From an uncultured Pelagibacteraceae bacterium (lineage in GTDB: Bacteria > Pseudomonadota > Alphaproteobacteria > Pelagibacterales > Pelagibacteraceae), in assembly GCA_902571925.1 (NCBI GenBank), contig CACGDW010000002.1:62001-126000 (forward strand): a stretch of DNA of 64,000 nucleotides, given 5' to 3'. Both the position numbers and the translations under genes were made by a program. The notes beneath the pieces are model-generated. The model searched no databases. It was not told the DNA's origin and saw only the letters and a list, made by a program, of their open reading frames with translations. This document shows, piece by piece, positions 1 to 64,000 of this stretch. Numbering within the stretch: the stretch's first letter is position 1; each line of letters opens with the position of its first letter.

Positions 1-2
1 AT

Positions 3-1337
3 GCTAAGTTCAGGTTTGAAAGAGGCATAGATCCTTTATCCATAGAAGATGGACTAAATAAAGCAGCGTTGTTAATTAAAGAAATTTGTGGTGGCGAGAT
101 CAGTAAAATAGATATTCAAAAAATTGAAACTTATAAGACTAAAACTATTAAATTTGATCATAATTTATTTGAAAAAATATCTGGCTTTAAAATTTCTATT
201 AAAGAAATGCTCAAAATTTTAGATGGACTCGGATTTGGATATAAAAAAGTTAAAAATTATTTAGAATTATCTATCCCATCTTGGAGACCTGATATCACCC
301 AAGAAATAGATGTTGTTGAGGAATTAGTTAGAATAAGTGGTTACGAAAAAATTAAAATTGTTAATCCAATTAAAAAAAGAACCAAATCTACTTTAACTCT
401 AACCCAAAAACTATTTCATTTTTTACAAAGATCTATAGCCTCAAAAGGCTATCTAGAAGCTATTACATGGTCATTCACAGACTCTAATTATAATGATTAC
501 TTTAAAGATAAAAATAAAGAAATTAAAATTGTAAATCCAATAAGTTCAGAGTTAGGAGTTTTAAGAAATTCAATATTTTCAAATTTAGTTATATATATGA
601 ATAAAAATCTTGATAGAGGCTTCAAAGATTTATCAATATTCGAGATAGGTCCCATCTTCACTGGCTCTAATCCAGGTGAGCAAAAAACTGTAGTATGTGG
701 GTTATCAGCAGGTAAAAAATCTAGGCAATCTTGGATTGACAAAGAGAGAAATATAGATGTATTTGATATAAAAAAAGATGTAGTTCAAACTTTGGTTGAA
801 GCTGGATTTAATTCAAATAATTTTTTTATAGATACTGAAACACCAAATTATTATCATCCTGGTAAATCTGGTAGATTATTTCTAGATAAAGCAAAGGAAC
901 AAGTAGCTGCTTATTTTGGTGAAATTCACCCTAGCATTATAAAGAAGATAGATATTAAATCTGAGTTTTTAGTAGGTTTTGAAATTTTTGTAGATCATTT
1001 AAAATTAAATAAGGAATCATTGAATAAACAAAAAACAAAATTTATTGTTTCTGATTTTCAAAAATCTGAGAGAGATTTTGCCTTTGTAGTAAAAAAAGAA
1101 GTTAGCTCTCAAGATTTGATAAATGCAATTTCTAGTGTCGATCAAAATTTGATTAGTAATATAAAAGTTTTTGATGTTTATGAGGGTGATAATATTCCAG
1201 CAAATCAAAAATCTATAGCAATTAATTTAACAATACAGTCATTTGATAAAACATTAAACGATAGTGATTTAGAAAAAATTAATAAACTAATCATTGAAAC
1301 AGTAGAAAATAAAACTGGTGCTAAAATTAGATCCTAA
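3..1337 (+). CDS. pheT: phenylalanine--tRNA ligase beta subunit, 5'-truncated by the window edge
   Basis: Frame is open from position 3 ([18 protein letters not shown]...), matching the PheT RFERGxDP motif; C-terminal anticodon-binding-like domain ([12 protein letters not shown]). The track start at 69 is internal. Confidence 0.95.
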
Positions 1338-1344
1338 AAATTAA

Positions 1345-3153
1345 ATGAGCACTATTGATAATATTAGAAATTTTGCAATTATTGCTCATATAGATCACGG
1401 AAAATCGACTATAGCAGATAGAATTATTCACATGTGTGGTGGTTTGTCTGAAAGAGAAATGAAGGCACAAGTACTAGACTCAATGGATATAGAAAGAGAA
1501 AGAGGGATAACTATAAAAGCTCAGACGGTTAAATTAAATTATAAGGCAAAAAATGGGAAAGATTATATATTAAATATAATAGATACACCTGGCCATGTTG
1601 ATTTTAGTTACGAAGTAAGTAGATCTCTTTATGCCTGTGAAGGTTCTATATTGATTGTTGACAGTACCCAGGGTGTAGAAGCCCAAACTCTAGCCAATGT
1701 ATATCAAGCACTAGATACTAATCACGAAATTATACCAGTACTAAACAAAATAGACTTACCTGCATCAGACTTAGAAAAAACAAATAAACAAATTGAAGAT
1801 GTGATTGGTATAGATACCGAAAATGCCGTTCCATGCTCAGGAAAAACTGGTGAAGGTATTGAAGAAATTTTAGAGCAAATAATCAATCAACTACCTGGCC
1901 CAAAGGGAAATCTTAATGAAGACTTAAAATGTTTGTTAGTTGACAGTTGGTATGACACTTATCTTGGAGTGGTAATTTTAGTAAGAGTTATAAATGGTAA
2001 AATTAAAAAGAATATGAAAATTAAAATGTTATCGACAAATCAAGACTATGTTGTTGAAAAGGTTGGTATTTTCACCCCAAAACCAAAAGATATTAATGAA
2101 TTAAATGCAGGTGAAATTGGTTTTATAACAACAGGAATAAAAGTTTTATCAGAAACTAAAGTTGGTGATACAATTTGTGACTCAGAAAATCCTTTGACTG
2201 TTGCTTTGCCAGGCTTTAAACCAAGTAAGCCTGTTGTTTTTTGTGGATTGTTTCCAGTCGATAGTTCTGAATATCAAAAACTTAAAGATGGATTAGCTAA
2301 ATTACAACTAAATGATGCTAGTTTTTCATTTGAGGCCGAATCTTCATCTGCTTTAGGATTAGGTTTTAGATGTGGATTTTTAGGTTTGCTTCACCTTGAG
2401 ATAGTAACTGAGAGACTTGAAAGAGAGTTTGATGTTAATTTATTAACCACAACTCCAGGCGTAGTTTATAAAGTCCATCTTAATAAAGGCGATATTTTGG
2501 ATTTACAAAATCCCTCAAGTCTGCCAGACCCAACACTAATTAAATTTATTGAAGAGCCTTGGATTAAAGCTACAGTTATAACTCCAGATGAATACTTAGG
2601 TTCAATAATTAAATTATGCCAAGATAAAAGAGGGGTTCAAACAAATTTAACATATTCTGGAAATAGAGCTGTTTTAAGCTATGAGCTTCCTCTTAATGAA
2701 GTGGTTTTTGATTTTAATGATAGAATAAAATCTATGACAAGTGGTTATGCTAGCTTTGATTATGAAATTATAGAACATAGAGAAGGAGACTTAGTGAAAC
2801 TTGGAATACTTGTAAATAGCGAACCAGTAGATGCTCTTGCAATGATGATACACAAAGATTTTGCTCAAAAAACAGGAAGAGAAGTTTGTGAAAAGTTAAA
2901 AGATCTTATTCCAAGACATAATTTTATGATACCTGTACAAGCAGCTATAGGTGGTAAAATAATCGCAAGAGAAACTATTAAGGGTTTTAAAAAAGATGTA
3001 TTAACAAAAATTCATGGCGGTGGTGCAACAGATAGAAAAAGAAAACTATTAGAAAAACAAAAAAAAGGTAAAGCAAAATCAAAACAATTTGGAAGAGTTG
3101 AAATACCACAAGAGGCATTTATTGGGGTATTAAAAATAAATAAGGATAAATAA
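1345..3153 (+). CDS. lepA: elongation factor 4 (LepA GTPase)
   Basis: [41 protein letters not shown]; LepA C-terminal domain [22 protein letters not shown]. Confidence 0.98.
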
Positions 3154-3154
3154 A

Positions 3155-3961
3155 ATGAGTAAGATCTACGATTGTGTAACATTTTTTCAAGAAAACTTAC
3201 AAATGGAATTAAGATTCTCAATTTTAGAAAAAGTAGTTGATAAGTTTGTAGTATGTGAGTCAGCTTATGATCATAGAGGGAATTCAAAAAAAATTAATTT
3301 TTCAAAAAAGAAATTTGATAAATTCCAAGATAGGATTGAACATGTTATTATTGAAAAAAAATTTCCTGACAAGAACACACCTTGGCAAAACCAAGCATGG
3401 CAAAGAGAACATATATTTGACGGAATAAAAGAAGCTTCTTTAGACGACTACATAATGTTCTCAGATCCTGATGAAATTCCAAATCCTTTAAAACTAAAAG
3501 ATTTTCGATTAAAGAAAAAATTTGGTATTTTTTTTCAAAAAATGTTTACTTATAAAATGAATTTATTCAATAAATACGAGACACCTTGGGAAGGCACTAG
3601 AATTTGCAAAAAGAAGGATTTAAAATCTATAGATTGGTTAAGACACAAGGTTTTATATAAAAATCTTAAATATGGATTTTGGCGAATTGACAAAGAAAAA
3701 AATATTGAAATAATTAATGATGGAGGATGGCATTTTAACTATTTGTTAAAACCTGATGAAATCTCAAAAAAATTTAAAAGTTTAGCAGAAACAAGTTGGG
3801 ATGATGAAAAATATTATGATGAAAAAACAATTAAAGAAAAAATTGAAAAAAAGATAGATCTGTTTGATAGAGGACATATCTTTGAACATATAAAAATTGA
3901 TGAAAGTTATCCAGATTATATTAAAAACAATCTTAAAAAATATTCGGAGTGGATTTTATGA
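3155..3961 (+). CDS. glycosyltransferase family 17-like protein (beta-1,4-N-acetylglucosaminyltransferase-like)
   Basis: MSKIYDCVTFFQENLQMELRFSILEKVVDKFVVCESAYDHRG, FSDPDEIPNP and GGWHFNYL are typical GT17 features. Confidence 0.8.
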   Translation: MSKIYDCVTFFQENLQMELRFSILEKVVDKFVVCESAYDHRGNSKKINFSKKKFDKFQDRIEHVIIEKKFPDKNTPWQNQAWQREHIFDGIKEASLDDYIMFSDPDEIPNPLKLKDFRLKKKFGIFFQKMFTYKMNLFNKYETPWEGTRICKKKDLKSIDWLRHKVLYKNLKYGFWRIDKEKNIEIINDGGWHFNYLLKPDEISKKFKSLAETSWDDEKYYDEKTIKEKIEKKIDLFDRGHIFEHIKIDESYPDYIKNNLKKYSEWIL

Positions 3962-4827
3962 TGGGTAAAAAAATTTTGTCAAAAAATTTAAATGATTTGA
4001 ATAATTATGCTTTAAAAAAAAGAAAAATCTATCAAAAAGGAAAACCTTATCCACACATTGTCATAAAGAATTTCTTTGATAAAAAGTTTTTAAGCCAAAT
4101 TCTCAATGAATTTCCAGATCTTTCTAAAATTAAATCTTCCAACAATTATGATAATAAAAATGAAATTAAATTTGCAAACAATAAGAAAAAAAATTTTAAA
4201 AAAAATACAAAAATATTTTTTAATTATTTAAATTCAAAAAATTTTATTGATTTTATTCAAAAACTGTCTTCTATAAACGAAAAGTTGCTTCCAGATCAAA
4301 AACTAAATGGTGGGGGTTTACATGAAATTAAAAGAGGAGGTGTCCTAAAGATTCATACTGATTTTAATAAACATCCTACTAAAGATATAGACAGAAGAAT
4401 TAATGTTTTAATTTATTTAAATAAAGGGTGGAAAAAAAATTATGGGGGCAACTTGGAGTTATGGGATAAAAATATGAAAAAATGTGTAAAAAAAATTTTA
4501 CCTTCATTTAATACAATGGTTATTTTTTCAACTAATGATTTTACTAATCATGGACATCCAAATCCATTAAAATGTCCGGAGGAAATTTCAAGAAAATCAA
4601 TAGCCACTTATTATTTTTCTAAGGGTAGGCCAACTAGTGAAGTTATTAGAATCAAAAAAAAAAATACTACAGCTTTTAAAAACAGACATGGAGAAAAAAA
4701 TGATGTTTATGTTAAAAAAGAGTTTTTTAAAAATTTTATTAGAAACTTTGTCTTTTATCAAAATATGAAAAATCTTGAAAAAAAATATTTAAGAACTGGC
4801 AATTCAAAAAAAAAAAGAAAAAATTAA
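3958..4827 (+). CDS. 2OG-Fe(II) oxygenase (prolyl-4-hydroxylase-like)
   Basis: HTDFN...[13 protein letters not shown]...GGNLELWD...NHGHPNPL...[10 protein letters not shown]: HxD...H...R jelly-roll signature. Likely ATG at 3958 (ATGA overlap with the upstream stop) rather than the GTG at 3949. Confidence 0.8.
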
Positions 4828-4830
4828 AAT

Positions 4831-4920
4831 GGAGAGATGGCCGAGTGGTTTAAGGCGCACGCTTGGAAAGTGTGTATGGGGGCAACCCTATCGTGGGTTC
4901 GAATCCCACTCTCTCCGCCA
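4831..4920 (+). tRNA. tRNA-Ser (anticodon GGA)
   Basis: GGAGAGA/TCTCTCC acceptor, long variable arm, anticodon loop CTTGGAAAG, TTCGAAT T-loop, encoded CCA. Confidence 0.96.
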
Positions 4921-4942
4921 TTATGAAAAGTCTTAAAAGTAA

Positions 4943-5743
4943 ATGAGCAAAGATATAGCTATAATTACAACAATATACAAAACACCATTATCAAAAATCG
5001 TAAATTTAAAAAATTATAAAGGTTTTCAAACTTTTGTATTTGAGCAAGAAGGAAGAGAAGATTCTGGAAAAAAAATTTTTAATAAAATTAACTTAAATTT
5101 TAAATATTTTTTTAATAAAAAAAATATTGGTCTTAGTAAATCATCAAATTTTTTATTAGAAAAAGTTCAGTCTAAATATTGTCTCTTTACCCAACCAGAT
5201 ATTAAAATTGAAAGAAAAAGTATAATTAGATTGTCTAAAATTTTAAAAAATAATAAAAAGGCCATTTTAGTTACTCCTAGTTTATTAAAAAAAAAGAAAA
5301 GAAAAGATAAACAAATAAAGTTTGTAAATAAAATTGATGCAGCATGTATTTTGTTTGATGTAAAAAAAATAAAAGAAATAGGTTTATTTGATGAAGACTA
5401 TTTTTTGTATTGGGAAGACATAGATTTAATGAAAAGAGTGAATCAATCAAAATATAGAATGATTTTAGCTAATAATATTTTTGCTTATCATGAAGGTAGT
5501 CAATCAACAATTAATGATCACAAGATAATGTGCTTAAGGAGCAAGAATTTTACTTATGGTGAATTTATATATGATCTAAAGAATAATAAGTTGAGATTTA
5601 TTAAGGTGATTAGAAAATTAATACAAAATTTTTTCTTATTTTTCTTTAATATTATTAGATTTCATCTAAAAGATAGTCTTAAAAATTTAGCAAATTTTAA
5701 TGGTATTTTAAAATTTATTTTTTATTATTTGAAAAGAATTTAA
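4943..5743 (+). CDS. glycosyltransferase family 2 (rhamnosyltransferase-like)
   Basis: [49 protein letters not shown]2 rhamnosyltransferase-type motif. Confidence 0.8.
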
Positions 5744-5747
5744 CATC

Positions 5748-6926
5748 ATGAAAAAATTTTTAGATTTAGGTTATCAGCCATTAGCTAATTCTTATTTAAA
5801 TGCAAAAAATCTTAACAAAAAGGAAAAAAAATTTAAATTAACGGTAGGTTTTGATGAAAAAAATTATCTTGTATCAATATTAAACACTGTCCCTAAAGAA
5901 ATGATGTTTAATAAGGATTATCCTTATAAATCCTCAGAGTCACTAACTATGAGAGATGCATTTAAAATACTTTCAAATAAGATTAAAAAAACATTTAAAC
6001 CACAAGCTATATTGGAAATTGGAAGTAACGATGGTGCCTTCATTAAAAATTTTAACAAGAAAAAAGTAATAGGTGTAGAGCCGTGTAAAAATCTTGCAAA
6101 TATAACAAAACAAAAAGGTTATAAAACTTATTCAGAATATTGGAATACAGATTTAGCTAAAAGAATAACAAAAAAAAGGAAAGTAGATTTGATTTACTCT
6201 GCAAATACGCTTAGTCACATAAAAAATTTTTCTGAGATATTCAAAGCTATTGAGCTATCTTTAAGCAAAAATGGTATTTTAATTTTGGAGGATCCTTCTT
6301 TATTAGAGTGTATTAAAAAGGTTGCATACGACCAATTTTATTGTGAACATATATATGTCTTTTCTACTATCGCATTACAAAAAATTTTACAAAAGTTTGG
6401 ATTAGTAATTTTTAATATTGAAAATACCAAAACACATGGTGGATCAAATAGATATTTTATAAAAAAAAAGATTAATACGAAATTTAAAATTAATAAGAAA
6501 GTAAATAAAAATATTAAATTAGAAAAAAGATTTGGACTACATAAGCTTATTACCTACAAAAAATTTGCCAGAAAAGTTTTTACTTCAAAAAATAAATTGT
6601 GTAAAATTTTTATTAATCTTAGATCAAAAAATAAGAAAATTATTGGTTATGGAGCAACAGCAAAATCGTGCACTGTATTAAATTATTGTAAAATTAATAA
6701 AAAATATATTGATTTTTTTTATGACACAACTTCATTTAAGATCAATAAATATTTACCAGGTAGTAAAATTAAAATTAGAAAATATAAAAAGCTAAATCGA
6801 AATGAAGCGGACTTTGTTTTTTTAGGTGCCTGGAATTTCAAAGAAGAAATTTTTAAAAAAGAGAGAGAATTTATTAAAAGAGGTGGAAAGTTTATTACTC
6901 ATATCCCATTTCCCAAAATCATCTAA
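5748..6926 (+). CDS. SAM-dependent sugar C-methyltransferase-like protein (Methyltransf_13/23/14 architecture)
   Basis: FLDLGYQPLANSYL, ILEIGSNDGAFIKNF, EHIYVFS, THGGSNRYF, GYGATAKSCTVLNYC. Confidence 0.8.
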   Translation: MKKFLDLGYQPLANSYLNAKNLNKKEKKFKLTVGFDEKNYLVSILNTVPKEMMFNKDYPYKSSESLTMRDAFKILSNKIKKTFKPQAILEIGSNDGAFIKNFNKKKVIGVEPCKNLANITKQKGYKTYSEYWNTDLAKRITKKRKVDLIYSANTLSHIKNFSEIFKAIELSLSKNGILILEDPSLLECIKKVAYDQFYCEHIYVFSTIALQKILQKFGLVIFNIENTKTHGGSNRYFIKKKINTKFKINKKVNKNIKLEKRFGLHKLITYKKFARKVFTSKNKLCKIFINLRSKNKKIIGYGATAKSCTVLNYCKINKKYIDFFYDTTSFKINKYLPGSKIKIRKYKKLNRNEADFVFLGAWNFKEEIFKKEREFIKRGGKFITHIPFPKII

Positions 6927-6931
6927 AATCA

Positions 6932-7447
6932 TTAAAAATCTTTAAAATTTAAACCTTTGCGATCTTTTTTTGAGAGTAAGGGTTTTTTTATCGGCCACTT
7001 AATTCCGAGTGTTTTATCATTCCATTTAATAGTAGTTTCGCTATTTTTATCTCTATAATTTGTACACTTATAGTAAACCCCACATCTTTTGGTTAAACAA
7101 AGAAAGCCATGTGCGAAATGTTGCGGTATAAAAAGTGAAAAATTTGAATTTTGTGAAATTTCAATAGAAAAATGCTTTCCGTAAGTTTTCGAATTTTTTC
7201 TTAAATCAACCACAACATCTAAAATTTTTCCTTGAACCACGGTAATAATTTTTGCCTGACTTTTTTTCTTTTGTAAATGCAAACCTCTTAAAGTATTTTT
7301 TTTAGAAAAAGAAAAACAATCAAAAATGAATTTTTTTTTAAGAATTTTGTTTTGTTCAACTTCTTTAAAAAATCCTCTTTTATCTTTATATATTTTAGTT
7401 TTAATTAATACTAAATCTTTTATATTTGTTTTGATTTTTTTAATCAT
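6932..7447 (-). CDS. rfbC: dTDP-4-dehydrorhamnose 3,5-epimerase family
   Basis: DKRGFFKEVEQ, NTLRGLHLQKKKSQAKIITVVQGKILDVVVDLRKNSKTYGK, FIPQHFAHGFLCL. Confidence 0.9.
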   Translation of the reverse strand: MIKKIKTNIKDLVLIKTKIYKDKRGFFKEVEQNKILKKKFIFDCFSFSKKNTLRGLHLQKKKSQAKIITVVQGKILDVVVDLRKNSKTYGKHFSIEISQNSNFSLFIPQHFAHGFLCLTKRCGVYYKCTNYRDKNSETTIKWNDKTLGIKWPIKKPLLSKKDRKGLNFKDF

Positions 7448-8322
7448 TAGAATTGATTTATAATTTTTTGTTCAATATTTTTATCACTATTCCAACTAGG
7501 CAAAATTTTAAAATAATTCTTATTAAATTTATTTATCTTATGGTCTAAAAATTTAATTTTTAACTTTTTTTTTATTTTTTTATTAATATTTTTTATTAGA
7601 TTCTTAATCTTAATGTTCTTAACATTTTTTAAGCAATATGTTCCACTTTTTAAATTATTTTTTAACAAAATATTTACTGCATTTATAATATCTTCAACAT
7701 GAATTAGATTTAATTCTAATTTTTCAGAAATTATAGTAGTTTTGTCATTTTTTTTGTAATTTTTAATTAGAGTTGGAATTAATTTTTTTCTTTTGTCATT
7801 TTCATCAAAACTTTCATAAAATTTAAGGTTATAAAGTTTCAATTTTCGATTTTTAAAATTATAATAATCAAGAATAATTTCAAAAGCAGATTTAGTAGAT
7901 CCATATAAATTTTTTGAATTAAAATCCTTTCCATTTGTATGTTGCATCATAGTACCAAAATTAATTATTTTTTTTGTTTTTAAATGAACTAAATCCATCA
8001 ACATAGTTGGAAATGTGATATTAGAATCTATGAATTTTGGTATTTCATTATATGAATGTGTATTTTTATATAAAGTTGCAAAGTTGATAAAATAGTCGAT
8101 ATTTTTATTTCTAAGTTTTTTTGATAAATCACTGTATTCTGAATAAAAAATTGATTTATAATTTTTTTTGTATTTTCTTCTTAAATAATTTAAATCTTTA
8201 TTTTTTTTATTATTACTTCTTAAAATATCAAATATATCATAACCTTTTTTAAGAGCATTCTTTAAAAAAAGATTTCCAATAAAACCAGAGGTTCCAGTAA
8301 TTAATAATGTCTTTTTTTTCAA
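7447..8322 (-). CDS. NAD-dependent epimerase/reductase (SDR; RmlD- or CDP-abequose synthase-like)
   Basis: N-terminal LLITGTSGFIGNLFLKNAL; catalytic-type YGSTKSAFE (YxxxK). Confidence 0.75.
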   Translation of the reverse strand: MKKKTLLITGTSGFIGNLFLKNALKKGYDIFDILRSNNKKNKDLNYLRRKYKKNYKSIFYSEYSDLSKKLRNKNIDYFINFATLYKNTHSYNEIPKFIDSNITFPTMLMDLVHLKTKKIINFGTMMQHTNGKDFNSKNLYGSTKSAFEIILDYYNFKNRKLKLYNLKFYESFDENDKRKKLIPTLIKNYKKNDKTTIISEKLELNLIHVEDIINAVNILLKNNLKSGTYCLKNVKNIKIKNLIKNINKKIKKKLKIKFLDHKINKFNKNYFKILPSWNSDKNIEQKIINQF

Positions 8323-9185
8323 ACTATAATCTTTTTTAAATATGTACTATATTCGCAATTACCATAAAATTTTAAATTTTGTTTAATATTTTTTTTACTA
8401 ATCCATTTTTTTAAAAAGGCAATTTCATCTAAACAAGCTATTTTTATTCCCTGAACTTTTTCTACAGATCTGACATAATTAGATACGTTACTTAAATCTT
8501 CCATTTTTCCAGCATCTGACCAAATTGCTCCTCTACCAATTAATTCATATTTAAGTCTATTGTTTTTTTTATATTTATTTATTAAGTCAGTTATCTCAAG
8601 CTCACCTCTTTTAGAGGGTTTTAATTTACTAGCATAATCACATACTTTTTTATCAAAAAAATATAAACCAGTTATTGCTTTATTAGAAAAAAATTTTTTT
8701 GGCTTTTCAACAATCTTATCGATCTTATTTTTTTTTATTTTTGCAACTCCATAATTTTCTGGTTTGTCTACTTCTTTTAAAAAGATAGTTGCACCTAATT
8801 TGTGTTTAGAAGATTTCTCCAAGATCTTTGTTAAACTTTGTCCATAAAAAAAATTATCACCTAAAATTAGAGCTACACTATGATCTTTTATAAAAGATTT
8901 TCCAAGGTTAAAGGCGTCTGGAAGTCCTCTAGGTTTTGATTGTATCTTATAAGTAATATCTATTCCATATCTAGAACCATTGCCAAGTAAACTCTTAAAA
9001 TTTTCTATTTGGCCAGGATTAACAATGATCAAAATATTTCGAATGTTCGCAAGCATCATCACTGACAAAGGATAAAAAATCATTGGCTTATCATGTATTG
9101 GCAATAATTGTTTATTTATTGACTTAGTTAAAGGACTTAACCTAGTTCCAAATCCACCAGCAAGAATTATACCTTTTTTAATCAT
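8319..9185 (-). CDS. rfbA: glucose-1-phosphate thymidylyltransferase
   Basis: KGIILAGGFGTRLSPLTKSINKQLLPIHDKPMIFYPLSVMM, LGDNFFYG, ENYGVAKI, GRGAIWSDAG. Confidence 0.93.
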   Translation of the reverse strand: MIKKGIILAGGFGTRLSPLTKSINKQLLPIHDKPMIFYPLSVMMLANIRNILIIVNPGQIENFKSLLGNGSRYGIDITYKIQSKPRGLPDAFNLGKSFIKDHSVALILGDNFFYGQSLTKILEKSSKHKLGATIFLKEVDKPENYGVAKIKKNKIDKIVEKPKKFFSNKAITGLYFFDKKVCDYASKLKPSKRGELEITDLINKYKKNNRLKYELIGRGAIWSDAGKMEDLSNVSNYVRSVEKVQGIKIACLDEIAFLKKWISKKNIKQNLKFYGNCEYSTYLKKIIV

Positions 9186-9190
9186 TTTGA

Positions 9191-11329
<2,139 letters not shown>

Positions 11330-11332
11330 GAT

Positions 11333-12613
11333 ATGAAGTTTTTTGAAACTTCAAAATATTACACACTTCAAAAATCTACTTATATTTTACTAAGATGGAT
11401 CGGTATAATTGGTCAATTAATATCTATCAATATTGTATATTTTATTTTTAAATTTGAATTCAATTTTATATTATGTAACCTTATAGTTGTATTAGGAATT
11501 TTAAGTAATTTTTACCTCATTTTTATATATAAAAAAATTCAACTGTCCGATAGATCCGCCTTGCTTTTTCTTATCATAGATATATTTCAATTAGGATCTT
11601 TATTGTATCTTACAGGCGGAGTAATTAATCCATTTATAATTTTTTTGATAATACCTACTGTTTTCGCATCATCAAATTTAGGCTTTAGAACAAATATATT
11701 ACTAATGACAATTACAATTATTTTGATTATTTTTCTCACTTTTTTTTCCGAGGATTTACCAAGACCTTTAAGTGATCATTTTCATGTAAGTCCTTACTAT
11801 TATTATTCTGTTCCTTTAGCGTTGATTATTGCTTTAGTGTTTTTGAATTATTTTGCAATTTTATTTGGTGCTGAGTCTAGATTAAGAAAAGAGGCACTAA
11901 ATAAAATGGAGGAAGTGATGGCTAAAGAACATGAATTATTATCATTAGGAGGTCAGGCCGCTGCTGCTGCGCACTCTTTAGGAACTCCATTATCAACAAT
12001 TAAGATAATTTCCCAAGAACTTATGAAACAGCTTAAAAATCAAAAAGATGTAATTCAAGATATAGAATTATTGAATAGTCAAGTTGAAAGATGTAATCAA
12101 ATTTTAAAAAGACTATCTTTGAATCCAATTGAAGAAGACGAATTTATTGATGAAGACATAAGTTTAAGAGAATATTTAAAAGAAATAATTTTTTCGTTTA
12201 AAGAGACATCTAATAAAGAATTTATTTTTAATTACGATCAAGATTCAAATTCAAAAAAAATAACAAAATCTGTTGAAATTATTTATGGATTAAGAAATTT
12301 TATTGGTAATGCTTACAAGTATTCATTTAGTAAAATTTTTATTAATTTAAAAACAGATAATAAATTTTCCGAAATTACTGTTGAAGATGATGGGGAAGGT
12401 TACCCAAGTGATATATTATCTAAAATAGGAGAACCTTACTTAAAATCACCAAACTCAAAAAATAGAGAAAAGGCTGGATTGGGTTTAGGAATATTTATAG
12501 GTAAAACTTTACTTGAGAAAAATTTTGCCTCTATTATTTGCAGAAATTCAAAAACAAGGAGTGGTGCAGAAATAATTATAAAATGGGAAAATAAAAACCT
12601 ATTTAAAATTTAA
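11333..12613 (+). CDS. regB: RegB/PrrB-like redox sensor histidine kinase
   Basis: N-terminal multi-TM region with GGVINPF (RegB quinone-site GGxxNPF); H-box [17 protein letters not shown] motif QVERCNQIL; HATPase motifs [14 protein letters not shown]. Confidence 0.82.
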
Positions 12614-14418
12614 TGTAATTTATTTTTGTTATCAAATAGATCACTTAGTTGTGAAATCATAACATCCCCCAGCTCATTAACGTCTGTGATCTTGATTGCA
12701 CGATTATAGTACCTTGAAACATCATGACCTATACCAATAGCTAAAATTTCTATTTCAGTTTTATCTTCAATGAATCTTACCATTTTTTTTAAATGTTTTT
12801 CTAAATAATCCCCGGAATTTACAGATAAGGTTGAGTCGTCAACTGGCGCACCATCTGAAATAACCATAAGTATTTTTCTTTCTTCTTTTCTTTTCTTCAA
12901 TCTACTAAAAGCCCATGAAATAGCTTCACCATCTATATTCTCTTTTAATAACCCTTCTTTCAACATTAGCCCAAGATTATTTTTTGACTGTCTCCAATGA
13001 TTATCTGCTGATTTATAAATTATATGTCTTAAGTCATTAAGTCTCCCAGGTGTTTGTGGTTTTCCTTTTTTACTCCAATCTTCTCTGCTTTGACCACCTT
13101 TCCAATTCTTTGTAGTAAAACCTAGAATTTCAACTTTTACAGAACAACGCTCTAAAGTTCTTGAGAGAATATCTGCACAAATTGCAGCTATTGTTATGGG
13201 TCTTCCTCTCATGGATCCTGAATTATCAATTAATAAAGTTACTATTGTATCTTTAAAGTCTAAGTCCTTTTCTTTTTTGAAAGACAAAGAGTTATATGGA
13301 TCCATTATTATTCTTGGTAATTTTGAACTATCTAATAGGCCTTCTTCTAAATCAAATTCCCATGAGCGGTTTTGTTTAGCTAATAACTGTCTTTGTAATT
13401 TATTTGCAAGTTTAGTTATAATATCTTGAAACCCAATTAATTGTTGATCTAAAGTTTTTCTTAATTTTAAAGTTTCATCAGAGTTTTCTAAATTTTCAGC
13501 TTTGGTAATTTCATCAAATTGGTTAGTAAATATCTTGTAATCTAGATCTAAAGTATTAACTGTTTTTTTTTGAATTAATTGTTCTTCACCTTCTTTATCA
13601 AAGTCATTATCAGAAAATGGATCTTCTAATTTGTATTCATCAATATTATAATCAGCATCTAAACTTGTCTCAGTCTCTTTTTCGTCATTTTGATCTCTAT
13701 TGTCATCATTTTGGGAGTTTTGATCTTCTTTGGATTGATTATCTTGACCATCATTCTCATTTTCATTACTAGTTTCATCTTCATTTTCTGTCTGAAATAT
13801 ATCCATTTCTTGTAATATTTCTGAAAATTTAGAGGAATATTTATTTTGATCATTTAAATTGTCTTTCAAAAATTTAATATGGTGATCTATTGACTTATTA
13901 AAATCATTTTCCCAGAAACTTAACATTTTACTAGAAAGAGTATTTAATTTTAAATCATGAAAATTTTTAAGCATATATAATTCAAATGCCTCATTTACAC
14001 TAACGTCGTCTTTTGTTTTAAGCTGATTTTTTCTTTTTGTATTTATTATTTGATTATAGTTTTCTTTAAAATTTTTTTGGATTCCTTTTAACATTTTTCC
14101 ACCAAGACATTCACATCTTATTTTTTCCGCTATTGAATAAAGGGATTTACAAGATGAGTTATTTGGTAAATTTTTCCTATAAACTTCATCATTCATGAAC
14201 CTTTTTTTTAAAGCTGATGAGTCTGTTTCTGCTCTAGCTTTTATGAAGTCATTTTTAGTATGAAGTGTATCTAAATCTAAAAACTCAAATCTGTTAGAAT
14301 TTTGATCTTTTTTATTATCTTTATTTATTTTTAAATCATCTGAAATGACTTTAAAGGTTGAAGCTAGAGCTTGTCTTAGTTTCTCTTTTAAGCTTGCATC
14401 CTTATTATTATTACTCAT
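12610..14418 (-). CDS. cobT: cobaltochelatase CobT-like protein (acidic linker plus VWA domain)
   Basis: [73 protein letters not shown]; central acidic linker. Confidence 0.9.
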
Positions 14419-15393
14419 TTAGATTTGAATATTCACTAAAGATTCTGGCAGTTCATCTCCAAAACATCTTTGATAATATTCAGCAATTATATTTTTTTCA
14501 ACCTCATCACATTTATTTAAAAAAGTAACTCTAAAGGCATACCCAATATCTTTAAATATTTCAGAATTTTCTGCCCAATGAAGTACAGTTCTAGGACTCA
14601 TCACCGTAGAAATATCTCCAGCAATAAAACCCTTTCTAGTTAAAGTCGCAACTTTAATCATATTAGAAACTACTTCTTTTCCTTTTTGATTATTTAAACT
14701 TTTATTTTTTGATAAAATAATTTCCATCTCTTTATCTAAGCTAAGGTAATTTAAAGTAGTTACAATATTCCACCTATCCATCTGACCCTGATTGATTTGT
14801 TGAGTTCCATGATACAAGCCAGTCGTGTCACCTAAACCAATGGTATTTGAAGTAGCAAATAATCTAAAGAATTTATTTTGTTTAATAACTTTGTTTTTAT
14901 CAAGTAGAGTAAAATTACCTTCAGCTTCTAACACTCTTTGAATAACAAACATTACATCTGGTCTCCCAGCATCATATTCATCAAAAACTAAAGCAACTGG
15001 ATTTTGAATACACCAAGGTAGAATACCCTCATTAAATTGGGTAATTTGTTTTCCATCTTTTAATACTATTGCATCCTTACCAATTAAATCAATTCTACTA
15101 ACATGGCTATCAAGGTTAATTCTAATGCAAGGCCAGTTTAATCTAGCCGCTATTTGTTCAATGTGAGTTGATTTTCCAGTTCCATGGTATCCTTGTACAA
15201 GTACTCTTTTATTAAAAGCAAAACCAGAAATAATTGCAATAGTTGTATCTTTGTCAAATTTATAATTTTTGTCAATCTCAGGAACATGCTCACTTTTTTT
15301 AGAGAAAGCCTCAACCTCCATTTTAGAATCAAATCCAAAAGTTTGCTTTAAAGAAACTTTAATATCTGGCTGCATGTTTAAATTAGGTATCAA
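14419..15393 (-). CDS. cobS: cobaltochelatase CobS-like AAA+ ATPase
   Basis: [102 protein letters not shown]. Confidence 0.93.
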
Positions 15394-15910
15394 CTTTTTC
15401 TCTATATGTATTTTTTAATTGTGTATAAGCTAAAGTTATTAACTTAAGTTTTTCTTCGTATTTTTTATTTCCAGAATTCATATCAGGGTGAAATTTTTTG
15501 ACAAGTATTTTGAATTTTTCTTGAATTTTTTGCCACTTTAAACCCACTGAAACTCCTAAAATACCAAAGGCTTTTATATCTTTATGGTCAAATTTAAATT
15601 GACGCATATGATTAAAGTTACTTCTAAATTTCTCATTATCTAATTCATCCTTGAGAGTGTTATTCCATAAAATTTTAAAAAAATTATCTGAAGAACTAAA
15701 GCTTTGAGTTGGTTTATGCCAAATCATATCAGATTTTAGAAAATCGATAACTTGACTGTCATTCATACCAGAAAAATAATTCCAATTTTTATTAAACTCC
15801 TTTACATGTTCTAAGCATAATAATCTAAATTTTTTACTGTTATCTTTTTCTATAGGGGCTTTATATTCACCAATTTTTGAACAATTATTCCAGTCACAAA
15901 TATTTTTCAT
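15383..15910 (-). CDS. J-domain (DnaJ-like) protein
   Basis: Likely start [20 protein letters not shown]-terminal J domain [52 protein letters not shown] (HPD). Confidence 0.85.
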
Positions 15911-15929
15911 GATATAATAGATATCATTT

Positions 15930-16190
15930 ATGGATATAATTGAATTAATTGCAATTGTTAAAAAAAAAATTAAATCCAAAATTTCAGTCGAGGATATTGA
16001 AATTGAGGATAAATCTTTTCTACATAAAAACCACAGTGGAAACCAACCTGATAAATTTCACCTAAAAATCAAAATCAAATCTAAAGAATTAAAAAAAATG
16101 GGAAGAATTGATAGTAACAAAAGAATATATGGTATTTTAAATGAAGAAATGAAACATTCTATTCATTCATTACAAATATTAATTTGTTAA
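15930..16190 (+). CDS. BolA family protein
   Basis: VEDIEIEDKSFLHKNHSGN...FHLKIKIKSKELKKMGRIDSNKRIYGILNEEMKHSIHSLQI. Confidence 0.88.
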   Translation: MDIIELIAIVKKKIKSKISVEDIEIEDKSFLHKNHSGNQPDKFHLKIKIKSKELKKMGRIDSNKRIYGILNEEMKHSIHSLQILIC

Positions 16191-17285
16191 TTCCTTTTTA
16201 AGAAATAATTTTAAAACACTCTTTTTGTAAGTTTTATTAATCATTGGATTACCGATTTTTTTTAATAAAACTAAGTTTATCTTTTCTGAATTATTTTTTT
16301 TATCCTTAATCATAAATGTCAAAATTTTATTCAGGTGTTTTAGTGAAAAATATTTTTTTATGTTGTAGGGCAAATTAGAATTTTCAATATGTTCTTTTAT
16401 TGAGAAATATTCATCTCTTCCTAGAAATTTATTATAATAACTAAATTTTAAGGCAGTAAAAATTCCTAATATTACTGCCTCACCATGATTTAATTTTTTT
16501 GAATAATTAAGAGAAGCTTCATATGCGTGTGCAAACGTATGACCAAAATTAAGAATTTTTCTCAAATTTTTTTCTTTTTCATCTTTTTCAACTACTTTTT
16601 TTTTTATTTTACAACTTTCAATTATAGATTTTTCTATAAAGGGAGATCTTAAATTTAAAATATTGGACAACTCTTTTTTTAAAAATTTAAAAAATCTTTT
16701 ATCAGAAATTAATGAATGTTTTAAAATTTCTCCATAACCACAAATTATTTCTCTAACATGGAGAGAATTTAAGAAATTAATATCTGCAATTACTAATTTT
16801 GGTTGGTAAAAAGCTCCAACAAGATTTTTACCAAACTTTGTGTTTACTCCAGTTTTTCCTCCTATTGAGGAGTCCACTTGAGCCAAAAGAGTTGTTGGAA
16901 TATTAATGAATTGTAGTCCTCTTTTAAACTGGCTGGCGGCAAAACCACTTATATCTCCCGTAATACCCCCACCAATCGCAAACAAACAGTCTTGTCTAGA
17001 AAAATTTTTTTCGAGTAAAACTTTAAGAATATTATTTGTTGTATTTAAATTTTTATTTTTTTCATTTGCCTTAAGAGAATATGTGAATATCTTTTTATTT
17101 TTAATTGAGTTCCTTATCTTTTTAATCATTGTATAGGGGACATTTCTGTCAATTACTAAAAGGCATTTTTCAAACTTAATAGAATTATTATTTAAAATTT
17201 TAGGCAGTTTTGATACTAAGTTTGAACCTATAAATATTGGATACTTTTGGTCTATAGTTTTAATTATTAATTTTGCTTCTTTCAT
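16179..17285 (-). CDS. aroB: 3-dehydroquinate synthase
   Basis: AIGGGITGDISGFAASQFKRGLQFINIPTTLLAQVDSSIGGKTGVNTKFGKNLVGAFYQPKLV; NFGHTFAHAYE. Confidence 0.96.
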   Translation of the reverse strand: MKEAKLIIKTIDQKYPIFIGSNLVSKLPKILNNNSIKFEKCLLVIDRNVPYTMIKKIRNSIKNKKIFTYSLKANEKNKNLNTTNNILKVLLEKNFSRQDCLFAIGGGITGDISGFAASQFKRGLQFINIPTTLLAQVDSSIGGKTGVNTKFGKNLVGAFYQPKLVIADINFLNSLHVREIICGYGEILKHSLISDKRFFKFLKKELSNILNLRSPFIEKSIIESCKIKKKVVEKDEKEKNLRKILNFGHTFAHAYEASLNYSKKLNHGEAVILGIFTALKFSYYNKFLGRDEYFSIKEHIENSNLPYNIKKYFSLKHLNKILTFMIKDKKNNSEKINLVLLKKIGNPMINKTYKKSVLKLFLKKELTN

Positions 17286-17784
17286 AAATGTTTATAATTT
17301 TGTTGACTATTTCAGTTTTTGTAAGGTTGTCACAGTCAACCTTATACAATGCTTTTGCGTAAAAGTTAGCACGTTTTTTTATTATTTTGACTAATTCATT
17401 TTTTGTTGAATTAGATGCAATAGGTCTTTTTTTACTGCTGATTATTCTTTTTATTAATATTTGACTATCTAAATTTAACCAAAAAGAAAAATGATTAATC
17501 AAGATCTCTTTTCTAATTTTGCTATTCATAAAAGCTCCACCACCTAACGCAATAACCACCCCTCTTTTTTTTAATATATTGAGGGTGATTTTTTCCTCTA
17601 GTTCTCTAAAAAATTTTTCTCCTTTTTCTTTAAATATTAAAGAAATTTTCATGCCTTGATCTTTTTCTATGTAATTATCGACATCAAAAAAATCTAAATT
17701 TAATTTTTTAGAAAATAGTGTTCCAATGGAAGTCTTTCCAGAACCCATCATACCTAAAAAAACAATATTTTTCCCAGATTTCAT
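17260..17784 (-). CDS. aroK: shikimate kinase
   Basis: NIVFLGMMGSGKTSIGTLFSKKLNLDFFDVDNYIE, GVVIALGGGAFMN. Likely start MKSGKNIVF at 17784; the track start at 17847 is probably too far upstream. Confidence 0.92.
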   Translation of the reverse strand: MKSGKNIVFLGMMGSGKTSIGTLFSKKLNLDFFDVDNYIEKDQGMKISLIFKEKGEKFFRELEEKITLNILKKRGVVIALGGGAFMNSKIRKEILINHFSFWLNLDSQILIKRIISSKKRPIASNSTKNELVKIIKKRANFYAKALYKVDCDNLTKTEIVNKIINIYERSKINN

Positions 17785-17841
17785 AATTTTCTTTATTGAA
17801 AAAACACAAATATGTCTTAATTTGAAATTAACTAAATTTAT

Positions 17842-18021
17842 ATGCAATTTATAAAAAAAACAAGTTCGAGTACAAGTATTACTAGATTAATTATAAAATT
17901 ATCTTTATTTTTGTTTATATGTCTAGGTATAGTTTTTTTACTTAATAAAATTGACTTCCCAGCACCAACAAAAGAAATAGAAAAAATAATTTCTAATGAA
18001 AATTTCAAAGTTATTAAATAA
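17842..18021 (+). CDS. small single-TM protein, 59 aa (not in ORF track)
   Basis: ATG..TAA: MQFIKKTSSSTSITRLIIKLSLFLFICLGIVFLLNKIDFPAPTKEIEKIISNENFKVIK; one hydrophobic helix; overlaps the next CDS by 26 nt. Confidence 0.6.
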   Translation: MQFIKKTSSSTSITRLIIKLSLFLFICLGIVFLLNKIDFPAPTKEIEKIISNENFKVIK

Positions 18022-19768
18022 AAAATATTTTTTAATCATAATAAGTTTATTAATAGGACTAAATTCTTTTGCAGATGAAAAGCCGGTTGATATTTGGAAT
18101 ATTGAAAAAAAAAAAATAGAAGATGATTTAAATACAAACTCTATTTCATCTGAAAGCGAGAGAGTAATAGAGAATAATAATAAGCCCAGCATATATAATA
18201 TGCAGTCCCAAAAGCAGGCTGATCTTATAAAACTAGAGAAGAATTTATCAAAAGAAGAAATAAAAATAATAGGCTTATATGATCCAGAGGACTATGGATT
18301 AAATTTGAATATGTGGACCAATTCGGACGGAGATCAATTAAGGACTATTTTTTCAAAAATTGATAAAATAAAACTTTCTAGAGATGCTGCAGAAATTTTG
18401 AATATATCTTTGCTAACAAACGCATATCAGCCGGATAAAAACATGACTGAGAAAGAATTTTTAAAAATTAAATCTGATTGGTTAATTAAAAATTCTGATC
18501 TAAAATTAATTGAGGAATATTTAATTAAAAATCAAATTTTTAATTTGCATCCAGAATTATCTAAATTTTTGCTGGATGAATATTTATCAAATTTTGATTT
18601 AAAAAAATCTTGTGAAATTTTGTCTAAAAACTTAAAACCTATTAATGATGATTATCTCACAAAATTTCAAATATATTGTTTAATAGATTCTGGTAAAAAA
18701 GAGGAAGCGCAAGTAATCTTTGATTTAAAAAAAGAATTAGGATTTAAAAATAAGTACTTTGAAAATAAAATTAATTATCTATTGGGATATATTTCAACAA
18801 CTAGCAGAGAGATATCAGAAAAATCTATACTTGATTTTCATTTAGCTCATAAAACGAATACAGATTTTAGTTTTGAACCCACTAACACTACAGATAAGAT
18901 AATTTGGAAATATCTATCTTCTGCTAACTTACTTAATTCATTTAAAGAAATTGAAATTTCTGAATTAGAGAAAATTTCGACTATTGAAAAAGCTGTACAC
19001 AATAAAAATTATCCAGAAAAAGATTTATTTGAACTTTATAAAAGATTTCAATTTAATATTAATCAACTTTTAAACGCTAATGCAGCTTACAAATCTTTAT
19101 CTAGCATTGAGGCTAGAGCTTTAATATATCAGAAAATACTACTAGAGTCAGAGTTAGAGGAAAGGTTAAAATTATTAAAAATTTTAAAAAATTCATTTAA
19201 GAAAGATAATATTGAAAAGGCTTTTGACGAAGAATTGAAAATTTTTTTAAATAATATGGATCCTTCAGACATTCCTGACAATTTATATAGCTTTTATTAC
19301 TCGAATATTAAAATTGAAAAAACAAAAGATAAAAAAATAAAATTTAATAACGATATTATGTCTCAATCTAAACTATTGAATTATTTCAATGGTGATTATT
19401 CAGAGTCAAAGATTAACAAAGAGGTAAATAATTTCCTTAAAAAAATAAAAAAAAATAAGAAATATTTCTTTTCTAAAAAAGATATAATATTTTTAGAGTC
19501 ACTCAAATATGATGGGATTGAAATTGAAAAAAAATATAACGAACTTTATAAGATAGATGTTTCTGAAATACCTACTGATATAAAAGTAATGATTAATAAT
19601 GATGAAAAAGGAGCAGCATTATTAAGATTAGTAGAAGTAATTGGTCAGGATGAGCTAGAAAGAATTGATGACGATACATTATATTTTATTATCACTACAT
19701 TAAATCAATTGGACATTAATTTTATAAGAAATAAGATTTTACTTAAAGTTCTTCCTTTAAAAGTCTAA
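17996..19768 (+). CDS. uncharacterised secreted/periplasmic protein (590 aa)
   Basis: Signal-peptide-like MKISKLLNKKYFLIIISLLIGLNSFADEKPVD; long helical body, no recognised domain. Confidence 0.75.
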   Translation: MKISKLLNKKYFLIIISLLIGLNSFADEKPVDIWNIEKKKIEDDLNTNSISSESERVIENNNKPSIYNMQSQKQADLIKLEKNLSKEEIKIIGLYDPEDYGLNLNMWTNSDGDQLRTIFSKIDKIKLSRDAAEILNISLLTNAYQPDKNMTEKEFLKIKSDWLIKNSDLKLIEEYLIKNQIFNLHPELSKFLLDEYLSNFDLKKSCEILSKNLKPINDDYLTKFQIYCLIDSGKKEEAQVIFDLKKELGFKNKYFENKINYLLGYISTTSREISEKSILDFHLAHKTNTDFSFEPTNTTDKIIWKYLSSANLLNSFKEIEISELEKISTIEKAVHNKNYPEKDLFELYKRFQFNINQLLNANAAYKSLSSIEARALIYQKILLESELEERLKLLKILKNSFKKDNIEKAFDEELKIFLNNMDPSDIPDNLYSFYYSNIKIEKTKDKKIKFNNDIMSQSKLLNYFNGDYSESKINKEVNNFLKKIKKNKKYFFSKKDIIFLESLKYDGIEIEKKYNELYKIDVSEIPTDIKVMINNDEKGAALLRLVEVIGQDELERIDDDTLYFIITTLNQLDINFIRNKILLKVLPLKV

Positions 19769-19791
19769 AAATTAGTTTATTTATTTAATGG

Positions 19792-20316
19792 ATGACTATA
19801 AAAGATATCATTACAGTACCTGATGAAACTTTAAAAAAAATTTCTGAACCTATTGAAAAAGTTGGAGTAAATGAGACAAAACTTATAAATGATTTATTCG
19901 AAACAATGTACAAATCAAAAGGTATTGGATTGGCCGCAGTACAAGTAGGTATATTAAAAAGAATTTTAGTAATAGATGTATCAAATCAAGATAAGAAAAA
20001 TGAACCTATGACATTTATAAATCCAGTTATTAAAAAGGTAAGTGAAGAAACATCCATTTATGAGGAAGGTTGCTTATCTATTCCCGACACTTTTATTGAA
20101 ATCGAAAGACCTAAAATTTGTGAGATCGAATTTATTGATATAAAGGGTAGAATTCAAAATTTAAAATGTGACGGACTATTGTCAACTTGTCTTCAGCATG
20201 AAATAAATCATTTAGACGGAAAATTAATAATTGATCATTTGTCTAAACTGAAAAGAGATTTAATTATCAAAAAAATTTCGAAATTAAGAAAAAGTCCAGA
20301 TAGAATAATAGTATAA
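19792..20316 (+). CDS. def: peptide deformylase
   Basis: GIGLAAVQVGILKRI, EEGCLSIP, LQHEINHLDGKLIIDHL. Confidence 0.95.
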   Translation: MTIKDIITVPDETLKKISEPIEKVGVNETKLINDLFETMYKSKGIGLAAVQVGILKRILVIDVSNQDKKNEPMTFINPVIKKVSEETSIYEEGCLSIPDTFIEIERPKICEIEFIDIKGRIQNLKCDGLLSTCLQHEINHLDGKLIIDHLSKLKRDLIIKKISKLRKSPDRIIV

Positions 20317-20317
20317 G

Positions 20318-21250
20318 ATGTCTAAAAAGATTATTTTTATGGGTACCCCAATATTCGCAGTACCAGTTTTAAAGTCTTTATGTCAAAATGGTTTTACAAT
20401 TCCAGTCGTTTACACACAACCTCCGCAAAAATCCCATCGTGGTCAAAAAATTAATAAATCTCCAATTCAGTTTATTTCTGAAACATTAAACATATATTTT
20501 AGATGTCCAGAAAATTTGAATAAAAATAACGAAGAGTATGAATTTATAAAAAGTTTAAATGCTGATCTCGCAATTGTAGTTGCTTATGGACAGATAATTC
20601 CTAAAGAATATTTAAATTTAACTAAAAAAGGGTTCATAAATATTCATGGATCCATACTTCCTAAATGGAGAGGAGCAGCACCAATTCAAAGATCAATTAT
20701 GAATTTAGACAATGAAACAGGAATAAGTATTATGAAAATGAATGAAAAATTAGATAGTGGACCAGTTAGCAATACTTATAAAATCAAATTAAATCAAAAT
20801 TTTAATGCTAGGGAAATTTCTGAAAAGTTAGCATTATTAGCTGCTGATAAAATATTAGAAAATGTTAATGATATATTAAAAGATAATGCCAAATTTATTA
20901 AACAAGATGAATCAAAAGCTTCTTACGCAAAAAAGATTGATAAAATGGAGGGAAAAATTAATTGGAATGATAAAGCATCAAATATATTAGGAAAAATTAA
21001 TGGTTTATTTCCGAACCCTGGAGCTTTTTTTAATTTTGATGGTGAAAGATATAAAATATTGAGAGCAGTGATTGGAAATGGCTCAGGTAAAGCAGGCATG
21101 GTCTTATCAGACCAATTAGAAATTGCTTGTACCAATAACCAATCTATAAAGATTCTTCAAATTCAGAGGCAAGGAAAAAACGCTCAAAAAATTGATGAAT
21201 TTATGCGTGGATCGAATATTAAAAAAGGGTCATTAATATCTAATGCCTAG
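20318..21250 (+). CDS. fmt: methionyl-tRNA formyltransferase
   Basis: IIFMGTPIFAVPVLKSL, VVAYGQIIPKEYL, NIHGSILPKWRGAAPIQRSIMN. Confidence 0.96.
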   Translation: MSKKIIFMGTPIFAVPVLKSLCQNGFTIPVVYTQPPQKSHRGQKINKSPIQFISETLNIYFRCPENLNKNNEEYEFIKSLNADLAIVVAYGQIIPKEYLNLTKKGFINIHGSILPKWRGAAPIQRSIMNLDNETGISIMKMNEKLDSGPVSNTYKIKLNQNFNAREISEKLALLAADKILENVNDILKDNAKFIKQDESKASYAKKIDKMEGKINWNDKASNILGKINGLFPNPGAFFNFDGERYKILRAVIGNGSGKAGMVLSDQLEIACTNNQSIKILQIQRQGKNAQKIDEFMRGSNIKKGSLISNA

Positions 21251-21983
21251 ATACCAAATATTAATAGAATATGCTGGAAGTAATTTTAGAGGTTGGCAGG
21301 TTCAAAAAAAAGGTAAAACAGTTCAAGGTTTGATCCAAGAAAAAATTTCAAAACTTTTAAAAAAAAAGATATTAATATATGGAGCTGGAAGACTTGATAG
21401 TGGAGTTCATGCTATAGAACAATCAGCTCACTTTGATCATAATATTGAAATAAAAAAAAAAGATAAATTTATTAAATCTTTAAATCATTTTTTGAGAAAA
21501 GAAAATGTTACAATCCTGGCAATAAAAAAAAAGAACATTAATTTTCATGCAAGATTTTCTGCTAAATTAAGAATTTACAATTATATCATTATTAATCGTT
21601 TAAGTGAGCCTGCTTTAGAAAAGAATAGATGCTGGCATATTATCAAGAAACTCAACTTACATATAATGAAAAAAGGTGCTAAAAAATTAATTGGAACTAA
21701 TGATTTTTCTACTTTTAGGGCTTCAAGCTGTAGAGCAAAAAGTCCCATAAAGACTATGAAGTTAGTTAAAATAAAGTCTTTAAAAAATAGAATTGAAATA
21801 GAATTTAGGTCTCAATCATTTTTGCAACATCAAGTGCGTTCTATGGTTGGATGCTTAAAGTATTTAGGTGAAAAAAAATGGTCTTTAAAAAGATTTGAGA
21901 GTGTTATGAAGTCAAGACAAAGATCTTTATGTGCTCCATTAGCTCCACCAGAAGGACTTTATTTATCAAAAATTATTTATTAG
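21243..21983 (+). CDS. truA: tRNA pseudouridine synthase A
   Basis: RYQILIEYAGSNFRGWQVQKKGKTVQGLIQ, GAGRLDSGVHAIEQSAHF, FLQHQVRSMVGCL. Confidence 0.95.
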   Translation: MPRYQILIEYAGSNFRGWQVQKKGKTVQGLIQEKISKLLKKKILIYGAGRLDSGVHAIEQSAHFDHNIEIKKKDKFIKSLNHFLRKENVTILAIKKKNINFHARFSAKLRIYNYIIINRLSEPALEKNRCWHIIKKLNLHIMKKGAKKLIGTNDFSTFRASSCRAKSPIKTMKLVKIKSLKNRIEIEFRSQSFLQHQVRSMVGCLKYLGEKKWSLKRFESVMKSRQRSLCAPLAPPEGLYLSKIIY

Positions 21984-22452
21984 TTCTTTTGTTACTCATG
22001 GCAAATTTTTTATGAATTCGCCACCTAGACTCTTCCCTTACTATATACCCACAGCAATTTTTAGCTCGACATTTACAAGGAAATTGTCTGTAGTCTTTAT
22101 CAAAACCAAATCCATAATCACAAGTAAACTCTTCCCCTTTTTTTATATCCTTTATAGCCTTTATCCATATCTTTAAACCTTTACCATCGTATTGAGAATT
22201 AGGATCACAACTATGATTTATTAGTCCTGCTGTATTCCAGGCAAAGTCCCCATCAAGTGTATATTTCTTATTTAAAGTAAATAAATATATTGGTTTATCG
22301 TTATTATATTTATCAGACTCGTCAACTTGTTTATTTGTAATTATTTTTCCTATATAATTAATAATTTTTGTTCCTTCTTTGATATCTTTTGTTGCATAAA
22401 GACCTCGACCCTTATTATCAATTTTAGACTTTTTAATTCTGTATAATTTCAT
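21973..22452 (-). CDS. SET domain-containing protein
   Basis: KSKIDNKGRGLYATKDIKEGTKIINYIGK, GLINHSCDPNSQY, EEFTCDYGF, post-SET-like CKCRAKNCCGYI. Confidence 0.87.
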   Translation of the reverse strand: MKLYRIKKSKIDNKGRGLYATKDIKEGTKIINYIGKIITNKQVDESDKYNNDKPIYLFTLNKKYTLDGDFAWNTAGLINHSCDPNSQYDGKGLKIWIKAIKDIKKGEEFTCDYGFGFDKDYRQFPCKCRAKNCCGYIVREESRWRIHKKFAMSNKRTNK

Positions 22453-22482
22453 GTGGATTATTTATAATTAACTAGATGTTTA

Positions 22483-23412
22483 TCAATTAAATTCTAACAA
22501 TGCATCAACGTGTCTCTTAGTACTATCCTGAAGTGCTTGTAGATCATATCCACCCTCAAGAATAGAAATCACTTTACCATTACAAAAATTTTTAGAGGCC
22601 TCCAGTATTCTTTTTGTGATAGTATAAAAATCCTCTGTTTCAAGTTGAAATTGTGCAAGTGGATCTCTTACATGAGAGTCAAAACCAGCACTAACAAGAA
22701 CAAATTCTGGTTTAAATTCTTTAAGCTTTTTTAAAGCATGTTCAAAAGCACTCAAGTACTCTTCTGAATTTGTACCAGCTGGCAAGGGTATATTAAGAAT
22801 ATTATTAAACTTTCCCTTTTCATATTCAGCACCAGATCCTGGATAATAAGGGTATTGATGTGTTGATATAAATAAAACGTTTTCATTTTCGTAGAATATG
22901 TCTTGTGTTCCATTTCCATGATGAACATCAAAGTCTACTATAGCAACTTTCTTATATTTGTACTTATTTAATAAATACTTTGCACCAATCGCAATATTAT
23001 TTAAAATACAGAAACCGGCTGCTTTATTTTGATTACAATGATGACCCGGAGGGCGAACATTGCAGAAGGCATTTTTAAATTCTTTATTTTGAACACCATC
23101 TATCGCTGTGATAATTGATGCTGCTGCATCGAATGTTGCATTTTTACTTCCTGGTGAAATAATCGTATCACCATCTAGTGAAGAAAAACCTTTAGTTGGA
23201 ATAGAATTTTTTATCAAATTAATATATTTAGTATCATGAACATCTTTAATTATTTCATCAGAGATGATTGATGGTTTTTTCCATAAAATATTTTTATTAT
23301 TAAATTTCTTTAAGTTTTCAATAATTACAGTAACTCTAGCTATTTGTTCGGGGTGTCCAGGTCCTGTATCATGATTTTGGAAAGTATCAGAGCTTATTAG
23401 TCCAGTTTTCAC
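22483..23412 (-). CDS. histone deacetylase family protein (class II HDAC/acetylpolyamine amidohydrolase-like)
   Basis: HPEQIARV, VRPPGHHCNQNKAAGFCILNNIAIGAKYLL, VAIVDFDVHHGNGTQDIFY, SAGFDSHVRDPLAQ, EGGYDLQAL. Confidence 0.92.
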   Translation of the reverse strand: MKTGLISSDTFQNHDTGPGHPEQIARVTVIIENLKKFNNKNILWKKPSIISDEIIKDVHDTKYINLIKNSIPTKGFSSLDGDTIISPGSKNATFDAAASIITAIDGVQNKEFKNAFCNVRPPGHHCNQNKAAGFCILNNIAIGAKYLLNKYKYKKVAIVDFDVHHGNGTQDIFYENENVLFISTHQYPYYPGSGAEYEKGKFNNILNIPLPAGTNSEEYLSAFEHALKKLKEFKPEFVLVSAGFDSHVRDPLAQFQLETEDFYTITKRILEASKNFCNGKVISILEGGYDLQALQDSTKRHVDALLEFN

Positions 23413-24566
23413 TTAAAGTATTTTTCTAAAATGTTCTCATAAATTTTCGTAAGTTTTTTTAAATCTTTTATAGATACAGCTTCATCAATTTTATGCATAG
23501 TTTTTCCTACTAGTCCAAATTCTAGACATGGAGAAATTTTTTTTATAAATCGAGCATCTGAAGTTCCTCCAGTCGTAGAAAGTTTTGGTTTGATTTTTGT
23601 AATCTTTTTTATGATATCTTGAATCATGTAAGTTACATCATTAGGCTTTGTTAAAAAAGCTTCACCCGAAACTTTATACTCAATTTTGAATTTAGATCTA
23701 TTTTTCTTAGTTATTCTATTAAAAATCTTATTTAGTTTTCTTTTTATTGAGCTTGATGAGTGTTTGTTATTAAATCTAATATTAAAAGAAGCTTCTGCTG
23801 TCTTAGGAATAACATTATCAGCATTATTGTTCATATTAATCCTTGTGATCTCTAAATTAGTTGGTTGAAAATTTTTTGTTCCTTTATCAAATTCAATACT
23901 TTTAATTTCATTTAAAATTTTTATAATTGTCGTACAAGGGTTATTGGCTCTGTGGGGATAAGCAACATGACCTTGAACACCATTAATAATAAGTTTTCCA
24001 GTCAAACTGCCTCTTCGACCTATTTTGATCATTTCACCTAATTTATTTGGATTTGTTGGCTCTCCAACTAAACAAAAATTAATTTTTTCTTTTTTCTTTT
24101 TTAGATAATCAACAACTTTTTTAGTTCCGTTAACAGCATCTCCCTCTTCATCTCCTGTTATCAATAAACTTATTGATCCATTAAAATTATCATTTTTATT
24201 TAGAAAGGAACTCATTGCTGAAACAAAAGCTGCAATTGAGCTTTTCATATCATTAGCACCCCGTCCAATTAAATAACCTTTTTTAATTAAAGGTTTAAAG
24301 GGATTTATTGTCCAATCTCTGATATTACCTGGAGGAACAACATCTAAATGTCCAGCGTAACAAAAATTGGGACTTTTATTTCCTATTTTTGCGTATAAAT
24401 TTTTTACAGGTTTGTAATTTTTTTCTTTAAATTCGATAATTTTTGTTTTGCATCCTAATTTTTTAAGTTTTTTTTCTAAAAACTTCATGACTCCAGCATC
24501 AACAGGAGTTACAGAAGGAAATTTGATTAGCTCTTTTGCTAATTTTACTTCATTAAAAATTTTCAT
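23409..24566 (-). CDS. dapE: succinyl-diaminopimelate desuccinylase
   Basis: CYAGHLDVVPPG, LIGRGANDMKSSIAAFVSAM, LLITGDEEGDAVNGTKKVVDYL, GRRGSLTGKLIINGVQGHVAYPHRANNP, STTGGTSDARFI. Confidence 0.94.
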   Translation of the reverse strand: MKIFNEVKLAKELIKFPSVTPVDAGVMKFLEKKLKKLGCKTKIIEFKEKNYKPVKNLYAKIGNKSPNFCYAGHLDVVPPGNIRDWTINPFKPLIKKGYLIGRGANDMKSSIAAFVSAMSSFLNKNDNFNGSISLLITGDEEGDAVNGTKKVVDYLKKKKEKINFCLVGEPTNPNKLGEMIKIGRRGSLTGKLIINGVQGHVAYPHRANNPCTTIIKILNEIKSIEFDKGTKNFQPTNLEITRINMNNNADNVIPKTAEASFNIRFNNKHSSSSIKRKLNKIFNRITKKNRSKFKIEYKVSGEAFLTKPNDVTYMIQDIIKKITKIKPKLSTTGGTSDARFIKKISPCLEFGLVGKTMHKIDEAVSIKDLKKLTKIYENILEKYFK

Positions 24567-24571
24567 GAATC

Positions 24572-25402
24572 TTATTCTCTTAAAAGATCATTAACTGATG
24601 TTTTTGATCTTGTTTTCTCATCAACTTGTTTAATTATTACCGCACAATATAAAGATGGTGCTGATGGATTATTTTTATCTGGTAATGAACCAGGTACTAC
24701 AACTGAGTAAGGTGGTATCTTTCCATAATAAACTTCACCAGTTTTTCGATTCACAATTTTTGTTGATTGACCAATATATATACCCATACTTAAAACTGAA
24801 CCTTCACCTACTATTACTCCTTCCACAACCTCAGACATTGCACCCAAAAAAACATTGTCTTCTATAATAGTTGGAAGCGCTTGAGCGGGTTCTAAAACTC
24901 CACCAACTCCACTTCCTGCTGAAATATGACAATTTTTACCTATCTGACAACAACTCCCAGCTCTTGCGAACGTGTCTATCATCGTGCCTTCGTCGATATA
25001 GGCACCAATGTTTACATAGCACGGCATAAGAACAGCATTTTTACCAACAAACGAACCTTTTCTTACTGGTGAGTTTGGAACCATTCTAAATCCAGCTTTT
25101 TCATGATCTTTTTTAGACCACCCAGCAGTTTTACCTTTTAATAAATGAGATTTGTCGTACCAGCTACTATAAGGCCCATTTAAATTTTCCATCGGATAAA
25201 TTCTGAAACTCAACATAATTGCTTTTTTTAGATATTGGTGTGTAACCCATTTCCCATTAATTTTTTCAGCAACTCTTGATTTTCCACTATCTAAATCGCT
25301 AATAACTTGATTTATAGCATCTTTAAAAGTTTGATCAGAATTTTGATTTACCTGATCTTTTTTTTCCCAAGCTTCATTGATGATATTTTCTAAATTACTC
25401 AT
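24572..25402 (-). CDS. dapD: 2,3,4,5-tetrahydropyridine-2,6-dicarboxylate N-succinyltransferase
   Basis: Left-handed beta-helix repeats; [68 protein letters not shown]. Confidence 0.96.
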
Positions 25403-25414
25403 TATTTTTTTGAT

Positions 25415-26086
25415 TTAATTGTTTCTTAATACATTAATTTTTTGAAGAAAAGAAGGCAAGTTATTAATCTTATAATCAATGTATGGCTTGTCAGCATCTT
25501 TTTTTGCAAAAGTTTCATCATTTTCAAGCCAACAAGTTTTCATTCCTAAATTTTTAGCTTGTTCAAGATTATGGGCAATATCTTCAATCAATATTGATTT
25601 ATTTGGATCTAATTTAAATTTTTGTATAAGTTTTTTGTAGGGCTCAATTCTTGGCTTAGGTAGAAAATTGGCATCAGTAATATCAAAAGCTCCATCGAAT
25701 AAATCATCTATACCTAATTGATTTGTTACATTTCTAATATGAGCATGAGATCCATTTGAAAATATATATTTTTTTTCTTTAATCTTAATTAATTCATCTC
25801 TTAATAATTTATCTTTTGGAAGCCACGATATGTCTATATCGTGTACAAATTCTAAAAATTCATTTGGATCAATATTTTTTTTTTGCATTAATCCTGATAA
25901 TGTTGTTCCATATTCATAAAAATATTCTTTTTGGATTTTTTTTGCCTCAATAATATCAATTTTTAATTTTTCTGAAATAAAAGAGGACATTCTTTTATCA
26001 ACTTCAGAAAATACCTTTGTTTGTCCACTATAAAGAGTATTATCTAAATCAAATATCCAATATTTTATCTCAGTTAATTCTTTCAT
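25415..26086 (-). CDS. HAD-superfamily pyrimidine 5'-nucleotidase-like protein
   Basis: YWIFDLDNTLYSGQTKVF, YIFSNGSHAHIRNVTNQLGI, PKPRIEPYKKLI, ILIEDIAHNLEQAKNLGMKTCWL. Confidence 0.88.
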   Translation of the reverse strand: MKELTEIKYWIFDLDNTLYSGQTKVFSEVDKRMSSFISEKLKIDIIEAKKIQKEYFYEYGTTLSGLMQKKNIDPNEFLEFVHDIDISWLPKDKLLRDELIKIKEKKYIFSNGSHAHIRNVTNQLGIDDLFDGAFDITDANFLPKPRIEPYKKLIQKFKLDPNKSILIEDIAHNLEQAKNLGMKTCWLENDETFAKKDADKPYIDYKINNLPSFLQKINVLRNN

Positions 26087-26931
26087 TTTCTTATCAATGT
26101 TCCTGAACCTTTATCTGAAAATATTTCAAATAATATTGAGTGTTTTTCTCTACCGTCTATAATTCCAACAGCAGTAACACCGTTATTTACAGCATCTAGG
26201 CAAGTATTAATTTTTGGTATCATCCCTTCAGTGATAGTCCCATTTTTAATCATTTCTAAAATTTCTGATGATGAAATTTCTTCTATAAGTTTTTTTTCTT
26301 TATCAAGAACACCTCTAACGTTTGTCATTAAAAGCAACCTTCTAGATTTCAATGATTTTGCTATTGCTCCCGCTGCAGTATCTCCGTTTATGTTATATGT
26401 CTGCTTTTTTTTCCCTAAACCCAAGGGGGATATTATTGGAATTATATTCTTTTCAATAATTCTTTTTATAATATCTATATCTATCTTGTTTGGAATTCCA
26501 ACAAATCCAAGCTCTTCTTCCTCAGGGTTAACTTCAATAATATTATTTTTTTGTGTGTGAATTGAGATAGCTTGAGTTCCAATTTTATTTAAAGACGATA
26601 CGATATCATCATTAAAATCAATTAAAACTTTCTCCACAATTTTAATAATTTTTTCGTCAGTTATTCTTAATCCTCTTAAAAATTTTGACTCAATGTTAGA
26701 CTTGTCTAGTTCTCTTTTTATTCTTGGACCACCACCGTGAATAACTACAACAGAAAGTCCTATTTTATTTAGCAAGTTTAAATCTGAAATGAAATTGTTG
26801 AATATCTCTCTGTCTATAAAAACATTTCCCCCATATTTGATTACAATTAACTCATTTTTGTATTTTTCAATATATTTAGTTACCTCATTTATTGGAGGCC
26901 CACTTTTGGGTAATATTTTTTCTAAATCCAT
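26083..26931 (-). CDS. argB: acetylglutamate kinase
   Basis: ELIVIKYGGNVFID, VVVIHGGGPRIKRELDK, LRITDEKIIKIVEKVL, NINGDTAAGAIAKSLKSRRLLLMTNVRGVLD, GMIPKINTCLDAVNNGV. Confidence 0.95.
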   Translation of the reverse strand: MDLEKILPKSGPPINEVTKYIEKYKNELIVIKYGGNVFIDREIFNNFISDLNLLNKIGLSVVVIHGGGPRIKRELDKSNIESKFLRGLRITDEKIIKIVEKVLIDFNDDIVSSLNKIGTQAISIHTQKNNIIEVNPEEEELGFVGIPNKIDIDIIKRIIEKNIIPIISPLGLGKKKQTYNINGDTAAGAIAKSLKSRRLLLMTNVRGVLDKEKKLIEEISSSEILEMIKNGTITEGMIPKINTCLDAVNNGVTAVGIIDGREKHSILFEIFSDKGSGTLIRK

Positions 26932-26959
26932 TAATCTATTTTTAAATGATAAAAAAACA

Positions 26960-28639
26960 TTAAGTAATAGTTTTAACTGTTGTTCTCTTCATGATAAATA
27001 TTTGTTGAGCCATAGTTAAAATATTATTTATAGTCCAATAAATCACAAGTCCACTAGGGAAGGGTGCCAATATCACAGTTAAAAAAAGTGGAAAAAACAT
27101 AAATATTTTTGCTTGCATTGCATCAGTAGGTGCTGGATTAAGTTTTTGCTGGACCCACATCGAAACTCCCATTGCTATAGGCCAAGCTCCAATTACAAGA
27201 AAAGAGGGAACATCGTACGGAAGCAAACCAAATAGATTAAATAAACTAGTAGGATCTCGCTCACTAAGATCTTGTATCCAACCAAAGAATGGCATTTGTC
27301 TCATTTCAATTGTTACAAATAAAACTTTATATAAAGCAAAGAAAACAGGAATTTGAACTAGTATAGGAAGACAACCTGACATTGGGTTTACTTTCTCTTT
27401 TTTGTACAGAGCCATCATCTCTTGTTGTAATTTCATCTTATCATTTTTATGAAGCTCCTTTAGTCTTACCATTTCAGGTTGAAGAGCCTTCATCTTTGCC
27501 ATACTTCTAAATGAAAAGTTAGCTAGGGGAAAAAAAGCTAGTCTAATACAAATTGTAATAGCTATAATCGCTAAGCCATAATTTCCCAACAATTTAAAAA
27601 AGTAATCAATCCCAAAAAAAAGAGGTTTAGTTATAAAATATAAAAAACCCCAATCTATTACCAAGTCAAATTTATCAATATTTAATGATTTAGCGTAACC
27701 ATCAATAATATCTACTCTTTTGGCAGCAACAATAATTTGTAATTTTTCCTCAATTTTGCTTTGACCTTTTAATTCTAACGGTTCAGTGGCTATAAAATTT
27801 GCCCTAAATTTTTTTTTATAATCAAAGGTAGTTTTAAACTCCTTTTGTTTTGGTGGTATTAATGAGGTAATCCAATATTTATCTCCGATACCCAACCAAC
27901 CTTTTTCTGATACTCTCGAAAATTTTTTCTCTTGGATATCATCATAATCCTCCTCAATTAATTCATCATCCAATGTTGCAATTAAACCTTCATGAAGAAT
28001 ATAAAAATTTGATATTTCGGGGATCTTATTTCTTATGATTTGACCGTAAGAATAAAAATCATATTCATTATCTGTTGAATTAATTACTCTTTGTTTAATA
28101 GTAAATAAATATTTATCATCTATGGATATTTCTTTTTCAAATGTAATACCTTGTCTGTTAGCCCAAGAAAGTTTTACAGGAGACTGTTCAGTTAATTTGT
28201 TATTACCTAGCACTGACCAAATAGATTCTGAATTAGGAATCTCGATATTTTTGTCTGAGGTAACAAAGCCACTTTCTATAAAATATCCATTCTCAATATC
28301 TCTTGGACCTAAGAGTGTGACTTTTTCATTATTTTCTAAAGAGGTGTTGTAATTTTTAAATGTTAGATCATCTATTGCAGCTCCTTTTAAAGATATTGAT
28401 CCAATAACACTTTCATTTTCAAATTGAATTCTTTTACTTTGACTTAAAGCATCATTTCTTGAAAGTTGTACCAATGTCTCTTTTTGATCCAAAATAGGCG
28501 TGTCAGTACTTTGTTCTGTTTTAGTTTTTTCTGATAAATTTTTATTTACTGTTGTTTTTTCAGGAATAAAGAAAAGCGAATAAAGAACGATTACCGCTGA
28601 CGATAAGGCAATTGCTGCAATTACATTTTTAGTATCCAT
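26960..28639 (-). CDS. yidC: membrane protein insertase YidC
   Basis: MDTKNVIAAIALSSAVIVLYSLFF; FPLANFSFRSMAKMKALQPEM, MALYKKEKVNPMSGCLPILVQIPVFFALYKVL, GLVIYWTINNILTMAQQ. Confidence 0.96.
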   Translation of the reverse strand: MDTKNVIAAIALSSAVIVLYSLFFIPEKTTVNKNLSEKTKTEQSTDTPILDQKETLVQLSRNDALSQSKRIQFENESVIGSISLKGAAIDDLTFKNYNTSLENNEKVTLLGPRDIENGYFIESGFVTSDKNIEIPNSESIWSVLGNNKLTEQSPVKLSWANRQGITFEKEISIDDKYLFTIKQRVINSTDNEYDFYSYGQIIRNKIPEISNFYILHEGLIATLDDELIEEDYDDIQEKKFSRVSEKGWLGIGDKYWITSLIPPKQKEFKTTFDYKKKFRANFIATEPLELKGQSKIEEKLQIIVAAKRVDIIDGYAKSLNIDKFDLVIDWGFLYFITKPLFFGIDYFFKLLGNYGLAIIAITICIRLAFFPLANFSFRSMAKMKALQPEMVRLKELHKNDKMKLQQEMMALYKKEKVNPMSGCLPILVQIPVFFALYKVLFVTIEMRQMPFFGWIQDLSERDPTSLFNLFGLLPYDVPSFLVIGAWPIAMGVSMWVQQKLNPAPTDAMQAKIFMFFPLFLTVILAPFPSGLVIYWTINNILTMAQQIFIMKRTTVKTIT

Positions 28640-28890
28640 TATTTTTTAGCCTTTATATCTTTGCAAACTGGATCAAACCCCTCACCGCCTCCCAAAAATT
28701 TAATTGGATGACAAGAAAAAATTCTTTTTAAGCTCATATAAGAACCTTTAAATAGACCATACGATTTTAAGGCCTCTATACAGTAATCAGAGCATGTAGG
28801 CAAATATCTACAAGAATTCCCAAGCAAAGGACTAATTAAAAATTTATATCCCTTAATGAGTTTAATTAATATTTTAATGATAATTTTCAT
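28639..28890 (-). CDS. yidD: membrane protein insertion efficiency factor YidD
   Basis: LIKGYKFLISPLLGNSCRYLPTCSDYCIEALKSYG, RIFSCHPIKFLGGGEGFDPV. Confidence 0.94.
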   Translation of the reverse strand: MKIIIKILIKLIKGYKFLISPLLGNSCRYLPTCSDYCIEALKSYGLFKGSYMSLKRIFSCHPIKFLGGGEGFDPVCKDIKAKK

Positions 28891-29231
28891 TATTTAATTT
28901 TTTTTAAGGTTTGAAATAAAGTTTCCTTTATATTTGTATACTCATTATTTAACATAGTTGACTTAGCAATAACAAGATATGAATAATTAAATTTCATTGA
29001 TATTTTTTTAACTGCATCATTAATTATATTTCTTAATCTTCTTTTTATTTTATTTCTTTTAACGGCATTTCCAATTTTTTTTTTTGTAACAAAACTTATA
29101 TTTAATTTTTTATCATCTTTATTACTTAAAATACCAAAGAAAACTGTTACATATTTATTTGATATTTTTTTCTTTTGAAGTAAATTTTTAAATTCTTCTT
29201 TTTTTGAAAGAGCAAGTATTTTGCTTTTCAT
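28890..29231 (-). CDS. rnpA: ribonuclease P protein component
   Basis: FVTKKKIGNAVKRNKIKRRLRNII motif; syntenic with rpmH and yidD. Confidence 0.92.
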   Translation of the reverse strand: MKSKILALSKKEEFKNLLQKKKISNKYVTVFFGILSNKDDKKLNISFVTKKKIGNAVKRNKIKRRLRNIINDAVKKISMKFNYSYLVIAKSTMLNNEYTNIKETLFQTLKKIK

Positions 29232-29235
29232 TTTC

Positions 29236-29376
29236 TTAACCAGATACTGTTAAAGACTTTCTTCCGCGCGCTCGTCTTCTAGCTAAAAGTTTTTTTCCAC
29301 CTTTAGTTTTCATTTTTGACCTAAAACCATGTTTTCTAGCTCTTTTGATTTTAGATGGTTGATATGTTCTTTTCAT
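29236..29376 (-). CDS. rpmH: 50S ribosomal protein L34 (46 aa; below ORF-track cutoff)
   Basis: Reverse-strand translation [47 protein letters not shown]34 signature. Confidence 0.97.
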
Positions 29377-29457
29377 AAATGTGATAAAATTTCGCCCTTT
29401 ATAGTAATTAAATATATAAATAGCAAATAGAAGATTTTATAAATACGATAATTAATA

Positions 29458-30180
29458 ATGGAAAAAACTAAAAAAATTAAAATATTTATAGGTTTATCTT
29501 ACTTAATTTTATTATCGGTATTTCTATTTTTATTTTTTTCAAAATTTAGTATTCAGGAAATCACATCTTATGATTTTATTAAAGAAAATAGAATATTTTT
29601 CTTAGAACTTAAAAATTCTAACTTAATTTTAGTTTCCATAATTTTTTTAATCTTCACAATATTATGGGTGTTCCCATTTTTAGGATTTGGATCTCCTATA
29701 GCTTTACTTGGTGGTTTTATCTTTGGAAAATGGATAGGAACTATTGTAGTTATTTTAGGATTAAGTTTTGGAGCAACCTTTTTATATATTTTTGGTAACT
29801 ATTTCTTAAAAGATATAATTAAAGAACGATTTTCAAAAAAATTTCAAAATCTTCAAGTAAAATTTAAAGACTCAGAATTCTTATATTTATTGGTTTATCG
29901 TTTAATTGGAGGTATTCCTTGGCAACTAAGTTGTCTTTTACCGACAATTTTTAATGTAAAGATAAGTAATTTTTATTTTGCAACATTAATAGGAATCATT
30001 CCTACAGTTTTTTTAATGGTTTCTATTGGAAATGGGTTAGAAAAAGTAATCGATCAAAATTCTGAAGTTCCACTTATCACTGACATAATTTTTTCACCAG
30101 ATATATATATTCCATTGCTAGCCTTTTTTAGTTTGATCTTTACATCAATTTTTTTAAGGAAATTATTTTATAAAAATTAG
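29458..30180 (+). CDS. TVP38/TMEM64 (VTT/SNARE-associated) family membrane protein
   Basis: Multi-TM; FLGFGSPIALLGGFIFGKWIGTIVVILGLSFGATFLYIFGNYF, VYRLIGGIPWQLSCLLPTIFNVKISNFYFATLIGIIPT. Confidence 0.82.
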   Translation: MEKTKKIKIFIGLSYLILLSVFLFLFFSKFSIQEITSYDFIKENRIFFLELKNSNLILVSIIFLIFTILWVFPFLGFGSPIALLGGFIFGKWIGTIVVILGLSFGATFLYIFGNYFLKDIIKERFSKKFQNLQVKFKDSEFLYLLVYRLIGGIPWQLSCLLPTIFNVKISNFYFATLIGIIPTVFLMVSIGNGLEKVIDQNSEVPLITDIIFSPDIYIPLLAFFSLIFTSIFLRKLFYKN

Positions 30181-30254
30181 TGGTGCTCCCACCCTGTACT
30201 GACCAGGGAACTAGTCCTTACCAAGGACTTGTTATACCATTTAACTACAGAAGC
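30181..30254 (-). tRNA. tRNA-Thr (anticodon GGT), atypical T-loop
   Basis: Reverse strand GCTTCTGTAGTTAAATGGTATAACAAGTCCTTGGTAAGGACTAGTTCCCTGGTCAGTACAGGGTGGGAGCACCA folds as a cloverleaf; anticodon loop TTGGTAA; encoded CCA. Confidence 0.82.
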
Positions 30255-30354
30255 AATAAATAGAAAATGTATTATTATTAACAATAAAGCATTTTTTTCA
30301 AATTATTGCCTTAATTTTTTTATTAATATACTCTATATCTAAATAGGAAATTTT

Positions 30355-30558
30355 ATGGGCATTCATTACGATTATAAATCTACAAAAAGTGCTAAGCTGA
30401 TGGAGAAACAGGCAAAAAGAGAAAAAAAATTAGCTGAAAAAAAAGCTAAAAGATTGGCGAAAGAAGGGGTTAAAAATAATGAAGAACCAAAAGAAAAATC
30501 ATTAGATGCATCTAAACCTATAACGCTAGACTTTCTTACAAATCCAAATAAAGAATGA
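30355..30558 (+). CDS. small Lys-rich conserved-type hypothetical protein (67 aa)
   Basis: MGIHYDYKSTKSAKLMEKQAKREKKLAEKKAKRLAKEG...; ATGA coupling to the next small ORF. Confidence 0.6.
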   Translation: MGIHYDYKSTKSAKLMEKQAKREKKLAEKKAKRLAKEGVKNNEEPKEKSLDASKPITLDFLTNPNKE

Positions 30559-30662
30559 TCGCTAAAGATAAAAATGAGCGTTTAAGATTAGCGCTTAGGA
30601 AAAATTTAAAAAAAAGAAAAATATTTCAAAAAAAAAATAAGAAAAAAAATGATATTAAATGA
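30555..30662 (+). CDS. very small, highly basic protein (35 aa; not in ORF track)
   Basis: MIAKDKNERLRLALRKNLKKRKIFQKKNKKKNDIK; starts in an ATGA overlap with the upstream ORF and ends 14 nt inside dcd. Confidence 0.5.
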   Translation: MIAKDKNERLRLALRKNLKKRKIFQKKNKKKNDIK

Positions 30663-31200
30663 TAAGCAAATAAAACAATTAGCTGCAGAACAAGAGATGA
30701 TAACTCCTTTTGTAAATGAAAGTGTTGCTAAAGGTATAAGTCATGGACTTAATTCCTTTGGATATGATTTAAGATGTGGTTCTGAATTTAAAATATTTAC
30801 AAATATTAAAGGTGCTACTGCTGATCCAAAAAATTTTAGTGAAGACAATTTTATAACAGTTAAAGGTGAGGACTCAATTCTAATTCCTCCAAACTCTTTT
30901 GCTTTAGCAAGTAGCTTAGAGTATTTTAAAATGCCCAGAAACGTCACAGGTCTAGTAACAGCTAAATCTTCTTATGCTAGATGTGGTCTTGGAACGCCAC
31001 CAACCGTTCTGGAGGCTGGCTGGAGTGGCAACCTGGTCTTAGAATTTTCTAATCATACAAGTAATCAAATAAGATTATATGCAAATAGTGGAGCTGCTCA
31101 AATTCTATTTTTTCAAGGTGAGCAACCTGAAGTTTCTTACGCAGACAGAAATGGAAAGTATCAAGGCCAAACAGGTATTACTTTAGCAAAATTTAAATAG
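30649..31200 (+). CDS. dcd: dCTP deaminase
   Basis: SHGLNSFGYDLRCGSEFKIFTN, RNVTGLVTAKSSYARCGLGTPPTVLEAGWSGNLVLEFSNHT, QGQTGITLAK. Confidence 0.95.
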   Translation: MILNDKQIKQLAAEQEMITPFVNESVAKGISHGLNSFGYDLRCGSEFKIFTNIKGATADPKNFSEDNFITVKGEDSILIPPNSFALASSLEYFKMPRNVTGLVTAKSSYARCGLGTPPTVLEAGWSGNLVLEFSNHTSNQIRLYANSGAAQILFFQGEQPEVSYADRNGKYQGQTGITLAKFK

Positions 31201-31203
31201 TTT

Positions 31204-32463
31204 ATGGATAAATTTTTGATTGAAGGTCCTTGTAAAATTAAGGGTAAAATTTCAGTAGAACCTTCAAAGAATTCATCACTACCAATATTAGCGTCAACTT
31301 TATTATTTGATCAACCAGTTGTTATTAAAAACTTACCAAGAGTTAAAGATATAGAGACAATGATTTCTTTGTTACAATCTCTTGGTTCAAAAATAATTTT
31401 TTCAAAAGACAAGAGAAGTGTGAAAATTATTAATAAGAAAAAAATGAAAACTTTTGCCAGCTATTCAATTGTAAAAAAAATGAGAGGATCTTTTTTAGTT
31501 TTAGGGCCATTAATTGCGAAGTATTATAATTCTAAATGTTCGCTACCAGGTGGGTGCAATTTGGGTGCTAGGCCTGTAAATTATCACCTACAAGCATTAA
31601 AAAAATTAGGAATGAATTATCATTTGAAAGATGGATATATTTTAGGAAAATCGAAAGGGAAACTTAAAGGTACAAAAATAAATTTCCCCAAAATAAGTGT
31701 AGGAGCAACTGAAAATACTATTATCGCAGCAAGCTTAGCGAAAGGAAAGACAACTTTAAAAAATTGTGCAATAGAACCAGAAATAAAAGATCTTACAAAT
31801 TTTTTAAATTTAGCTGGTGCAAAGATAAAGTGGTCTGGGAGAACTTGTAATATAATTGGTGTAAATTCATTAAAAGAAACAGAATATTCTGTCATGGGTG
31901 ATAGAATAATGGCGGGTACCTTTTGTATAGCTGCTTGTCTTAACAAAGGAGAACTAGAGATACAAAATATAGATCCTAAAATAATTTATACAGAATTAAG
32001 TTTATTAAAAAAAATTGGAGCGAATATAAAAACTAAAGATAATAAAATTTTTATTAAAGGGCCAAAAAAAATTAAAAGTATCAAAAATATTAGGACTAAA
32101 GAATTTCCAGGAGTAGCAACTGACTTACAAAGTCAATTAATGGTTCTCATGTGTAAAGCCAATGGAAAAAGCACTATAACTGAAAATATTTTTGAAAATA
32201 GATTTATGCATGTTGCTGAATTAAGAAGACTTGGTGCAAAAATTACTATTAAAAATAATAAGGCTTTTATAGAGGGAAATACTTTTTTTAAAGCTTGTCC
32301 ACTTATGAGCTCTGATCTTCGTGCATCAATAGCCCTTGTGCTTGCTGCGATGACAGCTGAAGGAGTTAGTCAGGTTGATCGTATATATCATCTTGATCGT
32401 GGGGCCGAAAATTTTGAGAATAAATTAAAAAAAATTGGTGTTAAAATTAAAAGACTTAAATAA
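31204..32463 (+). CDS. murA: UDP-N-acetylglucosamine 1-carboxyvinyltransferase
   Basis: EPSKNSSLPILASTLL, KKMRGSFLVLGPLIAKYYNSKCSLPGGCNLGARPVNYHLQALKKLG, EFPGVATDLQSQLM, DLRASIALVLAAM. Confidence 0.96.
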   Translation: MDKFLIEGPCKIKGKISVEPSKNSSLPILASTLLFDQPVVIKNLPRVKDIETMISLLQSLGSKIIFSKDKRSVKIINKKKMKTFASYSIVKKMRGSFLVLGPLIAKYYNSKCSLPGGCNLGARPVNYHLQALKKLGMNYHLKDGYILGKSKGKLKGTKINFPKISVGATENTIIAASLAKGKTTLKNCAIEPEIKDLTNFLNLAGAKIKWSGRTCNIIGVNSLKETEYSVMGDRIMAGTFCIAACLNKGELEIQNIDPKIIYTELSLLKKIGANIKTKDNKIFIKGPKKIKSIKNIRTKEFPGVATDLQSQLMVLMCKANGKSTITENIFENRFMHVAELRRLGAKITIKNNKAFIEGNTFFKACPLMSSDLRASIALVLAAMTAEGVSQVDRIYHLDRGAENFENKLKKIGVKIKRLK

Positions 32464-32861
32464 TGAGTAAGTATTTAGCTAGAATAATTGCAAGTGATCA
32501 AGAGGGGCTGCAAATGATTTCAGCCTGTAGCTCAGGGTCTAAAGTTAAAGTTGAAGATATAAAATATTTAGAATCAAGCAAAGTTTTTTTAATATCAATC
32601 GAAAGAACCAAAATTGAAAGCAATCAAGTAGACAAAAAAATTAGCAGTATTTGTAGGTTTGACTTTATTGACAAAGTACGATCCAAAAACATTGATCAAT
32701 CAAAACACGAAATGATTTTAGAGTTGATAGGAATTGATTATTTGAAAAACAATGATGATTATGAAATAAATCTTATCTTTAATAACAATGCCCACATTGC
32801 TTTGACTACAGAAACAATTGAAGTAAGATTGGAAGATCAAAGTGAAATTAAAAAGTTATGA
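32463..32861 (+). CDS. DUF2948 family protein
   Basis: Length, start (YLARIIASDQEGLQMISACSSGSKVKVEDI) and position between murA and hisD match the alphaproteobacterial DUF2948 gene. Confidence 0.7.
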   Translation: MSKYLARIIASDQEGLQMISACSSGSKVKVEDIKYLESSKVFLISIERTKIESNQVDKKISSICRFDFIDKVRSKNIDQSKHEMILELIGIDYLKNNDDYEINLIFNNNAHIALTTETIEVRLEDQSEIKKL

Positions 32862-34144
32862 AAGTATTAAATAGTAATAGTAAGAATTTTGATAAATCTT
32901 TAGATATTTTACTTTTAAGAAGAAAAAATAAAATCCAGTCCAACTTAATTTCTGTAACGAAAATTATCAAAGATGTAAAAAAAAATGGGGATAAAGCTAT
33001 TTTTAAATATGAAAAAAGATTTAACAAAAATAATGTAATTACTCCAACTTCTAGTCAAATAAAGAGCTCAATAAAATTGTTAGACAAAAAAGTTAAACAG
33101 GCTATTGATGCTGCATATAATAGAATCTATAAATTTCATTCATTACAAAAATTTAAAGATATTTCGTATACGGATAAATATAAAAATAGAGTTAATTATA
33201 GACATGTACCTTTAGAGTCAGTTGCAATTTATGTTCCAGGGTCAACAGCTTCATATCCATCAAGTGTATTAATGAGTGCAATTCCAGCTTTAGTTGCTGG
33301 TGTTAAAAGAATTGTTATGGTCAATCCTGGATATAAAGGAAAACAAAATCCTGCAGTTTTATATGCTGCTAGAAAATGTAAGATAAAAGAAATTTATTCA
33401 ATAGGTGGCCCATCAGCAATTGCAGCAGTAGCTTATGGAACAAGAAAAATTAAACCAGTAAATAAAATTGTAGGACCAGGTAATTCTTATGTAGCTGCGG
33501 CTAAAAAAGAGGTGTTTGGAGATATTGGAATTGAGTCAATGACTGCGGGCCCATCCGAAGTTCTAATAGTTGCTGATAAAAATTCAAATCCTGAATGGAT
33601 TGCAAGTGACTTAATAGGTCAAGCCGAACATGATCCACTTACACAATGTATTTTGATTTCAAAAGATAAAAAAATTTTAGAACAAACAAAAAACGCGATA
33701 GTAAGACAGTTAAAAGAAATACCAAGATCTTCAATTGCAAAAAAAAGTTTGATTACAAATGGGATACTGATGTTTGTTAATTCAGACAAGAAAATTATTG
33801 AAATTACTAATAAAATTGGACCAGAACATTTAGAATTAAATTTAAAAAATTATAAGTCTCTAGTTTTAAAAATTAAAAATGCTGGATCAATTTGTTTAGG
33901 CAAATATGCAGTGATGGCTATGACAGATTATGGTGTGCCGGGTACAAACCATATTCTTCCCACAAATATGTCAAGTAAATATTCAAGTGGTCTAAGTGTT
34001 TCTGAGTTTGTTAAAAAAATTTCATATATAAATTTATCAAAAAAGGGTATTGAAAGTCTTGGACCATCAGTTATAACTCTTGCAAATTATGAAGGGTTAG
34101 CTGGTCACGCTCAATCTGTTAAAAAAAGAATAAGGAGAAAATAA
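32858..34144 (+). CDS. hisD: histidinol dehydrogenase
   Basis: [95 protein letters not shown]. Confidence 0.96.
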
Positions 34145-34146
34145 AT

Positions 34147-34362
34147 TTGTCAAAACAAGACTTACTTGAATTTAAAGGTAAAGTAACTGACTTATTACCT
34201 AACGCTATGTTTAGAGTTCAATTAGAAAATGGTCATATTGTTACTGCACATACTGCAGGCAAATTAAGAAAAAATAGAATAAGAGTATTACAAGGTGATA
34301 ATGTGACAGTAGAAATGACCCCTTATGATCTTACAAAAGGCAGAATAATCTTTAGAGGTTAA
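34147..34362 (+). CDS. infA: translation initiation factor IF-1 (TTG start)
   Basis: [63 protein letters not shown]. Confidence 0.96.
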
Positions 34363-34368
34363 TCTTTT

Positions 34369-34443
34369 GCCTCGGTAGCTCAGGAGTAGAGCAGAGCCCT
34401 GAAAAGGCTTGTGTCGGAGGTGCGAATCCTTCCCGAGGCACCA
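34369..34443 (+). tRNA. tRNA-Phe (anticodon GAA)
   Basis: GCCTCGG/CCGAGGC acceptor, D-arm GCTCAGGAGTAGAGC, anticodon loop CTGAAAA, T-loop TGCGAAT, encoded CCA. Confidence 0.95.
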
Positions 34444-34518
34444 TCAAAATATCTTGAAAATTCTGATAATAAAAATTAACATCGGGAGATAATAATAACA
34501 AAAGGACTAAGAAATAAG

Positions 34519-34731
34519 ATGAGTACATTAAAAGGAACAGTTAAATGGTTCAATGGCAAGAAGGGCTTTGGATTCATTGAAAGAGAAGATAAAGAAAAAG
34601 ATGCTTTTGTCCATGCGAGCGCAGTTAAAGCAGCTGGTATGAGATACCTCAATGAAGGTGATAAAATAGAATTTACTCTTGAAGATGGTCCAAAAGGTCC
34701 ATCAGCTGTAAATTTAAAAAAATTAGACTAA
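34519..34731 (+). CDS. cold-shock domain protein (CspA family)
   Basis: LKGTVKWFNGKKGFGFIEREDKEKDAFVHASAV; SD-like AAAGGACT upstream. Confidence 0.95.
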   Translation: MSTLKGTVKWFNGKKGFGFIEREDKEKDAFVHASAVKAAGMRYLNEGDKIEFTLEDGPKGPSAVNLKKLD

Positions 34732-34859
34732 TATTAAAATTTTAAAAAGACGTTTTTCTTAGAAATAGATTTACGTCCATTTCTTTTAAGGGTTGAATAA
34801 TTTAAATATTTGTCATAAAAGACCCACATGATTATAAATAATACATTGATGATGACTTC

Positions 34860-34901
34860 AAACAGTTCTCACAGAATCTGTTTCCATAGCCTATAGGCTA
34901 T
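34860..34901. other. two adjacent hairpin/palindrome elements downstream of the cold-shock gene
   Basis: AAACAGTTCT-CAC-AGAA(T)CTGTTT at 34860-34883 and perfect palindrome ATAGCCTATAGGCTAT at 34886-34901. Confidence 0.5.
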
Positions 34902-34954
34902 TTATTTATAATATAATTTTAAATCCACACAAAAATAATATAAAAACAAGGAAT

Positions 34955-35029
34955 GCCTGGGTGGTGTAACGGTTAGCACGAAAGTTTGTGGAACTTTAAG
35001 TTTGAGTTCGATTCTCAGCCCGGGTACCA
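34955..35029 (+). tRNA. tRNA-His (anticodon GTG), no encoded G-1, A73
   Basis: GCCTGGG/CCCGGGT acceptor, anticodon loop TTGTGGA, T-arm TTGAG-TTCGATT-CTCAG, ACCA 3' end. Confidence 0.94.
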
Positions 35030-35033
35030 AAAA

Positions 35034-36428
35034 ATGAATAAAGAAAATAAACTAGTTCCTGGATTACCTTCAGGATTTGAAGATCGTTGGGATAAAAAAA
35101 TTCTTCTCAAAAAAAAGCTTTTAGAAGCTATTGAGAATAATTTTATAAAATTCGGAGCAGAAGCTCTAGAAACTCCTTCGTTCGAAATCTCAGAAAATAT
35201 TGGATCTTTTTTGGCAGAAGATGAAGCCAATTCTATGTCCGATGTATTCTCATTTAAGGATGGAGACAAGAATATAACTCTTCGTTATGATCTCTCAAGC
35301 CCTCTTGCAAGATTTTATGCTCAAAACAACCAGGAACTTCCATCAATTTTTAAGCGATATCAAATTCAAAATGTATTCAGAAATGAAAAAGCTGGAAATG
35401 GTCGATACAGAGAATTTATGCAAGCAGATTTTGATATTGTTGGAAATGTTGATCCTGCACAAGCAAATGCAGAGCTTTGTAATTTAATATCAAGCACACT
35501 AGTAAATTGTGGATTAAAAAAAGATCAATTTACAATTAACGTGAGTAATAGAAAAATAGTTCAGGGTTTGATTGATGATTTAAAAATTTCTGAAGAAAAA
35601 CAAAAACAAGTTATTAGAGCAATTGATAAACTCGACAAGCCTGGTTTTGGATTAAGGGGTGTTGAAGACTTACTTAAAAAAGAGAGAAAAGATCAAAGTG
35701 GAGCTGTCACTAAAGGAGCTGATTTAAGCGATGAACAGGCAGCACAAATATTAAATTTTTTAAAAATAAAAGATTTAAAAAGATTAAAAGAAACTTTAAA
35801 AAATCCATTATCTCAAGAAGGAATCAAAGAATTAGAAGATGTGTTGCAAGTGCTTGGATATGGTTTGAATTTTAATCAAATTAAAACAAACTTTACAATT
35901 GTGAGAGGGCTTTCGTACTATGATTCATTTATAGTCGAAACAAATTTAAATTTCAAAGTGACTAATAACAAAGGTAAAGAAATTGAGTTAGGTAGTATCT
36001 GTTCAGGAGGATCGTACGCCAAACTTATTTCAAGATTTAGAGGCATTGATGTTCCTGGGACTGGAATTAGTTTTGGTGTAGACAGGTTGTTATTTGCATT
36101 AATGCAATTAAACCAAATTCAAGTAGAAGATCAAAAACCAGTTTTAGTTTGTGTCATGGATGAAAAATACTTAAAGAATTATTATGAAATTGTTGATCAG
36201 TTAAGAGACAATAATATTAATGCAGAAGTTTTTTTAAATACTAAAAAAAACCTTGGTAAACAACTCGATTTGGCAAACAAGCGTGAATTAAAAGCTGCGA
36301 TTATTTGTGGAGAAAATGAGTTTAACGATAATACTGTGACAATTAAAAACCTTAGAGGTGTAAAGGGTGAAAATAACCAAACAATTCCTAGATCAAATTT
36401 AATAAATGAAATCAAAAAACTTTTCTGA
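35034..36428 (+). CDS. hisS: histidine--tRNA ligase
   Basis: LVPGLPSGFEDRWDKK, LRYDLSSPLARFYAQN, FKRYQIQNVFRNEKAGNGRYREFMQADFDIVG, GLSYYDSFIVE, GTGISFGVDRLLFALM. True start is probably ATG 35034; the track start at 34986 lies inside the tRNA. Confidence 0.94.
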   Translation: MNKENKLVPGLPSGFEDRWDKKILLKKKLLEAIENNFIKFGAEALETPSFEISENIGSFLAEDEANSMSDVFSFKDGDKNITLRYDLSSPLARFYAQNNQELPSIFKRYQIQNVFRNEKAGNGRYREFMQADFDIVGNVDPAQANAELCNLISSTLVNCGLKKDQFTINVSNRKIVQGLIDDLKISEEKQKQVIRAIDKLDKPGFGLRGVEDLLKKERKDQSGAVTKGADLSDEQAAQILNFLKIKDLKRLKETLKNPLSQEGIKELEDVLQVLGYGLNFNQIKTNFTIVRGLSYYDSFIVETNLNFKVTNNKGKEIELGSICSGGSYAKLISRFRGIDVPGTGISFGVDRLLFALMQLNQIQVEDQKPVLVCVMDEKYLKNYYEIVDQLRDNNINAEVFLNTKKNLGKQLDLANKRELKAAIICGENEFNDNTVTIKNLRGVKGENNQTIPRSNLINEIKKLF

Positions 36429-37458
36429 AAAAATCCTAAGATCTGTTAAAGGCAAGGGATTTAAATATGTTGAATTACCCTCAGTAATTGAAACTAATCA
36501 CATTGTTCAAAGATCTGGTGAAAATTTTAGAAAATTCATTTTTTCATTTATTGATCAAAATGGAAATGAGTTATGTTTACGTCCTGATTTAACAATAGTC
36601 TCATGCCTAAGATATTTAGAGAATAACTTAAGAGGTAAAGAAAAAATATTTTATAGTGGGCAAGCTTATAGGAAATCTCAAAATAAAAAAGACTCTATAA
36701 TTAGAAATCAAATTGGATTTGAAATCATTGGTTCTAAGAATGAAAAAAGGGATGATAAAGAAATTATTAATACCTCTTTAAATTCTCTAAAAAATTTAAA
36801 ATATACCTCGGGCACTTTAACATTAGGAAATGTTGAAATATTTAAACTTTTAATATCTAAACTAGATATTCCAACCAGATGGAAATTAAGATTATCAAGA
36901 CATTTTTGGAGAGAAGACTACTTTAATGATTTGTTAAAAAGGTTAGAAACAAATTCTGATGTTGATCCAACAATTGTTGAAATAGATAAAAAACGTTATT
37001 TAAAAATGCTTAAAAGTGAAAAGAACTCAATCGTTGCTGAAAGATCAATTGATGAAATTTTAAAGCGATTTGATAAAAAGATAAAAGATCCAAGACGTCC
37101 AAGTAAAGGAAGAAATGTATCAAAAATTATTAGAGAGTTTTTAAAGATTAAATGTCCAATTAACAAAACTACTAATGTTTTAAATAAATTTTTTAAGAAA
37201 TATCAAATAAACTTATTAGTAGATAAAAGATATTTTCCAACCTCAATGAACAAAACTTCAAAACTAAATGTAGTTTTTTCTACTTCTTTTGGAAGACAAC
37301 TTGAATATTACACAGGTATGGTTTTTAAAATTGATATTAAATCAAATAATAAGATTAAAAATATAATTAATGGTGGAAGGTATGATCAATTAATTTCTGA
37401 CCTTGGATCTAAAAAACAAATATCAGCAGTAGGGGCTGCTTTAAATTTAAATTATTAA
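36406..37458 (+). CDS. hisZ: ATP phosphoribosyltransferase regulatory subunit (HisRS paralog)
   Basis: LCLRPDLTIVSCLRYLEN, IFYSGQAYRKSQ, QIGFEIIGS, YYTGMVFKI, GGRYDQLISDLGSKKQISAVGAALNL; next to short hisG. Confidence 0.88.
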   Translation: MKSKNFSEKILRSVKGKGFKYVELPSVIETNHIVQRSGENFRKFIFSFIDQNGNELCLRPDLTIVSCLRYLENNLRGKEKIFYSGQAYRKSQNKKDSIIRNQIGFEIIGSKNEKRDDKEIINTSLNSLKNLKYTSGTLTLGNVEIFKLLISKLDIPTRWKLRLSRHFWREDYFNDLLKRLETNSDVDPTIVEIDKKRYLKMLKSEKNSIVAERSIDEILKRFDKKIKDPRRPSKGRNVSKIIREFLKIKCPINKTTNVLNKFFKKYQINLLVDKRYFPTSMNKTSKLNVVFSTSFGRQLEYYTGMVFKIDIKSNNKIKNIINGGRYDQLISDLGSKKQISAVGAALNLNY

Positions 37459-37459
37459 A

Positions 37460-38146
37460 ATGAAAAATATAATCAATATAGGAATCCCAAGTAAAGGCAG
37501 ACTAAGAAAAGATGTTTTAAATATCTTTAAAAAAAAAAGATTAAAACTAATTTCTGAAAGAGGTGAGAGAGACTTAATTGGTTCTATTAAAAGTAAATCA
37601 AATGTTAAGATTCTTTATTTACATGCAAGAGAAATTATTCAAAGATTAGGAGATGGTTCTTTAGATATAGGTTTTTCGGGGTTTGATTTGCTTAAAGAAG
37701 GAGAGATTAATATTCAAAAAAAAATTAACTTAATCAAAAAATATGAGTTTGGAAAAGCAACTCTAGTTGTTGCTATTCCAGATCCATGGATTGATGTTCA
37801 AACAGTTGCTGATTTAGAAGAAATTGCATTTGAGTTTAGAGATAAAAAGAAAAAAAAATTAAGAGTTGCTACTAAATATCCAAATCTAACTAAAGAATTC
37901 TTATTCTCAAAAGGTGTAACTCAATTTCAGCTAGTCGAAAGTTTGGGTGCTACCGAGGCCTACCCTTTTACAGGTTCCGCGAATTTGATTACTGATATCA
38001 GTTCCACTGGTGAGACTATAAAAAGTAATAACTTACGTGTCCTTAAAGATGGTGAGATTTTAAAATCCCAAGCATGTATTTTTACCTCAAAGAAAAATTT
38101 TAAGAAAAAAGGTTTAAAAGCTTTAGTCAAATTACTTACCAAGTAA
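37460..38146 (+). CDS. hisG: ATP phosphoribosyltransferase, short form
   Basis: NIGIPSKGRLRKDVLNIF, DGSLDIGFSGFDLL, RVATKYPNLTKEFLFSKGV, LVESLGATEAYPFTGSANLITDISSTGETIKSN. Confidence 0.94.
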   Translation: MKNIINIGIPSKGRLRKDVLNIFKKKRLKLISERGERDLIGSIKSKSNVKILYLHAREIIQRLGDGSLDIGFSGFDLLKEGEINIQKKINLIKKYEFGKATLVVAIPDPWIDVQTVADLEEIAFEFRDKKKKKLRVATKYPNLTKEFLFSKGVTQFQLVESLGATEAYPFTGSANLITDISSTGETIKSNNLRVLKDGEILKSQACIFTSKKNFKKKGLKALVKLLTK

Positions 38147-38263
38147 TTTATCTTTAAAATAAATAAGGATTATTTTGATAATATCTAAATTCCTGAATAT
38201 TGCATAAAGAGCCATCAAAACGGCTATAACAAATATAATTTTCAAAATAAGATAAAATTCCAT
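38132..38263 (-). CDS. small hydrophobic protein (43 aa; not in ORF track)
   Basis: Reverse-strand MEFYLILKIIFVIAVLMALYAIFRNLDIIKIILIYFKDKLLGK; one TM helix plus basic tail; fills the hisG-rmuC gap; stop overlaps hisG by 15 nt. Confidence 0.45.
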   Translation of the reverse strand: MEFYLILKIIFVIAVLMALYAIFRNLDIIKIILIYFKDKLLGK

Positions 38264-38293
38264 TAAAAACCCTTATAATACAAGTTACGAATC

Positions 38294-39385
38294 ATGGACA
38301 CAATTTTATTAATTATTTTAGTTTCTTTATTAAGTACGACATTAGCTATTTTGTATTTGAATATCAGATCTAAACCAAAGTCAGACAATAAAGAGTCAGA
38401 GGAAATAGCCAACTTAAAAACTGAAATAGTTACATTAAAAGATACCTTAAATAATACTATAAATACTTCACTTGGCACCATGTCGACTTCCTTCAATGCA
38501 TTATCAACTGGGGTTACAAAGGATATGACTGAAGCCTTAACAAAAGTTGATGAGAAGGTTGGTAATTTTAATCAACAGGTACAATTATTAAATCAAAGCC
38601 AGGAGGGTATTACTAAAATTTTAGCAGGTGTTAAAAAATATGGAACCTTAGCAGAGTATTCTCTTGATGCTTTAATTAAAGATTTATTGCCTGCATCTCA
38701 ATTCATGACAAATGTTAAAATGAAAGAAGATACGAGTGAAAATGTAGAATTTGCAATTAAACTTCAAGGGGATGTTTTAGTTCCAGTAGACTCTCATTTT
38801 CCTGTAGAAAAATTTAAAGCAATTACTGATGCACATGAAGCTGATGATAAAAGAGAAGTTGCTGATGCTAGAACAAAGCTAGCAAATGCTTTTAAAGCTA
38901 AAGCTAAAAGTGTAATGGAAAAATATATAGTTCCACCTAAATCAACAGATTTTGCAATAGTGTATGCACCAACAGAAAGTCTTTATAAAGAATTGACTGA
39001 ATATCAAGATCCAAGCACTAAAGAACTATTAACTCAAGAACTAATGAAAAAATATAAAATAGTAATTTGTGGCCCTAATACTCTTTCAGCTTATTTACAA
39101 TCCTTACATATGGGTTTTCAATCATTGAAAGTTCAAAAGGGAGCTACAGAAATATATAATCATCTTAAAACTATTACCACAAGATTTGGAAAACATTTTG
39201 ATAATATAATTACTCTTAGAAAAAAATTAGAAGAAGCGATGAGTGTAGTAGATAAGTTTGGTACTGATGCAAGGTCAATCAGTAGAACTTTAGAAAATAT
39301 AAAAGATCCCGAGCAGGTTGAGAAAGCTCTTCAATCAGAAAATGTAGAAAAGTTTGTTGAAAGAAACAAGCAACTTAAAAATTAA
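38294..39385 (+). CDS. rmuC: DNA recombination protein RmuC
   Basis: N-terminal TM, coiled coil, then VEFAIKLQGDVLVPVDSHFPVEKFKAI, FAIVYAPTESLYKEL, VICGPNTLSAYLQSLHMGFQ. Confidence 0.9.
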   Translation: MDTILLIILVSLLSTTLAILYLNIRSKPKSDNKESEEIANLKTEIVTLKDTLNNTINTSLGTMSTSFNALSTGVTKDMTEALTKVDEKVGNFNQQVQLLNQSQEGITKILAGVKKYGTLAEYSLDALIKDLLPASQFMTNVKMKEDTSENVEFAIKLQGDVLVPVDSHFPVEKFKAITDAHEADDKREVADARTKLANAFKAKAKSVMEKYIVPPKSTDFAIVYAPTESLYKELTEYQDPSTKELLTQELMKKYKIVICGPNTLSAYLQSLHMGFQSLKVQKGATEIYNHLKTITTRFGKHFDNIITLRKKLEEAMSVVDKFGTDARSISRTLENIKDPEQVEKALQSENVEKFVERNKQLKN

Positions 39386-39422
39386 TTTCTTTTTTCCTTT
39401 AATACCGATTATAAGAAACCTC

Positions 39423-40109
39423 ATGCAATGGAATAGAAAATATGATTATCCTTCGTCATCAAGAGCAACAGTAGAGGGAATTAGAAGATATGTACTAGGA
39501 GAGTCAAAACTACCAAGTGTTACTTCGATTTTAGACGCAACTAAATCTGAAGAAGATAAAGCAGCTTTAGCTAATTGGCGCGAAAGAACTGGTCAAAAAG
39601 AAGCTGAAGCAATTACAAAAGCTGCAAGCAGTCGAGGTTCAAAAATGCATAACTATTTAGAGTCTTTTCTTTTAGGAAGAGAAAATTTAAGTTTTTTCGA
39701 AGATGGAGAACAATACAAATCTATGGCTAAAGAAATTATTGATAAAGGTTTAAAAAATAGGTTAGAAGAAATATGGGGAGTTGAATGCACACTTTACTAT
39801 CCAGAAAAATATGCGGGAACTGCTGATTGTGTTGGAGTTTATGAAGATAAACAAACAATTATTGATTTTAAACAAAGCAATAAACCAAAAAAAGCTGAGT
39901 ATATAGACTCTTGGTTTTTACAAACCAGTGCATATTCTTTAGCTCACAATATTGTGTATAACACAAACATCACATCTTGTGTAATTCTTGTTTGTACAGT
40001 AGATAATCTTTTTCAAGAATTTAAAATTCAAGGCTCCGAGTTGATAGCTTATCAAAATTTATTTTTGGGAAGATTAAAAAAGTTTAATGAAATGAATAAT
40101 TTAGATTAG
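39423..40109 (+). CDS. PD-(D/E)XK exonuclease, MGME1/phage-exonuclease-like
   Basis: KLPSVTSILDAT, RGSKMHNYLESFL, YAGTADCVGVYEDKQTIIDFKQSNKPK (D...DxK core). Likely start MQWNRKYDYP at 39423. Confidence 0.75.
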   Translation: MQWNRKYDYPSSSRATVEGIRRYVLGESKLPSVTSILDATKSEEDKAALANWRERTGQKEAEAITKAASSRGSKMHNYLESFLLGRENLSFFEDGEQYKSMAKEIIDKGLKNRLEEIWGVECTLYYPEKYAGTADCVGVYEDKQTIIDFKQSNKPKKAEYIDSWFLQTSAYSLAHNIVYNTNITSCVILVCTVDNLFQEFKIQGSELIAYQNLFLGRLKKFNEMNNLD

Positions 40110-40116
40110 CAAAAAA

Positions 40117-41553
40117 ATGGATAAAATAGTAATTTACGACACAGAAACAACTAACAGTACTATTTGGGGATCAATTATTGAAGTTGGAGCAGTTGTAGTT
40201 GATAAAAATCTTAAAGAGATTGGAAAACTAAATATCAGAGGCAGAATGCCAGAGGGAGAAGTCCCTTCTGCTAAAGCACTTTTAGTTAACTCTACAAGTA
40301 TTGATTTACTTACTAAAGGCAATTATTCACATTATGAATTTTTAGGTGCAGTTGAAAATTTCTTTGTAAAAGCTGCTCCTGCTTTGTTTATGGGCTGGAG
40401 TAATTTAAATTTTGACAGAAGAATGTTTCATTTCAATTTTTTTAAGGGAAATAGGTATCCTTATTTAACTCACTCCTCACCAAACCAGGAACATGATGGT
40501 TTACATGTAGCAAGAGCTGCCCAAACTATAGATTCTAAAACATTAAAAACAGAATTAACAGAAGCAGGAAATGAGAGTTTGGCCTTGGAGGGTTTGGCCC
40601 GTCAGCAAGGTTTTGATACTTCAGCAGCCCACACTGCTTATGTAGATGCACATAATTCCTTAAAAATTTTAAGAATTATTAAAGACAAACATAAAACAAA
40701 CTGGGAAAAATTTTTAGGTACTTCGACAAAAAGTAGTGTGGAGTCTATTTTAAAAGGCGAAGGCATATATTCAATTTTTGAAAATGTTAAGGGAAGAAAT
40801 ATGATGTATCTAGTTTGTACATTACATCCAGCTCATTGTTTTCATCCTTCTTATACATCTTGGGGGTATTTATGGGATTTAAGAAGAGATCCACAACCAT
40901 TTTTAAATATGTCAGTAAATGAGCTTAAAGCAAATTTGAAAAAGATCAGTCCTAAAGCACTTCGGGTGATTAAGACTAATAAAGCTCCAATAGTTTTAGA
41001 TAAAAAGTTTGCATTAAAAGAAAAGGCATATTCAGATCTTGATTTAGAGACAATTAAAAAAAGAGCAGAATTATTGAGAAGCAGCGAAAAATTTTGTCAA
41101 AATATTCAAATTATTAATAGAGAAGCAGCAGAGGAAAAAGCACAAACCAAAACTCAAGAAGATTTATTGCCAGAAGAAACTTTGTATGAAAAGTTTATTC
41201 CAAATAAAGATACTTCCCTATTCAAAATATGGCACAGCTCTTCCTGGGAAGACAAATTAAGAATGTTAGATAAATTTCAAGATAAAAGATGTAGTTGGTT
41301 TGGGCAAAAAATTATCTATCAAGAAGCACCACAAATTTTACCACCAGATTTATATAAAAATATTAAAAGCGAAATTGCGAGACGAATTTTAAGTAAAAAC
41401 AAAGAAAAGTGGCAAACAATAGGGATGGCTTATAACGAGATTGATATATTACGAGATCAAGCAGATAATAAAGATGATGAAGATGAACTTAAAAAGTTAG
41501 ATGAAATTAATGAATTTATTATGTCTATTGAAAAAAAATATGAAATTGCCTAG
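40117..41553 (+). CDS. sbcB: exodeoxyribonuclease I-like DEDDh 3'-5' exonuclease
   Basis: IVIYDTETTNSTIWGSIIEVGAVVVD, LFMGWSNLNFDRRMFHFNFFKGNRYPYL, LEGLARQQGF...AHTAYVDAHNSLKI; ExoI-like C-terminal region. Confidence 0.82.
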   Translation: MDKIVIYDTETTNSTIWGSIIEVGAVVVDKNLKEIGKLNIRGRMPEGEVPSAKALLVNSTSIDLLTKGNYSHYEFLGAVENFFVKAAPALFMGWSNLNFDRRMFHFNFFKGNRYPYLTHSSPNQEHDGLHVARAAQTIDSKTLKTELTEAGNESLALEGLARQQGFDTSAAHTAYVDAHNSLKILRIIKDKHKTNWEKFLGTSTKSSVESILKGEGIYSIFENVKGRNMMYLVCTLHPAHCFHPSYTSWGYLWDLRRDPQPFLNMSVNELKANLKKISPKALRVIKTNKAPIVLDKKFALKEKAYSDLDLETIKKRAELLRSSEKFCQNIQIINREAAEEKAQTKTQEDLLPEETLYEKFIPNKDTSLFKIWHSSSWEDKLRMLDKFQDKRCSWFGQKIIYQEAPQILPPDLYKNIKSEIARRILSKNKEKWQTIGMAYNEIDILRDQADNKDDEDELKKLDEINEFIMSIEKKYEIA

Positions 41554-41587
41554 TTGACTTTAGGATACTTATTAATAGAAAGGAATT

Positions 41588-41905
41588 ATGCTTATAGATT
41601 TTAAAGACGAAGACTTTGATAATAAAGTAAAAAATGAAGATGTATCAGTTATTCAATTTAGTGCTGCTTGGTGTGGACCATGTAAAGCCTTAAAGCCGGT
41701 CATGGATAAATTAGCTGTAGAGTATAAAGATAAAGCAGGATTTTATTATGCAGATATTGAAGATGGTGGGATAAATACAGGAAGTGCCGCAGGAATAAGA
41801 GGCGTGCCTACAGTTATTATTTATAAAAAAGGTGTAGAAGTAGATAGAAAAGTTGGTGGAGTTCCAGAAAGCCACATGAAAGAATTTTTAGAAAAAAATA
41901 TCTAA
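41588..41905 (+). CDS. thioredoxin-fold protein
   Basis: VIQFSAAWCGPCKALKPVMDKLA, GIRGVPTVIIYKKGVEVDRKVGG. Confidence 0.94.
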   Translation: MLIDFKDEDFDNKVKNEDVSVIQFSAAWCGPCKALKPVMDKLAVEYKDKAGFYYADIEDGGINTGSAAGIRGVPTVIIYKKGVEVDRKVGGVPESHMKEFLEKNI

Positions 41906-43164
41906 TTTAAGTTTAAAACTTCTGAACATAGATAAAGTGATCCAGTAATTAATAATAAGTCTCCTTGATTTAATTCTATAGATTTTATAGCCTTCTCAAC
42001 ACTTTCTGCATAACTAACATTTGGTAAGTGTTTAAATTTATTTTTTAACTTTTTACCGCTAATAGCATTTGGTTGATTTGGGATATCGACGGTTGTTATT
42101 GATGCAACATTTTTTAGATATCTAATATAACTTTCGTGATCTTTATTAGCCATCATCCCAACTATTATATGTTTATTGCAGTCTAAACCTTGGAGGTAAT
42201 CATTTAATACCCTTGCACCATCTTCATTATGATCTCCTGATATTAAAAAAAGATTATCCTTAACTAAATTTTTTAAGTTTCCGGTAGTAATCTCTTGAAG
42301 TCTTGCAATATTGTTAATTTTTTGAAGGCCTAATTTGATATTTTCATCTTTTATGTCAAAATCTAACGTTCTTAAAGTTACTATAGCAGTTGAAATATTT
42401 TCTAATTGGTGCAGCCCAAGAACATTTGGCTCTGGTAATTTCAATCCACCAAATTTATCTTCATAATAAAAGTAACCATTTTCTCCATTTGTAAATGAAA
42501 AGTCTTCATTAAAGTAAATTTTATTTGATTTATTTTTAGAAATATTTTTTTTGATTAAGTCCATCGTATTTTGATTTTGTTTTGCAACTATAATGTTCGA
42601 ATCTAAAAGATTTGAAGTTTTTTCAAACACAATTTTTTCTATAGTTTGGTCATTTTTAGGAAGCCAGTCTAAATGATCTTTGCTTATTGATGTTATGATG
42701 GTTGCTAAATTTTTCTTCATTATGTTAGTAGCATCAAATCTAAAAAATAAACCTGACTCAACTAAATTAATATTTTCTGGATATTGAGCAGCTTTATAAA
42801 AATAACATGCTGTAAGAATTTCAAAAAAAGTAATTGGTTGATCGTTATTAACTTTCTCTACTTCCTCAAAAAGGTCCACTATTTCATCATCTTTTAATTC
42901 TTGATTATTAAATACAAACCTTTCATTAATTTTTCGTATATGGGGGCTGGTATAAACATTACATTTAATTTTTGCTTCCTTTAATATTGAATAACACGCT
43001 TGAATAGTTGAATTTTTTCCATTTGTACCTACTACATTAACAACTTTAATTTTATTTTGTGGATTTCCTAGCTTTTTACAAAGACTTAAAATTCGATCTA
43101 AACTTAGATCAATTTCTTTAGGATGCAATTTTAGAAAGCGACTGAGTATCTTCTGTAATTTCAT
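41902..43164 (-). CDS. folC: dihydrofolate synthase/folylpolyglutamate synthase
   Basis: LKLHPKEIDLSLDRILSLCKKLGNPQNKIKVVNVVGTNGKNSTIQACYSIL, YTSPHIRKINERF. Confidence 0.93.
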   Translation of the reverse strand: MKLQKILSRFLKLHPKEIDLSLDRILSLCKKLGNPQNKIKVVNVVGTNGKNSTIQACYSILKEAKIKCNVYTSPHIRKINERFVFNNQELKDDEIVDLFEEVEKVNNDQPITFFEILTACYFYKAAQYPENINLVESGLFFRFDATNIMKKNLATIITSISKDHLDWLPKNDQTIEKIVFEKTSNLLDSNIIVAKQNQNTMDLIKKNISKNKSNKIYFNEDFSFTNGENGYFYYEDKFGGLKLPEPNVLGLHQLENISTAIVTLRTLDFDIKDENIKLGLQKINNIARLQEITTGNLKNLVKDNLFLISGDHNEDGARVLNDYLQGLDCNKHIIVGMMANKDHESYIRYLKNVASITTVDIPNQPNAISGKKLKNKFKHLPNVSYAESVEKAIKSIELNQGDLLLITGSLYLCSEVLNLN

Positions 43165-44047
43165 TTTCTTCAGTGCTTATAACAGAATTTTTCTTTAACA
43201 ATATTGATAATAAATTAGCAATTCTTTCTGAAAGATCTTTTCTTTCTACAATTAAATCGACAAATCCTGTCTTTTCAACATATTCACTTTTTTGAAAGCC
43301 TTCTGGTAATTCCTCTTTAACAGTGCCTTGAATAACTCTAGCACCCGCAAATGCAATTAAGGCATCAGGTTCAGCTATATGAATGTCACCTAGCATTGCG
43401 TAGGATGCGGTTATACCTCCAGCGGTAGGGTCCGTAATACAAACCAGATAAGGAAGTTTATTATCTTTAAGTTCGTTTATAGCTAGTGTGGTTCTGGTCA
43501 TTTGAGATAAAGAAATTAAACTCTCCATCATTCTCATGCCCCCACCCGAACTTATACATAAAAATGGTGTTTGATTTTCTATCGCATATTGAACTCCATA
43601 TAAAAATGCTTCTCCCTCTGCCGCCGCCATTGAAGCACCTAAAAATTCAAAATCAGAAGCGACAGCTGTAATTTTGATATTATTAATTGTTCCACAAACA
43701 ACCATCATTCCACAATCCATTCCAGTTTTTTTTCTGGCACTTTTAAGTCTGTCCTTATAAGATTTCGAGTCTGTCCAGTCTAGAGGGTCATCTTTAGGAA
43801 TAGGTGTTTTAAATATTTCGTAATTATTTTTTCCGAACAAAATATCAAATCTTTGTCTAGGATTAATTCTGTGGTGTTTATTACAGTCAGGACATACCCA
43901 AAGATTTTTCTCTAGATCTTTTTTGAGAATAGGTCCTTTGCAACATGATGTCCAATTACTATTAGCTATATCCTCTTTTGAAGCCCTTTTGTGAATTGCA
44001 GATTTTATTTTTTCACCGGCTTTAATTATTTTAGTAATCCAATTCAT
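43118..44047 (-). CDS. accD: acetyl-CoA carboxylase carboxyltransferase subunit beta
   Basis: Zinc ribbon CCKGPILKKDLEKNLWVCPDCNKHHRI; SSGGGMRMMESLISLSQM; DPTAGGITASYAMLGDIHIAEPDALIAFAGARVI. Confidence 0.96.
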   Translation of the reverse strand: MNWITKIIKAGEKIKSAIHKRASKEDIANSNWTSCCKGPILKKDLEKNLWVCPDCNKHHRINPRQRFDILFGKNNYEIFKTPIPKDDPLDWTDSKSYKDRLKSARKKTGMDCGMMVVCGTINNIKITAVASDFEFLGASMAAAEGEAFLYGVQYAIENQTPFLCISSGGGMRMMESLISLSQMTRTTLAINELKDNKLPYLVCITDPTAGGITASYAMLGDIHIAEPDALIAFAGARVIQGTVKEELPEGFQKSEYVEKTGFVDLIVERKDLSERIANLLSILLKKNSVISTEENEITEDTQSLSKIAS

Positions 44048-44847
44048 CTAATTTTATTTATTAATTTTCTAACTACATTAGTAACATTTATGACAGGATT
44101 TTGTCTTTTTTTTAAGGAACTTGTAATTTCCTTACAAATTTGGCTTCCTACAACTAATCCGTCGGCTTTTTTTAATGATTTTATAGTTTTTTCAGTTATA
44201 CCAAATCCGATAACTACATTCTTAGATTTATTTAAGTTCTTGATTTTTTGATATTCTTTTAAAATTTTTTGTGGAGAAACTTTAAGTTTTCCACCAGTAG
44301 TAGATAACATACTAATATAATACACCATGTCGTGGGAGTTTTTAATAATTTTTTTTAATCTTAACTTTGAAGTAGTAGGTGAAATAAGTTGAATAAAATT
44401 AATTTTTTTTTTTTTACATTTTATTGCAAACTTCTTATTTTCTGGATAAGGCAAGTCAACAACTATCAAGCCATCAACTTTTGATTGTCTACATTTTGAA
44501 ATAAATTTATTTTCATTATATTGATAAATCATATTATAATAACCCATTAGAATAATTGGTTTATTATTTTTAATTTTTTTAAATTTACTAACAATTGAGA
44601 ATACATCATTAATTTTAATCCCATTCTTTATTGCGCGGTAAGAACTAGTTTGAATTTGACCACCATCTGCAATAGGAGTGTTGTGTGGGAATCCTAGTTC
44701 ACAAATATCTGCATATTTTGAGATTGATTTTAAAATCTCTAATGATTTTTTTTTTGAATTATCACCTGCTACTATGTATGTAAGAAGAGCAGGCCTATTT
44801 TCTTTTTTTGCATTTTTAAAAGATTGATTGATTAATGAATTATTCAT
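44044..44847 (-). CDS. trpA: tryptophan synthase alpha chain
   Basis: LTYIVAGDNSKKKSLEIL, ICELGFPHNTPIADGGQIQTSSYRAIKNG, PIILMGYYNMI, DGLIVVDLPYPE, VVIGFGIT. Confidence 0.95.
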   Translation of the reverse strand: MNNSLINQSFKNAKKENRPALLTYIVAGDNSKKKSLEILKSISKYADICELGFPHNTPIADGGQIQTSSYRAIKNGIKINDVFSIVSKFKKIKNNKPIILMGYYNMIYQYNENKFISKCRQSKVDGLIVVDLPYPENKKFAIKCKKKKINFIQLISPTTSKLRLKKIIKNSHDMVYYISMLSTTGGKLKVSPQKILKEYQKIKNLNKSKNVVIGFGITEKTIKSLKKADGLVVGSQICKEITSSLKKRQNPVINVTNVVRKLINKIR

Positions 44848-46076
44848 TAATACTTACCTAATCGTTTTTTTAAAATATCTCTATCCTTTTTAGCATCACC
44901 ACAGGAATTAACTATTAGAATTGTATCTTTACTTAACTTTGGTGCAATCTTTATTGCTTCAGCAAAAGCATGGCTCGGTTCTAAACTTGGATTGAGTTTT
45001 TCAAATTTTGTTACCATCTTATATGCGTTTAGTGCGGCCTCATCTGTTGCATAAGTATACCTCGCTCTTTTTGTATCTTTTAAAAAACAATGAATTGGGC
45101 TGACACCAGGATAATCTAATCCAGCACTAATAGACTCAGTTTCATTGATTTGTCCCTCTTTATCTTGACACACATAAGACGCGGCACCATGTAAAATTCC
45201 AATTTTAGCATTTCTACTTAAAGGAGCGGCGTGTAATTTTGATTTTTCTGGACCTCCAGCTTCTACACCTATTAATTCAATTTGCTTTTTATCATAATCA
45301 ATAAATTCACTCCAAAATCCATAGGCCGAACTTCCACCTCCAACACAATTAATTAGTTTTATTTTTTTTGGGATTTTCTTAAATTCTTTCTTTAATTGAG
45401 TTTTAAGCTCTCTTGATATTTGTGTAGTAGAAAATCCACAAATTTTAACAAAAATATTCGGGCCTACAGTAGAGCCAACACACATATGAGTATTATCACA
45501 ATTTGAAACCCAATATCTCATACATTCACTAACTGCATCAACCAAAGTTTGGCTTCCAGAATATACTGGTATAATTTCTGCACCATTTTTCCTAATTGCG
45601 ATGCAGTTAGGTTTTTGTCTTTTAATATCTTTTGCCCCCATAAAAATCTTACATTTCAACCCAAACTTTTTTGCAGCCATACTTAACATTTTTCCTGCAT
45701 ATCCAGCTCCAGTATCACCTACTATATATTTTTTTCCCATTGCTTTACAAATTAAGGCATGAACTGTTGCATTATATATTTTATGAGCTCCGCCATTAGC
45801 ATCTGAAACAACTTTTGCCCATATTTGTGCACCCCCTAAATGAGTAGATAAATTTTCTAATTTAAGAAATGGTGTTGGAGACCCTATATAATTTTTAAAA
45901 TAATAATCCTTTTTTTTTAAAAACACTTTGTTTTTTCTAAGTTTTTGAAATTCTTTTGTAAGGTCTTCTACTGGTTTCTTTAAAGTTTCAGGAATAAAAC
46001 TTCCACCAAACTTACCACCCCAAAATCCGTATTTATCATGTTGATCAATTAAAGGTATGTTTTTTTTAATTTTCAT
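44847..46076 (-). CDS. trpB: tryptophan synthase beta chain
   Basis: GFWGGKFGGSFIPETL, GSPTPFLKLENLSTHLGGAQIWAKVVSDANGGAHKIYNA, GDTGAGYAGKMLSMAA, CVGGGSSAYGFW, VNSCGDAKKD. Confidence 0.94.
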   Translation of the reverse strand: MKIKKNIPLIDQHDKYGFWGGKFGGSFIPETLKKPVEDLTKEFQKLRKNKVFLKKKDYYFKNYIGSPTPFLKLENLSTHLGGAQIWAKVVSDANGGAHKIYNATVHALICKAMGKKYIVGDTGAGYAGKMLSMAAKKFGLKCKIFMGAKDIKRQKPNCIAIRKNGAEIIPVYSGSQTLVDAVSECMRYWVSNCDNTHMCVGSTVGPNIFVKICGFSTTQISRELKTQLKKEFKKIPKKIKLINCVGGGSSAYGFWSEFIDYDKKQIELIGVEAGGPEKSKLHAAPLSRNAKIGILHGAASYVCQDKEGQINETESISAGLDYPGVSPIHCFLKDTKRARYTYATDEAALNAYKMVTKFEKLNPSLEPSHAFAEAIKIAPKLSKDTILIVNSCGDAKKDRDILKKRLGKY

Positions 46077-46077
46077 A

Positions 46078-46701
46078 TTATGTATTTTTAATTTTGTTTA
46101 AGAAAATTTCTATTTTGGAAACATCTTTTAGTCCAGCAGTTTCAAGTCCACCAGATATATCAATAATATCTGCTATTTTTTTATAATTTTCAAGATTATC
46201 ATTAATTTGGATATTTCCTGCCACCATAACCTCTTTGTTCAAATTAAGCTTTAAATTTTCAATTAATTTATGATTAAACGACATACTTTTCTCATATCCT
46301 TTGCTATCAAATAAATAGATATCAGTTATGTCTGTATAAAGTTTATATTCATTAATATCATTTTTATTTTCAATAGTTATCGAAGTTATAACTTTCTTCT
46401 TATATTTCTTTTTAATAGATTTAATTTGTACAGGATCAGAGTCATATATTTGATAATAGTCAAAGGGTAAATCTTTAATCTGTTCAAGTATATTATTTTG
46501 AGGTTTTACTAGTACAGCTACATATTGACAGTTTTTTTTATCTATTTTTAATAATTCTTTTAGTTTTTCAAAACTAACATGCCTTTTTGATTTTGGATAA
46601 TTAACTATAAATCCTACGAATTGAGGTGAGTGTGTGTGATTTGTTATGTACCGCAATGTTTTGGAGTCAGAAACTCCACATATTTTGGATTTAAGTGTCA
46701 T
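46078..46701 (-). CDS. trpF: phosphoribosylanthranilate isomerase (divergent)
   Basis: SKICGVSDSKTLRYI, FVGFIVNYPKSKRHVS, VMVAGNIQINDN, IIDISGGLETAGLKDVSKI; trpA-trpB-trpF order. Confidence 0.88.
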   Translation of the reverse strand: MTLKSKICGVSDSKTLRYITNHTHSPQFVGFIVNYPKSKRHVSFEKLKELLKIDKKNCQYVAVLVKPQNNILEQIKDLPFDYYQIYDSDPVQIKSIKKKYKKKVITSITIENKNDINEYKLYTDITDIYLFDSKGYEKSMSFNHKLIENLKLNLNKEVMVAGNIQINDNLENYKKIADIIDISGGLETAGLKDVSKIEIFLNKIKNT

Positions 46702-47393
46702 TGACTTAGGTGGTTTATCAACTTTTTAATATTTTTTTTTATATCATTTTTTGTTATTGATCTTCCCATTACAATACCAGAAACATTATTCTTAAAAGCA
46801 TTAAGAGGAGTCATTATTCTTGATTGATCATTAGATTTATCGTTAGGTAGTCTAATTCCTGGTGTTACAATAAATAAATTCTTAAATTTTTTTCTTACAT
46901 CTTTCGCCTCATGGGCTGAACATACTATTCCATCACAACCTGATTTTTTAATTAAACTTGCTTGCTTAAGGACTATCTGTCTTACATTTTTTGTATACCC
47001 AATTCTTTTAAGAGACTCATTATTTAAACTAGTTAATATTGTAACACCTAAAATTTTTAAATTTTTGTTTGTTTTTTTTGCTCTTTTTTTAACAGCTCTA
47101 AGCATTTCAAGGCCACCACTTGCATGCACTGTTAAATACTTACAATTTTTTAAATCCTTAAGTGAGTCGATAGCGGAAAAAGATGTTTTTGGAATATCGT
47201 TAATTTTTAGATCTAACCAAAATTCATTTTTAAAATTTTCAAGGAATTTTCTACCTCCCTTTGAATAAAAAAATTGAAGACCAAATTTTGGTACTATTTT
47301 TAATTTCGAAGTTTTGGTATTTCTTATTATCTTTTTTACTTCATTTATGTTGGATGTATCACAAGCAACAAAAATAATTTTTTTATTCATCAT
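46698..47393 (-). CDS. pyrF: orotidine 5'-phosphate decarboxylase
   Basis: IIFVACDTSNINE, FWLDLKINDIPKT, LTVHASGGLEML, GCDGIVCSAHEA, IVTPGIRL, GIVMGRSIT. Confidence 0.93.
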   Translation of the reverse strand: MMNKKIIFVACDTSNINEVKKIIRNTKTSKLKIVPKFGLQFFYSKGGRKFLENFKNEFWLDLKINDIPKTSFSAIDSLKDLKNCKYLTVHASGGLEMLRAVKKRAKKTNKNLKILGVTILTSLNNESLKRIGYTKNVRQIVLKQASLIKKSGCDGIVCSAHEAKDVRKKFKNLFIVTPGIRLPNDKSNDQSRIMTPLNAFKNNVSGIVMGRSITKNDIKKNIKKLINHLSQ

Positions 47394-47670
47394 TTATTTT
47401 TTTAAACAAATCTTTAGTCATTTTGAAGTGAATAATTCTTTTTTTGGCGGTATTTACTTTCTCTCCAGTTTTTGGATTCCTTGAGATTCTAGCTTTTTGT
47501 ATATTGGTTGAAAAAATTCCAAATCCTCTTAATTCGACTCTTTCTCCTTTTTTTAGAGTTATTTTTATTTCATCAAGAATTATGTCTATGATTTTTTCTA
47601 AATCTTTTTTCAGAAAGTTTGGATAATTTTTTGAAAGTTGTTTTAAAAGCTTTGATTTTACAATAGCCAA
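47383..47670 (-). CDS. ihfB: integration host factor beta / HU-family DNA-binding protein
   Basis: LKKGERVELRGFGIFSTNIQKARISRNPKTGEKVNTAKKRIIHFK; downstream of rpsA. Confidence 0.92.
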   Translation of the reverse strand: MAIVKSKLLKQLSKNYPNFLKKDLEKIIDIILDEIKITLKKGERVELRGFGIFSTNIQKARISRNPKTGEKVNTAKKRIIHFKMTKDLFKKINDE

Positions 47671-47681
47671 ATTATAATTTT

Positions 47682-49406
47682 CTATTTTTTACTTTTTTTG
47701 TTTTTCAAATCCTCAGACAAAGACGAAAAGGGTAAATTCTTTCCTGAACCCTCTGAACCATATTTTTCTAGCGCCTCTTTTTTTTCTATTTCTTCAAAAA
47801 GCTTTATACTAAGAATGACCTTTCTTTTTGTGAAATCTAGATCTGCAATTGCACAATCAATTCTTTCATCTCCCGTAAACCTTGATGGTCTAGCGTCTGC
47901 TGCATTAATTGCTATAAGAGATTTTTTTATTTGAAAATCCATATCACAACCCTCAGGCCTTACTGTCAAACCCTTATTATCAGTAGAAATAATCTTAACT
48001 GTTATAATTTGATTAACTTTTTTATCCTTAAACCAATCAAACGGGTCTGCTTGTGTTTGTTTTAAACCAACTCTAATTTTTTGTTCTAAAGTTTTGATTT
48101 CTAAAACTTTAACTTCTATTTTATCACCTTTTTTGTATTTATTAAGTTCTTCCTCACCATTATTTTTATAAGTTAGATCATTACAGTGCAAAAATGTATC
48201 AATATTAAATTCCTCAGGTTTTACAAATAAAGAATATTCATTTTTATTTATAATTTCACCTGTAAAGTTTTCTCCTACAGGAAATTTTTTCTCAAATTTT
48301 TCAAAAGGATTATCTTGTGTCAATTTATGAGAAATTGCCACTCTTCTTTTTGTTTTATCAATTTCTGTAATTACACAATCTATTTCGTCACCAATATTAA
48401 ACATTTTTTTTGCTGAAACATTTTTTTTATTCCAGCTAAGTTCACTTGAGTGAAGAAGCGTTGTTAGACCTGGTTCAAGCTCACAAAAAGCACCAAAATC
48501 CATAATCTTCATTACCTTAGCTTTATAAATTTTATTTAATTCATAATTTTCGATATGTTCAAAAGGGTCTGGAGACAATTGTTTTACTGAACACCCAACT
48601 TGTAATTTTTCTTTATCAACTGAAATTACTTTAAGATCATGTTTTTCACCTATACTAAAAACTTCATCTGGATGATTAACTCTTGAATAAGAAATTTCTT
48701 GTAAGTGTACTAATACATCTAATTCGTTATTTACATTAAAGAAACATCCAAATGAGCTATAACCTTTTACTTCTGCACCTTTAATAATATCTCCAATCTT
48801 ATACTTTTCTATTATCTTAATTTTGTCTTCTTTTTTAAATGAAGAGATGATTTCGCGTCTAGACACACATGCGTTACCCCTAATTTTGTCTAATTTAATA
48901 AGTGCAAATTTTTGAGGCTCATTCATTAAATGACTTATATCTTTCAAGGGCTTATCGCTTATTTGAGATCCAGGTAAAAACATTAGTGATCCAGTATCTA
49001 TGTGTTCTACTATACATCCTCCCTTACATTTCGATGTAATTTTACCCATTATAGGTTCGTTTTTTTCATAAGCCTCCACAAGTTTATCCCACCCTTTAAT
49101 TTTTTGGGCTTTACTAGCTGATACTAAAACTTCTCCATTTTTATCCTCAATTTTTTCTAATAAGACTGGAATTGTTTCACCTAATTTAATCTTTTCTGAA
49201 AGACCCATACTTTTTAACTCGTTAATATCTAAAACTGGCTCACTTTTAAGACCTTCAACAAAAAGGAATACGAATTTTTCAGTAATTTTATTTATTTTTC
49301 CTTCTATAATTTTTCCTTCTTCAATTTGTATCTTTGAAAGTTGATTATTTAAAAGTTGTTCAAACTCTTTAGACTGAGGTGTATTTAAATTTTTGTATAT
49401 TTCCAT
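47682..49406 (-). CDS. rpsA: 30S ribosomal protein S1
   Basis: Multiple S1 repeats (GEIINKNEYSLFV; GDIIKGAEVKGYSSFGCFFNV; VMKIMDFGAFCELEPGLTTLLHSSELSW); next to ihfB. Confidence 0.95.
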   Translation of the reverse strand: MEIYKNLNTPQSKEFEQLLNNQLSKIQIEEGKIIEGKINKITEKFVFLFVEGLKSEPVLDINELKSMGLSEKIKLGETIPVLLEKIEDKNGEVLVSASKAQKIKGWDKLVEAYEKNEPIMGKITSKCKGGCIVEHIDTGSLMFLPGSQISDKPLKDISHLMNEPQKFALIKLDKIRGNACVSRREIISSFKKEDKIKIIEKYKIGDIIKGAEVKGYSSFGCFFNVNNELDVLVHLQEISYSRVNHPDEVFSIGEKHDLKVISVDKEKLQVGCSVKQLSPDPFEHIENYELNKIYKAKVMKIMDFGAFCELEPGLTTLLHSSELSWNKKNVSAKKMFNIGDEIDCVITEIDKTKRRVAISHKLTQDNPFEKFEKKFPVGENFTGEIINKNEYSLFVKPEEFNIDTFLHCNDLTYKNNGEEELNKYKKGDKIEVKVLEIKTLEQKIRVGLKQTQADPFDWFKDKKVNQIITVKIISTDNKGLTVRPEGCDMDFQIKKSLIAINAADARPSRFTGDERIDCAIADLDFTKRKVILSIKLFEEIEKKEALEKYGSEGSGKNLPFSSLSEDLKNKKSKK

Positions 49407-49499
49407 GTATGTTATATGCTCTTAATTAAAAGCAGGAACTTCTACTTAAATTTAATATAATTAGCAACAGTAAAAATTTGTTTAAATTTGGCTTATTTT

Positions 49500-50813
49500 T
49501 TACATTAATTTTTTAAGAGTTTTCAAAAATGTGGGAAAAGATGTTTTAATTGACTCAAAGTCATATATATCCCAATTCCCCTTAGTTTTGAAGGTCAGAG
49601 CAGCAATAACACTCATCATGAACACTCTGTGATCTTTAAGAAAATTTTTTATTTGTATGTTATTTTTAATAATTAGATTCGGATTACCATATATTTTTAT
49701 AGAATTTTTTGTTAATTTAGTTCTGATACCCATATAGTTCAAAATCTTTGATCCCCAAATTAATCTTGGACTTTCTTTTTGATTAAGTTCAGCTAGGTTT
49801 TTAAATATAGAGATACCCTTCGATTTTGCCGCAACTAAAAAAATGATTAAAAATTCGTCTATTGCTCTACTATTATATTTTGTTGGACAGTTAATAGCTT
49901 TTAAATTTTTTGAACTTTTTACAAAAATATCCGCAGTCTTTTCACCTTTATAATTTTTCTTGTTTAAAATTTTAATTGAAGCCCCCATTTTTTTTAAAAT
50001 ATCAATTATACCAATTCTTGAGGGGTTTATATTAATATTTTTAATTAGTAGTTTTGAGTCTTCAGATAGGATTGTCAAAACTATAAAAAAAGAACAAGAG
50101 CTTATATCACCAGGAATTTTATAATTAAGAGGCTTGATGTTTTTAACTCCCCTAACTTGAATTATATCATATTTTTTATATTTTTTTATTCTTAGGGGTA
50201 TCTTTAAGTATTTAAATAATATTTCTGTGTGGTCCCTAGATTTTTTTGCTTTTATTTTTGTAACTCCTTCTGACTTTAATGCAGCAAGCATAATACTTGT
50301 TTTGCATTGTGCTGAACCTTTGTTTTCAATGTAGTCAATTGATTTAGGTTTATTTATTCCTTTCATGGTCAAAGGAAGAGTTTTTTTTAGAGAAAATGAA
50401 GCACCAAATTTTTTTAAAGGCTTTATAACTCTGGAGAAGTCTCTCTTAGATAAACTTTTATCACCTGTTAGTTTAATTTTATTATCATAATTTATTAATA
50501 AACCTAATATTAACCTTCCAAGAGTACCAGAATTTCCAGCGTTTAAGATTAAATTTTCTTTTTGTTTATAATTGAGTCCTACTCCAATAATGATACATTT
50601 ATCTTTAGACATTTTAACTTTTGCTCCTAATTTTTTTACACAATGTAAAGCACTAAATACATCTTCAGATTTTAATAAGTTATAAGCGACTGATTTTTTT
50701 TTTGATAAAGATGAAAGCAAGACCCATCTTATTGAAAGGCTTTTATCACCCTCAACTGAAATTGTTTTATTAAATGAATTAATTAGCTTATTTATTTTTA
50801 ATGACTTTTTCAT
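49500..50813 (-). CDS. aroA: 3-phosphoshikimate 1-carboxyvinyltransferase
   Basis: VEGDKSLSIRWVLLSSL, LNAGNSGTLGRLILGLL, LTGDKSLSKRDFSRVIKPL, IPGDISSCSFFIVLTILS, DHRVFMMSVIAAL. Confidence 0.94.
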   Translation of the reverse strand: MKKSLKINKLINSFNKTISVEGDKSLSIRWVLLSSLSKKKSVAYNLLKSEDVFSALHCVKKLGAKVKMSKDKCIIIGVGLNYKQKENLILNAGNSGTLGRLILGLLINYDNKIKLTGDKSLSKRDFSRVIKPLKKFGASFSLKKTLPLTMKGINKPKSIDYIENKGSAQCKTSIMLAALKSEGVTKIKAKKSRDHTEILFKYLKIPLRIKKYKKYDIIQVRGVKNIKPLNYKIPGDISSCSFFIVLTILSEDSKLLIKNININPSRIGIIDILKKMGASIKILNKKNYKGEKTADIFVKSSKNLKAINCPTKYNSRAIDEFLIIFLVAAKSKGISIFKNLAELNQKESPRLIWGSKILNYMGIRTKLTKNSIKIYGNPNLIIKNNIQIKNFLKDHRVFMMSVIAALTFKTKGNWDIYDFESIKTSFPTFLKTLKKLM

Positions 50814-50834
50814 TATAAAAATTATAAAAAGATA

Positions 50835-51605
50835 TTAAAAAAACTCTCCAAAATATTCAGTTTTTGCATTTTGATCTTTAATTAGTTTATTAGGAGAGCC
50901 TTCGGCAATAATCTTACAATTTGACAATATAAGAGCTCTATCTACTATTGACAAAAGCTCTCTAGCTTGATGTTCACATATTATTATACACATATTTGGT
51001 TTTTCTTTTTGTAAATTGACTAATATTTCTTTTAACATATGTATTGTTAAAACATCTAATGCTGCAAATATTTCATCACATAAAAGAATTTTAGGATCAC
51101 CAAGAAGAGCCATACATATAACTAGTTTACGCCTTTGTCCTCCAGATAAAAACTTGGCTTTTATTTCTTGAACATTATCGAGAGCAAATTTTGAAATTAG
51201 GTGATGAATTTTTGAGACTCTTTCTCTTTCATCTTTAATAATTATTTCTCCTATAGCTTTTAAATTTTCTAATAAACTTAAATCGTTGAAGAAACCTCCG
51301 TATTGAGGCACATATCCAATTTTATATTTTTTTGCCCTCAAAAAGATAGGATAAGAAGTTGCATCAGATCCTTCTATAATAATCTTTCCAAAATCAGGTT
51401 TTACTAAACCCATAAGAATATTAAAAATTGTACTTTTACCTGCTCCATTAGGCCCTAAAAGCCCAATTATTTCTCCAGAATTCATGCTAAAGCTTATATT
51501 GTCTAATATCTGTCTTTTACCAAAAGACAAAGATATTTTTTCAAGCCTTGCCACTGGAAGTTTATTTTTAAAAGCTTTTATTCTGAATTTTTTAATTAGT
51601 GCCAT
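50835..51605 (-). CDS. lptB: LPS export ABC transporter ATP-binding protein
   Basis: GLLGPNGAGKSTIFNILMGLVKPDFGKI, LSGGQRRKLVICMALLGDPKILLCDEIFAALD. Confidence 0.92.
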   Translation of the reverse strand: MALIKKFRIKAFKNKLPVARLEKISLSFGKRQILDNISFSMNSGEIIGLLGPNGAGKSTIFNILMGLVKPDFGKIIIEGSDATSYPIFLRAKKYKIGYVPQYGGFFNDLSLLENLKAIGEIIIKDERERVSKIHHLISKFALDNVQEIKAKFLSGGQRRKLVICMALLGDPKILLCDEIFAALDVLTIHMLKEILVNLQKEKPNMCIIICEHQARELLSIVDRALILSNCKIIAEGSPNKLIKDQNAKTEYFGEFF

Positions 51606-52176
51606 CTTTTATATAATTTATTTTAATTTTTTCATTTTTATTGAACATTGAAATTTTTGAAGATCTATCCAGTAAGTTAAATTCTATTTTATCAGCATAA
51701 ATTTCTGATAAAAAATTTTTATAAAAAATATTACCAGATAATATAGCAATATTTTCAGATAATTTAGCTTCCATAAAATCACAAGAGACTAGTTGATTTT
51801 CAAAAGTTATTAAAACATCCCCACTAAATCTAGTATTATAAGTAATATTATTATAAATAGCTTCTTGAGATGTTACAATAATTTCATTTTTTTTGTCAAA
51901 TTTAATTTTTGCATTTACAATCTGTAAATTTATTAAATTCGGATTTTCTATATCTGCTGTACCAGTCTTTGCTGCTATAATATATTCATTCCCATATATG
52001 TCTTTCGAAAAATAACTCAAATCTTTTATTAAATTTTGATCATTGGATTTTACAATATTTTTAATTTCTTTCTTATCTGTTTTTATATCAGGTGAGAAAT
52101 AATTATAATAAAAACTCACTGTAATTATTAAAAGAAATAATAATAAAACTATTTGTATAAAAGTTTTTTTATTCAT
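51592..52176 (-). CDS. lptC: LPS export periplasmic protein LptC
   Basis: N-terminal TM plus OstA-like beta repeats; adjacent to lptB and kdsD. Confidence 0.75.
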   Translation of the reverse strand: MNKKTFIQIVLLLFLLIITVSFYYNYFSPDIKTDKKEIKNIVKSNDQNLIKDLSYFSKDIYGNEYIIAAKTGTADIENPNLINLQIVNAKIKFDKKNEIIVTSQEAIYNNITYNTRFSGDVLITFENQLVSCDFMEAKLSENIAILSGNIFYKNFLSEIYADKIEFNLLDRSSKISMFNKNEKIKINYIKDGTN

Positions 52177-52179
52177 TTT

Positions 52180-53148
52180 CTAATTTGTGTTGGACTCTAA
52201 TATTTGATGTATATGAAGAATACCAATTGTTTTTTTATTGTTATCTTTTTTGTATACACATAAACAAGTAATTTTTCTTTCGTTCATGATATTTAATGCT
52301 TTTTCAACAAGAGTATCTTTTTCAATACTAATAGGATTTTTTGTCATAAAAAACTTAATTCTCTTCTTTAAAATTTCATTATTTTTTTGGATTATTCTCT
52401 TAATATCTCCATCTGTAAAAATACCAGTTGTCATTTTTTTATTGTTTCTAGCTATGACAACTCCAAGCTTCTTGTTATTTAAAACTTTTAAACCATTCTT
52501 AATAGTATCATTTTCATTAATAAAAGGAATTTTCACTTTTGTTGTCATAAGATCTTCAGCTGTTTTTAATTTATTACTTATGCTTCCTGCAGGATGAAAC
52601 TTTTTAAAATCTAGTTTCCCAAATTTTTTGTACTGCATTGCAGCAATTGCTAAGGCATCTCCAATAGATAATTGAATTGCTGTGCTAGTAGTAGGTACAA
52701 TTCCAAAACCAGCTTCTTGTGAATCAGGAATTAGCAGTCTTATATCAGATGCCTTATAAAGAATTGAATTTTTTTTTGAAACTATGCAAATAAGTTTGAC
52801 TTTGTGACGATTGGTAAATTTTATAATATTTTTCAACTCCTCTGAGTTTCCTGAATTACTAATTAATATAACAACATCTTTTTTTGTAATCCCCCCTAAA
52901 TCACCATGAGAACAATCACTTGCAGATATATGAAAAGAGGGTGTTCCAACAGATGAGAATGTTGCAGCTAACTTTGATGCAATTAATCCACTTTTACCAA
53001 CTCCAGCTAATATAACTTTTGACTGACAGTTTGCTATAGCATGCACAGCATTGTTAAATGATGGGGTGATAAATTTTTTCAATTTAATCAAACCCTTAAT
53101 TTCTAAGTCAATTACATTTTTTGCAATATTGATAAAATTTTTTTTCAT
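52180..53148 (-). CDS. kdsD: arabinose-5-phosphate isomerase (KpsF/GutQ; SIS plus CBS domains)
   Basis: VILAGVGKSGLIASKLAATFSSVGTPSFHISASDCSHGDLGGITKKDVVILISNSGNSEELKNII; tandem CBS (GIFTDGDIKRII). Confidence 0.94.
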   Translation of the reverse strand: MKKNFINIAKNVIDLEIKGLIKLKKFITPSFNNAVHAIANCQSKVILAGVGKSGLIASKLAATFSSVGTPSFHISASDCSHGDLGGITKKDVVILISNSGNSEELKNIIKFTNRHKVKLICIVSKKNSILYKASDIRLLIPDSQEAGFGIVPTTSTAIQLSIGDALAIAAMQYKKFGKLDFKKFHPAGSISNKLKTAEDLMTTKVKIPFINENDTIKNGLKVLNNKKLGVVIARNNKKMTTGIFTDGDIKRIIQKNNEILKKRIKFFMTKNPISIEKDTLVEKALNIMNERKITCLCVYKKDNNKKTIGILHIHQILESNTN

Positions 53149-53152
53149 CTAA

Positions 53153-53764
53153 TTAGTGAGACCATATATCGTCCTTAAATAAGGCAAGATCAAGTTCAAC
53201 TCTAGTTTTAAGAAAATCTAAACAATCTCTATAAAGTTTTATCCTTTTTTCTCTCTCCAAAATCTTATTTAACTCAGAATGGATTTTGTGAAGATGGACC
53301 ACGTCATTTGCACAATACTTTAATTGAGCAGGTGTAAGCTCACCACCAAAATCTGAATTTTGAAATTGTTTACTTATATCTATATTCAAAAATTCTTTTA
53401 TAAGAGTTTTTAGAGAATGACTATCAGAATAAGATCTCGCAAGCTTCGAGGCTATTTTTGTATCTAAAATATTATTAGTTTCTGTTTTAAGATAATATTT
53501 AATATGAGCAATGTCTGCTCTTCCATAGTGAAAAATTTTTGTAATTTCTTTGTTACTTAAAATTTTAACTAAATTAGGAGCTTTATAATTTGATCTGTCC
53601 AATTGAACTATATGAGCGTCATTATTTCCCGATGAAATTTGTATGATACAAAGAGGATCTCTTCTGATATTCAAACCCATGAATTCGCCATCTACAGCTA
53701 ATACATTGCCTAATTCCAAATCATCTGGTAAGTCATTTTTGTGAAGTTTAATATCAATATTCAT
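53153..53764 (-). CDS. rnd: ribonuclease D-like DEDDy 3'-5' exonuclease (short)
   Basis: VLAVDGEFMGLNIRRDPLCIIQISSG, IFHYGRADIAHIKYYL, LDTKIASKLARSYSDSHSLKTLIKEFLNIDISK, QLKYCANDVVHLH. Confidence 0.88.
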   Translation of the reverse strand: MNIDIKLHKNDLPDDLELGNVLAVDGEFMGLNIRRDPLCIIQISSGNNDAHIVQLDRSNYKAPNLVKILSNKEITKIFHYGRADIAHIKYYLKTETNNILDTKIASKLARSYSDSHSLKTLIKEFLNIDISKQFQNSDFGGELTPAQLKYCANDVVHLHKIHSELNKILEREKRIKLYRDCLDFLKTRVELDLALFKDDIWSH

Positions 53765-53781
53765 TTGTTAAATATATATAT

Positions 53782-54759
53782 ATGAAAGAAAAAAATTGTC
53801 TAATTTTTGGTGGAAGTGGCCAAATAGGAAGACATCTAATAAGGAAGTTAACAAAAAATAACTATAGGGTGACAGTTGTTACGCGTAATATTCACCAAAA
53901 AAGTTATATAATAAAAACACAAGGAAATGCAGGTTATATCAACATTGTAGAAGCAAGTATTTTTGATCAACACAAGATTAAAGAACTTTTTGAGAATACA
54001 AATATATGCATCAACTTAGTTGGGATTTTGTATGAAAAAAAAAATATAAATACTTTTGAAAACATACATTCCATATTTCCATCCTACTTAGCAAAACTTA
54101 GTAAAGATAATAATCTAGAACAATTTATACATTTATCTGCTTTAGGAATAAATGAAGCGGTAGACTCTAAATATGCCAAAAGTAAACTTGATGGTGAAAA
54201 AAACATTCTTAAAAATTATCCATCTGCAACTATTTTAAGGCCTTCTATAGTTTACTCAGTCGATGATAATTTTACAACTAATCTAATGTCGTTGACAAGT
54301 ATTTTACCAATTTTCCCACTTTATTATTCTGGCAATACAAAATTTATGCCTATTCACTGTACGGATTTAATAGAAGTCATTTTTCATGTTATATCAAAAA
54401 ATATTGATTCAAATATTATTGAATGTGTTGGACCTGAAACTCTAACCTTTAAAGAAATTATAAAAAAGCTTTTAAAAAATATTAATAAAAAAAGACTATT
54501 AATTCCGTTACCTTTACCTATCGCAGTTTTATCTTCCAAATTCTTTCAAATTTTTCCTAAACCACTATTAACTGAGGATCAATTAAGACTTTTGAAGTAT
54601 GATAATATACTATCAGGAAGGTATAAGAATAATTCAGATTTAGGTATACCTAGTATAAAATTTTTTGACGAAGAGGTTAAAAAGTATAGTTATATGTGGA
54701 AAGAGGGTGGACAGTTTTCGACTGAACGATATATTACTAAAAGTAATTCTAAAAAATAA
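53782..54759 (+). CDS. NAD(P)H-binding SDR protein, complex I NDUFA9-like family
   Basis: LIFGGSGQIGRHLIRKLTKNNYRVTVVTRN, FIHLSALGI...SKYAKSKLDGEKNIL, ATILRPSIVY. Confidence 0.82.
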   Translation: MKEKNCLIFGGSGQIGRHLIRKLTKNNYRVTVVTRNIHQKSYIIKTQGNAGYINIVEASIFDQHKIKELFENTNICINLVGILYEKKNINTFENIHSIFPSYLAKLSKDNNLEQFIHLSALGINEAVDSKYAKSKLDGEKNILKNYPSATILRPSIVYSVDDNFTTNLMSLTSILPIFPLYYSGNTKFMPIHCTDLIEVIFHVISKNIDSNIIECVGPETLTFKEIIKKLLKNINKKRLLIPLPLPIAVLSSKFFQIFPKPLLTEDQLRLLKYDNILSGRYKNNSDLGIPSIKFFDEEVKKYSYMWKEGGQFSTERYITKSNSKK

Positions 54760-54778
54760 TACTGCAATACAAAAAAAA

Positions 54779-55270
54779 CTATCCAGTTTGAATTTTTTTT
54801 TCAATAAACTCTGGCACTTCTTCTTTCTCCGTAACTTCCTCTTTTTTGCCTTTTGGCTGATAAGCGTATAAAAGATGTAATTTACAATAAGAGAAATCCT
54901 TTAGCGAAGATCTTCCACAAAAATAAAAAGATTTTTCATCTGGATGTCCAATGGGCCATTTGCATGAATTCTCGTCTAATTCCTCCAATTGTTTTGGGTT
55001 CTCTGGTTCAAAATCCTTTTCGATAATCAGAGATTTAAAACGATTTCTACCTTTTCGAGCTTTATTGTTCTTGTTATCAATTGCATTGTCAAAACTCTCA
55101 CTAGATGTGGCTGCTCTAGTTTTAATTTTCGCTGAAAGATTTAATCTATGAGCTTTACCAATTACTGCATTTCGAGTAATACCGCCGATTATTTCAGCAA
55201 TTTGACTAGCAGTATTTCCTTTGCCCCAAAGCTCTTTTAATTTTTTTACTTTTTCATCATTCCAGCTCAT
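54779..55270 (-). CDS. gcrA: GcrA family cell-cycle regulator
   Basis: MSWNDEKVKKLKELWGKGNTASQIAEIIGGITRNAVIGKAHRLNLSAK; C-terminal CKWPIGHPDEKSFYFCGRSSLKDFSYCKLHLLYAYQP. Confidence 0.95.
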   Translation of the reverse strand: MSWNDEKVKKLKELWGKGNTASQIAEIIGGITRNAVIGKAHRLNLSAKIKTRAATSSESFDNAIDNKNNKARKGRNRFKSLIIEKDFEPENPKQLEELDENSCKWPIGHPDEKSFYFCGRSSLKDFSYCKLHLLYAYQPKGKKEEVTEKEEVPEFIEKKIQTG

Positions 55271-55444
55271 TAAACCCTATATAGTGTGTTTATAAATCTA
55301 TAAAAACACAATATACTGATATTAATTTTAAATAAACAAGGAAATTGTTAAGGTTATGCACATAAAAATCAAAAAAGCCTATATTAAATATTCAATCGAG
55401 GCTTGTATCTTAATATTTTCATTATAGAAGAAGTTAGAGAAAAT

Positions 55445-56611
55445 ATGAGCAATTTAGCAAATAACTATAACAGAAAAAAAATATCATTTTCCTATGGTAA
55501 GGGAAGTTTTTTGCACACAAAAAATGGATTAAAATATTTAGATTTTGTTCAGGGGATAGCTGTAAATTCCTTAGGACATGCTCATCCAAAATTAATTAAA
55601 GCTATGAACAAGCAAGCAAAAAAACTTTGGCATGTTTCAAATGCCTTTACCATTCCCGAAGGAGAAGAGCTCGCAAAAAAAATAGCAAAAAAGACATTTG
55701 CAGATTATGTAATTTTTCAAAATAGTGGCGCAGAAGCAACTGAAGCTGCCATTAAAGCTGCTAGAAGATATTTTTACTCTATTGGTAAACCAAATAAAAA
55801 CAGAATTATTTGTATTAAGAATTCGTTTCATGGCAGAACATTAGCAACAATAAATGCTAGCGGTTCTAAAAAAATGTGTGAAGGATTTGGGCCAAAAGTA
55901 AGTGGTTTTGATCATTTTAACTTTGGAGATCATAAAAAGTTAAAAAATCTCATTAATAAAAAAACAGCTGCCATTATGGTTGAAACTATTATGGGTGAAG
56001 GAGGAATTAAGATTATACCAAATTGGTGTTTAAAAGGACTAAGAAAATTATGCAGTAAAAAAAAGATATTGTTGATACTTGATGAAGTCCAATGTGGTAT
56101 AGGCAGAACAGGTGATTTTTTTGCTTTTGAACAATCAAAAGTAAAGCCAGATATTGTGCCAATAGCAAAAGGTATTGGAGGAGGTTTTCCCATAGGGGCT
56201 GTTTTGATGAATAAAAAAGTTGCATCTGGAATGACACCTGGAACTCACGGATCAACTTTTGGAGGGAATCCCCTCGCTATGAAAATTGGTAATACAGTTT
56301 TTGATATAATTACTAGTAAAAAATTTTTGAATAATGTTAAAAATAATTCTCAATATTTTCATTCTGAATTGAATAAGATTAAACAAAAATTTCCAAAAAT
56401 AATAAAAGAAATAAGAGGAAGAGGTTTTTTGATCGGTTTGCAACTTTTTAAGGATCAAACAAACTTTATAAACGCCCTAATGAAAGAAAAACTTCTAACA
56501 ATTAAAGCTGCAGAAAATGTTATAAGAATTCTACCACCTTTAAATGTTAAAAAAGATGAAATTAATCAAGCTTTAAAGATAATAAATAAAGTTTGCTTAA
56601 AATATAAATAA
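55445..56611 (+). CDS. argD: acetylornithine/succinyldiaminopimelate aminotransferase
   Basis: YLDFVQGIAVNSLGHAHPKLI, FQNSGAEATEAAIKAARRYF, ILDEVQCGIGRTGDFFAFE, GTHGSTFGGNPLA. Start taken at MSNLANNYNRKK. Confidence 0.94.
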   Translation: MSNLANNYNRKKISFSYGKGSFLHTKNGLKYLDFVQGIAVNSLGHAHPKLIKAMNKQAKKLWHVSNAFTIPEGEELAKKIAKKTFADYVIFQNSGAEATEAAIKAARRYFYSIGKPNKNRIICIKNSFHGRTLATINASGSKKMCEGFGPKVSGFDHFNFGDHKKLKNLINKKTAAIMVETIMGEGGIKIIPNWCLKGLRKLCSKKKILLILDEVQCGIGRTGDFFAFEQSKVKPDIVPIAKGIGGGFPIGAVLMNKKVASGMTPGTHGSTFGGNPLAMKIGNTVFDIITSKKFLNNVKNNSQYFHSELNKIKQKFPKIIKEIRGRGFLIGLQLFKDQTNFINALMKEKLLTIKAAENVIRILPPLNVKKDEINQALKIINKVCLKYK

Positions 56612-57541
56612 ATGAACCATTTTATTAATTTAAAAGATATTCCTGCGAAAGATCTTAAAAAAATTTTGAAAGATGCAAAAAGAAGAAAAAAATTAAGAAA
56701 AATATTTAACACTTTAGAAATTGACAAAGGAGCTCCATTAAAGGGAAAATTATTAATCCAAATGTTTGAAAAATCAAGCTTAAGAACAAGATTGAGCTTT
56801 TATCTAGCAATTAAACAACTTGGAGGAGGAACTTTAACTCTAAGATCCAATGAACTCCATTTAGGAGCTGGCGGAGAGTCAATTGAGGATACAGCAAAAA
56901 TTTTATCCACATACGGAGATGGCTTTATGCTGCGAACAGACAATGATAAAAAGATTGAAAATTTTCAAGATTATTTGACTATTCCTATGATTAATGGATT
57001 AAGCCCATCATCTCATCCTACGCAAGTTTTGTCGGATGTTTTTACAATTGAGGAAATTAAAAAGACATCTATTTCTAACCTTAATATTACTTGGATAGGA
57101 GACTCAAACAATGTTTTAAACAGTCTAATTGCAGCTTCAGTTAAATTTAATTTTAAATTGAATATTGGGTGTCCAAAAAATTACGGTCCAAGTAAAAGTG
57201 TTTTAAATTGGGTTAAGAAGAATAAGAAAAAAATTTATATATTTCACAGTGCTGAAAAAGCGTCACAAAATGCAGATGTAATTTTTACAGACAAGGTGGT
57301 TTCACTAAATGATAAGGTTAACAAAAAACAAAAGTTACTAAGATTCAATAAATTTAAGGTTACAAAAAAATTAATGAGTTATACAAATAAAGATTGTATT
57401 TTTCTTCACTGTTTACCGAGAGGGCCTGAGGTAGAAGAGAAAGTTTTTTTTAGTAAACAATCAAAAGTTTGGCAGCAAGCTTTAAATAGAACACATGTCC
57501 AAAAAAGTATCTTGTTATATTGTTTTGGAAAATTAAGGTAA
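56612..57541 (+). CDS. argF: ornithine carbamoyltransferase
   Basis: FEKSSLRTRLSFYLAIKQLGG (FxKxSxRTR), PMINGLSPSSHPTQVLSDVFTI, FLHCLPRG. Confidence 0.95.
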   Translation: MNHFINLKDIPAKDLKKILKDAKRRKKLRKIFNTLEIDKGAPLKGKLLIQMFEKSSLRTRLSFYLAIKQLGGGTLTLRSNELHLGAGGESIEDTAKILSTYGDGFMLRTDNDKKIENFQDYLTIPMINGLSPSSHPTQVLSDVFTIEEIKKTSISNLNITWIGDSNNVLNSLIAASVKFNFKLNIGCPKNYGPSKSVLNWVKKNKKKIYIFHSAEKASQNADVIFTDKVVSLNDKVNKKQKLLRFNKFKVTKKLMSYTNKDCIFLHCLPRGPEVEEKVFFSKQSKVWQQALNRTHVQKSILLYCFGKLR

Positions 57542-58072
57542 AGGTAAGGGATTATCTGAATTCTGATTAAGATACTTTATAACTGAAGCTCTATCTTTTT
57601 CTTTTCTTAAACCAGCAAAAGCCATTTTTGTTCCTTTAATCCATTTTGCAGGTTTGATAAGGTAACCATTTAATTCTTCAAATGACCAAGATTTTTCATA
57701 TGCGTCTAAAGCTTTTGAATATTTATAATCACCTACAGCTGCTACATCTCTGCCAACGACATTATACAATGCTGGGCCGATTCTATTTTTTCCACCTTTT
57801 ACTATTGAGTGGCATGCTGCACATTTTTTAAATATCTTTTCTCCACTTGCCACATCACCTAATGACATAAGAGCGGCGATATCGACTTTTTCTTCTTTTA
57901 CTTCACTAGCCGACGAAATATTAGATGAAACTTGTTCTACTTCAACACTATAGCCAGGGGTTTTGGGCTTTTCTACAAAAAATATTATACTAGAAACTTT
58001 ACTTATTCCAATGATAAGTAGGGCAACCAGCAAAATAGCTGCAACTATTTTGTTTATTTCAAAAGAATCCAT
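57533..58072 (-). CDS. membrane-anchored c-type cytochrome (CycM/c552-like)
   Basis: N-terminal TM; EKIFKKCAACHSIVKGGKNRIGPALYNVVGR (CxxCH); WIKGTKMAFAGLRKEKDRASVIKYL. Confidence 0.92.
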   Translation of the reverse strand: MDSFEINKIVAAILLVALLIIGISKVSSIIFFVEKPKTPGYSVEVEQVSSNISSASEVKEEKVDIAALMSLGDVASGEKIFKKCAACHSIVKGGKNRIGPALYNVVGRDVAAVGDYKYSKALDAYEKSWSFEELNGYLIKPAKWIKGTKMAFAGLRKEKDRASVIKYLNQNSDNPLPLP

Positions 58073-58180
58073 TTTATAAAAATTTATTTTGAACGTATAA
58101 CATTATAAACAAAAAATTGCTTATATTTTAATGTACAATTTTGCCTCTATTTATAATCTTAGTTAGACCATAAAAAAAGA

Positions 58181-58915
58181 ATGAAAACATTAATTATAAT
58201 TCCTTCTAGGTTATCAGCGACGAGATTACCGGGCAAACCTTTGCTAAAGATAAATGGATTATCTATTATTTCTCATGTAGTAAAAAACGCTGAGAACGCA
58301 AATATAGGAGAAGTATATGTTGCCGCTGAAGATCAGGAAATTGTTGATGATATTCATAATAACGGTGGTCAAGCAATTTTAACAAGTAAAAATCATAGAA
58401 CTGGTACAGACAGAATTTATGAGGCATTAAAAAAACTAGATAAAAAAGATACTGACTTAATAATTAATCTCCAAGGAGATGAGCCCTTAATGAAAAGTGA
58501 CGATATTAAAAATTTGAATGATAAGATGATTTTAAGTAAATCGAAAATCGGTACTTTAGCCTCAAATTTTTTAAACAAAGATTTATATGAAAATCAAAAT
58601 GTTGTTAAAGTAAAAACTAAAGAAAGTTTGCAAGTTTCTAATTTTCCAGAGGCAATAAATTTTATGAGAAAGTCTGAACATTTTGAAGAAAACATTTATC
58701 ATCATTTAGGAATATATTGTTATGATATTGAAACACTCAAAACATATGTTTCTATTAAGCAATCCCCTAAAGAAATTAAAAGTAGATTAGAGCAGTTGAG
58801 AGCACTAGATAACAATATAAAAATCAATGTAGCCCAAGCAAAATCATCTCCCATAGGTCTTGATACAATGGAAGATTATGTGGCTATAAAAAAGATAATG
58901 GAATATAAATCCTGA
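58181..58915 (+). CDS. kdsB: 3-deoxy-manno-octulosonate cytidylyltransferase
   Basis: IIPSRLSATRLPGKPLLKINGLSIISHVV, TGTDRIYEAL, DLIINLQGDEPLM, HHLGIYCY, LEQLRALDN. Confidence 0.95.
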   Translation: MKTLIIIPSRLSATRLPGKPLLKINGLSIISHVVKNAENANIGEVYVAAEDQEIVDDIHNNGGQAILTSKNHRTGTDRIYEALKKLDKKDTDLIINLQGDEPLMKSDDIKNLNDKMILSKSKIGTLASNFLNKDLYENQNVVKVKTKESLQVSNFPEAINFMRKSEHFEENIYHHLGIYCYDIETLKTYVSIKQSPKEIKSRLEQLRALDNNIKINVAQAKSSPIGLDTMEDYVAIKKIMEYKS

Positions 58916-59745
58916 TGAGTAAAATTTATTTTCAAGGATCTTTTGGTGCATATTCACATTTAGCAGCTTTATCTATTGAACCTAATTCAGAAATTATTCC
59001 TTGCAAAACTTTTGATGAGTGCTTTATAAAAGCTTCAAAAGATACTAATTCTAAAATTATTATACCCGAGTCAAATAGAATTACAGGTAATATAGGAATT
59101 GAATATTTGTTATTTGAATATAGATTAAATATCTATTCAGAATATTTTCAAAAAATAGAACACAATTTATTAGGGTTACCTGGTTCAAAAATTTCTGAAA
59201 TAGAAGATGTATATTCTCATGGCCAAGCATTATCTCAATGCTCAAAATTTATTAAATCAAATAAACTTAATGAACATGTTCGAGCAGATACAGCTGGTTC
59301 AGCTGAAATGGTCTCTAATATTAAAGATAAAAAAAAATCAGCTATTGCATCCTCTTTAAGTGCTCAAACTTATGGTCTTGAAATTATGAAAAAAAATATT
59401 GAAAATGAAAAAGGTAATCTTACAAGATTTTTAGTAATGGGAAAGAATATTAAACAACCTGAATTTGATAATAAAAAATATATAACTTCATTTTTATTTA
59501 AATTAAAGAGTAAGCCAGCCGCATTATATCAAGCCCTGGGAGGGTTTGCTATTCATTCAGTCAATCTAACTAAGCTTCAAAGTTATCCAGAAAAGAATTC
59601 TTTCGACTCTTTCTTTTTTCTATGTGATTTAGATGGCCATATAGAAGATGAAAAAGTTCAAAAATCTTTAGAGGAACTAGGACTTCATTGTCAAGATTTT
59701 CACGTTCTAGGTGTTTTTGAAGCAGATAAAGTCAGAGATAAATAA
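58915..59745 (+). CDS. pheA: prephenate dehydratase
   Basis: YFQGSFGAYSHLAAL, IIPESNRITGNIGIEYLLFE, VYSHGQALSQCSKFI, TRFLVMGK, ACT-domain region KLQSYPEKNSFDSFFFLCDLDGH. Confidence 0.92.
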   Translation: MSKIYFQGSFGAYSHLAALSIEPNSEIIPCKTFDECFIKASKDTNSKIIIPESNRITGNIGIEYLLFEYRLNIYSEYFQKIEHNLLGLPGSKISEIEDVYSHGQALSQCSKFIKSNKLNEHVRADTAGSAEMVSNIKDKKKSAIASSLSAQTYGLEIMKKNIENEKGNLTRFLVMGKNIKQPEFDNKKYITSFLFKLKSKPAALYQALGGFAIHSVNLTKLQSYPEKNSFDSFFFLCDLDGHIEDEKVQKSLEELGLHCQDFHVLGVFEADKVRDK

Positions 59746-59793
59746 ATTTTAATCTTTTATTGTAGATAACAAATTATTACTGTTATAATAATC

Positions 59794-59879
59794 TTGGAGG
59801 CTAGGGCGTTATCTGCATGAACCCGACTAGGTCCTAACGGAAGCAATCGTAATGACAGTTTGACGGGTCTAGTCTCCTA
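59794..59879 (+). ncRNA. ffs: SRP RNA (small, 4.5S-type)
   Basis: Closing helix GGAGGCTAG / CTAGTCTCC and conserved core GGTCCTAACGGAAGCAATCGTAATGA; between pheA and dnaX. Ends approximate. Confidence 0.88.
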
Positions 59880-59888
59880 AGGATAAAA

Positions 59889-61538
59889 ATGAGCAAAAAT
59901 TCTAAAGTTTTAGCACTGAAGTATAGACCTCAGACTTTCAATGATCTTATTGGTCAAGATATAGTTGCTGAAACAATCTTAAACTCAATCAAAATGAATA
60001 AAATGCCAAATGCTTTTTTATTTACTGGAATTAGAGGAGTAGGAAAAACAACAATTGCAAGAATAGTTGCCAAACTATTGAATTGTAAAAATGATCCAAA
60101 AAATTTATGCAATGAAGAGTCATGTAAAAACTGTCACTGTAGCGATATTGCAAAATCGAGCCACATTGATGTTCTAGAGATGGATGCTGCTAGCAAAACA
60201 GGAGTTGACGATGTGCGAGATTTAATAGAATTTTCAAGATACAGTCCAACTACATCTAAATACAAGGTATTTATAATAGATGAGGTTCATATGCTAAGTA
60301 AACAAGCATTTAATGCTCTTTTAAAAACATTAGAAGAACCACCAGAGTATCTAAAATTCATTTTTGCTACCACTGAAATTAAAAAAATACCGATAACAGT
60401 AGTATCACGATGTCAAAGATTTGATCTGCCAAGAGTAAAGTCTTTAGAATTATTTGAATTTATCAAAAAAGTAAAAGATAAAGAGAAAGGCAAAGTTTCT
60501 GATGAAGCCTTAAAGTTGATTGTTAAAATATCTGAGGGCTCTGTTAGAGATGCTCTCTCTTTACTAGATAGAGGGTTGTTAACTCTAGATCAAAATGAGG
60601 AATTGGACATTAAGACTGCACAAAAAATTTTTGGATATTTTGATAAAACTTATTTAATTGATATTTTTGAAATGATTTTAAAAGGTGAGGAAGAGAAAGT
60701 GATTGAACTTTATAGAAAAATTTATGATCAAGGTGTAGAGCCCAAAATTTTTATGAATGATTTTTTTGAGCTCATTTATTATTTTAAAAATATAAATTCA
60801 ATTACTCTTGAAAGCACAAACTTTTCTCTTAACGATCAGGAATTTTCAAGAATTAAGGATATATCAGGTAAAATAGATGATGAAGTTTTAATATTATTCT
60901 GGCAATTTACATTAAGAACCCTAGATGAATTAGAGATTGTTTCAAATCCAAATTTATCTATAGAGATGTTTTTAATAAGATTGATGTATTTAGTTTCCAC
61001 TAAACCTAAAGATAAATCTGAAAAAAATGTAGACTTAGATGAATTAAGTGAAAAAAAAAAAATAATTTCAGATTTTAAATCTGATGCGATCAATCAAATT
61101 AAAAATATAACCCAGGAAAAAAAAATAAAGCCTGAAATAGATAATAACATAAAAGCAGATAAGAAAATTTCTATTATTTCATTTGATCAATTATTGGAGA
61201 TTTGTTCTGAAAAAAAGGAAATGAAACTTAAATATGAATTAGAAAAAAATGTAAATCTTGTAAGATTTGAAAAAAACAGAATGGAAATATCTTTTAATGA
61301 CAGTCTAGATAAAAATTTTGTTAAAGAATTATCATTAAAACTTTTTGAATGGACAGATCAAAGATGGATCATAACCTTAAGTAAGGAAAAAGGTGAGATA
61401 TCAATTAAGGAGAAACAAAAAAATAAGAGAGCTTTATTAACAGATAAAGCCAAGCAAACTAATTTATATAAAGCTGTATTAGAAAAGTTCCCTGATGCAA
61501 ATTTAGTTGATGTAGTTTCAGGTGAAGAAAAGGATTAA
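59889..61538 (+). CDS. dnaX: DNA polymerase III subunits gamma/tau
   Basis: LALKYRPQTFNDLIGQDIVAETILNSI, FLFTGIRGVGKTTIARIVAKLLNC, DVLEMDAASKTGVDDVRDLIE, VFIIDEVHMLSKQAFNALLKTLEEPPEYLKFIFATTE. Confidence 0.96.
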   Translation: MSKNSKVLALKYRPQTFNDLIGQDIVAETILNSIKMNKMPNAFLFTGIRGVGKTTIARIVAKLLNCKNDPKNLCNEESCKNCHCSDIAKSSHIDVLEMDAASKTGVDDVRDLIEFSRYSPTTSKYKVFIIDEVHMLSKQAFNALLKTLEEPPEYLKFIFATTEIKKIPITVVSRCQRFDLPRVKSLELFEFIKKVKDKEKGKVSDEALKLIVKISEGSVRDALSLLDRGLLTLDQNEELDIKTAQKIFGYFDKTYLIDIFEMILKGEEEKVIELYRKIYDQGVEPKIFMNDFFELIYYFKNINSITLESTNFSLNDQEFSRIKDISGKIDDEVLILFWQFTLRTLDELEIVSNPNLSIEMFLIRLMYLVSTKPKDKSEKNVDLDELSEKKKIISDFKSDAINQIKNITQEKKIKPEIDNNIKADKKISIISFDQLLEICSEKKEMKLKYELEKNVNLVRFEKNRMEISFNDSLDKNFVKELSLKLFEWTDQRWIITLSKEKGEISIKEKQKNKRALLTDKAKQTNLYKAVLEKFPDANLVDVVSGEEKD

Positions 61539-61539
61539 A

Positions 61540-61857
61540 ATGACCGATTTTAATAAAATAATAGATAAAGCAAAAGAATTAGAAGCCAAAATGAAGGAAA
61601 GTCAAGAGAATATAAAAAAAATTAGAGTGGAAGGTGTGTCAGGTTCTAACTCTGTAAAAGTAGTTCTAGATGGTGAAGGTGAAATGCAGAATATAGAAAT
61701 TTCAGACTCCATCTTAAAAGAGGATAAGTCGATAGTAGAAGATTTGATAGTCGCAGCACATAATGATGCTAAAACTAAATTAAAAACGAAAACTTCTGAG
61801 GAAATTTCAAAAGCAACAGGTGGGTTTGGGATTCCAGGATTTAAATGGCCACTTTGA
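61540..61857 (+). CDS. ybaB: YbaB/EbfC family nucleoid-associated protein
   Basis: MTDFNKIIDKAKELEAKMKESQENIKKIRVEGVSGSNSVKVVLDGEGEMQNIEI...GFGIPGFKWPL; dnaX-ybaB-recR order. Confidence 0.92.
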   Translation: MTDFNKIIDKAKELEAKMKESQENIKKIRVEGVSGSNSVKVVLDGEGEMQNIEISDSILKEDKSIVEDLIVAAHNDAKTKLKTKTSEEISKATGGFGIPGFKWPL

Positions 61858-61861
61858 ATTC

Positions 61862-62479
61862 ATGCAAAATATAAATGAGATTGAAGATTTAATAAAATTA
61901 ATCTCAAAACTTCCAGGGCTAGGTCCTAAATCAGCAAAAAGAATTGTATTAAAATTAATTAACAATAGAGATGAGCTTATTAAGCCAATAGCCAATATAT
62001 TAGTTCAAGTTTATAAAAATATTTCTAGATGTAAAATTTGTGGAACATTAAAACTTAACTCAATAGAATGTAGCTACAATAATTGTAAAGTTGTTGAAAA
62101 AAAATATGATAAAATTTGTGTAGTTGAAAATATTTCTGATCAATGGAGCATTGAAAGTTCAAGTATATACAAAGGATATTTTCATATTTTAGGAGGAACT
62201 ATTTCCTCTGTAGGACAAAGTAAAGAAGATCTATTAGTAAATTCTCTGGTTAAAAGAGCAAATAATGAGGAAATCCAGGAGGTTATTTTGGCAACTAGCG
62301 CAACTGTAGAAGGTCAAACAACTGCATATTACATTCAAGAAAGTTTAAAAAATTGTAATGTGAAAGTGACAAAACTTGCTCAAGGGTTACCAATTGGTGG
62401 AGAAATAGAAAGTTTAGATGATGGAACTTTATTTTCTGCTTTTAAAAACAGATCTAAGTTAAATTCTAATTCAGATTAA
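61862..62479 (+). CDS. recR: recombination protein RecR
   Basis: [97 protein letters not shown]. Confidence 0.95.
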
Positions 62480-64000
62480 CTTTTTTTCTAACCTATTTAA
62501 ATGTAAAAGAGGTTCAGTATATCCAGATGGTTGATCTTTACCTTTAAATATTAAATCACAAGCAGTTTTAAAAGCTAAAGAATTTTCATAATTATCGCTC
62601 ATTTTTGTATACTCTTGATCATCCTCATTTTGTTTATCGACAACTTTAGCCATTTCTTTCATTATTTCTACAACTTGAATTTTTGTTGTTATTCCATGAT
62701 GTATCCAGTTAGCAATATGTTGAGATGAAATTCTTAAAGTAGCTCTATCTTCCATGAGGCCTATGTTATTTATATCAGGAACTTTTGAACACCCAACTCC
62801 CTGATCAATCCATCTAACAACATACCCTAGTAAAGTTTGGGCAGAGTTTGATATCTCTGAATTAATTTCATCAACAGACCAGTTAGGCCTATCTGCAGTT
62901 GGGATTGTTAAAAGATCGTCTAAATTAGTTTTTCCACGATTCAAAATTTTTTGTTGCTCTTTAAAGATATCTATTTCATGGTAATGTAGAGCATGTATTG
63001 AAGCTGCTGTAGGAGAGGGAACCCAGGCACAATTAGCGCCTGCTTTTAAATGATTGATTTTTTCACTCATCATCTCTCTCATTTTATCAGGCATAGCCCA
63101 CATACCCTTTCCTATTTGAGCTTTTCCAGAAAAACCACACTTTAAACCAATATCAACATTGTTATTTTCATAAGCTGAAATCCATTTTGATGATTTCATA
63201 TCTCCTTTTTTAATCATTGGTCCAGCTTCCATTGAAGTATGAATTTCATCTCCAGTTCTGTCTAGGAATCCAGTATTAATAAAAAAAACCCTATTTTTAA
63301 GTGTTCTTATGCATTCTTTTAAGTTTACTGAAGTTCTTCTTTCTTCATCCATTATTCCAATTTTACAAGTATTCTTTTCTAAATTTAACAACTCTTCAAC
63401 TTTAGAAAAAATAGAGTCTGTAAAAGCTGTTTCTTCAGGACCATGCATTTTAGGTTTTACAATATAAATTGAACCTTTTTTTGAATTCTTGTTTTTTTTT
63501 AAATCATGGACTGCTGCAGCTGTTGTTAAAAAAGCATCCATGATTCCCTCGGGCATCTCTTTGCCATCTTTTAAAATAATAGATGGTGTAGTCATTAGGT
63601 GGCCAACATTTCTTATTAAAAGCAAACTTCTGCCATGAAGTTTTAATCCCTTGCCATCTCTTGATATGTAACTTCTGTCAGGATTTAATTTTCTTTCTAA
63701 TTTTTTTCCGTTTTTTTCAAATTGTATCTTTAAATCTCCTTTCATTAAACCTAGCCAATTTTTATAACAGATAATTTTATCTTCCGCATCTACAGCTGCA
63801 ACACTGTCTTCATTATCGCAAATTGTTGAAACAGCAGACTCTACAATTACATCACTAATCCCTGCAATATCATGAGCTGCACTAAATGCTTTGGGATTTA
63901 TGATTATTTCAAAATGGAGATTATTATTTTTAATTATTATTGCTGAAGGCTTGTTAGCATCTCCTCTGTGCCCTACAAACTTATTTTGATCTTTTAACTT
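62471..64000 (-). CDS. glcB: malate synthase G, 5' end truncated by the window edge
   Basis: Frame stays open past the track start at 63745 ([39 protein letters not shown]); [77 protein letters not shown]. Confidence 0.95.

Follow-up and report, generated by a model that had tools for sequence, protein, structure and literature searches.

MGME1 is the closest solved structure to the protein described here. Human MGME1 cuts single-stranded DNA (ssDNA), preferring 5′-phosphorylated ends (PMC9460513), and it also cuts flaps (PMC4222359, PMC6237815). It has an aromatic pin formed by Trp152 and Phe173, and its activity is lowered by H180Q, D238N, and D251N (PMC6237815). In the part of the MGME1 literature covered by our search, the enzyme is termed mitochondria-specific and related to RecB; the comparisons drawn are with RecB-type and other PD-(D/E)XK nucleases, with no mention of phage or bacterial family members. 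Meanwhile, one phage protein in BFVD is already annotated with the MGME1 name, and therefore annotators have seen the resemblance.

Phage homologs belong to the family phrog_298. This family occurs in pelagiphages (HTVC023P/HTVC027P, 023Pt_psg01) and further in the jumbo phages PA5oct, 121Q, and Atu_ph07 and in T4-like cyanophages. Its genes sit among phage genes, for example, by an SF2 helicase gene or, in cyanophages, between phoH and gp33/gp59. At the loci of cyanophages and SAR11 myophages that we inspected (L041-L046), the T4-like cyanophage homolog adjoins the phoH and gp33/gp59 genes; this MGME1-family protein is sometimes annotated as "exonuclease A."

Here, we describe a SAR11 member of the family, found in a window of 64,000 nucleotides (the whole stretch of DNA that was analysed). 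It adds a chromosomally resident member to a family already known, and the pattern in which its alleles are exchanged was not expected. The SAR11 protein has in common with human MGME1 the predicted fold, the residues H180/E223/D238/D251/K253, and the pin residue W152. However, it lacks the mitochondrial N-terminal extension and a counterpart of F173, and its partner would be ExoI, whereas that of human MGME1 is Pol gamma. It is homologous over its full length to the phage phrog_298 family and has the same invariant residues, with identities of at most 54% to members in viral contigs and at most 44% to those in phage isolates. Unlike the phage genes, the SAR11 gene is chromosomal, with rmuC on one side and ExoI on the other, and its sequences make up a separate clade.

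The Locus

The ORF encodes 228 amino acids and is terminated by a stop codon in the translation of the window. An in-frame TTG at 39354 is an alternative start that would give a longer product; in the alignment with relatives, the ATG at 39423 is the start that is kept. The first-pass annotation had taken this ORF as a genuine 228-aa protein, and both the stop codon and the shared ATG bear this out. The closest copies are 95-96% identical and lie on contigs of Pelagibacterales SAG-MED01 and SAG-MED11, in agreement with the SAR11-type host that had been proposed.

The gene order in the window is hisS-hisZ-hisG-rmuC-MGME1-like-exoI-trxA, followed on the opposite strand by folC-accD-trpA-trpB (table 1). 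The his, trp, folC, and accD genes were named from sequence reading and synteny, the remaining neighbors from family searches. The window ExoI retains the DTE and HTAYVDA motifs. Elsewhere in the window, positions 3155-9185 hold glycosyltransferase-, sugar-nucleotide-, and epimerase-like ORFs of low G+C between lepA-like and gyrB-like genes; judged from the translations, this is probably a surface-polysaccharide variable region.

Table 1. Features of the MGME1-like locus, putative active-site residues, and the corresponding slot in related genomes
Feature	Position	Strand	Basis
hisG-like ORF, left slot edge	37460..38146	+	Position in his cluster and synteny; named without family search
rmuC, upstream by 37 bp, conserved neighbor outside the exchanged cassette	38294..39385	+	PF02646, E 2e-49
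MGME1-family PD-(D/E)XK ssDNA exonuclease (predicted activity), 228 aa	39423..40109	+	PHROG, PDB sequence, and Foldseek matches
Trp52 = MGME1 Trp152 (one of two aromatic pin residues)	39576..39578	+	Alignments; pin per PMC6237815
His76 = MGME1 His180 (metal ligand)	39648..39650	+	Invariant in 37 sequences and MGME1
Glu121 = MGME1 Glu223 (motif I)	39783..39785	+	Alignments
Asp135 = MGME1 Asp238 (metal ligand)	39825..39827	+	Invariant in alignments
Asp148-Phe-Lys150 = MGME1 Asp251-Trp-Lys253, D-x-K of PD-(D/E)XK core	39864..39872	+	D and K invariant
Exonuclease I (SbcB/ExoI-type 3′-5′ exonuclease), downstream by 7 bp, co-exchanged partner	40117..41553	+	PF08411, E 5e-17; NF008746, E 1e-29 (below that model's cut-off)
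trxA (thioredoxin), 34 bp 3′ of ExoI, right slot edge	41588..41905	+	PF00085 and synteny
hisG-trxA slot and surroundings in related genomes	L053:8889-14350; L054:9089-12307; L065:1733-4270; L091:3-4750; L098:4773-9902		

Family Identity and Predicted Structure

The product of 39423-40109 is a member of the MGME1/phrog_298 exonuclease family. Pfam gave a PD-(D/E)XK match alone, below threshold. In the PHROG search, the top family was phrog_298 "exonuclease" (E 1e-47), and the next family reached 3e-6 or weaker. When 177,635 PDB sequences were searched with phmmer, the credible matches were chains of human MGME1 only (E 4e-11, residues 22-223), and the first match after them had an E of 0.95. 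A profile built from 37 family sequences raised the MGME1 match to E 3e-30; beyond it, there was noise or UvrD/Rep-type helicase chains of 6ppu and 7sjr (AdnAB; E 0.19). The reverse search with human MGME1 also ended in phrog_298 (E 4e-23, next family 3e-4), and a tblastn search with human MGME1 found 505 phage records, cyanophages for the most part. The identity between the 228-aa protein and human MGME1 is about 26%.

The protein is predicted to have the MGME1 fold. The AlphaFold2 model, made from an alignment of 58 sequences, had a mean pLDDT of 95.3 and a pTM of 0.90. In a Foldseek search of the PDB with this model, ranks 1-9 were all MGME1 (E 7e-13 to 2e-11, TM up to 0.86), followed by DinG (6.5e-6), RecE (2.7e-5), Cas4-like (6e-5), and AddAB (5e-4) structures. 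The counterparts of H180, E223, D238, D251, and K253 (residue numbers counted from the 5zyt chain, offset 20) are invariant or nearly so across the family alignments. Meanwhile, the second pin residue of MGME1, Phe173, is aligned to Ser69 of the SAR11 protein and is not conserved.

These results agree with the earlier reading. The likeness to human MGME1 in whole layout is found again in the full-length phmmer match and the top Foldseek rank, and the MGME1 segments quoted there (PSVTRVLQQT, QGKRFHEALESIL, and GLLDCVAEYQGKLCVIDWKTSEKPK) are present letter for letter in the PDB sequence. In addition, the proposed PD-(D/E)XK core with its DxK is confirmed by the invariant Asp148 and Lys150, aligned with Asp251 and Lys253 of MGME1.

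Distribution

Our Pelagibacterales sample comprised 247 genomes, 159 of Pelagibacter (the genus of the window) and 88 of other genera. The MGME1-like gene was found in 148 of the 159 Pelagibacter genomes (93%). A search with the family profile found none in the 11 gene-negative Pelagibacter genomes; its one match in another genus was weak and spanned 47 residues. The 88 other genomes yielded a single match, on a 3.4-kb contig (G087:C25, locus L068) of a MAG of another family; this contig carries Pelagibacter-like accD-folC-trxA-ExoI and the end of an MGME1-like gene, and because its neighbors are Pelagibacter-like, we regard it as contamination. Among the best 80 relatives on named GTDB contigs, 75 were from Pelagibacter/SAR11, and the other five were MAG contigs of mixed origin.

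A sample of 385 genomes of the class gave no MGME1-like gene in other genera (about 380 other Alphaproteobacteria), a result against an ancestral alphaproteobacterial gene shared with mitochondria. Homologs are numerous in viruses: 920 GenBank phage records matched the MGME1-like protein at E up to 1, and at least 566 IMG/VR viral contigs have a homolog.

Probable Phage Origin and Chromosomal Residence

The origin tree contained 75 rows, 22 of them from Pelagibacter. The chromosomal sequences (21 of the 22 Pelagibacter rows and one MAG row) formed one clade (100/97), which was nested in a pelagiphage-type clade (99/95), and the latter was nested in a larger phage clade. This nesting indicates a phage origin, and thus the SAR11 gene was probably acquired from a phage. 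The remaining Pelagibacter row, L158, grouped with a virus; since its neighborhood of short genes resembles that of the phages with which it groups, it probably stems from a phage contig within a single-cell genome. Two of the 121 loci (L158 and L163) are copies in Pelagibacter assemblies that lack the usual neighbors; most probably, these are contigs of phages that ended up in a single-cell genome or a MAG.

In the 75-row tree, the very long branch of human MGME1, the one eukaryote included, does not allow its precise placement. The SAR11 sequences group within the phage ones and apart from human MGME1, which argues against a strict ortholog of eukaryotic MGME1.

Other Pelagibacteraceae genera have the order rmuC-ExoI-trxA without the MGME1-like gene, so that an insertion of the gene at this place is most likely. 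In addition, its dN/dS is 0.04-0.10, with synonymous changes far above non-synonymous ones, so that the protein is under strong purifying selection. The first-pass annotation had offered a bacterial flap/ssDNA exonuclease or a derivative of pelagiphage-type exonucleases as alternatives. The tree and the synteny favor both together: the gene would be phage-derived and is now chromosomal, and the SAR11 protein falls inside, not outside, the clade of pelagiphage-type exonucleases. The idea that the phage also brought in ExoI was rejected: at E 1e-4, this ExoI had no relative encoded in any phage record, and the ExoI-trxA arrangement predates the gene insertion.

Exchange with ExoI

ExoI adjoins the MGME1-like gene in 119 of 121 loci. 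Among 42 thinned genomes of identical gene order, the pairwise distances of the MGME1-like gene were correlated with those of ExoI (r = 0.755), in contrast to those of the adjacent rmuC (r = 0.11); likewise, r was 0.12 for ExoI and rmuC and 0.75 for rmuC and hisG. A smaller set including trpA, trpB, accD, and folC agreed with the coupling of the MGME1-like gene and ExoI. Each MGME1-like class has one ExoI class, with no mixing, and rmuC is nearly one class. Furthermore, in 180 genome pairs, rmuC was >85% identical but the MGME1-like protein <60%, and ExoI was also <60% in 168 of them. Thus, the MGME1-like gene and ExoI are exchanged as one cassette: their divergent alleles are replaced jointly, and the flanks on both sides stay conserved.

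On a gyrB tree with 81 genomes, a minimum of 20 changes of the allele class (absence included) is required. Strict vertical inheritance was therefore rejected: the distances of the MGME1-like gene are not in line with those of trpB, accD, or rmuC, and the allele classes are scattered over the gyrB tree. However, neighboring genes travel together in a single recombination tract, and for this reason the coupling need not mean joint function. Passive linkage explains it sufficiently, and a functional pairing is a hypothesis.

The hisG-trxA slot is a hotspot in Pelagibacteraceae, with DISARM DrmA/DrmB, an MZA-like Z1 protein, a Mokosh-like helicase-nuclease, and extra RmuC genes. The window's own slot contains no DISARM, MZA-like, Mokosh-like, or extra RmuC gene.

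Other Nucleases of Pelagibacter

RecJ (a DHH phosphoesterase) and ExoVII (XseA) have folds unrelated to that of the MGME1-like protein; like it, they would work at 5′ single-stranded ends, and both are lost or rare in Pelagibacter. ExoVII (xseA) was absent from all 15 Pelagibacter genomes tested and RecJ from 133 of 159, whereas RecJ is kept in most other Pelagibacterales genera. No AddA scored above the family cut-off in 117 Pelagibacterales genomes. Meanwhile, the 5′-3′ exonuclease domain of PolA was retained in 24 of 24 genomes tested. Okazaki flap removal thus needs no substitute, and this role was rejected for the MGME1-like gene.

Replacement of RecJ was also rejected: RecJ is missing in 9 of 11 gene-negative and 124 of 148 gene-positive genomes (Fisher's P = 1.0). 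RecJ presence differed between allele classes (0/72 vs. 24/76), but this link was not significant once kinship was allowed for in an independent-pairs test.

Function and Alternative Explanations

We favor, with moderate confidence, a domesticated phage ssDNA exonuclease that is near-core in Pelagibacter and trims 5′ ends beside ExoI, which acts on 3′ ends. E. coli ExoI is established to work in the 3′ to 5′ direction. We infer the activity, the 5′ polarity, and the end-trimming role of the SAR11 protein. A Pelagibacter ancestor would have taken a gene of the MGME1/phrog_298 family from a phage, and this would have become the near-core chromosomal gene. By homology to MGME1, the enzyme may thread a single-stranded end through a helical arch and may prefer 5′-phosphorylated ends and flaps. 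Cleavage would use two metal ions on His76, Asp135, and Asp148, assisted by Lys150 and Glu121. ExoI would take off 3′ single-stranded ends, so that both kinds of ssDNA tail could be trimmed at breaks, gaps, and recombination intermediates. As ExoVII is absent, RecJ is mostly absent, and no AddA was found above the cut-off, a pair trimming both polarities is plausible. Since the statistics for RecJ replacement failed and PolA has kept its 5′ nuclease, end-trimming in genome maintenance is the likeliest role, and anti-phage defence is a rival to be taken seriously.

According to this rival, which we consider possible but appreciably less likely, the MGME1-like gene and ExoI are an exchangeable anti-phage cassette. 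Its enzymes might, though we doubt it, degrade single-stranded ends of phage DNA as it enters or replicates, and it is conceivable, again with low confidence, that phage inhibitors or protected ends drive the allele divergence. For a plain housekeeping enzyme, it is unusual that divergent alleles are swapped as a cassette and that the slot is shared with defence genes. The joint exchange between conserved rmuC and trxA, the repeated class changes over the gyrB tree, and the origin of the gene in phages fit defence, as do the DISARM (DrmA/DrmB), MZA-like, and Mokosh-like proteins in the slots of relatives. However, some of the absences may be assembly gaps, and a gene in 93% of the genus is commoner than typical defence genes. 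In addition, no PADLOC model of a system with an MGME1-like protein was matched, just a weak Cas4_II (E 1e-5), and the PADLOC match of ExoI to an RT-associated SbcB fits any ExoI.

It is very improbable that the protein is a RecB/Cas4-type PD-(D/E)XK nuclease with the DxK core alone in common with MGME1. There were weak matches to PDDEXK_1, Cas4_II, and the AddA nuclease tail, and RecE, Cas4, lambda exonuclease, and the AddAB nuclease domain have the PD-(D/E)XK superfamily core in common with the SAR11 protein. However, their structural match is far weaker (E 3e-5 to 5e-4, TM ≤0.5), the full-length sequence and structure matches favor MGME1 by many orders of magnitude, and human MGME1 and the SAR11 protein reciprocally lead to phrog_298. 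The check for a better Cas4, RecB, or restriction-type match thus returned MGME1 as the best structure, aligned over the full length beyond the DxK core.

Least probable of all is that the gene belongs to a recent prophage, or to a piece of phage DNA in the assembly: phages are the nearest non-Pelagibacter sequences and two of the 121 loci look like phage contigs, but the position by rmuC and ExoI is constant in tens of genomes, including single-contig ones (contigs up to 1.46 Mb), the surroundings are free of phage genes, the low dN/dS speaks against it, and the conserved chromosomal synteny rules it out for the window.

Significance

With these results, MGME1 gains a family of clear full-length relatives, found in phages and in a bacterium that is among the most abundant in the ocean, and small bacterial and phage homologs are offered for biochemistry. 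The origin of MGME1, a mitochondrial disease gene, becomes testable by phylogeny. As a speculation, MGME1 might come from the phage exonuclease family and be a further phage-type part of mtDNA replication; the same family might have been domesticated independently by SAR11, where it could form with ExoI a rapidly exchanged, two-polarity ssDNA nuclease cassette for anti-phage defence and DNA maintenance. The finding also brings to light a pair of nucleases exchanged as a cassette, at a site where defence genes occur as well. Furthermore, it suggests how the streamlined SAR11 cells may treat DNA ends after ExoVII was lost and RecJ was mostly lost.
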